Shown piece after piece: positions 1 through 36,851 of a stretch of DNA of 36,851 nt. Under the pieces are notes generated by a model. That model was given only the letters and a program-made list of their open reading frames with translations. It was not told where the DNA came from and did not search any database. Both the position numbers and the translations under genes were made by a program. Numbering within the stretch: position 1 is the stretch's first letter; every line of letters begins with the position of its first letter. The stretch is from a virus: IMG/VR virus record IMGVR_UViG_3300019935_000007, positions 1 to 36,851 of that record. The stretch is one strand, 5' to 3'.

Positions 1-1
1 C

Positions 2-88
2 CTGTACTTAAACATTGGACAAGACCAGCCTGATTTAATTGTAGGCACAGATTTAGTTTATTTTAAAGGAGATGATAATGGAATATAG
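2..88 (+). CDS. C-terminal end of an unidentified protein (partial)
   Basis: The second reading frame is open from the window edge to a TAG at 86-88, giving about 28 residues ending in YFKGDDNGI. The composition looks protein-like and the other two frames close within 33 bases. The stop lies 11 bases inside the next gene, the kind of overlap seen throughout this genome. Only the tail of the protein is present, so no family can be named. This could still be a chance open frame. Confidence 0.4.
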   Translation: MYLNIGQDQPDLIVGTDLVYFKGDDNGI

Positions 89-308
89 CCAAGAGAATTT
101 TGTAGCGAAGTTTGAAAAGCCAAGTAAAGGAAATGCAAAGAAAAAACTTTCAGACTTGCCAACTGAAACAAGGCCACCGATTAATGAGCAGATTAAATTA
201 GTTGGCATATCAAAAGCTATGAGTGATATTCGAGATACTATAGCGTGCCCTCATTTATCACTGGGTGCAAAGTTGAATAAGATTGAAGGTATAGCTAACA
301 AATTTTAG
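78..308 (+). CDS. Small hypothetical protein, 76 aa
   Basis: An unrecognised 76-residue protein, lysine-rich in its first third (GNAKKKLSDL) and without signal peptide or membrane segment. Two in-frame ATGs exist at 72 and 78. The Shine-Dalgarno AAAGGAG at 65-71 abuts the first but is correctly spaced (6 nt) for the second, so I place the start at 78. It is followed by a hairpin that looks like a terminator read from the opposite strand. Nothing in the sequence reveals a function. Confidence 0.65.
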   Translation: MEYSQENFVAKFEKPSKGNAKKKLSDLPTETRPPINEQIKLVGISKAMSDIRDTIACPHLSLGAKLNKIEGIANKF

Positions 309-318
309 GCGAAAAAAA

Positions 319-341
319 AGCCCGATGTATCAAGTCGGGCT
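319..341 (-). terminator. Rho-independent terminator, minus orientation
   Basis: A 7-bp stem (AGCCCGA at 319-325 with TCGGGCT at 335-341, 9-nt loop) is flanked on its left by eight A residues at 312-319. Read on the minus strand this is a stem followed by an uninterrupted U-run, a textbook intrinsic terminator. On the plus strand only a weak T-run (TCTTT) follows. The surrounding genes are all on the plus strand. Confidence 0.6.
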
Positions 342-415
342 AAGGTCTTTATCAATGAGTGAGCAATGATTTGCTTGCTGTATCAATTAACAATTAATTA
401 AGCAAGGTGAGTGTA

Positions 416-754
416 ATGGAAACTAATCTAAACGGTGGGTTAACAGTATCAGAAGTGGCGAGTAATATACTGGATTTACGTCACGCTGATTACGTCTATG
501 AGTGCGGGATTACTAATGACGGCAAGACTCCTGAAGAAGCTAAGAAAGAATTAAACGAACGAAAGTATAAAGCGCGAAGAACAATCGAAGAGCATAATAT
601 TGCAAAGTCTCTTTTAGATGAATTCGACACGCTTGGAAACGGTGTCAATATGCACGAATCACCGAAAACCAAAGGCAGAAACACGACCGGCAAAGGTGGA
701 TTTCATAAGCCTGGTAATGGCATTTGCTTAGATTTGCCGGGGGTTATCGTATGA
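416..754 (+). CDS. Hypothetical protein, 112 aa
   Basis: An unrecognised soluble protein. The middle is charged and probably helical (PEEAKKELNERKYKARRTIEEHN) and the tail is glycine- and lysine-rich (about residues 85-105). A GTG at 407 is in frame, but AAGGTGAG at 404-411 is well placed for the ATG at 416, which I prefer. CTTGC at 374-378 can pair with GCAAG at 402-406, which touches the ribosome-binding site. The gene ends by ATGA overlap with a tiny membrane protein. Confidence 0.65.
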   Translation: METNLNGGLTVSEVASNILDLRHADYVYECGITNDGKTPEEAKKELNERKYKARRTIEEHNIAKSLLDEFDTLGNGVNMHESPKTKGRNTTGKGGFHKPGNGICLDLPGVIV

Positions 755-885
755 TTATTATGTTGTCACTAATTATGATTGCTATTTGCGTGATAATACT
801 TAGGCAGTCTAACTCAGTTGAGTCTTTGCTGTTGATATTGACAGCGTTAAATCTAACTGATGTTTTAATTAGAATATCTAATTAG
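751..885 (+). CDS. Tiny single-span membrane protein, 44 aa
   Basis: Starts at the ATG overlapping the upstream stop (ATGA at 751-754), so it is probably translationally coupled. The first 17 residues are almost entirely hydrophobic (MIIMLSLIMIAICVIIL), giving one membrane span, followed by a short polar stretch and a second, weaker hydrophobic segment (VESLLLILTAL). No holin, spanin or toxin family can be assigned. A promoter for the following structured region begins one base after its stop. Confidence 0.5.
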   Translation: MIIMLSLIMIAICVIILRQSNSVESLLLILTALNLTDVLIRISN

Positions 886-914
886 TTGCGGTAATTGGTA
901 GGGTTTAGTATAAT
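886..914 (+). promoter_or_regulatory. Sigma70-like promoter
   Basis: A -35 TTGCGG (886-891) is separated by 17 nt from a perfect -10 TATAAT (909-914). It starts immediately after the small membrane gene and points into a gene-free structured region, so its product is probably a noncoding RNA or a long leader of the GIY-YIG gene. The predicted start is near 921. Confidence 0.65.
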
Positions 915-920
915 TAATTG

Positions 921-1087
921 GTAGGTAATTGGTTTTATTTATTGCTTACAGCGGTGTGGAAGTCGCTTGTTAAGGTTAAAGTAATTCGGGTTTATGTGTT
1001 TCGGTCTTTAGTATTCGTGGGTAAAACTTCCACTTATGCTTTAACCTCCCTGAGTTACTAAGGGTCGAATCATATAAGCCCTTTTTT
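921..1087 (+). ncRNA. Candidate structured RNA with interleaved helices and terminator
   Basis: No open frame of note. GTGGAAGT (956-963) is perfectly complementary to ACTTCCAC (1026-1033), and AGGTTAAAG (973-981) to CTTTAACCT (1039-1047). The order A-B-A'-B' means the two helices form a pseudoknot or compete as a switch. A terminator-like hairpin follows (AAGGGT 1060-1065 with GCCCTT 1078-1083, then a T-run to 1087). Together with the promoter at 886-914 this delimits a possible RNA of about 165 nt. It matches no RNA family I know. The order and spacing of the helices do not fit a group I intron core. Confidence 0.45.
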
Positions 1088-1183
1088 GTGTCTGCTGATA
1101 GCAAAGGTTCAAATCCTTTAAAGCTGGCTTAGTGTTATCACTTGCGGTTCAAGTCCGATTCTGGTTACATTCAGCAGGCACAA
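1086..1183 (+). ncRNA. Structured element: 13-bp stem enclosing tRNA T-arm-like hairpin
   Basis: Bases 1086-1098 pair with 1171-1183 over 13 bp with a single G-U. Inside are a 5-bp hairpin with the seven-base loop TTCAAAT (stem 1103-1107/1115-1119), exactly the size and sequence of a tRNA T-arm, and a second hairpin ACTTG/CAAGT (1140-1144/1150-1154) containing GGTTCAAGTCC. The enclosed span is 72 nt, tRNA-sized, but I cannot fold a D-arm or anticodon arm, so it is not called a tRNA. It may be a tRNA-derived or tRNA-mimicking RNA. Confidence 0.4.
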
Positions 1184-1233
1184 CCCTTTCAATATTCCAC
1201 ATACAGAATTAACAATTCGACATCAGTAGTTAA

Positions 1234-1329
1234 ATCAGATCGGCTGATCCGCAAAGAACGATAAGAGGGAGCGACTTTATAACGGCTCATTAATCACGGC
1301 AATGCTTAACCTTGTATCCGTGTCATCGT
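1234..1329 (+). other. Further RNA-structure potential upstream of the GIY-YIG gene
   Basis: ATCAG/CTGAT (1234-1238/1244-1248) forms a short hairpin. ACGAT (1258-1262) can pair with ATCGT (1325-1329), enclosing a nested CACGG/CCGTG stem (1295-1299/1318-1322). No protein is encoded between 886 and 1392, so these helices extend the structured region to nearly 400 nt. The region 1330-1392 shows nothing clear except a weak ribosome-binding site before 1393. Confidence 0.3.
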
Positions 1330-1392
1330 TTGGGAATTAGAGAGTACCATTTTAACTGGTTTAAGTACCAAGAAATGGGAAAGGGTTGAGTT

Positions 1393-1884
1393 ATGTCTAA
1401 AGTAAAATTATCTGAACTAGAAAGCCTTATTGTTAAGCTTCAAAAAATAAAGCTGAACAGTAAAATAAAAGATAAGCACAGAGCATTTGCATCCTCATTG
1501 CTATCTGATTACATGAAGTACAAATCTCTAACGGTAAATCAAAAGTGTGCAGCTTTTAATCTCATAAAGTATGCAAAACCAGTGAGAGTTAGAAAGCCGA
1601 TTGTTAAAAAAGAGTCCTATTACCTTTACGCCATGACCGCTGGAGGTAAGGTTAAAATAGGGTATACATCAAACGTTAAATCCAGAAGAATCCAGATTCA
1701 AACCTCAAACCCCGATAATGTTATTGTTGAGTGGTCAATGAAGTGCGCAACAACAAAGCGTGGAGCTAAGATTCAGGAAAGAAAGCTGCATCGCCTTTGT
1801 GGTGACTTCAGGGTTGGTGGGGAGTGGTTTGAGTATGAAAGCTTGGATCTAGTTAAAAACTTTAAAGTAAAAAATATAGTTTAA
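1393..1884 (+). CDS. GIY-YIG (T5orf172/MUG113-type) endonuclease-like protein
   Basis: 163 residues. The C-terminal half has the family pattern: YYLYAM at 76-81 and KIGYTSN at 88-94 stand for the GIY and YIG strands, with arginines at 98-99, a glutamate at 129 and histidine at 133 in QERKLHRL, and the closing GEWFE at 143-147. The first 70 residues are basic and probably bind DNA. Such proteins are single-domain nucleases or homing endonuclease relatives in phages. The start has a weak GGGTTGAG ribosome site. The gene lies directly downstream of a roughly 400-nt structured noncoding region, which raises the possibility of a mobile RNA-nuclease pair. Confidence 0.8.
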   Translation: MSKVKLSELESLIVKLQKIKLNSKIKDKHRAFASSLLSDYMKYKSLTVNQKCAAFNLIKYAKPVRVRKPIVKKESYYLYAMTAGGKVKIGYTSNVKSRRIQIQTSNPDNVIVEWSMKCATTKRGAKIQERKLHRLCGDFRVGGEWFEYESLDLVKNFKVKNIV

Positions 1885-1920
1885 CCTAAATTCACCAAAG
1901 TCATAATAAGAAGGTATAAA

Positions 1921-2226
1921 ATGAGTTATACATGCCATAAATGTAAAGCCGTACATGAATACGATGAGATAAACGGGATTGAGCCAAATGTGTATGAATA
2001 CCGTGGCGCTTACGCTTGTGAAGAATGCTTTGACGACGTGATTAAAATGCGAGACAGAGAGCGCAATGAGGTTATGAATATTGAGCATAATAAGACGAAG
2101 GTATTTAAAGGGCTTGATATGACAGATAGCGTGATCGGAAAGGCTAACAACAAGCTTCTAAAGCGACACAAGGAGATTGCAAGCAAGGAATCAAATCAGC
2201 TTAAGCGTTATGAAAATAAAAAATAA
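1921..2226 (+). CDS. Zinc-ribbon-like small protein, 101 aa
   Basis: Two cysteine pairs, CHKC at 5-8 and CEEC at 33-36, form a probable zinc ribbon in the first 40 residues. The rest is a charged, helical, lysine-rich tail (KLLKRHKEIASKE). AAGGT at 1912-1916 serves as ribosome-binding site. It follows the nuclease gene by 36 nt and is probably co-transcribed. Family and function are unknown. Confidence 0.65.
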   Translation: MSYTCHKCKAVHEYDEINGIEPNVYEYRGAYACEECFDDVIKMRDRERNEVMNIEHNKTKVFKGLDMTDSVIGKANNKLLKRHKEIASKESNQLKRYENKK

Positions 2227-2239
2227 GAAGGGTAACAGA

Positions 2240-2428
2240 ATGAATAGCATAAATTTATGTAATTGTGATACTTGCGCTCCATATGCACCTCAAGGTATAT
2301 GTGCACCAATGATGCCAATTGGCTGGTGTGTTAAGTGTGGAAAGCCTGAAAATCAAGAGCAGTTAGACAAACTTAACAGTGAAGTTCAAAAAGAAATAAG
2401 AGTACATCAAGTGCTTAATGATTTGTGA
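2240..2428 (+). CDS. Cysteine-rich small protein, 62 aa
   Basis: Cysteines at 7, 9, 12, 21, 30 and 33 lie in the first 33 residues, with a final CVKCGKP knuckle, which suggests metal binding. The last 25 residues look helical. An in-frame ATG further upstream lies inside the preceding gene; GAAGGG at 2228-2233 supports the start at 2240. The stop codon overlaps the left half of a CRP-like site that begins the next transcription unit. Function unknown. Confidence 0.6.
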   Translation: MNSINLCNCDTCAPYAPQGICAPMMPIGWCVKCGKPENQEQLDKLNSEVQKEIRVHQVLNDL

Positions 2429-2466
2429 CCAACATCACAGCAACACTAAAGAATAAAAGCTAATAT
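2424..2466 (+). promoter_or_regulatory. CRP-like class II promoter, copy 1
   Basis: TGTGA (2424-2428), N6, TCACA (2435-2439) matches the full CRP consensus half-sites. After G2440 and 19 nt comes a weak -10 (TAATAT at 2461-2466, one base out of register with the other copies). It lies between gene clusters and would serve the gene at 2565. This is the least convincing -10 of the five copies. Confidence 0.5.
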
Positions 2467-2578
2467 GAAGTTAACTAAAGCGCTAGTGATACTAATGATT
2501 AACGTTTCACTAGCGATTATAATAGTGATTGTATCTGTTGAATTTATAAAGTTAGGAGTGAGTTATGGAAGTATCTAA
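2465..2578 (+). CDS. Possible tiny membrane peptide, 37 aa
   Basis: The reading frame encodes one hydrophobic span (ALVILMINVSLAIIIVIVSV) and overlaps the next start by 14 nt. Against it: there is no good ribosome-binding site, and the CRP-like promoter just upstream would start transcription a few bases inside the frame. It could be translated only from a longer read-through transcript. Several similar tiny membrane ORFs occur in this genome, which is why it is listed. Confidence 0.3.
   Translation: MKLTKALVILMINVSLAIIIVIVSVEFIKLGVSYGSI
2481..2515 (+). repeat. 9-bp inverted repeat
   Basis: CGCTAGTGA at 2481-2489 is perfectly repeated in inverse as TCACTAGCG at 2507-2515, with a 17-nt loop. 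It lies just downstream of the CRP-like promoter and 50 nt before the ATG at 2565. It could act as an operator on DNA or a hairpin in the 5' leader. Confidence 0.5.
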
Positions 2579-3374
2579 AGAAAGAATGATTGAGTTAGTT
2601 AAGAATGAGCCAGAGGGTGCTACTAACTGGATGTTTAGTGACTCCTGTGACATTGAAGGTTATATGAAAGATGCTGATGCTTTTTATTCATCAGGGAAGT
2701 GGTGGGTGTACATCGATTATAGTGGTGATGATACCATCAAACTAGACTACTCAGTATTAGAATATAAACAAGTGTCTTGGGATGAATATGATAAAGGAAT
2801 GAGAGAGGCAATGAAGAAGATTGCTTTGATTGTTGGTAAAAAGTTCGCTGTTGATGTTAGTTATCAAGATTTACCGGATCATGTTTCTGAATATGTCAAA
2901 GGGCTGTTTGAGAGAATTGCAAAGCTAACTCCTACTGATGATAAACCAGTATACACAAAAGAAATGCAAGAGGCTGGTGAGTTGCCGCCTGTTGGGGCTC
3001 CTTTTATGTACCTTGCTGATGAGGGAATAAAAAAAGAAGATGGTGGATTTACTTCTGGATATTGGGATGAATCAGTTGTTATAGCCTATAGCGATGGAGG
3101 TCTATTCTGGGTTAGAGGTCACGGAATGCAAGAGGTTCAGACGCACAGAATACAAGAGGTTCAGGCGCACAGAATAAAGCCTATAGACCACCGCACAGAC
3201 CAAGAAAAGCCGATTGATGAAGCTGCTTATGATTTGTATTGCCATTTCACTAACTCTAACGCAGTGGATGCAACATGTATGAGCTCTTACGAGTTTAATA
3301 TGAGCCCGGCATCAAGCAAATGGATAGCCATCGTAGAAAAAACTAACTACCGCAAAGGTGAATCAAATGCTTAA
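2565..3374 (+). CDS. Hypothetical phage protein, 269 aa
   Basis: A soluble acidic protein with tryptophan-rich patches (SSGKWWVYIDY about 42-52; GLFWVRGHGMQEVQ about 179-192). The last 70 residues are a separable segment beginning IKPIDHRTDQEK. A 24-bp tandem duplication in the middle repeats the peptide QEVQ(T/A)HRI. The start has GGAGTGAG six nucleotides upstream. Its own CRP-like promoter and a 9-bp inverted repeat precede it. The 235-aa gene at 28184 is of a similar general type (tryptophan-rich, small modules), but I cannot show homology. Confidence 0.65.
   Translation: MEVSKERMIELVKNEPEGATNWMFSDSCDIEGYMKDADAFYSSGKWWVYIDYSGDDTIKLDYSVLEYKQVSWDEYDKGMREAMKKIALIVGKKFAVDVSYQDLPDHVSEYVKGLFERIAKLTPTDDKPVYTKEMQEAGELPPVGAPFMYLADEGIKKEDGGFTSGYWDESVVIAYSDGGLFWVRGHGMQEVQTHRIQEVQAHRIKPIDHRTDQEKPIDEAAYDLYCHFTNSNAVDATCMSSYEFNMSPASSKWIAIVEKTNYRKGESNA
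3129..3176 (+). repeat. 24-bp tandem duplication inside a gene
   Basis: Bases 3129-3152 and 3153-3176 are identical except one A/G difference (CAGACG versus CAGGCG). The unit is in frame, adding eight residues (QEVQTHRI, then QEVQAHRI). The near identity suggests a recent slippage duplication. Confidence 0.85.
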
Positions 3375-3477
3375 ACTACCAAAATACATAGCACTAACAG
3401 CAATTAGCGGTGCATTAGTTGTTGCATCAATTTTAATTTATAACGCGCATGAAGCGTTTGTTGTGGGGAAAGAGTGA
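3367..3477 (+). CDS. Tiny membrane protein, 36 aa
   Basis: Starts inside the end of the 2565 gene and ends by TGATG overlap with the next. After a short basic start (MLKLPKYI) it has one hydrophobic segment of about 22 residues (ALTAISGALVVASILI) and a short charged tail. GCAAAGGTGAA about 10 nt upstream may act as ribosome site. Function unknown; too small for family assignment. Confidence 0.45.
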   Translation: MLKLPKYIALTAISGALVVASILIYNAHEAFVVGKE

Positions 3478-3932
3478 TGAGATTTAAAAGCAGGAGCTCT
3501 AGCAACGCGGCAAAGAAAATTAAAACAAAAGATTTTGGAGTTGTGACTTACGTAGAGCTCGCGACGGTTTTGAATGTTGGGATTAATAATTTAAGAGATC
3601 GGATTAGCAAGTTTGGTCTTGAAAACGCTATTGATTACTACAAGGAAAATGGTCAGAGGTATAAAAAGAAGGCTGTTTACAAGGGGTTTGTAGTCTTTTA
3701 TCAAGATATGGAGCGACTAACTGGATTACCAAGGTGCAAGCTAGAAAAAATAATAGCTGAAAATGAAAACCTAGATATTACAAATATTATTAATGGTGAG
3801 ATTGATAAATGCAAAAGCAGAACTAGCGCCGCCGGAATTAAAGCTGAACAAAAGAGACTATCAAGAATGGGTGATGGTTCAACTGGTAGTCATTTACTTA
3901 AATGCACTAAAGCGGCTAATTCACCGAAATAA
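3477..3932 (+). CDS. Hypothetical basic protein, 151 aa
   Basis: A lysine/arginine-rich protein beginning MRFKSRSSSNAAKK. Residues 25-45 (VELATVLNVGINNLRDRI) and 78-92 (RLTGLPRCKLEKII) look like two helix-turn-helix-like segments, so DNA binding is plausible. I chose the ATG at 3477, which overlaps the upstream stop and has GGGGAAAGAG before it, over the GTG at 3474. The last 40 residues are low-complexity. An alternative frame also stays open over the end, see the following entry. Confidence 0.6.
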   Translation: MRFKSRSSSNAAKKIKTKDFGVVTYVELATVLNVGINNLRDRISKFGLENAIDYYKENGQRYKKKAVYKGFVVFYQDMERLTGLPRCKLEKIIAENENLDITNIINGEIDKCKSRTSAAGIKAEQKRLSRMGDGSTGSHLLKCTKAANSPK

Positions 3933-4167
3933 TACGGTAAAAGACGGTGTCCTAGCTATGAGTGGTAATCCGAGCCTTAGGGAAGCGAAAGCAATTAGGT
4001 TTACATTGACCTGAATTGACGTAGATACATCGCAATAACCATAGCATCACAAGCATTGTCCTCCTCGATGTGATTGTGACTGTAGCGAGTAACGTAGGCA
4101 TTCCACTGCCGTGATAAGTAGGACGCGCTCGCGTGATATGGATGTTATTTATTTGCTTGTTAATTAA
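3933..4167. other. Gene-poor gap
   Basis: No convincing gene lies here. A second frame overlapping the end of the preceding gene stays open to 4014 but lacks a ribosome-binding site. The stretch contains short inverted repeats, for example ACGCG/CGCGT near 4122-4133, and GTGATTGTGAC near 4069-4080. I cannot assign a function. Confidence 0.4.
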
Positions 4168-4176
4168 TGCTAAAAT
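4168..4176 (+). promoter_or_regulatory. Extended -10 promoter
   Basis: TGCTAAAAT (4168-4176) is an extended -10 element (TGn plus TAAAAT) with no recognisable -35. It lies 28 nt before the first of four overlapping small genes (4204-5086) and ahead of the terminase genes. Confidence 0.5.
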
Positions 4177-4203
4177 GAGATTAACAAAACAAAGGTGACA
4201 GCT

Positions 4204-4377
4204 ATGGGTAATATCTTAACAGGTTTATTGATAATATTTTTCGGCATAGCTGGAATTTTTGTCGTATTCATCTCAAGGAAAAGGGTTGTCAATAAAGATC
4301 CTTGCTTTGATGATTTAGCCAACAAAGTTAACAGTAAAAAACTAGAAGAGGCTGAAGCATATAATGATCATAGATAA
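4204..4377 (+). CDS. Small membrane protein, 57 aa
   Basis: One strong membrane span (ILTGLLIIFFGIAGIFVVFI, residues 4-23) followed by a positively charged SRKRVV stop-transfer segment and an acidic cytoplasmic tail, so the N-terminus is probably outside. The ATG at 4204 has AAAGGTG at 4191-4197; the GTG at 4195 within that site is rejected. It overlaps the following membrane-protein gene by 14 nt, and the two may act together. Function unknown. Confidence 0.65.
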   Translation: MGNILTGLLIIFFGIAGIFVVFISRKRVVNKDPCFDDLANKVNSKKLEEAEAYNDHR

Positions 4378-4774
4378 TGTATTTGAGCTAGTTGTAATTG
4401 GTCTAGCGCTAACTTATTCAAGGGCGTCTAGGCTTTCAGTTATGGTTATCACAAACATTCTTGCCTACTCGATTGTTCAACTTTACCTTGAAAATAAGTT
4501 TGATGTGTACGCTTCACCAGGTTATGAAATTTACTATATGGCTGGTGGAGTTTACTTTTTAATAATGGGAGCGCTGTTTGCAGCGATGAGAGATAAGTAT
4601 TACTCAGTCATTGCATTGGTGCTATTTGTTCAAGCTATCGCGTCGGGTAGTATGATTATAAATGATTCTTTACATACTTGGCACGAAGCTATTAATGATA
4701 AGGCGTTATTTATAGAATGTATTATCGTATGGATATCAACCATAGGCAGACCAAGCAATGGGGAATCTCAATGA
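4364..4774 (+). CDS. Multi-span membrane protein, 136 aa
   Basis: Four hydrophobic stretches can be seen: about 7-17, 27-42, 57-76 (YYMAGGVYFLIMGALFAAM) and 79-98 (YSVIALVLFVQAIASGSMII), plus a weaker one near the end. It is sandwiched between two single-span membrane-protein genes with overlaps on both sides, just ahead of the terminase. A role in membrane remodelling, lysis timing or exclusion of other phages would fit but is not shown; no family recognised. Confidence 0.65.
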   Translation: MIIDNVFELVVIGLALTYSRASRLSVMVITNILAYSIVQLYLENKFDVYASPGYEIYYMAGGVYFLIMGALFAAMRDKYYSVIALVLFVQAIASGSMIINDSLHTWHEAINDKALFIECIIVWISTIGRPSNGESQ

Positions 4775-4995
4775 CAGATACAACGTCATATAGCTTCATC
4801 CTTTTTGGTGCGACAATATCATTTACCTCTAGCGGAGTGGTAAGCGGAATAGGTTTGCTGATTGGTATAGCCGGTATAATTATCGGGCTGCAGCGAAATG
4901 GTGAAATGCGTAGAGCCAGGTTAGAGTCTAAACGTGCAAATGATTTAAAGGAGCGGGAACTAGATGCCAAAGCAAAAGACAGTGAAACGTCGTAA
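4771..4995 (+). CDS. Single-span membrane protein, holin-like, 74 aa
   Basis: The start overlaps the upstream stop (ATGA at 4771-4774) and is preceded by GGGGAA. A long hydrophobic segment (SGVVSGIGLLIGIAGIIIGL, about 19-38) is followed by a highly charged helical tail (MRRARLESKRANDLKERELDAK). This layout resembles class II/III holins such as the HP1 type and also some inner-membrane spanins. A separate holin-like gene exists on the minus strand at 23901-24218, so the role here is uncertain. Confidence 0.6.
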   Translation: MTDTTSYSFILFGATISFTSSGVVSGIGLLIGIAGIIIGLQRNGEMRRARLESKRANDLKERELDAKAKDSETS

Positions 4996-5086
4996 GCCTG
5001 AATACTCTTATGGCGATAAAAGCAATAAAGATAAAAAACCGATGACAATGGATCAAGCTATTGTAGCAATGAAGAAGTCATACTAA
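4964..5086 (+). CDS. Small basic protein, 40 aa
   Basis: Overlaps the end of the holin-like gene by 32 nt. AAGGAG at 4948-4953 is about 10 nt upstream of the ATG. The first half is strongly basic (KQKTVKRRKP, then GDKSNKDKKP) and the last 14 residues form a short helix (TMDQAIVAMKKSY). It sits directly before the small terminase gene. Function unknown. Confidence 0.5.
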   Translation: MPKQKTVKRRKPEYSYGDKSNKDKKPMTMDQAIVAMKKSY

Positions 5087-5114
5087 TTTAAACACCCTCG
5101 AATGAGGACATATT

Positions 5115-5504
5115 ATGTCTGAAGCAAAAAAGAAAGTTGGACGACCAAGCGATTACAGACCTGAGTATTGCGACACGGTAATAGAGCTAATGAAAGACGG
5201 AGCAAGCAAGGCTGAAGTATGTCTTGAGTTAAATTGCTCTTTCCACACATTTATATTATGGCAAGAACAAAACGAAGAATTTCTTCAAGCCGTAAAAAGA
5301 GGTTTACACTTATCTAAGGGTAAGTGGGAGCAAATCGGACGAAAGGCTGCGTTTGGAACGGTTGAAGGGTTTAATGCAACAGCTTGGATTTTTAATATGA
5401 AAAATCGGTTTGGTCGCATGGATGACTTTGGGGAAAAATGGTCAGACAAGCAAGAGTTAGAGCATTCAGGTAGCATAAGTTCAGCTGATGACTGGGCTGA
5501 GTAA
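5115..5504 (+). CDS. terS: Terminase small subunit
   Basis: 129 residues. It begins with GRPSDYRPEYCDTVIELM and continues with an HTH-like region (GASKAEVCLELNCSFHTFILW), the typical N-terminal DNA-binding domain of phage small terminase subunits. This subunit recognises the packaging site and loads the large subunit onto concatemeric DNA. GAGGACAT provides the ribosome site. The stop is 2 nt before the large-subunit start, fixing the pairing. The acidic end (SADDWAE) is common in oligomeric small terminases. Confidence 0.85.
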   Translation: MSEAKKKVGRPSDYRPEYCDTVIELMKDGASKAEVCLELNCSFHTFILWQEQNEEFLQAVKRGLHLSKGKWEQIGRKAAFGTVEGFNATAWIFNMKNRFGRMDDFGEKWSDKQELEHSGSISSADDWAE

Positions 5505-5506
5505 GT

Positions 5507-7075
5507 ATGGCCATCCCTCAATTCGCCATAGAAGCAAAAAACAACTTTCCACTATTCTCCAAGAACTGCCTTTTTATCCGAACTAAAGAGGCTGGAGTAA
5601 AGCCTTTCATTCTAAATAAGGCTCAACTCTACATACATCAAAAGCTAGAAGAGCAGCGCGCAAAGACTGGTAAGATCAGAGCTATCTTGTTAAAGGGTAG
5701 GCAGCAAGGGGCTAGCACTTATGTAGAAGGTAGATTCATTTGGCGCACTACAATGTCGAAAGGTGTGCGGGCTTTTATCCTTACTCACGACGCTGAATCA
5801 ACAAACGCCTTATTTGAAATGACTGTTAGGTATTACGACAACTTGCCAACCAAGACAGTGGACGGTCAAACTCACAATTTTAAACCATCAATAGAAAAGT
5901 CTAACGCTAAAGAACTTAGATTCCTAAATCTTGATAGCGGTTATAAAATCGGTACAGCTGGCAACAAAGGTGTTGGTCGAGGCACTACACTTCAATACTT
6001 TCACGGCTCAGAGGTTGCTTTCTGGCCTCATGCAGCGGAACATACTAAAGGTATTCTGCAAGCAGTTCCAGATGCTAAAGATACCGAGGTAATATTAGAG
6101 TCAACGGCTAACGGACTTGGTAATTACTACCACCAGCAGTGGAAAGAGGCGGAGGCTGGTCAGTCAGAGTATCAAGCTATTTTCGTTCCGTGGTTCTGGC
6201 AAGATGAATACAGTAAACATATTCCAGAAACGCTAGAGTTTATCAGAACGTCAGAAGAAATAGACCTTGTTGAAAAGTACGAAGTAACTGATGAGCAGTT
6301 GTATTGGCGTAGGCTGAAGATTAAAGAGCTGTCAGCCGATGGTATGAGTGGTGAGAAAGCATTTAAACAAGAATACCCAATGAATAGCGCTGAAGCGTTT
6401 CAATCATCTGGTGAAGATGGGCTTATTACTGCTGATGTAGTGCAAAAAGCAAGACATAACAACGTTAAAGCCAGTGGTGCATTTATTGTTGGTGTCGATC
6501 CTTCGCGTGGTGGTGATAGATTCTCATGGACCAAGCGAGCAGGGCGAAGAATGTGGGGCACAGGTTCGCGCAAGTTTAACGACTACAAGCTTGGTGATGG
6601 TGTTGCGCTATGTAAAAATATACTTGACACTATAGACCCCGAGATTGGGAAGCGTCCTGACGCTATGTTTGTAGATGCGGGTTATGGAGCTGATATTGTA
6701 GATAGACTTCATGAGCTTGGTTATTTCAATGTTAGAGCGATATATTTTGGATCAACACCGTTTAACCCGGTTAGGTATTTAAATAAGCGCGCCGAGATGT
6801 GGGGCGATATGAATCTATGGCTAAGAGATGAAAACATGCCGGTACAAGTTCCGGACACCGATTCTTTGCAGGCTGATTTAATTGCTAGTCCGTACAAGTT
6901 AGATTCAAAGGAAAGAATTCAACTTCAACCCAAAGATAAAATCAAAGAGCTATACGGTTACTCACCTGATGAAGGGGATTCAGCCGCGCTTACCTTTGCA
7001 GAGCAGGTGGCGCAAGTGTCAAATCAAACGTATAATAGCAATTATGCAAACACAGACTATGACGTATTGGGGTAA
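5507..7075 (+). CDS. terL: Terminase large subunit (ATPase-nuclease)
   Basis: 522 residues. The ATPase half shows a Walker A-like GRQQGAS (64-70), a Walker B HGSE (166-169, catalytic E169) and the coupling motif ESTANGLG (198-205). The RNase H-like nuclease half has acidic residues at D331 (GVDPSRGGD), D390 (FVDAGYGAD) and D488/D491 (SPDEGDSA). It cuts and pumps DNA into the prohead at the portal. Length and motif order are typical. In T7 the terminase genes are last in the late region; here they come first. Confidence 0.93.
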   Translation: MAIPQFAIEAKNNFPLFSKNCLFIRTKEAGVKPFILNKAQLYIHQKLEEQRAKTGKIRAILLKGRQQGASTYVEGRFIWRTTMSKGVRAFILTHDAESTNALFEMTVRYYDNLPTKTVDGQTHNFKPSIEKSNAKELRFLNLDSGYKIGTAGNKGVGRGTTLQYFHGSEVAFWPHAAEHTKGILQAVPDAKDTEVILESTANGLGNYYHQQWKEAEAGQSEYQAIFVPWFWQDEYSKHIPETLEFIRTSEEIDLVEKYEVTDEQLYWRRLKIKELSADGMSGEKAFKQEYPMNSAEAFQSSGEDGLITADVVQKARHNNVKASGAFIVGVDPSRGGDRFSWTKRAGRRMWGTGSRKFNDYKLGDGVALCKNILDTIDPEIGKRPDAMFVDAGYGADIVDRLHELGYFNVRAIYFGSTPFNPVRYLNKRAEMWGDMNLWLRDENMPVQVPDTDSLQADLIASPYKLDSKERIQLQPKDKIKELYGYSPDEGDSAALTFAEQVAQVSNQTYNSNYANTDYDVLG

Positions 7076-7077
7076 AT

Positions 7078-7377
7078 ATGAGCGGCGCAATTGATTCAGT
7101 TTCAAAGGTAGTAAAGAAAGTAGTAGATCCATTTAACATCATTGAAGATACAACTGGTGTAGATATTGGCGATCCAATGGGAATGATATTTGGTCAGCCT
7201 ATCCAGCAAGTGGGCGATGAAGGAATGAGCGCATCAGAACAGGCTCAAATGGATTCCAAGAATGCCGCGAGAGAATCCAAGAAGAAGAAGAAATCAGGCA
7301 CCGATACGGTTTTAACTTCCCCTCTTGGTGCTACCGAAACAGCAGCCACAGCAGTAACTAAACTAGGCGGTATGTAA
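7078..7377 (+). CDS. Small protein between terminase and portal, 99 aa
   Basis: Begins with an amphipathic stretch (SVSKVVKKVVDPFNIIED), contains a lysine run (ESKKKKKSGT) and ends LTSPLGATETAATAVTKLGGM. Proteins with this plan, a VVDP segment at the start and a TLxSPxG...LGG tail, are found next to the portal gene in many T7-like and related phages. Their role is not settled, probably in head assembly. It is 2 nt from the terminase stop and 1 nt from the portal start. Confidence 0.7.
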   Translation: MSGAIDSVSKVVKKVVDPFNIIEDTTGVDIGDPMGMIFGQPIQQVGDEGMSASEQAQMDSKNAARESKKKKKSGTDTVLTSPLGATETAATAVTKLGGM

Positions 7378-7378
7378 T

Positions 7379-9001
7379 ATGGATTATAAACAATTGTCAG
7401 CAGGTCTGACAAAGTACCGTGGCAATTGGGAAATCTTTTGGCAGGACGTAGCAGAGCGATGCTTTACAGATCAAGCAGACTTCAACGTTAAAAACACGAA
7501 AGGGCAGAATCGCACGCAGCGTGTTTATGACGCCACCGCGACAATGGCTGTTAACCGTTCCGCTTCTGCTATCGTAGGTTTAATAACCCCGAAATCTGAG
7601 CGCTGGCACACGCTTACTACCGATAATGACATGCTCAACAAGTCCCAAAATGTTAAGCGTTACTTTGATGATGTAACAAGAGTGTTATTTGCTAACCGTT
7701 ACGCGGCTAAAGCTGGCTTTGAAACCGCTAACTATCAAGCGGTTCGCTCTTTGATGGGGTTTGGTACAGGTCAAATAGCTATTAATGAAATGGCAAATGG
7801 TAACGGCATCATTTATCAGCCTTTATTCCTTGGCGACATGTATTACGGCGTTAATAATTTTGGTGTGTTAGATACGGCTATGCGTGACTTTACCTACACC
7901 AAAAGACAAGCTATTCAACAATGGGGTGAAGACGCTTTACCGCGCAAGATACGAGAAGATAAGAACCCTAATACTGAATACAAGTTTTGCCACATCGTTC
8001 ACCCTAATGATGATTACAATGAATTTTCAATTCGCGCTGATGAGCGCCAATATTCATTTGTGTATCTATTTAAAGAAGATATGGACAAGCCGATTCAACA
8101 AGGCGGGTATTACACATTTCCTTATGCTGTGTGCCGTGAAATGACGTCACCCAATGAAATCTATGGTCGAAGCCCTGCTATGCAGATGCTGCCAGAAATC
8201 AAAGGTCTTAACGAGATGCGCAAGACCAATTTGAAAGCAGCTCACTTAACTGTAACACCTCCACTTCTTGCGCCTTCCGATGGAATGGGCGTCGGTGTTC
8301 TTGGTGCTGGACCAATGGCTATCAACTTCAAGCCGGGTGGCGTAACTAAGGGCGGCGTTAACGCGCAAGGTCAGCCGCTTATCCATCCCATGAACACAGG
8401 AAGCCGCCCAGACTTAGGTCAGCAAATGATTGAAGAGTCACGCCGTACTATCAATGATTCATTCTACCTAAACCTATTTCAAATCCTTGTAGAAACTCCA
8501 ACCATGACAGCTACCGAAGTTTTAGCTAGAACACAGGAAAAGGGTATATTGCTAGCCCCAACAGCAGCAAGGCTTGAGCAAGAATATTTAGGTCCAATGA
8601 TTGAACGTGAGCTTGATTTATTGTCGCGTCAAAATAAATTGCCTGAGCTACCTGGTGAGTTAATGGAAGCTGGTGGTGAGTACACCATTAAGTACGAGTC
8701 TCCACTAACAAGGGCGCAGCGTTCAAGTCAATTAATGGGTATTCAGGAAACCGTTAACATGGCCATGTCAGCAGCAAGTGTTGATCCAACCGTGTTAGAC
8801 AGGTTAAACCTAGATGAGGCACTTAAACTGGCGGCTGAAATCAACAATACACCTGCCGCAATCATCCGTTCTGATGATGAAACTGACGCGCTAAGAGCTA
8901 GCAAGCAGCAACAGCAGCAACAAGCGGCATTGATTGAACAAGCACCAGCAATGGCTGGAGCGGCAAGAGATTTAGCAGAAGCACAAGCGGCAGGTTTGTA
9001 A
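7379..9001 (+). CDS. Head-tail connector (portal) protein, T7 gp8-like
   Basis: 540 residues, the usual length for this family (Head-tail_con, PF12236). Recognisable parts include YDATATMAVNRSASAIVGLI (about 49-68), SLMGFGTGQIAINE (about 124-137), SPNEIYGRSPAMQMLPEIK and MTATEVLARTQEKGILLAP near 379-397. Twelve copies form the portal ring through which DNA enters and leaves the head. The C-terminus has a glutamine tract (KQQQQQQAAL) and alanine-rich helices. Its stop is followed at once by a new promoter and leader. Confidence 0.93.
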   Translation: MDYKQLSAGLTKYRGNWEIFWQDVAERCFTDQADFNVKNTKGQNRTQRVYDATATMAVNRSASAIVGLITPKSERWHTLTTDNDMLNKSQNVKRYFDDVTRVLFANRYAAKAGFETANYQAVRSLMGFGTGQIAINEMANGNGIIYQPLFLGDMYYGVNNFGVLDTAMRDFTYTKRQAIQQWGEDALPRKIREDKNPNTEYKFCHIVHPNDDYNEFSIRADERQYSFVYLFKEDMDKPIQQGGYYTFPYAVCREMTSPNEIYGRSPAMQMLPEIKGLNEMRKTNLKAAHLTVTPPLLAPSDGMGVGVLGAGPMAINFKPGGVTKGGVNAQGQPLIHPMNTGSRPDLGQQMIEESRRTINDSFYLNLFQILVETPTMTATEVLARTQEKGILLAPTAARLEQEYLGPMIERELDLLSRQNKLPELPGELMEAGGEYTIKYESPLTRAQRSSQLMGIQETVNMAMSAASVDPTVLDRLNLDEALKLAAEINNTPAAIIRSDDETDALRASKQQQQQQAALIEQAPAMAGAARDLAEAQAAGL

Positions 9002-9023
9002 CTGTGTAAATCAGTGTTACAAT
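8996..9023 (+). promoter_or_regulatory. Sigma70-like promoter with extended -10
   Basis: TTGTAA (8996-9001), 16 nt, TACAAT (9018-9023) preceded by TG at 9015-9016. It overlaps the end of the portal gene and would start a leader at about 9030. The AGTGTTA(A/C)AATA core is shared with the promoter of the capsid gene at 11202-11231. Confidence 0.5.
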
Positions 9024-9029
9024 AACCAC

Positions 9030-9130
9030 AAGCGTATGAGGGTGCGCTTAGTTACCGCGCGGTGACAACATCCTCAAAATTCCCTCACAATTTCATAGCC
9101 CTCAGTCGATTTATTAACGAGGGCTTTTTC
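9030..9130 (+). promoter_or_regulatory. Structured leader ending in terminator-like hairpin over the RBS
   Basis: AAGCG/CGCTT (9030-9034/9045-9049) and GTTACC/GGTGAC with a GCGC loop (9051-9056/9061-9066) form two hairpins. A third, AGCCCTC/GAGGGCT (9097-9103/9119-9125), is followed by T5 ending one base before the ATG at 9131; its 3' arm contains the only ribosome-binding site, GAGGG. TGAGGG at 9037-9042 and CCCTCA at 9082-9087 can pair instead. This looks like a terminator or translation-control switch. Confidence 0.5.
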
Positions 9131-9715
9131 ATGGCTACAGAAAATGGCGTAGGCTACATGCCTGTTGCAGACATTGATCAACCTTTGCCGGAAGGTGAAA
9201 GGAATTACATTAGAGTTAAAATCCTCAACGGTCAGGGTGCAGCTTCTCATGCTGGCTGGGCTAACTACATTAACGGTGATTTAACACCTATTAATGTACC
9301 GGCAGGAGTGGAAACAAAGCTAACCCTTGACGCATCAAGCGGGACAATTGTCGAAGAATTTCTTCCGACTGGCGTTACCAGTCTGTGGGATTCTGTTAAC
9401 GGTCAGTTTGACTTTAGCAGCCTATCCATTGGCGACATGGTGGACATCCGTGTTGATGGCTCGCTTACAAATACAGGTATCAATGAATCATTCCAACTAA
9501 ACCTTGTTAGTGCTGTTGGCTCACCTTCTGAGTTTACACTGCCGTTTGCGAGTGGTGCCAGGTTTATTCCAGGTACTTCCGTTTTATCCAGATACAACGG
9601 GATATACATAGGCTTCCAAGATATGATCGACTTTCCGTCAGAGCTTCGCGTTATATCGAGCGATGCATCGAGCGGGTTTCTTGTGGATGTGTACATCAAG
9701 GTTGTTAGGGTGTGA
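9131..9715 (+). CDS. Probable virion protein, 194 aa (decoration or head-fibre candidate)
   Basis: A soluble protein rich in T, S, G and V, predicted here as mostly beta strands (for example NYIRVKILNG, SIGDMVDIRVDGSL, GFLVDVYIKVVRV at the very end), with few charges. It lies between portal and scaffold genes and has its own promoter and structured leader, fitting an abundant head protein such as a decoration protein or head fibre. An upstream ATC/ACG-rich extension of the frame to 9062 is rejected because the RBS is at 9119-9123. No family recognised. Confidence 0.7.
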   Translation: MATENGVGYMPVADIDQPLPEGERNYIRVKILNGQGAASHAGWANYINGDLTPINVPAGVETKLTLDASSGTIVEEFLPTGVTSLWDSVNGQFDFSSLSIGDMVDIRVDGSLTNTGINESFQLNLVSAVGSPSEFTLPFASGARFIPGTSVLSRYNGIYIGFQDMIDFPSELRVISSDASSGFLVDVYIKVVRV

Positions 9716-9731
9716 TCAAATAAGTTATAAT
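9702..9731 (+). promoter_or_regulatory. Sigma70-like promoter
   Basis: TTGTTA (9702-9707), 18 nt, perfect -10 TATAAT (9726-9731), overlapping the end of the 9131 gene. Start predicted near 9738, just before the inverted repeat of the next leader. Confidence 0.6.
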
Positions 9732-9740
9732 ATCTATACG

Positions 9741-9818
9741 TTGTGACAGGCGTACAAGATAGAGTTTAAATAAGGCTATTTCTTCCTTCCCATCTATCGG
9801 GCTGTCACAAGGAGGGAG
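9741..9818 (+). promoter_or_regulatory. Leader with two mutually exclusive helices
   Basis: TTGTGACAG (9741-9749) pairs perfectly with CTGTCACAA (9802-9810) across 52 nt. Inside that loop CTTCCTTC (9782-9789) can pair, with two G-U pairs, with GGAGGGAG (9811-9818), and this second stem is followed by TAGTC and T6, like a terminator. The two stems interleave, so they would compete or form a pseudoknot. The arrangement resembles an attenuator ahead of the 9836 gene. Confidence 0.45.
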
Positions 9819-9835
9819 TAGTCTTTTTTATTGGG

Positions 9836-10144
9836 ATGAATATGCGGCAAATTGAAAACCTAGACTTTCGAATGTGGTTCACTAGAATTAATGGTGCGTA
9901 CAAGCGATTACTTGGTGCTGAATCCGTAGATAGTAAGCTTATATTGCGTGATATAGTCGGATTCTCCAAGCTTGGACTGTATGAGCCTAACGCTAAATAC
10001 TCACCTGAAGTATTAGCTGAACTGCGAGGTCGTCAACAGATGGCTCTTCATATGCTTCGGCACTTAGATATTGACGCAGTAAAACAACTTGAGCTTCAAA
10101 ACGAAGCGCTAACACAAGGCGCAAGCCTTAATAATGAGGAATAA
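9836..10144 (+). CDS. Hypothetical protein, 102 aa (Bbp19-like?)
   Basis: Helical and basic, with DFRMWFTRINGAYKRLLG at the start and ELRGRQQMALHMLRHLDID in the middle; this arrangement recalls the small Bbp19-type phage proteins found near portal and scaffold genes, whose role is unclear. ATGs at 9836 and 9842 are both possible; the TTGGGAT sequence is better spaced for 9842, while the strong GGAGGGAG at 9811-9818 is 17 nt from the first and may work as RNA structure instead. Confidence 0.65.
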   Translation: MNMRQIENLDFRMWFTRINGAYKRLLGAESVDSKLILRDIVGFSKLGLYEPNAKYSPEVLAELRGRQQMALHMLRHLDIDAVKQLELQNEALTQGASLNNEE

Positions 10145-10146
10145 AC

Positions 10147-10326
10147 ATGATCGCGTTGATTCTTTATTTTATTATAGGCCTGTCATGGGCTGCAATTGCG
10201 AATGATATCCACCCAACCAATCGTGTTGAGTGGGTAACGCATCTTGTCGTATGGCCAGTCGCTATGATTGGCACTGCGTTTATAGTAACTTTACTACCTA
10301 AAACGAAGGAAAATAAACATGGATAA
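10147..10326 (+). CDS. Two-span membrane protein, 59 aa
   Basis: Begins 2 nt after the 9836 gene and overlaps the scaffold start by 8 nt, so it is embedded in the head operon. Two hydrophobic segments are clear: ALILYFIIGLSWAAIA (3-18) and THLVVWPVAMIGTAFIVTLL (31-50), separated by a polar loop (NDIHPTNRVEW). The last residues KTKENKHG are hydrophilic. AATGAGGAATA precedes the ATG. A membrane protein at this position between capsid genes is unexpected; its function is unknown. Confidence 0.65.
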   Translation: MIALILYFIIGLSWAAIANDIHPTNRVEWVTHLVVWPVAMIGTAFIVTLLPKTKENKHG

Positions 10327-11215
10327 CGCCCCTGAAAGCGCAGTAAGCGACAACGGTTTAACCGCTGGATTCTCTCCAGAGCCAACCGCCGCCCCTGCTG
10401 TTGAACAAGGTCAAGCGCCAGCAGTGGCTGATTCTTGGCATAGCAATTACAGCGAAGACTTTAACAGCCTGCTTGAAAAGAAAGGTTTATCAGGACTATC
10501 TCAACAAGAGGCTACTGAGTCATTAGCCAAGTCTTACACAAACCTAGAGTCAATGCGTAATGTTCCTGATGACAATCTATTTAACGTGTCAAACGACATG
10601 TCAGATGAATCGCGCGATAAGCTTTACAGCGCATTAGGCCGTCCAGACGAAGCTGGTAAATATTCATACGAAGCACAGGAAACAGATAACGCAGATCTTA
10701 TTGAAACATTCAAGTCTGCATCTCATGAGCTTGGACTTACTGATAAGCAGGTTTCAAATTTAATTCCGAAGCTCAATGAAAAGATCGTCGAAATCGCAGA
10801 AGGTCACAATGCAGAAATGCAGACTAAGAATAACGACGGGCTGAAAGAGCTTCAGAAAGAATGGGGCGGAGCATGGGAGCAGAATAAAAACTTAGCCACC
10901 CGCGCTGCTGAATACTTTGGCATTGATGAAAGCATGCAGTCAGCAATTGTAGCAAGTGGTAACAGCGCTGGATTCCTTAAGGCGTTAAACCAAATGGGTG
11001 GCTTAATGGCTGAAGGCGCAATGGCTGGAATGTCACCTCAATCTGGCAGCGCAGCAATGGGTGTGATGACACCTGAAGCAGCGCAGCAGGAGATCAACGC
11101 TAAGATGGCTGACTCTGACTTTAAAGCTCGCTACTTATCGCAAGATTACAACACACGAATTGCGGCAGCTAAAGAGCTTGAACCATTCCGCAAAGCCGCA
11201 GTTGGCAACCGTTAG
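10319..11215 (+). CDS. Scaffolding protein
   Basis: 298 residues, acidic and helical, with a proline/alanine-rich start (FSPEPTAAPAVEQGQAPA). The middle (NLFNVSNDMSDESRDKLYSALGRP) has the pattern of T7-like and P22-unrelated scaffold proteins that guide capsid assembly and leave before DNA entry. The C-terminal 40 residues are basic-helical (AAKELEPFRKAAVGNR), as expected for the capsid-binding end. Position directly before the major capsid gene supports the call. AAGGA precedes the start by nine nucleotides. Confidence 0.85.
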   Translation: MDNAPESAVSDNGLTAGFSPEPTAAPAVEQGQAPAVADSWHSNYSEDFNSLLEKKGLSGLSQQEATESLAKSYTNLESMRNVPDDNLFNVSNDMSDESRDKLYSALGRPDEAGKYSYEAQETDNADLIETFKSASHELGLTDKQVSNLIPKLNEKIVEIAEGHNAEMQTKNNDGLKELQKEWGGAWEQNKNLATRAAEYFGIDESMQSAIVASGNSAGFLKALNQMGGLMAEGAMAGMSPQSGSAAMGVMTPEAAQQEINAKMADSDFKARYLSQDYNTRIAAAKELEPFRKAAVGNR

Positions 11216-11231
11216 ACAATAGTGTTAAAAT
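11202..11231 (+). promoter_or_regulatory. Sigma70 promoter of the major capsid gene
   Basis: -35 TTGGCA (11202-11207, 5 of 6 matches), 18 nt, -10 TAAAAT (11226-11231) with the extended TG at 11223-11224. This is one of the best promoters in the window and overlaps the end of the scaffold gene, so the capsid gene can be expressed above the scaffold. Confidence 0.7.
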
Positions 11232-11238
11232 ACACTTA

Positions 11239-11365
11239 GCGCACAAGAGACAAGCACCTTTCGGGGTAGAGATACCCCACTTTAAGCCCTCTATAAGATT
11301 GCGCATATAGTCCCTCAAGTGAGATAAGACTAAAAAACTTAACTTTAATCACAATCTTATAGGTG
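11239..11365 (+). promoter_or_regulatory. Structured leader of the major capsid gene
   Basis: A stable GGGGTA-GAGA-TACCCC hairpin (11263-11278) is enclosed by GCGCA/TGCGC (11239-11243/11300-11304). CTATAAGATTG (11291-11301) is perfectly complementary over 11 bp to CAATCTTATAG (11352-11362), which includes the first bases of the AGGTG ribosome site. The two long-range helices share bases 11300-11301, so they cannot both form fully. This could control stability or translation of the capsid message. Confidence 0.5.
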
Positions 11366-11371
11366 AATATT

Positions 11372-12283
11372 ATGGCTTTTACAGCATTAGAGCATCACGT
11401 TGTTGAGTTTTCTAGCAACGTAGAATTACTATCACAGCAACAAAAATCAAAACTAGAACCAGTAGTAGACGTTCGCGGCTTCTATGGTGAGAAAGCGGAA
11501 GCTATCAAGCAGTATGGCGAAACTGAATTTGATGATTTATCAGATCCAACTTCAGACACTACGTTTGATACTATCGGCAAGGACTCTCGCTGGGTTTTCC
11601 CTTCTGATAAGAAAAACGCATTGCCGACCACTCGTGAAGATTGGCTTCGTATGATTTCAGACCCAATGTCTCCACTTGTAAATGGTCAAGCGGCCGCATT
11701 AGGTCGATTGAAAGATGCGTACATTCTTGGGGCTCTTGGTGGCACGGCTCAAACTGGTAAGTACGACGCATTAACTCCAACGCCTTTGCCAGCAGGTCAG
11801 AAGATTTCTTCGGCAGCCTTTACGCTTGGCTTGATTAAAGATGCGATCCAAAAGCTTGAAGATGAAGATACCGATGACGGCTCTGGCATTGTCGTTGTTA
11901 TCCCTGCTAAATTCGCGCGTGTATTGCAAGACGATCCAGAGTTCACGAGTTCCGACTACAACACATCTCAAGTGTTCGTTGGCGGCAATATGTACATGGA
12001 GAAAATGCAAGGCTTCCTTGGTGCGACATGGGTGACTATGTCTAACAAGTTCCTTTCATCTGCTTTAGTGCAAGCTCAAAACGCTGGTGTTGAAGATAAG
12101 GTTTATGTTTACCGTCGCTCTGCAATCTGCTTAGGCATGTGGAACAAGGACGGTAAGATGGTTGTATCTAAAGTTGACGAGCGTCCAGATAAAAACTATC
12201 TAGTACAGGTTTACTCAAAACTTACTTTGGGTGCAACTCGTAAAGAAGAAGTTAAGGTAGTAGAGATCACAATCACGCCTTAA
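11372..12283 (+). CDS. Major capsid protein
   Basis: 303 residues following the scaffold gene. Segments such as VDVRGFYGEKAEAIKQYG (about 32-49), RWVFPSDKKNALPTTREDWL and the near-terminal YSKLTLGATRKEEVKVVEI match the plan of the Phage_capsid_2-type (HK97-fold) capsid proteins of podoviruses, which form the icosahedral shell. The ATG at 11372 has AGGTG at 11361-11365; the in-frame GTG at 11363 lies inside that site and is not used. Own promoter and long leader fit very high expression. Confidence 0.88.
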   Translation: MAFTALEHHVVEFSSNVELLSQQQKSKLEPVVDVRGFYGEKAEAIKQYGETEFDDLSDPTSDTTFDTIGKDSRWVFPSDKKNALPTTREDWLRMISDPMSPLVNGQAAALGRLKDAYILGALGGTAQTGKYDALTPTPLPAGQKISSAAFTLGLIKDAIQKLEDEDTDDGSGIVVVIPAKFARVLQDDPEFTSSDYNTSQVFVGGNMYMEKMQGFLGATWVTMSNKFLSSALVQAQNAGVEDKVYVYRRSAICLGMWNKDGKMVVSKVDERPDKNYLVQVYSKLTLGATRKEEVKVVEITITP

Positions 12284-12298
12284 TTAGCTCAGTCAAAC

Positions 12299-12320
12299 AA
12301 TGGGGTGTAAAAGCCCCATT
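12299..12320 (+). other. Intergenic hairpin after the capsid gene
   Basis: AATGGGG (12299-12305) pairs with CCCCATT (12314-12320), 7 bp with an 8-nt loop. No T-run follows, so it is probably not a simple terminator; it may stabilise the 3' end of the capsid message or act as a partial terminator. Confidence 0.55.
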
Positions 12321-12345
12321 CACCCCTTCAGACAAAGGTATAAGC

Positions 12346-12540
12346 ATGCCGAAATCTAAGAAAAAAGAAACTATCACTGGCATTAAAATGACCATTCCTC
12401 ACAACCAGCAAAACATCACAAGTGAACCTGTTGAGTTGGAGAATGATGATATGGTTATTATCATGCCGAAATATCAACCGATGACATTTAAGCGCAAACT
12501 ATATTGGTTTGCTAATGTAATGTACAGATACTGGAAGTAA
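12346..12540 (+). CDS. Hypothetical protein, 64 aa
   Basis: A small protein with a lysine-rich start (MPKSKKKETITG) and an aromatic, basic end (FKRKLYWFANVMYRYWK). CAAAGGT at 12333-12339 is a good ribosome site. It lies between the capsid gene and the tail tube A gene, 4 nt before the latter. No known family recognised; a minor head or head-tail joining role is possible from position only. Confidence 0.6.
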   Translation: MPKSKKKETITGIKMTIPHNQQNITSEPVELENDDMVIIMPKYQPMTFKRKLYWFANVMYRYWK

Positions 12541-12544
12541 CCTT

Positions 12545-13153
12545 ATGACTAGTAGCGTAGAGTTATGCAACAAAGCGTTACGACGCTTAGGCGAAGATCC
12601 GATTATCGCATTGGACAATAACACAACATGGGGTAGGCGTTGCAGCGCTGCCCTTCCTGAGGTTACTCGCACAGTCCTATCTATGGATGTTTGGCGCTCC
12701 TGCACAGTTAGGGTTGAGCTTGCAGCTGAATCAGTTAAACCTATTGGGTATCAATCCGCATATATATTGCCGTCAAACTGCCTTAGACTTGCAGCGCTAA
12801 AGATTGGACAGTACCAAGATTGGTCTATCGAGGGGAATAAAATTCTAACCCAAAATGAGATGACGGCGCCACTTGAAATCCTTTACGTTGAAGAAGTTGT
12901 TGATACTAACAAGTATACCCCTCCGCTATTTGACGCAATAGCAATGGGCTTGGCTCATGAGTTGTCAGGATATTCAACTGCTACAAACGTAGCAAAGGAC
13001 GACATTTATTCACTATACGTTCAAACGGTTCAAACGGCTCAGTTGATTAACTCCAAAGAAACACCTGTGTCATTCTTGGCTAGCACTTCATGGGTTGACG
13101 TAAGAGCGGCTAACTTGGATAGGGATGTTTACGGGCAAGGGGTGATTTACTAA
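12545..13153 (+). CDS. Tail tubular protein A, T7 gp11-like
   Basis: 202 residues. The start SSVELCNKALRRLGEDPI and the motif ILPSNCLRLAALKIGQYQDW, followed by IEGNKILT and ILYVEEVVDTNKYTPPLFDAIAMGLA, are the hallmarks of the T7 gp11 family. This protein forms the ring that joins the portal to the tail nozzle. Family length is about 190-200 residues, so it is complete. The stop overlaps the tail tube B start (TAATG). Confidence 0.9.
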   Translation: MTSSVELCNKALRRLGEDPIIALDNNTTWGRRCSAALPEVTRTVLSMDVWRSCTVRVELAAESVKPIGYQSAYILPSNCLRLAALKIGQYQDWSIEGNKILTQNEMTAPLEILYVEEVVDTNKYTPPLFDAIAMGLAHELSGYSTATNVAKDDIYSLYVQTVQTAQLINSKETPVSFLASTSWVDVRAANLDRDVYGQGVIY

Positions 13154-15327
13154 TGAAATCCACGTTGATGAAGTTAAACTTTAACGGGGGCGAGCTAAGC
13201 CCCTTTCTTGATGGCAGGATCGACTTCCCGAAATACACTAGCGGAGCAAAGGAGATAACAAACTTTGTGCCTACTGTTTATGGGCCCATGACTAAAAGAC
13301 CGGGTACGGTATTTGTTGAAGATTTAGGCGAGGAAGCAACGCTATACCCTTTCGAATTTTCAGAGTCACAAGCTTATATATTTGCATTTAAAAATCAAAC
13401 GGCAGATATCTACACGCTAGACGGAAGGCTTTTAGATGGTGTCACACCTGTAAGTATATTTTCTTTTTACACTATCGAAGAAGCTAAAAACCTAAAGTTT
13501 GCTCAGGCTGGCGATTTAGTTTACTTCACCCACCCCACGGCAGGAATGGTTAAGATATCTAGAACAGGGGTTAATACTTTTACCAGTGAAAGATTTGAAC
13601 CTAAAGACGGGCCATTTCAAGATGAGAACGACGATGCAGACCTAACATTGAGGGTTGAAACTATATCACCAGGTTACGTCAGGGTTATAGCTTCATCGCC
13701 AATATTTAACGATCCAGATGATGAAGGAGCTAGCCTGCAAATAGGTTACATCCCAGCAACAGAATTCCCATCATGGCTCCCTGATGATGGGAGCTATGCC
13801 GTTGGCGACTATATCCAATATCAAAGTAGAATTTATGAAGTAACTGCTGGATCAGGCGCTACGGGCACATTGACACCATTGCATGATAAAGGCTCAAAGT
13901 CAGATGGAAATCTAACCTTGAAATACACCTCCGATGGCTACGGGTATATGAAGATTGACGGGTTCGCAGGAAGCCCAACTGACACGGTTAGCGGGTTTGT
14001 TAAAAAGGACTTCCCACCAAACATTGTCGATGGCGACCCCACCGATGAATGGAGCTGGTCGTCATTCGGGGGAAGATTTGGATGGCCAACTGGTATAGTA
14101 TTCCACCAGCAAAGAATGGTTTTAGGTGGCTCACAAGAGCAGCCGCAAAGTATATGGGGTAGCGATCCAAAAGATATCGAATCATTTCTTGAAGGGACTG
14201 AAGATGACAAGGCTTACGAGTTCACAATAGCCGCTAACAGAAAAAACCCTATAGCATGGCTTGCTTCAAACATAGTTTTAAACATTGGTACGCTGGGTGG
14301 TGAGTTTACAGCAAGCTCTGTCGGCCCATCTATAACCCCTAGCGATGTAGACATTAGGCAGATTGGAACATATGGTAGCAATGAGTTTACAGCGCCGTTA
14401 ATTGCTAACGGATTTACCCTATTCAATCAAGCTGGCGGACGAAAGCTTAGAGAGCTTAGGTTTGACGAGAACTCACAAAGAAACTACGCCAGAGACTTAA
14501 ATAAAGTTGCAGAGCATTTAGCCGATGCCGGAATAGGTCAGATTGCGTATCAAGCGGAACCGTATCAAATAGTATGGGTTATTATTGGCACTGAGCTATT
14601 TGCTTTAACTTATGAGCCGGATGAAGATGTATTTGCGTGGAGCCGTCAAGATTGCGGTGAAGTGGTTTCTATCGCCACTATTCCAAACGGTGGGTACGAT
14701 CGCTTGTGGATGGTTGTTAAACGCTACGGCAAGTACTACATAGAATATTTGTCCGACTTTTTCCGCAGAGAGAATAACCTAGAAGATGCGGTATTTTGTG
14801 ATTCATCCCTGTCTTACAGTGGTCCAGAAGTTTCCACGCTGACAGGATTAGACCATTTGGAGGGGGTTGAGGTTTCAGTGCTTAACAATGGTTCGGTTGG
14901 CAAGCCGCAAATAGTTACGGGGGGCGAGATAACGCTGCAATTCCCCACAACTAAATGCACAGTTGGTCTGCCCATAGAATCAGCTTGGCAATCAATGAGG
15001 CTTGAGGGTGGCTCAAATGACGGTGTTGGTCAAGGTAAGTCCAAACGGGTTTCATCTATAATATTCAGGCTAGAAAAGACAGGTGCCGGATTTAGGTACG
15101 GACGAGGTGAGCTTGATAAAACTTTCGCTGGCGGCTTGTTTGCAGAGCTTCCAGTTAGAGAGGTTATTGGTGATATGGATTCTCCACCAGCTCTATTGGA
15201 TGGTGACACGTATAGGCAGCCTATTGATGGCGGAACTGACCAGCAATACATGATAAGGGTAGAGCATTCAAAGCCTGTACCGTGTACAATAATATCCATT
15301 ATAGCAACAGTGGACACATCGCAATGA
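13153..15327 (+). CDS. Tail tubular protein B, T7 gp12-like nozzle
   Basis: 724 residues, slightly shorter than T7 gp12 (794). The start LNFNGGELSPFLDGRIDFPKY and TNFVPTVYGPMTKRPGT is the diagnostic N-terminus of this family, and GWPTGIVFHQQRMVLGGSQEQPQ in the middle is its other conserved signature. Six copies form the tail nozzle to which fibres attach. It is beta-rich with no signal or membrane segment. The end overlaps the gp13-like gene by ATGA. Confidence 0.92.
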   Translation: MKSTLMKLNFNGGELSPFLDGRIDFPKYTSGAKEITNFVPTVYGPMTKRPGTVFVEDLGEEATLYPFEFSESQAYIFAFKNQTADIYTLDGRLLDGVTPVSIFSFYTIEEAKNLKFAQAGDLVYFTHPTAGMVKISRTGVNTFTSERFEPKDGPFQDENDDADLTLRVETISPGYVRVIASSPIFNDPDDEGASLQIGYIPATEFPSWLPDDGSYAVGDYIQYQSRIYEVTAGSGATGTLTPLHDKGSKSDGNLTLKYTSDGYGYMKIDGFAGSPTDTVSGFVKKDFPPNIVDGDPTDEWSWSSFGGRFGWPTGIVFHQQRMVLGGSQEQPQSIWGSDPKDIESFLEGTEDDKAYEFTIAANRKNPIAWLASNIVLNIGTLGGEFTASSVGPSITPSDVDIRQIGTYGSNEFTAPLIANGFTLFNQAGGRKLRELRFDENSQRNYARDLNKVAEHLADAGIGQIAYQAEPYQIVWVIIGTELFALTYEPDEDVFAWSRQDCGEVVSIATIPNGGYDRLWMVVKRYGKYYIEYLSDFFRRENNLEDAVFCDSSLSYSGPEVSTLTGLDHLEGVEVSVLNNGSVGKPQIVTGGEITLQFPTTKCTVGLPIESAWQSMRLEGGSNDGVGQGKSKRVSSIIFRLEKTGAGFRYGRGELDKTFAGGLFAELPVREVIGDMDSPPALLDGDTYRQPIDGGTDQQYMIRVEHSKPVPCTIISIIATVDTSQ

Positions 15328-15752
15328 TAAGAGATTTAGAGGTTGGTGACGTTTCTAAACTTGAGGTTCAGCCAAAGCAGGCGTTCTATAAATCAAATAT
15401 AGAAGGGCTTGCAAAGTCTAATCAGCTTTACGACGCCTATGCGTACCTTGATAACGGCGAAGTTCAGGCTGTGTTAGGAGTTCAACCTCACTGGCAAGGA
15501 AGGGTAGCTGTTTGGGCTCTTCTAGGTAGTATTTCTTCATGGGTAATGTTTCACCGGGAAGTTGAAGAGTTGATTAAGGCATGCATTGATAAGCATGGTA
15601 TAATTAGGCTTGAGTTAACAACTGAGGTTGGGTTCCATGAGTCTGAGCGTTGGGCTAAAATGCTTGGCTTTAAGCAGGAGTCACTGATGGAGAAGTTTGG
15701 TATGGATGGAAAAGATCATAAAATGTGGGTGAAAATATGTCAGCAGCAATGA
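15324..15752 (+). CDS. gp13-like protein with GNAT-like fold
   Basis: 142 residues from the ATG at 15324 (ATGA overlap). GVQPHWQGRVAVWALLGS, then MFHREVEELIKACIDKHGIIRLELTT and SERWAKMLGFKQESLMEKFG form the order seen in the T7 gp13 family (DUF2833), which resembles GNAT acetyltransferases. The FHESERWAKMLGF segment parallels the acetyl-CoA end of GNAT enzymes, but the glycine-rich pyrophosphate loop is not clear, so catalytic activity is doubtful. In T7 gp13 is an assembly or internal virion protein. It overlaps the next gene by 16 nt. Confidence 0.75.
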   Translation: MIRDLEVGDVSKLEVQPKQAFYKSNIEGLAKSNQLYDAYAYLDNGEVQAVLGVQPHWQGRVAVWALLGSISSWVMFHREVEELIKACIDKHGIIRLELTTEVGFHESERWAKMLGFKQESLMEKFGMDGKDHKMWVKICQQQ

Positions 15753-16180
15753 TACCAGTTGCCATGGCGGGTGTTCAGGCCGCTTCATCACTGGCGAATT
15801 CTCAAGCTCAAGAGCAGCAGCTTGAAGCTCAAGCTGTCGCCCAAGAGAAGGCGGCTGAAGAAACTATGCTGCAAGGTTACTCTCAATCCGCGCAAGTTAG
15901 ATCTCAAGCTGACGATATCATAGGTTCTACGGTTTCGGCAGCGGTCGGCTCTGGCGTTCAAACTGACACTGGTAGCGTTCTTGATGTGATCAAAGAAAGC
16001 GCGTTTAACATAGAGCTGGACGCATTGACTATTGAGTCTGACGCAAAGAGACAGGCTCAAAACCAAAAGCAGACAGCAGCAAACATCAGAGCCAGTAAAC
16101 CGACTGGCGTTCAAAAATTATTAGGTGCGTTCGGTTCTGGCGCTTCTGGTTATGCTTCAGGAATGGCGATCAATGGCTAG
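15737..16180 (+). CDS. Internal virion protein B, T7 gp14-like
   Basis: 147 residues, alanine/glutamine/serine-rich. A hydrophobic N-terminal segment (AAMIPVAMAGVQAASSL) is followed by a long helical region (QAQEQQLEAQAVAQEKAAEE) and a glycine-rich end (GAFGSGASGYASGMAING). This is the expected plan for gp14, which is ejected into the outer membrane at infection. The ATG at 15737 is preferred over the upstream GTG at 15725 because GGGTGAAAAT precedes it. Place between gp13- and gp15-like genes supports the call. Confidence 0.8.
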   Translation: MSAAMIPVAMAGVQAASSLANSQAQEQQLEAQAVAQEKAAEETMLQGYSQSAQVRSQADDIIGSTVSAAVGSGVQTDTGSVLDVIKESAFNIELDALTIESDAKRQAQNQKQTAANIRASKPTGVQKLLGAFGSGASGYASGMAING

Positions 16181-18128
16181 ACTACCTCAGTATACAAGAC
16201 AAGTATCCACGCGAGCTGTAAACCCCGCTCAACCTGTTGCGAATAACAACACCGCTCAAATGCTTTCTGATGTAGCTAGCGGTATTGGCAGTGTTGCTCA
16301 AATACAAAGCCAAATGCAAACACGTGAAGCGCGTGATTATGTAATACAAAGTCAGAATCAAACCTCTGTAGACCTTGAGCAGCAAAAACTAAATCTATCA
16401 CAAACAACGCAAAGCGGATCTGAATACACGGAAGGCGTAACAAAGTTCATTGAGGCTCAAAAGGCTTCAGCTGTTGAAAAAGCCCCGAATCAAAAAGCGG
16501 CTGACGCGACAGGACAGTATTATGACAGTCTGATGGCAAATGAGCTAAAGCAGGCTATCCCAGTATCAGCTAGAATGAACGCTGAGAATACTGCTCGAGT
16601 AATAAATGACAGCTTAGAGATTGGATTAAATAAAACATATAGAAACCCAACCTCATATGATGAGAGCTTAGCTAGTGCTAACGCTGTTATTGACTCTTCA
16701 GACTTACCTGAAAATAAGAAAGAATCTGCTAAATCTCAGTATCAAGAAAAGCTAATGACCCAGCAGCTGCTTGGCACTCTAAACCTAAACCCAAAGCAAG
16801 CCGAGAAAGATATACAATCTGGTCGTTACGATTCGCTTAACCCTGACACATTAAATCAAATATCATCATCAGCAAAGAATCAATCTATAGCTTTGGATAA
16901 GCAAAATGAAGTCAATAAGCAGAAGCAAATAAATAAAGAGAAGGCAGAAGTTGCAGCCCAAAATGCGCAGGCAACGTCAAACCTTGAGATTGGCGTTAGT
17001 CGTGGAGAAATGGGCTACGTTGAGATTGAAAAGGCTTATGATACTGGCACTATCACGCCAGAAAAAAGAACACAGCTAACCAAGCAAGTTGATAGTCAGG
17101 TTGATAGCATGACCGCTGCAAACAATGCAATAGTTGGCGTAAGCGCTGCTATTGATGCTGGGCAACCTTTGGATTACCGCAATAAGCAACATCAGCAATC
17201 TGTTGATATTTATTACGCTAACATGCCTGAAGAAACTAGAACTGACGCTAACGCTATTGCTAACCTAGTTAAGTCTACAAAGGTGATACCTAGTCAAGTT
17301 GAAACCCAGTTAAACGCAGGTATGAAAGGCAATGCGGATCAGGTTGTTTCATCGTCAGATCTTCTTTCTAGAATGAATGAGATGGCACCTGAAACGGTCG
17401 CGCAACTGCCGCAAGATACCAAGGCTGTAGGCTTAACGGTAAGCCGCCTTGTTGCAAGTGGTGTTGATAAAGCCAAGGCTGTAGAGCTAGCGAACAACTC
17501 CGTATACAACACACCTAAAGAGCTGAAGGAGGTTCTGAAAACTCAGCTTAGCGAAAAGAATATTGTAAGCAAAAAAACAAAAGGGTTTGGTGATGCGGTT
17601 GATAAAATTAGCCCGTCATTCTTCACTCCTAACAGAACACCTTCAATGGACAGAATGGAGGCTTCTTTTAACTTTGCTGTTGATCAGTACTACCTAAAAA
17701 CACATGATATCGACACGGCTATGAAACTCGCTACAACTGATATAAGTCAAGTATGGGGTTCGACATGGGTTGATGGTAAAGAAAGAATGATGAAGTACCC
17801 GCCAGAAAAGATGTACGGCAATGGTAAAGAATCAACGTGGATATATAACCAGCTTAAATCAGAGTTGAGCGAGATAGGTGTAGACGCAAAATCATCACTT
17901 CAGGCTGACTATATAACATCTAGAGAAAATAGACCTTCATATATCATAATGACAGAGAAAGACGGTTCGATGATGCCGCTTATGGTGAATGGTGTGATAC
18001 AGCGATTTACCCCTGACTTCTCGACTACTGAAGAAGCTAAGCGAGCGGCAGAGCAAAAAGAGCAAGCTATGATCAATGCGCAGAAAGCAAATAGCTATGT
18101 AAATTACCAAAGTGGGAGCAAACTGTAA
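16173..18128 (+). CDS. Internal virion protein C, T7 gp15-like
   Basis: 651 residues starting MARLPQYTRQVSTRAVNPAQ, the typical opening of gp15-like internal core proteins. The body is helical, glutamine- and lysine-rich, with long coiled-coil stretches between about 195 and 260. In T7 gp15 and gp16 form the internal core and then a channel across the periplasm at DNA ejection. The in-frame ATG at 16125 lies deep in the preceding gene; AGGA before 16173 decides the start. TAATG links it to the next gene. Confidence 0.85.
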   Translation: MARLPQYTRQVSTRAVNPAQPVANNNTAQMLSDVASGIGSVAQIQSQMQTREARDYVIQSQNQTSVDLEQQKLNLSQTTQSGSEYTEGVTKFIEAQKASAVEKAPNQKAADATGQYYDSLMANELKQAIPVSARMNAENTARVINDSLEIGLNKTYRNPTSYDESLASANAVIDSSDLPENKKESAKSQYQEKLMTQQLLGTLNLNPKQAEKDIQSGRYDSLNPDTLNQISSSAKNQSIALDKQNEVNKQKQINKEKAEVAAQNAQATSNLEIGVSRGEMGYVEIEKAYDTGTITPEKRTQLTKQVDSQVDSMTAANNAIVGVSAAIDAGQPLDYRNKQHQQSVDIYYANMPEETRTDANAIANLVKSTKVIPSQVETQLNAGMKGNADQVVSSSDLLSRMNEMAPETVAQLPQDTKAVGLTVSRLVASGVDKAKAVELANNSVYNTPKELKEVLKTQLSEKNIVSKKTKGFGDAVDKISPSFFTPNRTPSMDRMEASFNFAVDQYYLKTHDIDTAMKLATTDISQVWGSTWVDGKERMMKYPPEKMYGNGKESTWIYNQLKSELSEIGVDAKSSLQADYITSRENRPSYIIMTEKDGSMMPLMVNGVIQRFTPDFSTTEEAKRAAEQKEQAMINAQKANSYVNYQSGSKL

Positions 18129-21100
18129 TGCCTATTAAGCCTCAAGACAGCCAAGCGTTAGGTTATGTTCACAGTTACGCAAGCACAAAAGAAGATGTTG
18201 GCGCATTAGATATTTTGTCAGCAGCCTTTGAAACTGAAAACTCAATAGGCTCAATGCTCAGTCGCGGTGTAGATCCAGACTTCGGAGTAAGGAAGGCGCA
18301 AACACCAAGTCAGCCTAGCATTAGAATCGACAACAGAAACTTCTCAGACTATGAAGCGCTAGATGATATTTCAGGATATGAAGAACACTCTATGGCGTTT
18401 ATTGGCTCAAGCCCTGAGCGCGTGGCGTGGCTAAAGAAAAGCATCGATAGGCAACGAGAGGCAAGAGCTGATCTGGAAGATTCTGGTTTTGGTGGTGCGG
18501 CCGCTATGTTTGCAGCTGGTGTGCTTGACCCTATTAACTGGATGGGGTTTGGTTCGGGAAAGATGTTATTAAATGGCGGTAAGATGGCAGTGTTTGCTAA
18601 AAGCGCTGCGTCTGTTGCTGGCGGCGCAGCGGTTGCCGAATTGGCTTTACACTCATCACAAGAAGAGAGAACCGCGCAAGAATCTTATTTTGCCATTGGT
18701 GGTGCTGGTCTACTTGGTGGTGTTATTGGTACAGCTGCAAGCGTGCTAACAAAGGGTGAAGTTGAGTCTATCACCGAACAAATGACTAAAGAGGTTATTG
18801 ATACACCATCAACAAACCCAAGACACGCGGGTGCGGCAGAAGTTAAGAATACAACAACAGAAGAGGAGTCTCTTGTTTCTGCTGCTGGGCTTGAAAAAAC
18901 AGTGGGAATAAGTCCGTACGGCAGGGTTATAACAAGTGACTCACTATACGCAAGGCGTACGGTTCAAGATATGGTTGAGAATAACTATTACCTTGAAAAA
19001 AATAACGCAGGCAAGCCAACAGGTCAAGCTGTTGAGACTTCAATAAAGCAGTATCACGCATTAACTGGATTAGCTAGCGAAAACCTCGATCAACAATTCC
19101 TTAAATACCGACAAGCCAGAGGTACGGGTATAACGTCTCGCGTAGCTTTGCAAGCTAAGGATATGCTTGGAGCTGGTAGCGGTGAAGCAAAGTTAACCTA
19201 TGGGCAGTTCAAGCATGAAATATCAAAAGCAATGCGAAACGGGGATGAGCATCAAATACCTGAAGTTGCGGAAGCGGCTAGGCAGTATAGAAAAAATGTA
19301 TTCGACCCAATTAAAAAAGAGGCCATTGATCAAGGATTACTACCTGAAGATGTAGACGTTAAGTTTGCTGACTCATACTTAACCCGCGTGTATAACTTTG
19401 AGAAGATGCGAGCGCAGCCTCAGCAATTCAAAAAGATTGTTACCGACTGGTTTAAGTCTCAGCGAGGCGAGATTGATACACCGCAAAATCTATACCCTAA
19501 AATTTCAGAATCGGTAGATATTGTTGATGAAGTTTCTGGCAGGTTTTCAATTGCAAAAAATACATCTAAAGAATTGAATGAAGAAATAGCACGATTAAGA
19601 GAATTAAAAAAAGCGCCTGAACAAGAAATAGCTTTATCACCGAACATGACGAGCAAGCGAAAAGCTGGTCTTATTGAAGAAGCTAAAGGTTACAAAGCTA
19701 AGATAGCTGAAAATCAAAAGCTACTATCTAAAGCTGTAAAAGAAAGAGAGCTTATTAAGAAAGAGTTGACCGAATCTAAAAAACAATTAAAAGGGCTGCG
19801 GTCTGAGCTAAAAAAATCTGAGTTTTACGAAAATGACGTGCTAATGAATAGTATGGCTGATGATGTTTACAATAACATCGTCAACACTCCTGGCGGCATT
19901 ATACCGAAAAATGTAATACCCGAAGGCTCACCATTCAAGTCAAGAACACTACCAATTCAAGATAGATACTTGGAAGAGTTTTTAGAGAATGATATTGAAA
20001 CGGTCGCTGAGTTTTATGTTAGATCTACAGCTCCGCAAATAGAAATGGTTAAGAAGTTTGGCGATAAAGATTTAAAAATAGCCCTTGCTGATATCGATGC
20101 GGATTATGACGCCATGATTGCTAAAGATCCATCTAAAGCATCAAAGCTAAACAAGCAAAGGGACTCAGTAAAGAATGACTTAAGCGCTATGCGTGACTTG
20201 CTTTACGGAACATACAATCAACCTGCTGATCCAAATTCATTCTGGCTTAGAGCTAACAAGGCCACCAGGAATTTACAGTTTTTATCAAAACTTGGCGGAA
20301 TGGCTTTATCCTCAATACCCGACTTGGCTCGCCCAGTAATGGTACACGGATTGCGCAAGAACGCAGGCATGTTTAAATCCCTTGTTCAATCACCAGTTAA
20401 AGCGAAGATGGCACTAAAAGAAGCTAAGATGAACGCTTCTATTTTCGAGATAATCCAATCTACCCGAGCTAATGCCATGGCTGATATTGGGGATATGTAT
20501 AAACAAGGCACAAAGTTTGAAAAAGGACTTGAAGGTTTAAGCAACACGTTTGGTGCGGCCTCTTTAATGTCGCCATGGAACCAAATGTTAAAGCAATGGG
20601 CTGGATTTGTATCAAGTGACGCTGTATTGAAAAACTCAGTTAAATGGGCTGACGGAACGATATCAAAATCAGATATGCGCAAACTCGCGCAACTTGGCAT
20701 AGGTGAAAACGAAGCTATCATGATTGCCGAGCAGATGAATAAACATGGCGATCGCGGTGATGTATGGCTAGCAAACGCTGGCGAGTGGGACAAAGAAGCA
20801 ACGACAATATTTCGTAATGCGGTAATCAAAGATACAGATTCCATGATTGTTACACCTGGCGTTGGTGATAAGCCACTATTCATGAACACAGCAACTGGTA
20901 AGATGATCGGGCAATTTAAGTCGTTTGTATTCGCATCCCATGGGCGCATGCTAGTTTCTGGATTACAACAAAGAGATGCTGCGTTCTATAACGGGCTTAT
21001 GATTTCAATGGGATTAGGAGCTATGACTTACGCAGTTAAAGAAATAGTGAGAGGGAAAGAGCCAAGCTCAGAGCCTAAAAAGCTAATGTCTGAAGCTGTT

Positions 21101-21448
21101 TCGTATTCTGGCATATTCGCACTAATGGCTGAAACCAACGGACTTGTAGAGAAAGCCACTCGTGGCAACGTCGGCGTAAGCGCGTTAACTGGAAATCCAC
21201 CAATGTCCAAATTTGCAAGTCGTAATGCAATGGGAGCAATCTTTGGGCCAACCGTCGGTACTGTTCAAGATGTATTCCAAGTAACAGGCGGCATAGGTAT
21301 GCAAATCGGGGATGATCCACAAGGATTTACCGAAAGAGATTTACGAGCGCTTAGACGATTATTGCCATACCAGAATTTATGGTACACAAGAAATTTGTTA
21401 AACTATGTAGAAGAGCAATCCGCTGAAGCAATGGGGCTACCAGAATGA
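18128..21448 (+). CDS. Internal virion protein D, T7 gp16-like
   Basis: 1106 residues, shorter than T7 gp16 (1318). Hydrophobic, glycine-rich segments lie near 116-180 (AAMFAAGVLDPINWMGFGSG; AIGGAGLLGGVIGTAASVL), with a lysine/glutamate-rich coiled coil about 470-575 and a further helical region around 700-1000 containing MTYAVKEIVRGKEP and FASRNAMGAIFGPTVGTVQD. This matches the large ejected core protein. I see no N-terminal transglycosylase domain, which T7 gp16 has. It overlaps the fibre gene by ATGA. Confidence 0.85.
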   Translation: MPIKPQDSQALGYVHSYASTKEDVGALDILSAAFETENSIGSMLSRGVDPDFGVRKAQTPSQPSIRIDNRNFSDYEALDDISGYEEHSMAFIGSSPERVAWLKKSIDRQREARADLEDSGFGGAAAMFAAGVLDPINWMGFGSGKMLLNGGKMAVFAKSAASVAGGAAVAELALHSSQEERTAQESYFAIGGAGLLGGVIGTAASVLTKGEVESITEQMTKEVIDTPSTNPRHAGAAEVKNTTTEEESLVSAAGLEKTVGISPYGRVITSDSLYARRTVQDMVENNYYLEKNNAGKPTGQAVETSIKQYHALTGLASENLDQQFLKYRQARGTGITSRVALQAKDMLGAGSGEAKLTYGQFKHEISKAMRNGDEHQIPEVAEAARQYRKNVFDPIKKEAIDQGLLPEDVDVKFADSYLTRVYNFEKMRAQPQQFKKIVTDWFKSQRGEIDTPQNLYPKISESVDIVDEVSGRFSIAKNTSKELNEEIARLRELKKAPEQEIALSPNMTSKRKAGLIEEAKGYKAKIAENQKLLSKAVKERELIKKELTESKKQLKGLRSELKKSEFYENDVLMNSMADDVYNNIVNTPGGIIPKNVIPEGSPFKSRTLPIQDRYLEEFLENDIETVAEFYVRSTAPQIEMVKKFGDKDLKIALADIDADYDAMIAKDPSKASKLNKQRDSVKNDLSAMRDLLYGTYNQPADPNSFWLRANKATRNLQFLSKLGGMALSSIPDLARPVMVHGLRKNAGMFKSLVQSPVKAKMALKEAKMNASIFEIIQSTRANAMADIGDMYKQGTKFEKGLEGLSNTFGAASLMSPWNQMLKQWAGFVSSDAVLKNSVKWADGTISKSDMRKLAQLGIGENEAIMIAEQMNKHGDRGDVWLANAGEWDKEATTIFRNAVIKDTDSMIVTPGVGDKPLFMNTATGKMIGQFKSFVFASHGRMLVSGLQQRDAAFYNGLMISMGLGAMTYAVKEIVRGKEPSSEPKKLMSEAVSYSGIFALMAETNGLVEKATRGNVGVSALTGNPPMSKFASRNAMGAIFGPTVGTVQDVFQVTGGIGMQIGDDPQGFTERDLRALRRLLPYQNLWYTRNLLNYVEEQSAEAMGLPE

Positions 21449-23562
21449 CAGTAACAGCAACGAATAGAAAAAATAATTTCATAACTAATGGTGTGACCGT
21501 TGACTTTACGTTCACATTTGCCATAACCAATATCCAACAAGTTAACGCGATAACAATCCTTAACGGTGTTGAAACGCCATACACCAACTTTTCAGTGGTG
21601 CAATCCCCATCAACCGAGGGAGGTACTTTAACAACAAATGATGTCCTTGATGGTGTAGAGCTACTTATTTATCGCGACACTTCTCTAACTCAGCAGGTTG
21701 ATTACCAAGATGGTGGTAGATTCCCAGCTGACTCTCACGAGCAGGCGCTTGATAAGCTAACCTTGCAAAACCAAGACCAGCAGGATGATTTAAATCGATC
21801 ACTTAAAACGAAGATTGGTGATGATTCTAATTATGAAGTTGGTAACCTTGAAAGTGGGAAGTTGGTGCAAGTGGTCGGTAATGAGTTGACTACGGACGGA
21901 TCCCAAGATACCACGGGTTACACAGATATACAGGCAATTGCTAGATCTCTTAATATTTCATTCTCAGCTGTCATCTACTCAACAGACACGACTACCGTTT
22001 TAGATAACGTTCAATACATCTACGACATGTCAAACGAAACCACATGGAGCAAGCCAAGCGGCGTGCAAGCTGGTGATGTTATTATTTCGGTTGTAGATGA
22101 TCAACTCGAAGTCACGTCTGGTACTTATACGATGATCGCAGCTATACCTGCCCTTATCGATAACGCAGATCTTCATGATACTCTAGCTGGCGCAAAGTCT
22201 AGAGTTGATGCTGTTAGCATCCCGTTAAATCCAATGTCTGTTAGAATTATAGACAGAGCAAATGCAATTATTGAATACACAACAGGTGAGACAGTTGATA
22301 ATAAAAGCGTTTTTCAGCATGACACGTTGCCACTACAATTAAAATTCATATCAACATCAGTGAAGCATGTTGCTTGCTTTGGTGATGACTCACTGCAACA
22401 AACTCACGACGATTACAACGAGTATGTTAATAGGCCTGAGAATAAATCCGTTGCTGTTTACCAGTATGTTGAGGCTGATACAGTAGGGGCTTTAGGTGGT
22501 AAATTTAATATAAAGCCGCAGAATAATTATGCTCAAATAGCTAATGATGTACACACATGTTGGATCGGATATGGTGGTCATGAGGATTTTACAAATGTAA
22601 TTGGAACAATACCGGGTAGCGGTGCCAGCTACTCCGGCGTGCTTGGTTATGACAACAAAACTGACGCACTGGCTACAGTCATGTGGCATTTTCACGGCAA
22701 GATCAACACCGCAGCAGATCACCCAACTATGATCGGCGGTTCTTTTGCTCAAATCCTTGGTGGTAGCTACACCGTTATACTTGGGGGAACTCAAAATACA
22801 ATAAATGGCGGCAACTATACGGCTATATTGGGAGGTAGGGATAACACCATTAACGCAGCCAGCGGTGCAACAATTGTTGGCGGCAATGGGAATATAAATG
22901 GAAGTCCTCATAGTGTTATTGGCGGGGGTCTTGCAAATTTGATAGGCACTAGCGGAGATCAAACTGTTATCGCCGGCGGAGGTCAAAACACTGCAACCCA
23001 AGAAGGAACAACAATATCGGGAGGGCGAGGGAATACAGTTTCAGCGGCATACGCCAACATTACTGGTGGTCAGGATAATGAGGCGAGCGGGAGTTATAGC
23101 CGCGCTGGTGGGCGTGAGTCTGTGACACAATACGGTTGCGATGTTTGGGCGTCAGGTGGTTTTAGTGGTGTCGCAGGGTCTGCTCAGCTATTCAATTTTG
23201 TCACTAGGGTAATAACCACGGATGGCGTTGAGGCAAATCAATATTTAGACGGTTCTGCGGTCAAACTTGAAATACCTGAAAACTCAGCATGGGCCATTAA
23301 AACACAATGCATTGCAAGCGATGGAACAGACAGAGCTGTTTTTGAATTTAACAGTTTGATTTATCGAGGCGCAGGCTCAACAGCCTTAAGCCCAACACAA
23401 TCAGATCCAGTTACAGTTATACATCAAACAGCTGGCGCGTCAACTTGGTCGCATAGAATAACAGTGCCATCCAGCGGAGCTATCAACATTAAAGCCACTG
23501 GTGAAGCAGGTAAAAATATTAAATGGGTAACACGTTGCACTGCAACTCAATTATTGGATTAA
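21445..23562 (+). CDS. Tail fibre with T7-type N-terminus and beta-roll shaft
   Basis: 705 residues. Residues 1-125 follow the T7 tail-fibre attachment domain: VDFTFTFAI, EGGTLTTNDVLDGVELLIYR, TSLTQQVDYQDGGRFPADSH and ALDKLTLQNQDQQDDL. Residues about 420-580 consist of repeats of the form I-x-GG-x-x-N-x-I-x-G (TMIGGSFAQILGGSYTVILG and following), like trimeric left-handed beta-roll fibres of the YadA-head kind. The last 120 residues form a beta-rich tip domain that probably binds the receptor. No intramolecular chaperone or S74 peptidase is visible. Confidence 0.88.
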   Translation: MTVTATNRKNNFITNGVTVDFTFTFAITNIQQVNAITILNGVETPYTNFSVVQSPSTEGGTLTTNDVLDGVELLIYRDTSLTQQVDYQDGGRFPADSHEQALDKLTLQNQDQQDDLNRSLKTKIGDDSNYEVGNLESGKLVQVVGNELTTDGSQDTTGYTDIQAIARSLNISFSAVIYSTDTTTVLDNVQYIYDMSNETTWSKPSGVQAGDVIISVVDDQLEVTSGTYTMIAAIPALIDNADLHDTLAGAKSRVDAVSIPLNPMSVRIIDRANAIIEYTTGETVDNKSVFQHDTLPLQLKFISTSVKHVACFGDDSLQQTHDDYNEYVNRPENKSVAVYQYVEADTVGALGGKFNIKPQNNYAQIANDVHTCWIGYGGHEDFTNVIGTIPGSGASYSGVLGYDNKTDALATVMWHFHGKINTAADHPTMIGGSFAQILGGSYTVILGGTQNTINGGNYTAILGGRDNTINAASGATIVGGNGNINGSPHSVIGGGLANLIGTSGDQTVIAGGGQNTATQEGTTISGGRGNTVSAAYANITGGQDNEASGSYSRAGGRESVTQYGCDVWASGGFSGVAGSAQLFNFVTRVITTDGVEANQYLDGSAVKLEIPENSAWAIKTQCIASDGTDRAVFEFNSLIYRGAGSTALSPTQSDPVTVIHQTAGASTWSHRITVPSSGAINIKATGEAGKNIKWVTRCTATQLLD

Positions 23563-23565
23563 ATT

Positions 23566-23811
23566 ATGATTAAATGTGATATAGCAATTTACGGCACAAA
23601 AGTTAGCGCTAATGTTAGAATTGAAAATCTTATGTACAACAGGGATAAAAAGCGGTACACCTTCATGATTTCCGCAAAATCGGAGGGCGAAACAATTAAA
23701 ATACCTGACGAAATAATGACGATGGAATATGTGAAAGGTCTAGATCCTGTTGAATCTGCTTATGAGCTAATTAAAAAGCGACCTTATTTCACCCCGTGCA
23801 TTAATGAATAA
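23566..23811 (+). CDS. Small protein after the tail fibre, 81 aa
   Basis: Starts 3 nt after the fibre stop with no clear ribosome site, suggesting coupled translation. KCDIAIYGTKVSANVRIENL and YTFMISAKSEGETIKIPDEI indicate a small beta-rich domain, and the end (VESAYELIKKRPYF) is helical. Genes at this place often encode fibre assembly factors or tip accessory proteins, but I recognise no family. It is the last plus-strand gene before the convergent lysis operon. Confidence 0.6.
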   Translation: MIKCDIAIYGTKVSANVRIENLMYNRDKKRYTFMISAKSEGETIKIPDEIMTMEYVKGLDPVESAYELIKKRPYFTPCINE

Positions 23812-23859
23812 ATATACAGCTATATTGAGCTTCATCTTTCAGTAGTATAACACAAGCCT

Positions 23860-23890
23860 CGTAAGACTGATTGTAATAATCAATCTTACG
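23860..23890. terminator. Convergent hairpin between late and lysis operons
   Basis: CGTAAGA/TCTTACG (7 bp), one C-A mismatch, then TGATT/AATCA (5 bp) with a 5-nt loop. The stem lies in the 90-nt space between two convergent operons, where a shared terminator is expected. Neither side has a canonical T-run, so termination may be partial or factor-assisted. Confidence 0.6.
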
Positions 23891-23900
23891 GTTTGCTCGC

Positions 23901-24218
23901 TTATTGCTTGCCTTTATTTTTAAATGCGGCGTAAATACCACCAGGAGCAACAGCCGCCATTGCCGCCATCGGGTCGTAACCTTCATGAACCATGTAAAAC
24001 GCCAATCCATACCCTAGATAACTGGTTAGCTGACGTCCCATCTTGTGCAGAGCATCAACCCAAGGAACCGTTTTAGTTTGCAGCTCGGTCATGTAAACCT
24101 GCTCGCCAAGCTTTTGCAGTTCAGTTCGAAGCTCATTAGCCTTATCTTTATCTTCAATAAACTCACTTGCTAAATCTGCCACTTTGTTAAATGGATTGAT
24201 GAAATCTATAAAGCTCAT
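23901..24218 (-). CDS. Holin-like protein (3TM/GTA holin type), 105 aa
   Basis: Starts MSFIDFINPFNKVADLASEF, followed by a charged helix (DKDKANELRTELQKLGEQVY) and a C-terminal hydrophobic region (QLTSYLGYGLAFYMV; MAAMAAVAPGGIYAAF). This layout is seen in the phage/GTA 3TM holin family, which forms the lesion that releases endolysin. AGGTGG precedes the start. It is the last gene of the minus-strand lysis operon, adjacent to the M15 endolysin. The second span is weak, so the topology is uncertain. Confidence 0.7.
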   Translation of the reverse strand: MSFIDFINPFNKVADLASEFIEDKDKANELRTELQKLGEQVYMTELQTKTVPWVDALHKMGRQLTSYLGYGLAFYMVHEGYDPMAAMAAVAPGGIYAAFKNKGKQ

Positions 24219-24219
24219 A

Positions 24220-24564
24220 TTACCACCTAGCTTTTATTGAACGCGTATCAATATGCGTGAATGAATTGTATTTACCAATCCCGTATGATTCAGGAGCATG
24301 GCCATTTAAAAATGAGTGCACCTCAATTGGGTCAACACCTTTAACAACTATATCAGCAGCACGACCAAGTAAATGTTGGCTTTTCTTGCCACCGCCTACC
24401 ATCGTGTTATGTATCTCACATCGGCAAGATGAGTTGATAATTACTGGCTTATCAAAATGCTCACGTACAGTTGTTAACACTTGCACCAACTCAAAATCTA
24501 CCGTATTAAACCCACAGCCACACTTGCATGCGAATTCATCACGACTAAAATATTTATTAATCAT
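24220..24564 (-). CDS. Endolysin, M15 family peptidase
   Basis: 114 residues with the zinc ligands of the M15 (VanY/D-Ala-D-Ala-type) fold: SQHLLGRAAD (H64, D71) and THIDTR (H104). It also carries the N-terminal cysteine-rich FACKCGCGFN motif common in phage M15_3 enzymes. It cleaves peptide cross-links of peptidoglycan. No signal peptide, so release depends on a holin. The start overlaps the upstream stop (ATGA), and the holin-like gene follows at once. Confidence 0.9.
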   Translation of the reverse strand: MINKYFSRDEFACKCGCGFNTVDFELVQVLTTVREHFDKPVIINSSCRCEIHNTMVGGGKKSQHLLGRAADIVVKGVDPIEVHSFLNGHAPESYGIGKYNSFTHIDTRSIKARW

Positions 24565-24722
24565 TTCAAAATACCCTCTTCTCTCAAAGACTCTTCAAAC
24601 TTGCCATCATCAAATATCCAGCAAAGCAAAAATGACGCCCCGCCAGCCATGAGCAAACCGAATATAGCACCGACAAAAACCAGTGTATCGGGACGTGTAA
24701 ATAAGTTAGTTAAATGTTCCAT
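24561..24722 (-). CDS. Single-span membrane protein in lysis operon, 53 aa
   Basis: One long hydrophobic stretch (LVFVGAIFGLLMAGGASFLLCWIF, about 14-37) and an acidic tail (DDGKFEESLREEG). It ends by ATGA overlap with the endolysin gene and starts 2 nt after the upstream gene. A holin, antiholin or inner-membrane spanin would fit the place, but the tail is too short for a typical spanin. No lipobox is present. Confidence 0.6.
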   Translation of the reverse strand: MEHLTNLFTRPDTLVFVGAIFGLLMAGGASFLLCWIFDDGKFEESLREEGILK

Positions 24723-24723
24723 G

Positions 24724-24906
24724 TTAAACCCAAATTAATATTAGTGATGATGCAATTATTGTTAATAACGACCCAAGAAAAACAGCGACAACAAAACTAC
24801 CAAACACACTCTTCAACTCGTCACGGTCGACCATTCTAATTACACCTGCAAACACCAAAGCAAAGACAAGGCATGTCTTAATTACCTTCCAAAGTATAAT
24901 TTCCAT
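24724..24906 (-). CDS. Two-span membrane protein, first gene of lysis operon, 60 aa
   Basis: Two hydrophobic segments (TCLVFALVFAGVI, 11-23; VFGSFVVAVFLGSLLTIIASS, 34-54) joined by a charged loop RMVDRDELKS. GGAGGG lies just before the ATG. As the first gene behind a CRP-like promoter in the lysis operon it is a candidate holin or lysis regulator. No family recognised. Confidence 0.6.
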   Translation of the reverse strand: MEIILWKVIKTCLVFALVFAGVIRMVDRDELKSVFGSFVVAVFLGSLLTIIASSLILIWV

Positions 24907-24929
24907 AAACCCTCCAATCTGTTAAACCT

Positions 24930-24971
24930 AATATAGCACCCACCACATTAAATACAGTGAGCGCTGTCACA
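24930..24971 (-). promoter_or_regulatory. CRP-like class II promoter of the lysis operon, copy 5
   Basis: On the minus strand: TGTGA (24971-24967), N6, TCACT (24960-24956), G, then exactly 19 nt and the -10 TATATT (24935-24930). The geometry equals that of the plus-strand copies at 27735, 34453 and 36673. No -35 is visible, as expected for activator dependence. It directly precedes 24906 and follows the ssb stop. Confidence 0.65.
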
Positions 24972-24976
24972 ATTAC

Positions 24977-25492
24977 TTAAAACGGTATATCATCATCAAA
25001 ATCACTAGCTGGCTTATTAAAACCTTGCTGCGGATTCGGGTCTGGTTGTCTAGCTGGTTGTTGATTGTTTTGCTTTGGAGCTTGCTGCTGATGCGCCTGA
25101 TTATAACCACCTTGACTAGGAGCTGATTGCTGACCGCCTTGGCGCGAACCAATCATTTGCATAACACCATTAAAACCTTGCACAACAATCTCAGTTGTAT
25201 ATCTATCTTGTCCGCTTTGGTCTTGCCATTTTCGAGTTTGCAGCTGACCTTCAATGTAAACTTGCGAGCCTTTTTTTAAATATTGCTGCGCTACTTCTGC
25301 CAGCTTTCCGAATATCGCAACGCGGTGCCATTCCGTTTTTTCACGCTGTTCACCAGTTTGTTTGTCGCGCCACGTCTCCCCTGTTGCGATGGTTAGGTTT
25401 GCAACAGAACCACCATTAGGGAATGCGCGCATCTCTGGATCGTTACCTAGATTACCCATTACAATTACTTTATTTACGCCTTTGCTCGCCAT
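24977..25492 (-). CDS. ssb: Single-stranded DNA-binding protein
   Basis: 171 residues. The OB fold occupies about 1-112 ([58 protein letters not shown]). It is followed by a glutamine/proline-rich linker and the acidic tip DFDDDIPF, which in bacterial SSBs docks recombination and replication proteins. Full bacterial length, so it may replace or supplement host SSB. GAGGAG precedes the start, which overlaps the upstream stop (TAATG). Confidence 0.95.
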
Positions 25493-26076
25493 TATTGAAT
25501 CTCCTCGTCATCTGCTGAAACTGGAGCTGATTGCTCTAGTTTTTCTAGTTGTTCTTTTGTTAAATCCCCAGTCTTTTGACATTGAGCTACAACTTGCTCT
25601 ATAGACATTTTACCGCTAGAAATTTTATCTATCATAGCTGGTAACACCGACTCGAATTTATCGTTAGGATATGATGGGCGCTGCATATTTAGAAATGCAA
25701 TTCTAAACTCATGGCGCTTACCTCTGGAAACTGTAAGCATAGCGCTTATTCCAGATTCTTTGATATTAGATAGCGCTCTAATTCGAATGCCACCTATTTC
25801 TTTACCAGCCCATCTAACAGTTTTATCCCCGTATAACTGAGCGGACTTACCAACCCATTGAGATGAATCTCGACCCCACGCGGTAGCAAGAACACGAAGC
25901 ATACCCTTGCTTGGTTTCCATGGTCGGTTATTGCAACCATGAAAATAAACCGACACTGGTTGATCACCTTGCCTAACTCTAACTTCTGATATTGTAATAA
26001 CAACTTCTGTGTCTGCAATGTCATCGTAATTCAGTTGATCTGATTTTGCTTCTAGTGCGAATCCGATATCACTCAT
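25492..26076 (-). CDS. Unrecognised protein in recombination operon, 194 aa
   Basis: An ordered N-terminal 150 residues ([52 protein letters not shown]), then an acidic helical tail ending SADDEEIQ. It lies between an exonuclease and SSB with one-base overlaps and a very strong GGAGGTG site. By place it would be the single-strand annealing partner of the exonuclease or an accessory factor, but I cannot match it to RecT, Redbeta, Erf or Rad52 families. Proteins like this occur in other phages without assigned function. Confidence 0.75.
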
Positions 26077-26933
26077 TAGAATACACCTCCATTTTCAAGT
26101 TCATTCTCGTAACTTCTCATAGCCCATTCTGGCAACGAAACCATTTCAACACCTGAATTATTTGTAACTTTTTCAGGATTGTTTTTGTAATAAACAAAGT
26201 CATGAAGCAATGTTTTATATTCATCACGACCGATCTGTTTTGATATGTCATCTAAATAAACAACTGCAACTTCATGTGGGTATTTCTCTTCCACAAAGAT
26301 AAAGTAAAACTGATTTAGTTCATGACCGGTAATTGCCTTGTAAGCATCAGAGTATAAAGCGTCTTGCATATGATACCCGTACTTAAATATTGTTTTTGAT
26401 ATCTCCTCAAGACTCACAGATTGCGTTTTCTTTAAATCAATACCAATGCCACAGTTAGTTAATTTATCGAATCTATGGCGCAGTTTGACACCTGTATCTT
26501 CATCCTCATGAAAGCCGCTTACTTCATAATTACCATGCAAAGATAGCAATTCCATTGCTGCTTCATTGTTAGCTATAGCTTTCTTCATGCCAATCACGTT
26601 TAATGCATCTTGACCGTTGATAACTTCCATCTCTGGATTATCTTTAACAGCATCCTTGTAAGCCTTCAGTGTCTTTGTTTTTACCTCTGGCATTAAAAGA
26701 TATGTATCATTAAATTTAACAGGCTCTAACACAGCGCAGTGAATCGCAGTTCCAATTTTCATAGCTGGAGTTTGCGAAACTTTTACGTTGCTAAAAAACT
26801 TAAACGGTGAAGCCTTCAATACTGACAAGCTTGACTTGGAAATAAAGCCCTTTGTTGTGTGGTAATAATCTTCTGGCATGTCAGAGACATAACCATTCAA
26901 TTCAACACCTACTTTAAACTCACTAACTTTCAT
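26076..26933 (-). CDS. RecE/RecB-type PD-(D/E)XK exonuclease
   Basis: 285 residues. Motifs of the RecB/RecE exonuclease fold are visible: GTAIHCAVLEP (H65) early, RHRFD (D156), IDLKKT (D166, K168) and QDALY (Q190, Y194), the QxxxY signature. This is the DUF3799-like class that degrades one strand of DNA ends to prepare annealing. It is far shorter than E. coli RecE (866) but equals its catalytic C-terminal domain. AAGGG lies before the ATG. It heads an operon with an unrecognised protein and SSB. Confidence 0.85.
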   Translation of the reverse strand: MKVSEFKVGVELNGYVSDMPEDYYHTTKGFISKSSLSVLKASPFKFFSNVKVSQTPAMKIGTAIHCAVLEPVKFNDTYLLMPEVKTKTLKAYKDAVKDNPEMEVINGQDALNVIGMKKAIANNEAAMELLSLHGNYEVSGFHEDEDTGVKLRHRFDKLTNCGIGIDLKKTQSVSLEEISKTIFKYGYHMQDALYSDAYKAITGHELNQFYFIFVEEKYPHEVAVVYLDDISKQIGRDEYKTLLHDFVYYKNNPEKVTNNSGVEMVSLPEWAMRSYENELENGGVF

Positions 26934-27063
26934 TGCTTAAACCCTTCTTGATTAAAGTTCTAACCGCTAAAGATAAGTTTCCCTCGCAGTGTTCATCTGC
27001 GTATTTCTGCACAACTTCCTTTAACTCTTTTAGTCTAATATTCTGACCTGTATTCTTATTCAT
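26923..27063 (-). CDS. Small ribbon-helix-helix-like DNA-binding protein, 46 aa
   Basis: The sequence NIRLKELKEVVQKYADEHC followed by GNLSLAVRTLIKKGL has the strand-helix-turn-helix spacing of Arc/CopG-type repressors. It is the first gene of the recombination operon, overlaps the exonuclease gene by 11 nt, and its start is about 30 nt from the divergent promoter pair. This makes it a likely autoregulator of that region. GGGGTT is a modest ribosome site. The fold is inferred from pattern only. Confidence 0.55.
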   Translation of the reverse strand: MNKNTGQNIRLKELKEVVQKYADEHCEGNLSLAVRTLIKKGLSNES

Positions 27064-27064
27064 T

Positions 27065-27094
27065 TGTAACCCCTTGTGTGTTGACTTAGTTACA
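27065..27094. promoter_or_regulatory. Inverted repeat, candidate operator
   Basis: TGTAAC (27065-27070) is inverted as GTTACA (27089-27094). The right half overlaps the first base of the minus-strand -10 and lies in the spacer of the plus-strand promoter, so a bound protein could repress both. The RHH-like protein encoded alongside is the obvious candidate binder. Confidence 0.4.
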
Positions 27095-27109
27095 TTGTAG
27101 TGCTAAATT
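27081..27109 (+). promoter_or_regulatory. Sigma70 promoter toward the RuvC-like gene
   Basis: TTGACT (27081-27086, 5 of 6), 17 nt, TAAATT (27104-27109). Predicted start about 27116, 26 nt ahead of the 27142 gene. It overlaps the minus-strand promoter. Confidence 0.6.
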
Positions 27110-27123
27110 ATATTCGACGTCAA
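27094..27123 (-). promoter_or_regulatory. Sigma70 promoter of the recombination operon
   Basis: Minus strand: TTGACG (27123-27118, 5 of 6), 18 nt, TACAAT (27099-27094, 5 of 6). Predicted start about 27087, followed by the RHH-like gene at 27063. It shares about 15 bp with the oppositely directed promoter, so only one can be occupied at a time. Confidence 0.6.
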
Positions 27124-27141
27124 CAACAAAGAGTAAATAAA

Positions 27142-27282
27142 ATGAAATTTAACGAGTGGCTTATTAAGCACGAAGAAGAATTGTGTGAAAGCTTTTACGA
27201 GGTCGCTTGCAAGTCGTCATTTAACGAATATTGCAACGAGCAATACAAACTATACAAGCAAAGCGAATTGGAGAATATGTAA
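27142..27282 (+). CDS. Small acidic protein, 46 aa
   Basis: An acidic helical protein (NEWLIKHEEELCESFYEVAC) with three cysteines and a tyrosine-rich end. Its stop overlaps the RuvC-like start by one base (TAATG), so it is probably a coupled leader gene of the resolvase. The ribosome site is weak (AGAGTAAATAAA). Function unknown. Confidence 0.55.
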   Translation: MKFNEWLIKHEEELCESFYEVACKSSFNEYCNEQYKLYKQSELENM

Positions 27283-27722
27283 TGAGTAAAGTAATCATAG
27301 GTTGTGACCCTGACAGCAGTAAGCACGGTATTGCTATGTACATAAACGGAAAGCTTGAGCTACTTGAATGCATGACTACAATCAACGTGTATCGTTTAAT
27401 GTTGAAATACCAGGAGTGCGATATAGAGCTGCACATTGAAAACGTATGTGGCGTTAGTAATAGTGGCTTTCATTACGGCCGCAAAGACTCGCAAGCAGTG
27501 CGAGCTAAGAAGTCAGAAAACGTTGGCATGTGTAAGCAGGCGCAGCGCGAAGTAGAAGCAATGGCTAATGACCTTGGGGTTAAGGTTATTCACCATAAAA
27601 TCAGCAAGCAATGGAAGCATGAACCAAGTAAATCAGCGTTTAAGCGCATTACAGGCTGGACAGGTAGAAGTAACGAAGATTCTCGCAGTGCTGCTTATAT
27701 GGGTTTTCAAGGTTTGCGGTAA
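27282..27722 (+). CDS. RuvC-like Holliday junction resolvase
   Basis: 146 residues. The RNase H-like active site is visible: D9 in IIGCDPDSSKHGIAMY, E53 in HIENV, and the C-terminal E132/D133 in SNEDSRSAAYMG. NVGMCKQAQREVEAMANDLG between them is typical of RuvC-family phage resolvases. They cut four-way DNA junctions in concatemers before packaging. The first ATG within the preceding gene at 27231 is rejected. Slightly shorter than E. coli RuvC (173), as in many phages. Confidence 0.85.
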   Translation: MSKVIIGCDPDSSKHGIAMYINGKLELLECMTTINVYRLMLKYQECDIELHIENVCGVSNSGFHYGRKDSQAVRAKKSENVGMCKQAQREVEAMANDLGVKVIHHKISKQWKHEPSKSAFKRITGWTGRSNEDSRSAAYMGFQGLR

Positions 27723-27734
27723 TTAAGCTAGCAA

Positions 27735-27776
27735 CGTGACAGCCATCACAGCAAATTAAACTCAACAAACTATAGT
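27735..27776 (+). promoter_or_regulatory. CRP-like class II promoter, copy 2
   Basis: CGTGA (27735-27739), N6, TCACA (27746-27750), G, exactly 19 nt, TATAGT (27771-27776). Predicted start about 27783, which is the A of the next ATG, so either the first gene is leaderless or the transcript mainly serves the genes after it. Confidence 0.6.
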
Positions 27777-27782
27777 GAGCAT

Positions 27783-27932
27783 ATGAATAAACAAACAGAA
27801 CGCGAGATGATTGAATCCATCGAGCTAGTATCAGTATTAACATGCAGCCCGAAAAACTGCGAGAATCTTAAAGTTATAGCCAAGCAGATATTGGAGAAAG
27901 TGAGTGATGGAAATCCACAATCTAACAAGTGA
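27783..27932 (+). CDS. Small hypothetical protein, 49 aa
   Basis: A helical, soluble protein (TEREMIESIELVSVLT, then ENLKVIAKQILEKV) with two cysteines. The predicted CRP-like promoter start coincides with its ATG, so translation would be leaderless or rely on read-through RNA. It overlaps the next gene by 26 nt. Function unknown. Confidence 0.45.
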   Translation: MNKQTEREMIESIELVSVLTCSPKNCENLKVIAKQILEKVSDGNPQSNK

Positions 27933-28080
27933 AAACATAGGCATTGATGATTTCGAAGCTATCACAGCTCAATCGAATAATTCAGTTGCTATAAATGCAT
28001 TTCAAAACGAATCAGACTTTGCTGAATATGCGAATGCTGAAGTTAAGCTAATAATGTCAGAAATGGGGATGTTGAAATGA
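27907..28080 (+). CDS. Small acidic protein, 57 aa
   Basis: Acidic and asparagine-rich (LTSENIGIDDFEAITAQSNN), ending in a methionine-rich helix (LIMSEMGMLK). GGAGAAAGTGAG provides a ribosome site. Ends by ATGA overlap with the next frame. No family recognised. Confidence 0.5.
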   Translation: MEIHNLTSENIGIDDFEAITAQSNNSVAINAFQNESDFAEYANAEVKLIMSEMGMLK

Positions 28081-28187
28081 TAGCCCAACCCTCTAGCATG
28101 GGTTATCGACAATACACGCCCACAGAGCGTTATATAACGTATTCTGTGGCAATGTTTAATATATTAATGATTGGGGTTTTGATATGA
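28077..28187 (+). CDS. Possible tiny membrane protein, 36 aa
   Basis: Overlaps both neighbours by ATGA. The last 16 residues are hydrophobic (YSVAMFNILMIGVLI), the first 18 polar. The frame also contains a nested palindrome (see separate entry), so part of the sequence may be kept for DNA or RNA reasons. Its end is 4 nt into the 28184 gene. Confidence 0.4.
   Translation: MIAQPSSMGYRQYTPTERYITYSVAMFNILMIGVLI
28120..28149. repeat. Nested palindrome
   Basis: CCACAG (28120-28125) and CTGTGG (28144-28149) flank a perfect 12-bp palindrome CGTTATATAACG (28128-28139). The two are nearly concentric. It lies 35 nt before the 28184 gene and could be an operator or RNA hairpin. Confidence 0.55.
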
Positions 28188-28891
28188 AAGTAATACCGAA
28201 AGTAGGGCAGGTTTGGAGTGTCGGTGGCGGAGAAGTTGAAATTACCAGCGTAGATGGTGATGATGTTTATTTTAAATCATTAAGTACCGCGTTTAAAGGT
28301 AAACAGTCAATAGCTAAATTTAAAAAAGACTGCACATTCGAGCCACAAACAGACCTTGAGTGGTTAGCTGTCAATGTTGACGAATGGAACGGAAGCTGCC
28401 GATTTAAACTTATATGTAGATGTGAAGGCAGTAGTGACGGGGCCAATTATCACGATGAAACTTACGACTGTAATGGCTACACCCGCCAGCAATGGCAAGA
28501 TAAACGCAATGAACTATTTGGAGAGAAGCCGGTGACTAAAATGAAAGTTGAGTATAAGCACTTAACTCAAGCCAATACCGATATTTGGGATTTAAAACTA
28601 ATGCTTGAAAATCAGGAGTTATTTAGCCGTAGAAGCGATCAGACTTACAGCTTGTATTCCAGCAACGCAGCGCCATATATGGTTAGGCATTTTGTTGAAT
28701 ATGGCGTTTACCGCAAAGTTGAAACACCTGTTACTTGGCAGGATGAGGTTAACAGTAAGTATGGGAAATACGGAGCGGTAGTGGATTCGTGCGGCACATT
28801 CTCGATGAAGAAAAACTGTGAAATTATTGATTCAAATCTTATATCTATGTGCCACCTAGTCGCATCACTAACGGATAATCCAAATGAATAA
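28184..28891 (+). CDS. Hypothetical phage protein, 235 aa
   Basis: A modular, tryptophan-rich protein. An N-terminal beta-type segment (VGQVWSVGGGEVEITSVDGD) is followed by a cysteine-containing part (CRFKLICRCEGSSDGANYHD), a short RQQWQDKRNELFGEKP linker like those in other phage accessory proteins of mosaic type, then HLTQANTDIWDLKLMLE and a C-terminal part (TPVTWQDEVNSKYGKYGAVV). The first start has TTGGGG upstream. It overlaps the next gene by 8 nt. No function inferred. Confidence 0.65.
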   Translation: MKVIPKVGQVWSVGGGEVEITSVDGDDVYFKSLSTAFKGKQSIAKFKKDCTFEPQTDLEWLAVNVDEWNGSCRFKLICRCEGSSDGANYHDETYDCNGYTRQQWQDKRNELFGEKPVTKMKVEYKHLTQANTDIWDLKLMLENQELFSRRSDQTYSLYSSNAAPYMVRHFVEYGVYRKVETPVTWQDEVNSKYGKYGAVVDSCGTFSMKKNCEIIDSNLISMCHLVASLTDNPNE

Positions 28892-29009
28892 CCTAACAGA
28901 CTACCAAGAAGGCTTAATAACTTACATCATGTGCAACTCTATAATGAATCGTGATGAAGCTATCAAGTATTGTGAAAAGCATTTGAAGCGATGGGGTGAC
29001 ATGAAATGA
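28884..29009 (+). CDS. Small protein, 41 aa
   Basis: NNLTDYQEGLITYIMCNS followed by a basic helical end (DEAIKYCEKHLKRWGDMK). Starts inside the end of the 28184 gene and overlaps the following zinc-ribbon gene by 4 nt, so the three form a coupled string. No family recognised. Confidence 0.5.
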   Translation: MNNLTDYQEGLITYIMCNSIMNRDEAIKYCEKHLKRWGDMK

Positions 29010-29140
29010 AATGCGAAAAATGTAATAGCGAAATGAGTCGGCAAGCTGCGTTCTTAAAATGCACAAACAAGAAATGCGAGCTTAGTCAATTTGGTATCAG
29101 AGCTAACGGAGTTAAAATTAAAGATGGAAAATCTAAATGA
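29006..29140 (+). CDS. Zinc-ribbon small protein, 44 aa
   Basis: CEKC at 3-6 and CTNKKC at 19-24 form a four-cysteine zinc ribbon of the kind found in small phage and bacterial regulatory proteins. The tail is basic (GVKIKDGKSK). GGGGTGAC lies 10 nt upstream. It overlaps the next gene by 17 nt. Target unknown. Confidence 0.6.
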   Translation: MKCEKCNSEMSRQAAFLKCTNKKCELSQFGIRANGVKIKDGKSK

Positions 29141-29252
29141 CATCATAAAAGAAACTATCGCTAATTTATTAAGCGCTGAATTCACAGCAGAGAATGAGGG
29201 AGGAGCTACGTTGCTTAAGTTTAACGGGGAAACAATTTTCTATCTAAGCTAA
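29124..29252 (+). CDS. Small protein, 42 aa
   Basis: A short acidic protein (MENLNDIIKETIANLLSAEF, then a strand-like LLKFNGETIFYLS). It is the last gene before a strong terminator. The start lies in the end of the zinc-ribbon gene without a clear ribosome site. Unrecognised. Confidence 0.45.
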   Translation: MENLNDIIKETIANLLSAEFTAENEGGATLLKFNGETIFYLS

Positions 29253-29275
29253 GGCGGTGATCCTATCTTTAAGAC

Positions 29276-29301
29276 AAGCCAGTTTAACGACTGGCTTTTT
29301 T
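29276..29301 (+). terminator. Rho-independent terminator
   Basis: AAGCCAGT (29276-29283) pairs with ACTGGCTT (29290-29297), 6-nt loop, followed by a T-run through 29301. It closes the small-gene operon 27783-29252. Confidence 0.85.
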
Positions 29302-29305
29302 GTGC

Positions 29306-29320
29306 ATAGGTTTTACCTAT
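29306..29320. promoter_or_regulatory. Short inverted repeat, operator candidate
   Basis: ATAGGT-TTT-ACCTAT (29306-29320) is a perfect 6-bp inverted repeat with a 3-base centre, placed between the terminator and the promoter at 29351. Its size fits a repressor half-site pair; its binder is unknown. Confidence 0.3.
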
Positions 29321-29350
29321 CAATAATCAATATCGCGAATATTTAAACGA

Positions 29351-29380
29351 TTGGCTGCATTTGCTGGTGGTTGATATTCT
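29351..29380 (+). promoter_or_regulatory. Sigma70-like promoter
   Basis: TTGGCT (29351-29356, 4 of 6), 18 nt, TATTCT (29375-29380, 4 of 6). Predicted start near 29387, 23 nt before the ATG at 29410, which rules out the earlier in-frame start at 29371. Confidence 0.45.
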
Positions 29381-29409
29381 TAACTTACACAAACAAAGAG
29401 GGCGAAGTA

Positions 29410-29625
29410 ATGAAGAGTCACAAATTTAACAAGCTAGAAGTATTAATGTTGGAACCATGCATAGGCGAGAGATATAAAAGGGCCATGTGGGAAAAGTTTT
29501 TAGATTTATGCTTCGATTTCAACTTTAAAATTAAGCCTGTAAAGGGTTACTTAGTGACACACAAGTTGATAGGTGGCGATGATGATGATTTTAAAACGAT
29601 TTGTGAACTAACCAAGGGGGTCTGA
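29410..29625 (+). CDS. Hypothetical protein, 71 aa
   Basis: KSHKFNKLEVLMLEPCIGE and FLDLCFDFNFKIKPVKGYL indicate a small mixed alpha/beta protein with an acidic loop (GGDDDDF). GAGGG lies about eight nt before the ATG. First gene after the terminator-promoter junction; TGATG overlap with the next. Unrecognised. Confidence 0.6.
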   Translation: MKSHKFNKLEVLMLEPCIGERYKRAMWEKFLDLCFDFNFKIKPVKGYLVTHKLIGGDDDDFKTICELTKGV

Positions 29626-29762
29626 TGTACATAGCCGAACAACTAGGTAATAAGTTCGTCATTTTAAAAGATGGCGAGCTTATTGAAAAAGGTTTCAACT
29701 ATCTTTCAGAAGCGCAAGAACGTGCTGACGAGTTAAACGGGGTTGATGAATGCGATACTTAA
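29625..29762 (+). CDS. Small protein, 45 aa
   Basis: A compact protein (GNKFVILKDGELIEKGFNYL followed by SEAQERADELNG), probably two strands and a helix. AAGGGGG is a strong ribosome site three nt upstream. Overlaps the 29750 gene by 13 nt. Unrecognised. Confidence 0.55.
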   Translation: MYIAEQLGNKFVILKDGELIEKGFNYLSEAQERADELNGVDECDT

Positions 29763-30007
29763 TCAAAGGCTGTGAGTCAGTCGAGCGAGTTAAGCTATTA
29801 ATCAGCCTGACAAGCATAAGCAGCGAGCCAATCAGCGAGGCTATACTCGACCATTTATGCAAGGGTCATGATGAGGCCGCAGCGGTAATGCTTAACGGAA
29901 CAACTCAGTCTAACTTCAATCGTGCAATGTCACGGTTAAATGAAGTAGCTGGAATCGTTGAGAAAATCAAAGAGCTTGACTGGGATAAGTTTAAATCAGT
30001 TAAGTGA
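29750..30007 (+). CDS. Small HTH-like protein, 85 aa
   Basis: Helical throughout. SISEPISEAILDHLCKGHDE followed by ATQSNFNRAMSRLNEVAG has the shape of a small helix-turn-helix protein, in the manner of Pap/PapB-like transcriptional regulators whose LIxxS...F...L spacing it recalls. Residues TTQSNFNRAMSRLNEV fit a recognition helix. Regulatory role plausible, not certain. GGGG precedes the ATG. Confidence 0.55.
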   Translation: MRYLIKGCESVERVKLLISLTSISSEPISEAILDHLCKGHDEAAAVMLNGTTQSNFNRAMSRLNEVAGIVEKIKELDWDKFKSVK

Positions 30008-30033
30008 TATATTAATTAAAGAGAGTGAGTGAT

Positions 30034-30246
30034 ATGAACGAGTTAAATATAAATCAACTTGGAGTCGGTAACATCGTCGGCTTTAAACTTAACCATTGGG
30101 CTAAAAGCAATATTCACACAGTTAAGATTCTGTTTGTTGGTGACATGTACATTGTAATGCTGAATTTGCAAAGAAATGAAGAACACTGCGTAAGAGTTGA
30201 TCTTTCATCAGATAGAAAGCCTTTATTTTTTAACTTGGAGTCGTAA
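30034..30246 (+). CDS. Small protein, 70 aa
   Basis: Opens with LNINQLGVGNIVGFKLNHW and continues in strands (HTVKILFVGDMYIVMLNL; CVRVDLSSDRKPLFF), an SH3-like small beta-barrel arrangement. The ATG at 30034 is preferred to the GTG at 30025 because GAGAGTGAG precedes it. It is followed by the antirepressor gene one base after its stop. Function unknown. Confidence 0.6.
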   Translation: MNELNINQLGVGNIVGFKLNHWAKSNIHTVKILFVGDMYIVMLNLQRNEEHCVRVDLSSDRKPLFFNLES

Positions 30247-30247
30247 T

Positions 30248-30880
30248 ATGAACCAACTAGCAAATAACAACTTAACAATGAGTAGTCGTGAGATTGCTGC
30301 AGTAACAAAACTTCGTCATGACAATGTTAAGAGAACAATGGAAACGCTGCAGCAAAAGGCGTTAATTACTTTTACTCAATCTGAGGAAAAGGGCAACGGT
30401 AGGCCTGCAGTTGTTTACCAAGTAAATAAACGTGATAGCTATGTTTGCGTGGCTCAACTTTCACCAGAGTTTACTGCAGTATTAGTTGATCGATGGCAAG
30501 AGCTCGAGCAATCAGAAGCGCCAGCTTTACCATCAAACTACCTTGAAGCTCTCGAGCATTTAGTTGAAAAAGAAAAGCTATTACTCGAGCAAGCGCCTAA
30601 AGTGGCCTTTGTTAAAAACCTAGTTGAACGCGACAACTTGCTAACAGCTACACAAGTAGCGAGTAAGCACAAAATGAGCGCGGTCAAGATGAACAAACTA
30701 CTTGCTGAACTTAATGTTTATAATAAATCTGTTAAGCGAGTCAAAGTTTTTAATACGTGGTTCGTGGAGAATGGTTACGGTGAAATGAAAAAGACTCAGC
30801 TAGGTTACGACCAAGCAATGTTTACGAATGCGGGTGAGCTGTGGATTTATGAGCAGTTTATTAGCGAAGGTATTATATAA
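30248..30880 (+). CDS. Rha-like/KilAC phage antirepressor
   Basis: 210 residues. The N-terminal 75 match a Rha-type domain (MSSREIAAVTKLRHDNVKRT, YVCVAQLSPEFTAVLVDRWQ). After an acidic linker the C-terminal KilAC (ANT) domain begins near 115 (LLTATQVASKHKMSAVKMNK, then FNTWFVENGYGEMKKTQ). Such proteins inactivate phage repressors or alter early gene expression. GGAG lies before the ATG; the frame continues upstream within the preceding gene but is not used. No cI-like repressor gene is present in this window. Confidence 0.85.
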   Translation: MNQLANNNLTMSSREIAAVTKLRHDNVKRTMETLQQKALITFTQSEEKGNGRPAVVYQVNKRDSYVCVAQLSPEFTAVLVDRWQELEQSEAPALPSNYLEALEHLVEKEKLLLEQAPKVAFVKNLVERDNLLTATQVASKHKMSAVKMNKLLAELNVYNKSVKRVKVFNTWFVENGYGEMKKTQLGYDQAMFTNAGELWIYEQFISEGII

Positions 30881-30892
30881 ATTAAAAGGGGA

Positions 30893-31045
30893 ATGATTGT
30901 GGCGAAACAACATAGCACGCCTTACTTGAGAAAACTCTCTAAAAGTGATTTGTTACGCATTCTAGAAAACATGGATGAATACGGGCAATGCACTATAAGT
31001 AGAGTTCGCTATATACTAACCGATGACAGACATTCTAATAAGTAG
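30893..31045 (+). CDS. Small basic protein, 50 aa
   Basis: KQHSTPYLRKLSKSDLLRIL and a second helix (TISRVRYILTDDRHSNK) give a small basic helical protein. AAGGGGA overlaps the ATG at 30893; the same site is better spaced for the GTG at 30899, so the true length may be 48. Unrecognised; DNA binding is possible from charge. Confidence 0.5.
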   Translation: MIVAKQHSTPYLRKLSKSDLLRILENMDEYGQCTISRVRYILTDDRHSNK

Positions 31046-31054
31046 AGAGTATTT

Positions 31055-31339
31055 ATGAAAAAAATAAGCACAATACTACAACTTCCTATTGTTGACATAT
31101 ATGTAAGTGAAAATAAAAAGCATGTTAACACTGACACTAGAAGGCACAAAGGGTGCGCTTTATTTGATGATGGGAAAGCCGCTGTGATAGTAGCTGTGAA
31201 TAATCACGATAAATTGGTTGAGCTATTAACAAGAGTGAGCAAGGCAATAAAAACCTGCAAAAGCGAAATTGAGCTTGCAGATGAAATAACCGAGTCATGC
31301 CACGATATACAAATGGCACTTGACGAAATTAATAAGTAG
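31055..31339 (+). CDS. Hypothetical protein, 94 aa
   Basis: The first half is strand-rich (ILQLPIVDIYVSENK; GCALFDDGKAAVIVAV), the second helical (HDKLVELLTRVSKAIKTCKS, then ADEITESCHDIQMALDEI). AGAGAG is the ribosome site. Same start context as the following gene, probably co-transcribed from the antirepressor operon. No family recognised. Confidence 0.6.
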   Translation: MKKISTILQLPIVDIYVSENKKHVNTDTRRHKGCALFDDGKAAVIVAVNNHDKLVELLTRVSKAIKTCKSEIELADEITESCHDIQMALDEINK

Positions 31340-31348
31340 AGAGGATTT

Positions 31349-31555
31349 ATGGCAAGTTCAAATTTTGGGTTTGAAGCGAGAATAGACGGCGAGATAAATC
31401 ACGACGTAATTGGCTTCGAGCAAATACCAAGCGGAATGAGTTTTACTGGGTCGGTGGCAACTGTGCCAGTAAAACCAGATTTTAAACTAAAGCTTGCAAA
31501 CGGGGTAGAAAAAATATTCATAAACGGAATGGTGGAGATTACAGCTTGTTTATGA
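31349..31555 (+). CDS. Hypothetical protein, 68 aa
   Basis: A short beta-rich protein (FGFEARIDGEINHDVIGF; SFTGSVATVPVKPDFKLKLA; KIFINGMVEITACL). AGAGAGGA precedes the ATG. Last gene before the terminator at 31578. Unrecognised. Confidence 0.6.
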   Translation: MASSNFGFEARIDGEINHDVIGFEQIPSGMSFTGSVATVPVKPDFKLKLANGVEKIFINGMVEITACL

Positions 31556-31577
31556 TTAAACACCCAACCCTATAACC

Positions 31578-31602
31578 AAAGCCCCGAAAGGGGTTTTATT
31601 TT
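31578..31602 (+). terminator. Rho-independent terminator
   Basis: AAAGCCCC-GAAA-GGGGTTTT (31578-31597) with a GNRA tetraloop and a following ATTTT tract. It ends the operon that carries the antirepressor. Confidence 0.85.
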
Positions 31603-31604
31603 AC

Positions 31605-31662
31605 CTAAAGAAAAGCCACGCTGGTAACGTGGCCAATCCAAGAGGAATGCCCTCTCCTTAGA
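31605..31662 (-). ncRNA. Candidate small RNA, minus strand
   Basis: From a predicted start near 31662 the minus strand has a hairpin AGAGG/CCTCT (31641-31645 with 31651-31655) and then GCCACG/CGTGGC (31615-31620 with 31628-31633) followed by TTTTCTTT, a good intrinsic terminator. Total about 58 nt, facing away from the Rha gene. A short hydrophobic frame starting at ATT with AAGGAG upstream also lies here but is too small to call. Confidence 0.45.
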
Positions 31663-31668
31663 TAGTTC

Positions 31669-31697
31669 ATTATACCTTAATTTATTAGTCGTGTTTA
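31669..31697 (-). promoter_or_regulatory. Sigma70-like promoter for the minus-strand small RNA
   Basis: Minus strand: TAAACA (31697-31692, 4 of 6), 17 nt, perfect -10 TATAAT (31674-31669). Its direction and spacing to the terminator define a transcript of about 58 nt. Confidence 0.5.
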
Positions 31698-31735
31698 TTT
31701 TATCTGCTATTTGGTGAAATTAAGAAAAGTAATAC

Positions 31736-31763
31736 TTGCAACTCTTAAAGTGATATGTATAAT
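31736..31763 (+). promoter_or_regulatory. Sigma70 promoter of the Rha/replication operon
   Basis: TTGCAA (31736-31741), 16 nt, perfect -10 TATAAT (31758-31763). Predicted start about 31770, 23 nt ahead of the Rha ATG. It is back-to-back with the minus-strand small RNA promoter. Confidence 0.7.
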
Positions 31764-31792
31764 TTACTTATCCAATAAATAGAGGCGTTGAT

Positions 31793-32272
31793 ATGAATAA
31801 TTTAGTAACAATGGAAAACGGAAAGGCAATGGTATCATCAAAAGATGTGGCTGAAAAATTCGGAAAGCAACATCGTCAAATCCTAGATTCAATCAAAAGA
31901 ATAATCAAAACCCAACCTGATTTTGGACGCGCAGTTTTTTGCTTGTCCTCTTACACGTCAGATCAAAACAAAACGTTACCATGTTACGACATGACTAGGG
32001 ATGGCTTTGCTATGGTGGCAATGGGGCTAACTGGAAAGCAAGCTCTTGAATGGAAGGTTAAATACATTAATGCATTTAACAGTATGGAAACCTCAATACT
32101 TAACATTGATACAAGAATGAACCAGTTGACGATTGAGCAGGAAAAAATCAAAGAGGCTGGCTCCAATTGGTCGAAGCTCGGGCATGAAATTAATAAGGCT
32201 AAAAAGGTAAACAAAGCATTGTCTGATGAATTGGTTAAAGATGTTCAAATGAATTTAGGCCTTGAGGGTTAA
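31793..32272 (+). CDS. Rha-family regulatory protein
   Basis: 159 residues. MVSSKDVAEKFGKQHRQILD (about 13-32), then LPCYDMTRDGFAMVAMGLTG and ALEWKVKYINAFNSME form the complete Rha domain (phage_pRha), followed by a coiled-coil tail (RMNQLTIEQEKIKEAG). These proteins modulate phage early gene expression in temperate phages and can interfere with growth in hosts lacking certain factors. GAGGCG precedes the ATG. This is the second Rha-type gene within 2 kb, suggesting duplication of regulatory modules. Confidence 0.88.
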   Translation: MNNLVTMENGKAMVSSKDVAEKFGKQHRQILDSIKRIIKTQPDFGRAVFCLSSYTSDQNKTLPCYDMTRDGFAMVAMGLTGKQALEWKVKYINAFNSMETSILNIDTRMNQLTIEQEKIKEAGSNWSKLGHEINKAKKVNKALSDELVKDVQMNLGLEG

Positions 32273-32274
32273 TT

Positions 32275-33069
32275 ATGAAGTGGATTAAACACGACACAGA
32301 CGCGAATATGGACGCGAAACTACAAGAGGTATTGCTTGATTATGGACTGGAAGGCTACGGGCTTTACTGGTACTGCATTGAGTTGATCGCTGGCAAGGTT
32401 GATAAGGACAACGTGACATTTGAGCTTGAGCATGACGCGCGAATAATTGCGAGAAATGTTGGTTCAACAGCTCAAAAAGTTGAAGAAATGATGCGTTATT
32501 TTGTAAATATTGGTCTTTTTGAGGACTCGCAAGGGGTGATCACATGCCTAAAGCTAGCTAAAAGACTTGACCAATCCATGACAAGTAACACGCAAATGCG
32601 TGAAATCATTCAGAATTTTAAGAGTCATGACGCAATCATGACTGAGTCAGCAAAACCCATGCAAGATAAGAATAGATTAGATAAGAATAGATCTTTAAAC
32701 AATATGTCTGATTCTGGCGAATCAAACGCGCCACAGAAAAAACGTTTATCAGTTCCATATTCAGAAATTGAATCGTTGTATAAAGAGATTTTAGTTAACA
32801 CTGGTGAAGTAATGAGTATGGTCAACGTTCAAACGTTAACTAAAGAGCGCAAGACTCGCATAAAGCAATATTGGACTGCCAATGGCGACAAAGGGCTTGA
32901 AGGTGTTAAAGCGTACTTTCAATACTTATGGAATAATCGCAATAATCATTCATGGTTGTTTGGTGGTGGTAATCGTGGATGGAAAGCTGACATTGAATTT
33001 ATCATGCGTGAAAAGACAGTAACTAAAGCGCGTGAAAACACATTGGGAAATTGGAGTGAACAACAGTGA
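32275..33069 (+). CDS. Replication initiator-like protein (DUF4373/Lin1244-type N-terminus)
   Basis: 264 residues. MKWIKHDTDANMDAKLQEVL followed by YGLEGYGLYWYCIELIAG is the diagnostic start of the DUF4373/Lin1244-Lin1753 domain, a winged-helix replication domain. The C-terminal half contains KERKTRIKQYW and FQYLWNNRNNHSWLFGGGNR, seen in replication proteins that recruit a helicase. Its stop overlaps the DnaB-type helicase start (GTGA), as in phage O-P-like pairs. An origin may lie in this gene, but I see no iteron array. Confidence 0.8.
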   Translation: MKWIKHDTDANMDAKLQEVLLDYGLEGYGLYWYCIELIAGKVDKDNVTFELEHDARIIARNVGSTAQKVEEMMRYFVNIGLFEDSQGVITCLKLAKRLDQSMTSNTQMREIIQNFKSHDAIMTESAKPMQDKNRLDKNRSLNNMSDSGESNAPQKKRLSVPYSEIESLYKEILVNTGEVMSMVNVQTLTKERKTRIKQYWTANGDKGLEGVKAYFQYLWNNRNNHSWLFGGGNRGWKADIEFIMREKTVTKARENTLGNWSEQQ

Positions 33070-34445
33070 GTATTGAATCTGAGAATTATGTAATCGGCGG
33101 TCTTTTAGATCATCCTGAATGCTTTGCTGAATCCAGCGGTGTTTTAACTGCTGAAGATTTCTCTTCATCGATAAACCGAAGCGCATACAAAGCAATTGAA
33201 GTCATGACAGAGCGTGGCGACGGTGTGGATTTTGCAACTGTAAGCTCGTACATCATTGACAATGGCGGAGAGGATCTGTTTGGGGCGCTTGGAGAGCTTG
33301 TCAGAGCGTCCACCAGCGTGAGCAACATACGTACCCATATAAAGAGGGTTAAGGGTAAATCAATCGAGCGAGAGGCTCTGTTTAAGCTGTCTAACGCGAT
33401 ATCCATAATTAACGGTGAAGGTGAAACTTCAGAGAAGATGGAGAGCGTATTAGCTGAAGTTAGCTGTCTTGAGGCTAACGACACTAGCGGGAAACCTTTA
33501 TTCAAAACCATGCGAGAAGTTTACCAAAAATTAATGGCAGAGTTAGACGAGCGGCAAGACTCTAGTTTGCCAAATGGTATTTCAACTGGAATTGAAACGC
33601 TTGACATGATTCTTGGTGCTCGTGGATTAAGACCGCGAGACTTCATGATTATCGGTGCTCGACCTGCTGGTGGTAAGTCCATGGTATCCGCAAAGATGGC
33701 TTTACATGTAGCCATTGAGATGCAAAAGCCCGTGTTAGTTTTCTCTCTTGAAATGGGTGATACAGAATTAATGCAGAGATTTATATCGCAAATGGGGCAT
33801 ATTAATTCAGGGGTTTTTTACGACGGGGCGCAACTTTACGAAAAAACAGGATTAATTCACAACGCTGCAACTCCGATCGTAAATAGCAGCTTGGTAATTG
33901 ATGACCGACCATCTCTAACCTTTGCCCAGCTTGCGAAGAGTGCTAGACAGTTTAAAAAGCTGCACCCTGACGCTGCAATGATTGTTCTTGATTACATCAT
34001 GCTAATGAAAGTCGATTCACAAGGTAAGCGACAAGATCAGGCGTATGGTGATGTTTCGCAATCGCTTATTGCTTTGGGCAAGGAGTTGAATGTTGTAATG
34101 GTTATTCTATCTCAGTGCAACAAGAGTTGTGAATCAAGAAATGATAAACGGCCTATTGCCAGCGATCTAAAAGAGATTTCACAACTTGAAGCCGATGCAA
34201 CTCACGTGATGATGCTTTTTAACGAATCGGCATACAACGAGGACACGCCAATGGGTAAGACTGTTGAGTTAATTCTAAGGAAGAATCGTCATGGCGGCTT
34301 AGGCACTGGATATCAGGAAATCAAAGGTGGCTGGATGGAAGATATCAGCCATGGTGAATTAAACTCAAGACTTAAAAAAGTTGAAGAGAAAAATGAAGAA
34401 AAGAATGGTTATTCATACGGTTCTGGTGGTGGATTCAACGGTTAA
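33066..34445 (+). CDS. DnaB-type replicative helicase
   Basis: 459 residues. The N-terminal DnaB domain (SENYVIGGLLDHPECF) is followed by the RecA-like core: Walker A GARPAGGKS (197-205), SLEM (227-230), Walker B MIVLDY (305-310), Q350 in VILSQCN and the RKNRHG arginine finger (405-410). The end is glycine-rich. It unwinds DNA 5' to 3' ahead of the phage fork. It starts with GTG, overlapping the initiator stop and preceded by GGAGTGA. Length equals bacterial DnaB. Confidence 0.93.
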   Translation: MSIESENYVIGGLLDHPECFAESSGVLTAEDFSSSINRSAYKAIEVMTERGDGVDFATVSSYIIDNGGEDLFGALGELVRASTSVSNIRTHIKRVKGKSIEREALFKLSNAISIINGEGETSEKMESVLAEVSCLEANDTSGKPLFKTMREVYQKLMAELDERQDSSLPNGISTGIETLDMILGARGLRPRDFMIIGARPAGGKSMVSAKMALHVAIEMQKPVLVFSLEMGDTELMQRFISQMGHINSGVFYDGAQLYEKTGLIHNAATPIVNSSLVIDDRPSLTFAQLAKSARQFKKLHPDAAMIVLDYIMLMKVDSQGKRQDQAYGDVSQSLIALGKELNVVMVILSQCNKSCESRNDKRPIASDLKEISQLEADATHVMMLFNESAYNEDTPMGKTVELILRKNRHGGLGTGYQEIKGGWMEDISHGELNSRLKKVEEKNEEKNGYSYGSGGGFNG

Positions 34446-34452
34446 ATAAAAC

Positions 34453-34494
34453 TGCGACACGCATCACAGTAAATAATTAACGTGATGCTATATT
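34453..34494 (+). promoter_or_regulatory. CRP-like class II promoter, copy 3
   Basis: TGCGA (34453-34457), N6, TCACA (34464-34468), G, exactly 19 nt, TATATT (34489-34494). GCATCAC (34461-34467) is also inverted as GTGATGC (34482-34488), between the site and the -10. Start predicted about 34501, ahead of the 34526 gene. Confidence 0.65.
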
Positions 34495-34525
34495 AAATCA
34501 AACAATAAAACGGAGTGAGAGAAAA

Positions 34526-35548
34526 ATGAGTAAAGAATTATTAGTAATCGAAAATGTAAAGTTAGTTCCTTTTTTTACAAAAGGAGATTCTATTGATGAA
34601 ACTCTAGCAAAGATCGAAGCTGAAGCGCTGGCTTTTGTTGCTGGCGATTTGTCATTACTTAAAAACAGAAAAGATGTAACCGCAATGGTTACAAAAGTTA
34701 CAAACTCCAAAACTTACTTAGAAAATAACGGCAAAGAGCTAGCGGCTGAATACAAATTAATCCCTAAGGCTATTGATGCAAACCGCAAAAAAGTAAAAGA
34801 CTTTCTAACTGAGCTTCAAGCTAAAGTTCGCAAGCCGCTAACAGACTGGGAAGCGGAGCAAAAGCGCATTGCAGAAGAAAAAGCTGAAGCTGAGCGATTG
34901 CAGAAAATAGCTGATGAAATTGCATTCATGTGGGAATTTGCATGGACTGAAAACGAAGCTTTTGACAAAGCGAAAGAAGATGCACGACTTGCTGAAATTG
35001 AGCGTCAACGACTGCATGATGAAGAGGTCGCACGAAAAGCAACTGAAGTGGCAGAGGCAAAGGCTAAAGCTGAAATACAAGCAGCAAAAGACCGCGAAGA
35101 AGCGCAGCGTAAAGCAGCTATTCAAGCTGAGATTGACGCTCAACTTGCTGAAGAACGAAGAGTTGCGCAGAAAGAAGAATCCGATCGACAAGCCAAAATC
35201 GCAGAGCAGCAACGCATTGAACGTGAAAAGCAAATGGCTATCGAAGCGAAGCAGCGAGCAAAACAAGCTGAGTTAGATCGCATTGAAAGTGAGCGACAAG
35301 CAAAAATACAAGCTGAACAGGCAGCGGAGCAAGCTCGATTAAATGAAATTGCTCGCCAAGAAGCTGAAGCTAAAGCTGAGGAAGATCGCATCACAGCGAT
35401 TAAGGAGAATAAGGCTTACAAAAGTAAAATCTACAAGCAGTCCAAAGAGTGCTTAATGTTGGAGTGTGGTTTAACTGAAGAGCAAGCTAGGGCTGTAGTA
35501 AAGGCGATCGCTAGTAATAAAATCGCTAACTGCACAGTAAACTATTAA
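34526..35548 (+). CDS. Long coiled-coil protein, DUF1351-like, 340 aa
   Basis: The first 115 residues (NSKTYLENNGKELAAEYKLI, KKVKDFLTELQAKVRKPLTD) fit the phage DUF1351 family. A continuous charged coiled coil rich in A, E, K, Q and R follows from about 105 to 295, and a small C-terminal domain closes it (SKECLMLECGLTEEQARAVV). DUF1351 proteins accompany RecT/RecE-type recombination genes in phages, role unknown. It has its own CRP-like promoter and GGAGTGAGAG before the ATG. The coiled coil has no TM segment, unlike TolA. Confidence 0.75.
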   Translation: MSKELLVIENVKLVPFFTKGDSIDETLAKIEAEALAFVAGDLSLLKNRKDVTAMVTKVTNSKTYLENNGKELAAEYKLIPKAIDANRKKVKDFLTELQAKVRKPLTDWEAEQKRIAEEKAEAERLQKIADEIAFMWEFAWTENEAFDKAKEDARLAEIERQRLHDEEVARKATEVAEAKAKAEIQAAKDREEAQRKAAIQAEIDAQLAEERRVAQKEESDRQAKIAEQQRIEREKQMAIEAKQRAKQAELDRIESERQAKIQAEQAAEQARLNEIARQEAEAKAEEDRITAIKENKAYKSKIYKQSKECLMLECGLTEEQARAVVKAIASNKIANCTVNY

Positions 35549-35555
35549 TCAATAA

Positions 35556-35573
35556 GCGCCCTTAATTGGGCGT
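35556..35573 (+). other. Intergenic hairpin
   Basis: GCGCCC/GGGCGT (35556-35561/35568-35573) with a TTAATT loop, 8 nt after the coiled-coil gene. No T-run follows; it lies about 5 nt before the GGAGTG ribosome site of the next gene and may insulate or process the message. Confidence 0.5.
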
Positions 35574-35587
35574 AAACGGAGTGGGTT

Positions 35588-35827
35588 ATGAGTAATAAAT
35601 ACGAAAGAGAGGTTATTGGTCTTGATGGCACTGTTACAACCGTAGATGTGTATAGAGTTTTAAGCGCTTTTAAGGTTGAATCGCCGCAGTTGCAACACTT
35701 GATCAAGAAAGCCTTGTGTGCTGGGTTACGTGGTCATAAAGGTGAGTATCAGGACTTACTTGATATTAGAGATTCAATTGAATCTGCAATCCTTGAGTTT
35801 AAGCAAGTCAAGGAGCTAGAAAAATGA
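35588..35827 (+). CDS. Conserved phage protein, 79 aa
   Basis: YEREVIGLDGTVTTVDVYRVL and ESPQLQHLIKKALCAGLRGHK, followed by DLLDIRDSIESAILEFKQ, form a pattern I know from many small phage proteins of unknown function in enteric and marine phages (the DVYxVLxAF, HxIKKxLxxGxRGHK core). GGAGTGGG precedes the ATG. It ends by ATGA overlap with the next gene. Role unknown, probably early. Confidence 0.7.
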   Translation: MSNKYEREVIGLDGTVTTVDVYRVLSAFKVESPQLQHLIKKALCAGLRGHKGEYQDLLDIRDSIESAILEFKQVKELEK

Positions 35828-36021
35828 GCTTAATCGGAATTGTAGAGCTTGAGGTCATGAGTCTCGAGCAGGGCGATAGCAAAGATATATTGCTAACAAT
35901 GAAAATGCTCCCTCACCAGTTTAGAAAGTGCATCTGCAATATCCAGATTAAAACTGGCAGAGGCTTTCGGACTAAATACAATAAAGCTGGAAACATAATG
36001 ACAGTGACGAGGTTATTTTAA
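35824..36021 (+). CDS. Hypothetical protein, 65 aa
   Basis: A small basic, strand-rich protein (SLIGIVELEVMSLEQGDSKD; KCICNIQIKTGRGFRTKYNK). ATGA overlap at its start and TAATG overlap at its end make it part of a coupled run from 35588 to 36212. AAGGAGCTAG upstream is the ribosome site. Unrecognised. Confidence 0.6.
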   Translation: MSLIGIVELEVMSLEQGDSKDILLTMKMLPHQFRKCICNIQIKTGRGFRTKYNKAGNIMTVTRLF

Positions 36022-36212
36022 TGAGCAAGAAATCGGTTATTGACGTTAAAGAGGCGTTAGAAAAATCAGGCAAAATGCTTTATTTAGATGAAATTATGGA
36101 GATTACCGGGCGTGGCAAGTTTAGCGTGAGAAATGCGCTACAGAGAATTAAGGGATTGCAGAAAACCAATAATATTCCGCGCCAGTATGGTTTAAATGTA
36201 AATAAGTTTTGA
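36021..36212 (+). CDS. Small HTH-like protein, 63 aa
   Basis: VKEALEKSGKMLYLDEIMEI followed by TGRGKFSVRNALQRIKGLQK looks like a helix-turn-helix of the winged or MarR-like small phage type. The tail is basic. Its start overlaps the upstream stop by one base. A DNA-binding role is inferred only from this pattern. Confidence 0.55.
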   Translation: MSKKSVIDVKEALEKSGKMLYLDEIMEITGRGKFSVRNALQRIKGLQKTNNIPRQYGLNVNKF

Positions 36213-36222
36213 GGTGAAGTAA

Positions 36223-36666
36223 GTGAGCATAACCCACATAAACACCGACAACTACGAAACCACTAGCGAGACGATAGCAAATCAGATAAACGATATAGTT
36301 AACGCTGGTGGTACTGCGGAAGTCAAAGTTAAAAAGCTGGAAAAGAAACGGTCAATACCAGCTAACGGTCAGCAGTGGGTTTGGTATGGGCAGATAGCTA
36401 AGTTTACCAGTACTGACGCTAAAACGGTTGCAGCAGAGTGTAAGATTGATTTTGGTTTACCGATACTGCTAAACGACCCTGATGTCGGTGATGTGCTCAG
36501 ATTTGCGCTGAGGGGCTTTGACAGAATGACGAGAGATCAGCAGATTAAATTTATATACGTTATCCAAGTTACAAGCTTAATGAACTCAAAGCAACACATG
36601 CAGTACAGGGATGATATTTTGTATTATTACAACACTCAGGGTTTAGCAATTGATTACCTCAAGTAG
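36223..36666 (+). CDS. Possible NinB-like recombination protein, 147 aa
   Basis: KKRSIPANGQQWVWYGQIAK followed by KTVAAECKIDFGLPILL and QVTSLMNSKQHMQYRDDI resembles phage proteins labelled NinB or related to lambda Orf, which help load recombinase onto SSB-coated DNA; the RSxxANxQxW core is the main similarity. It starts with GTG after GAGGTG. It is the last gene before the right-hand CRP-like promoter. The family call is tentative. Confidence 0.65.
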   Translation: MSITHINTDNYETTSETIANQINDIVNAGGTAEVKVKKLEKKRSIPANGQQWVWYGQIAKFTSTDAKTVAAECKIDFGLPILLNDPDVGDVLRFALRGFDRMTRDQQIKFIYVIQVTSLMNSKQHMQYRDDILYYYNTQGLAIDYLK

Positions 36667-36672
36667 TCGAAG

Positions 36673-36714
36673 TGTGAACCAAGTCACTGTTTAATATCTA
36701 GCAGTGGCTATAAT
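36673..36714 (+). promoter_or_regulatory. CRP-like class II promoter, copy 4
   Basis: TGTGA (36673-36677), N6, TCACT (36684-36688), G, exactly 19 nt, perfect -10 TATAAT (36709-36714). CACTG (36685-36689) is inverted as CAGTG (36702-36706) in the spacer. It precedes the gene that runs off the right edge. Confidence 0.7.
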
Positions 36715-36743
36715 GAACTTAACTTAAACAAAGCGGTAGAGTT

Positions 36744-36851
36744 ATGAAAACAGCAAATTTATCAATAACAGAAGTTATGAATAACGTTGAATCAGCGTTA
36801 ATGAATAAACGTGTTGATTACATGGGTGTTGAGTATTACGTAGGCGAGATT
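36744..36851 (+). CDS. N-terminal part of an unidentified protein (partial)
   Basis: Open from the ATG at 36744 to the window end, 36 residues (SITEVMNNVESALMNKRVDY). GCGGTAGAG lies before the ATG and a CRP-like promoter 30 nt further up. Reading on into the first bases of the window does not join it to the fragment at 2-88, so the two ends are not the same gene in a circle. Unrecognised. Confidence 0.55.
   Translation, partial: MKTANLSITEVMNNVESALMNKRVDYMGVEYYVGEI

Follow-up and report, generated by a model that had tools for sequence, protein, structure and literature searches.

CRP-like palindromes at class II promoter spacing before gene blocks of a marine phage

A short inverted repeat followed by a -10 element, at positions 27735–27776 of a phage genome and lying between a RuvC-like gene and a block of small genes, has four counterparts elsewhere in the same DNA, and this raises the question of which protein, if any, acts at them. 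The window, by which we mean the whole stretch of DNA analysed, is the IMG/VR record IMGVR_UViG_3300019935_000007 (36,851 bases), the gene set of which fits a short-tailed phage. It is probable, as judged from the sites and their setting in the sequence, that they are class II promoters activated by the cAMP-CRP of the host and placed before the middle and lysis operons. Below, we describe the sites and their neighbouring genes, their resemblance to CRP promoters, the other explanations that must be considered and the occurrence of similar sites in other phages.

The gene order of the window runs from terminase, a phrog_332 head-tail connector and tail proteins to leftward lysis, ssb and RecE-like genes; the rightward genes include those for RuvC, an antirepressor, Rha, an O-like replication protein, DnaB and NinB. 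Among named phages, the closest is Vibrio phage 1.182.O, a phage of Vibrio breoganii with a terminase 84% and a connector (portal) 72% identical to those of the window, and a contig from an uncultured virus (G001) is as close; a search for relatives seeded with DnaB gave no match. From these relatives, the host of this marine phage is probably a Vibrio-like marine gammaproteobacterium. The last gene (36744–36851) continues in frame past the right-hand edge and another reading frame is already open at base 1 (1–70), so that the record probably represents a circularly permuted genome that is nearly complete, with few bases missing at the ends of the contig. Stretches of approximately 500 nt lacking any evident gene occur in a similar place, before the terminase region, both in the window (approximately 860–1390) and in 1.182.O (L015, 36074–36590), and are possibly noncoding or packaging regions.

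The five sites and their neighbouring genes

The core common to the five sites is GTGA-N6-TCAC[A/T]G, with GCGA in one of them (34453). The site from which the question arose (27735–27776, plus strand) consists of the CRP-like palindrome CGTGACAGCCATCACA (27735–27750) and the -10 element TATAGT (27771–27776); it reads CGTGA-CAGCCA-TCACAG-N19-TATAGT and precedes the small-gene block, which starts at 27783. Six nucleotides separate the end of the -10 from the ATG at 27783 (27771–27785), so that the predicted transcript would be leaderless or begin at a later codon. A second site (34453–34494, plus strand), TGCGACACGCATCACA with the extended -10 TGC-TATATT (34489–34494), reads TGCGA-CACGCA-TCACAG-N19-TATATT; directly upstream is the gene for a DnaB-like replicative helicase (phrog_19; 33066–34445, plus strand), and downstream that for a conserved phage protein (phrog_1376; 34526–35548, plus strand). 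A third (36673–36714, plus strand), TGTGAACCAAGTCACT with the -10 TATAAT (36709–36714), reads TGTGA-ACCAAG-TCACTG-N19-TATAAT and is found between the NinB/Orf recombination gene ninB (phrog_7283; 36223–36666, plus strand), directly upstream, and the gene at 36744 that leaves the contig end.

On the minus strand (24930–24971), the palindrome TGTGACAGCGCTCACT (24971–24956) is followed by the extended -10 TGC-TATATT (-10 at 24935–24930), the site as a whole reading TGTGA-CAGCGC-TCACTG-N19-TATATT. It begins 5 nt past the stop codon of ssb, the gene for single-strand DNA-binding protein (phrog_44; 24977–25492, minus strand), and is the putative promoter of a leftward block (23901–24906, minus strand) comprising two small membrane-type ORFs, an M15-type endolysin-like ORF (24220–24564) and another membrane-type ORF, to which a lysis function is provisionally assigned from sequence and position. 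The ORFs of this block have relatives in G001 and in G006, an unrelated phage in which a family site is also located directly 3′ of ssb. The least certain member of the family (2424–2466, plus strand), TGTGACCAACATCACA, reads TGTGA-CCAACA-TCACAG and has, at a gap of 20, a weak -10, TAATAT (2461–2466), that overlaps an ATG; it precedes 2565–3374.

The first-pass annotation had described a shared motif lying exactly 19 nt from a -10. The motif is indeed present at all five sites and the distance holds at four of them, the exception being 2424. The -10s that it gave for the four best copies (TATAGT, TATATT, TATAAT and TATATT) are those read directly at the sites, and its statement that no -35 is visible agrees with a best match of 2–3 of 6 positions at every site (spacings 15–19). 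What is found is thus a sigma-70 -10 with a degenerate -35, as at class II promoters, the -10 at 2424 being the weaker one. The sites had also been placed between genes, and the five 42-nt sites together hold only five coding bases in a window of which approximately 7.7% is intergenic; the distance from the preceding stop codon to the site is usually 5–12 nt. The genome scan that the annotation had proposed (TGNGA-N6-TCACWG-N19-TATANT) returns three matches in the window against 0.00 expected. The core GTGA-N6-TCAC alone occurs four times in the window, always at a claimed site (0.44 expected). Furthermore, the best single spacing holds four sites, and in none of 200 Markov shuffles did more than one site fall at one spacing (maximum 1), the spacing being free over 14 values and one core mismatch being allowed.

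Resemblance to CRP sites and promoter geometry

A symmetric CRP matrix, independent of this phage, was made from a published table of V. cholerae CRP ChIP-seq sites, with the 96 entries visible there as input (PMC6050953). Scored with it, the five sites rank 1 (2424), 2 (36673), 3 (34453), 6 (27735) and 7 (24971) among the approximately 36,800 positions of the window and fall at the 81st–99th percentile of those visible ChIP sites; by these ranks, they carry the CRP-consensus palindrome of a class II CRP promoter. With the same partial set of sites, most of the top matches in three other phages (G005, G006 and G332, described below) are members of the site family, and the best matches in three relatives free of the family (L015, G001 and L016) are at the level of shuffled sequence. 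It should be noted that any protein recognizing a GTGA-N6-TCAC core would also score highly on a CRP matrix.

From the spacing to the -10, CRP is predicted to be centred at -40.5 or -41.5, according to where transcription starts. The E. coli promoter deoP2 is a CRP promoter, and the checked sequence upstream of deoC reads TGTGA-TGTGTA-TCGAAG-N19-TAGAAT, an arrangement and spacing identical to those of the phage sites. More generally, bacterial class II CRP promoters (deoP2 and galP1 of E. coli; murQP of V. cholerae, with its CRP site at -41.5; PMC10328515) resemble the phage sites in having a TGTGA-N6-TCACA-type palindrome, a sigma-70 -10 and no good -35. The sites in the window differ from these in belonging to a phage, in being present in several copies before successive operons and in their almost uniform spacing of 20 bp after TCAC[A/T], with a G following the palindrome.

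The extent of this difference can be seen from a control set of gammaproteobacterial genomes from the order of Colwellia and its kin. Counted as in that control, from the end of TCAC[A/T], the phage gap is 20 bp (equivalent to N19 after TCAC[A/T]G). The distance from TGTGA-N6-TCACA to TATANT in the host genomes has peaks at 20 bp (9 of 62 matches, some of them mutually orthologous) and 21 bp (14 of 62), with 1–5 matches at each of the other gaps; an earlier control using exact TATAAT had given 24 matches and a single peak at 21, to which the larger TATANT set adds 20. The phage families lie almost wholly at 20, whereas host promoters are more often at 21. The G that follows TCAC[A/T], confined to the promoter side, is almost invariant in the family phages. 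It is present at all five sites of the window compared with 14 of 62 host sites (6 of 14 at the host spacing of 21); in G006, where neither the gap nor the following base was imposed in the selection, each of the six exact promoter-facing palindromes with a 20-bp -10 has a G after TCACW. The base after the left TGTGA is preferentially C in the window and mostly T in host sites. The G after the palindrome occupies position 3 of a highly degenerate -35 (CWG) with a 16-bp spacer, and the sigma subunit may still read that single base there.

Two other types of site were considered. Lambda half sites read TATCAC...GTGATA, and a lambda-type operator was rejected on orientation. The FNR pattern (TTGAT-N4-ATCAA) is not seen at the window sites, which have GTGA-N6-TCAC (GCGA in one); FNR-like half sites are confined to G005 (TCAA) and G332 (TTTGA and TCAA).

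On the mechanism that we propose, a dimer of the host's CRP carrying cAMP would occupy TGTGA-N6-TCAC[A/T], adjoining the RNA polymerase footprint on its upstream side; it would be centred approximately 40.5–41.5 bp before the start site and would substitute for the -35 contact. Sigma-70 polymerase would then be recruited to a good -10 in the absence of a -35, with an extended TGn at two of the sites. Each site stands at the end of one gene block and would drive the next, be it the small-gene block, the post-helicase block, the post-ninB block, the leftward lysis block or, less certainly, the block before the terminase genes (from 2424). Expression of these blocks would be weak in a host supplied with rich sugar and strong in a carbon-limited one. 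We infer CRP binding and activation at the sites, and hence a dependence of middle and lysis transcription on cAMP.

Candidate regulators and other explanations

The first-pass annotation had offered either host cAMP-CRP or a phage CRP/FNR-type protein as the activator. The former, acting as a class II activator, is the better supported, on the grounds of the matrix ranks, the geometry, the lack of a -35 and the failure to find a shared regulator. The latter is not borne out: no CRP helix-turn-helix (PF13545) lies above the cut-off in the window, which is probably a near-complete genome, and a search of the window, G005, G006 and G010 gave sub-cut-off matches only, that in the window falling on the N-terminus of the antirepressor.

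There is nevertheless some room for another activator of similar specificity, whether encoded by the phage or the host, because the spacing of 20, the constant G and the C next to the left arm go beyond a generic CRP site. The preference for spacing 20 over 21, for G after TCACW and for C after TGTGA is specific to the phages and counts against CRP; also counting against CRP is that the closest relatives, with a similar gene order, do without the sites. The precedent for an activator at this position is Mor at the middle promoter of phage Mu (Pm), the site of which has a very similar layout: 5-bp inverted repeats on either side of a 6-bp spacer make up 16 bp that are centred at -43.5 and take the place of the -35 (PMC4390567). 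Pm thus resembles the window sites in having a 16-bp inverted repeat with a 6-bp spacer in place of the -35, and its -10 is activator-dependent; it differs in that its activator is phage-encoded and centred at -43.5, whereas a search for a Mor/C activator (PF08765) in the window, G005, G006 and G010 gave no match. The window does encode a candidate in the form of a PapB match (PF03333; 29750–30007, plus strand; 85 aa; 31.6 bits versus a cut-off of 29.4). PapB was not found, however, in G005, G006 or G010. Such an activator is, on balance, unlikely. As an observation in its own right, PapB represents a family of adhesin-type transcription regulators, met here in a phage.

The proteins common to the window, G005 and G006 are the antirepressor, the O-like replication protein and SSB, families that are also found in many phages without the sites. 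The antirepressor was rejected as the activator, since it has homologues in hundreds of phage records and the named phages sampled have no multi-site family; phage CRP (PF13545), Mor (PF08765) and PapB (PF03333) were rejected as a common activator, being absent, below threshold or not shared. The failure to find a dedicated regulator common to the window, G005 and G006 favours a host factor. A factor supplied by the host would be the simplest answer, and CRP is the factor whose sites these resemble.

It is less probable still, and we regard it as rather remote, that the palindromes are operators at which a repressor, bound at the -35 position, silences extended -10 promoters. Two of the five sites do have a perfect extended -10 (TGC-TATATT), which can function without a -35, the genome contains antirepressor and Rha genes, and promoters of phage T1 are repressed by cAMP-CRP (PMC6737242). 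The remaining sites, however, have neither an extended -10 nor a -35 and would be near silent unless activated, and a constant spacing to the -10 is expected of an activator but unnecessary for an operator. Finally, that the motif is a product of chance or a common gene-end sequence with no regulatory role, for which its absence from the closest relatives might be cited, is scarcely credible given the shuffles described above, the presence of sites on both strands, after unrelated genes and with differing flanks, and the recurrence of the arrangement in other phages.

Site families in other phages and known systems

The closest relatives, including Vibrio phage 1.182.O, were scanned and lack the sites despite a similar gene order; there is therefore no phylogenetic footprint of the window's own sites, and an element from other Vibrio phages, described below, was used instead. 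A scan of IMG/VR with the exact pattern found 27 contigs, by our estimate near the chance number, of which three have several sites: eight in G006 (up to two mismatches), five in G005 and three, weaker, in G010. The reversed pattern, as a control, gave none in these three. A further phage, G332 (IMGVR_UViG_3300020045_001541), was found by means of the common O-like replication protein. The IMG/VR phages G006, G005 and G332 have families of approximately six to nine sites each, at the same spacing as in the window. From the sequence of their structural genes, G005 and G006 appear to be long-tailed and contractile and G332 long-tailed, which makes them unrelated to the window in the virion module. 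A looser pattern scan of viral contigs showed, among the matches listed, only lone or paired matches in the 50 contigs checked, and 20 named phages, reached by way of an antirepressor, O-like or phrog_1376 gene, were all without a multi-site family. The half sites drift among the phages (TCAA in G005 and TTTGA in G332), to an extent that is within the tolerance of CRP as seen in the visible part of the ChIP-seq list and also compatible with another protein.

An element that reads TGTGA-N6-TCACAAAACAAAAATCAC...GATATAAT, also at 20 bp, is present in nine Vibrio phages as seven distinct sequences; the two examples examined closely, in 1.119.O and 2E1, have recT on one side and a divergent gene on the other, the latter being ninG in the annotation of 1.119.O. 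Among the seven distinct elements, the ten bases of the arms never change and each of the six in the spacer does, which is the pattern expected of a dimer that contacts the arms. The element is like the window sites in having TGTGA-N6-TCACA and TATAAT at the 20-bp spacing, and unlike them in being single-copy in each genome, in having A rather than G after the palindrome and in its position in a divergent gene region. The opposite strand also contains TCACAG, with a weak -10-like hexamer (TAGACT or TAAGCT) at a distance greater by one base (L207, 1660–1740, in 1.119.O; L208, 2680–2900, in 2E1).

Control of phage genes by CRP is already known from coliphage T1, in which host cAMP-CRP represses the pir, dam and recE promoters and lysis is linked to host metabolism (PMC6737242). 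T1 and the window would have in common the action of host cAMP-CRP on several promoters of one phage, predicted in the latter case; they differ in that the effect in T1 is repression, whereas the layout in the window predicts activation, and the phages are unrelated. A search of open-licence papers found no CRP-activated phage promoters or repeated activation sites before phage operons, T1 repression being the nearest case. It is an evenly balanced proposition that several structurally unrelated marine phages have each tied their middle and lysis operons to host cAMP-CRP through repeated class II promoters, such that replication-accessory and lysis genes form a phage-wide catabolite regulon gated by host carbon status. 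If CRP does drive the promoters, middle transcription and lysis would follow host carbon status; the phages may read the nutritional state of the host through these sites, and the supply of nutrients would be coupled in a simple way to the lysis of marine bacteria by viruses. The unrelated phages in which the arrangement recurs provide a ready comparative set.

Two minor features of these phages may be recorded. A single palindrome in G332 (23448–23515) is accompanied on each strand by a -10 at 20 bp (23474, plus; 23489, minus), possibly a divergent pair of class II promoters served by one site. Repeat-rich proteins are encoded in the middle regions of G006 (30861–31511, minus strand) and G005 (26684–27349, plus strand), the repeats being of the GNGNTGDWNAG type and the pentapeptide ANLxxADLxx type.
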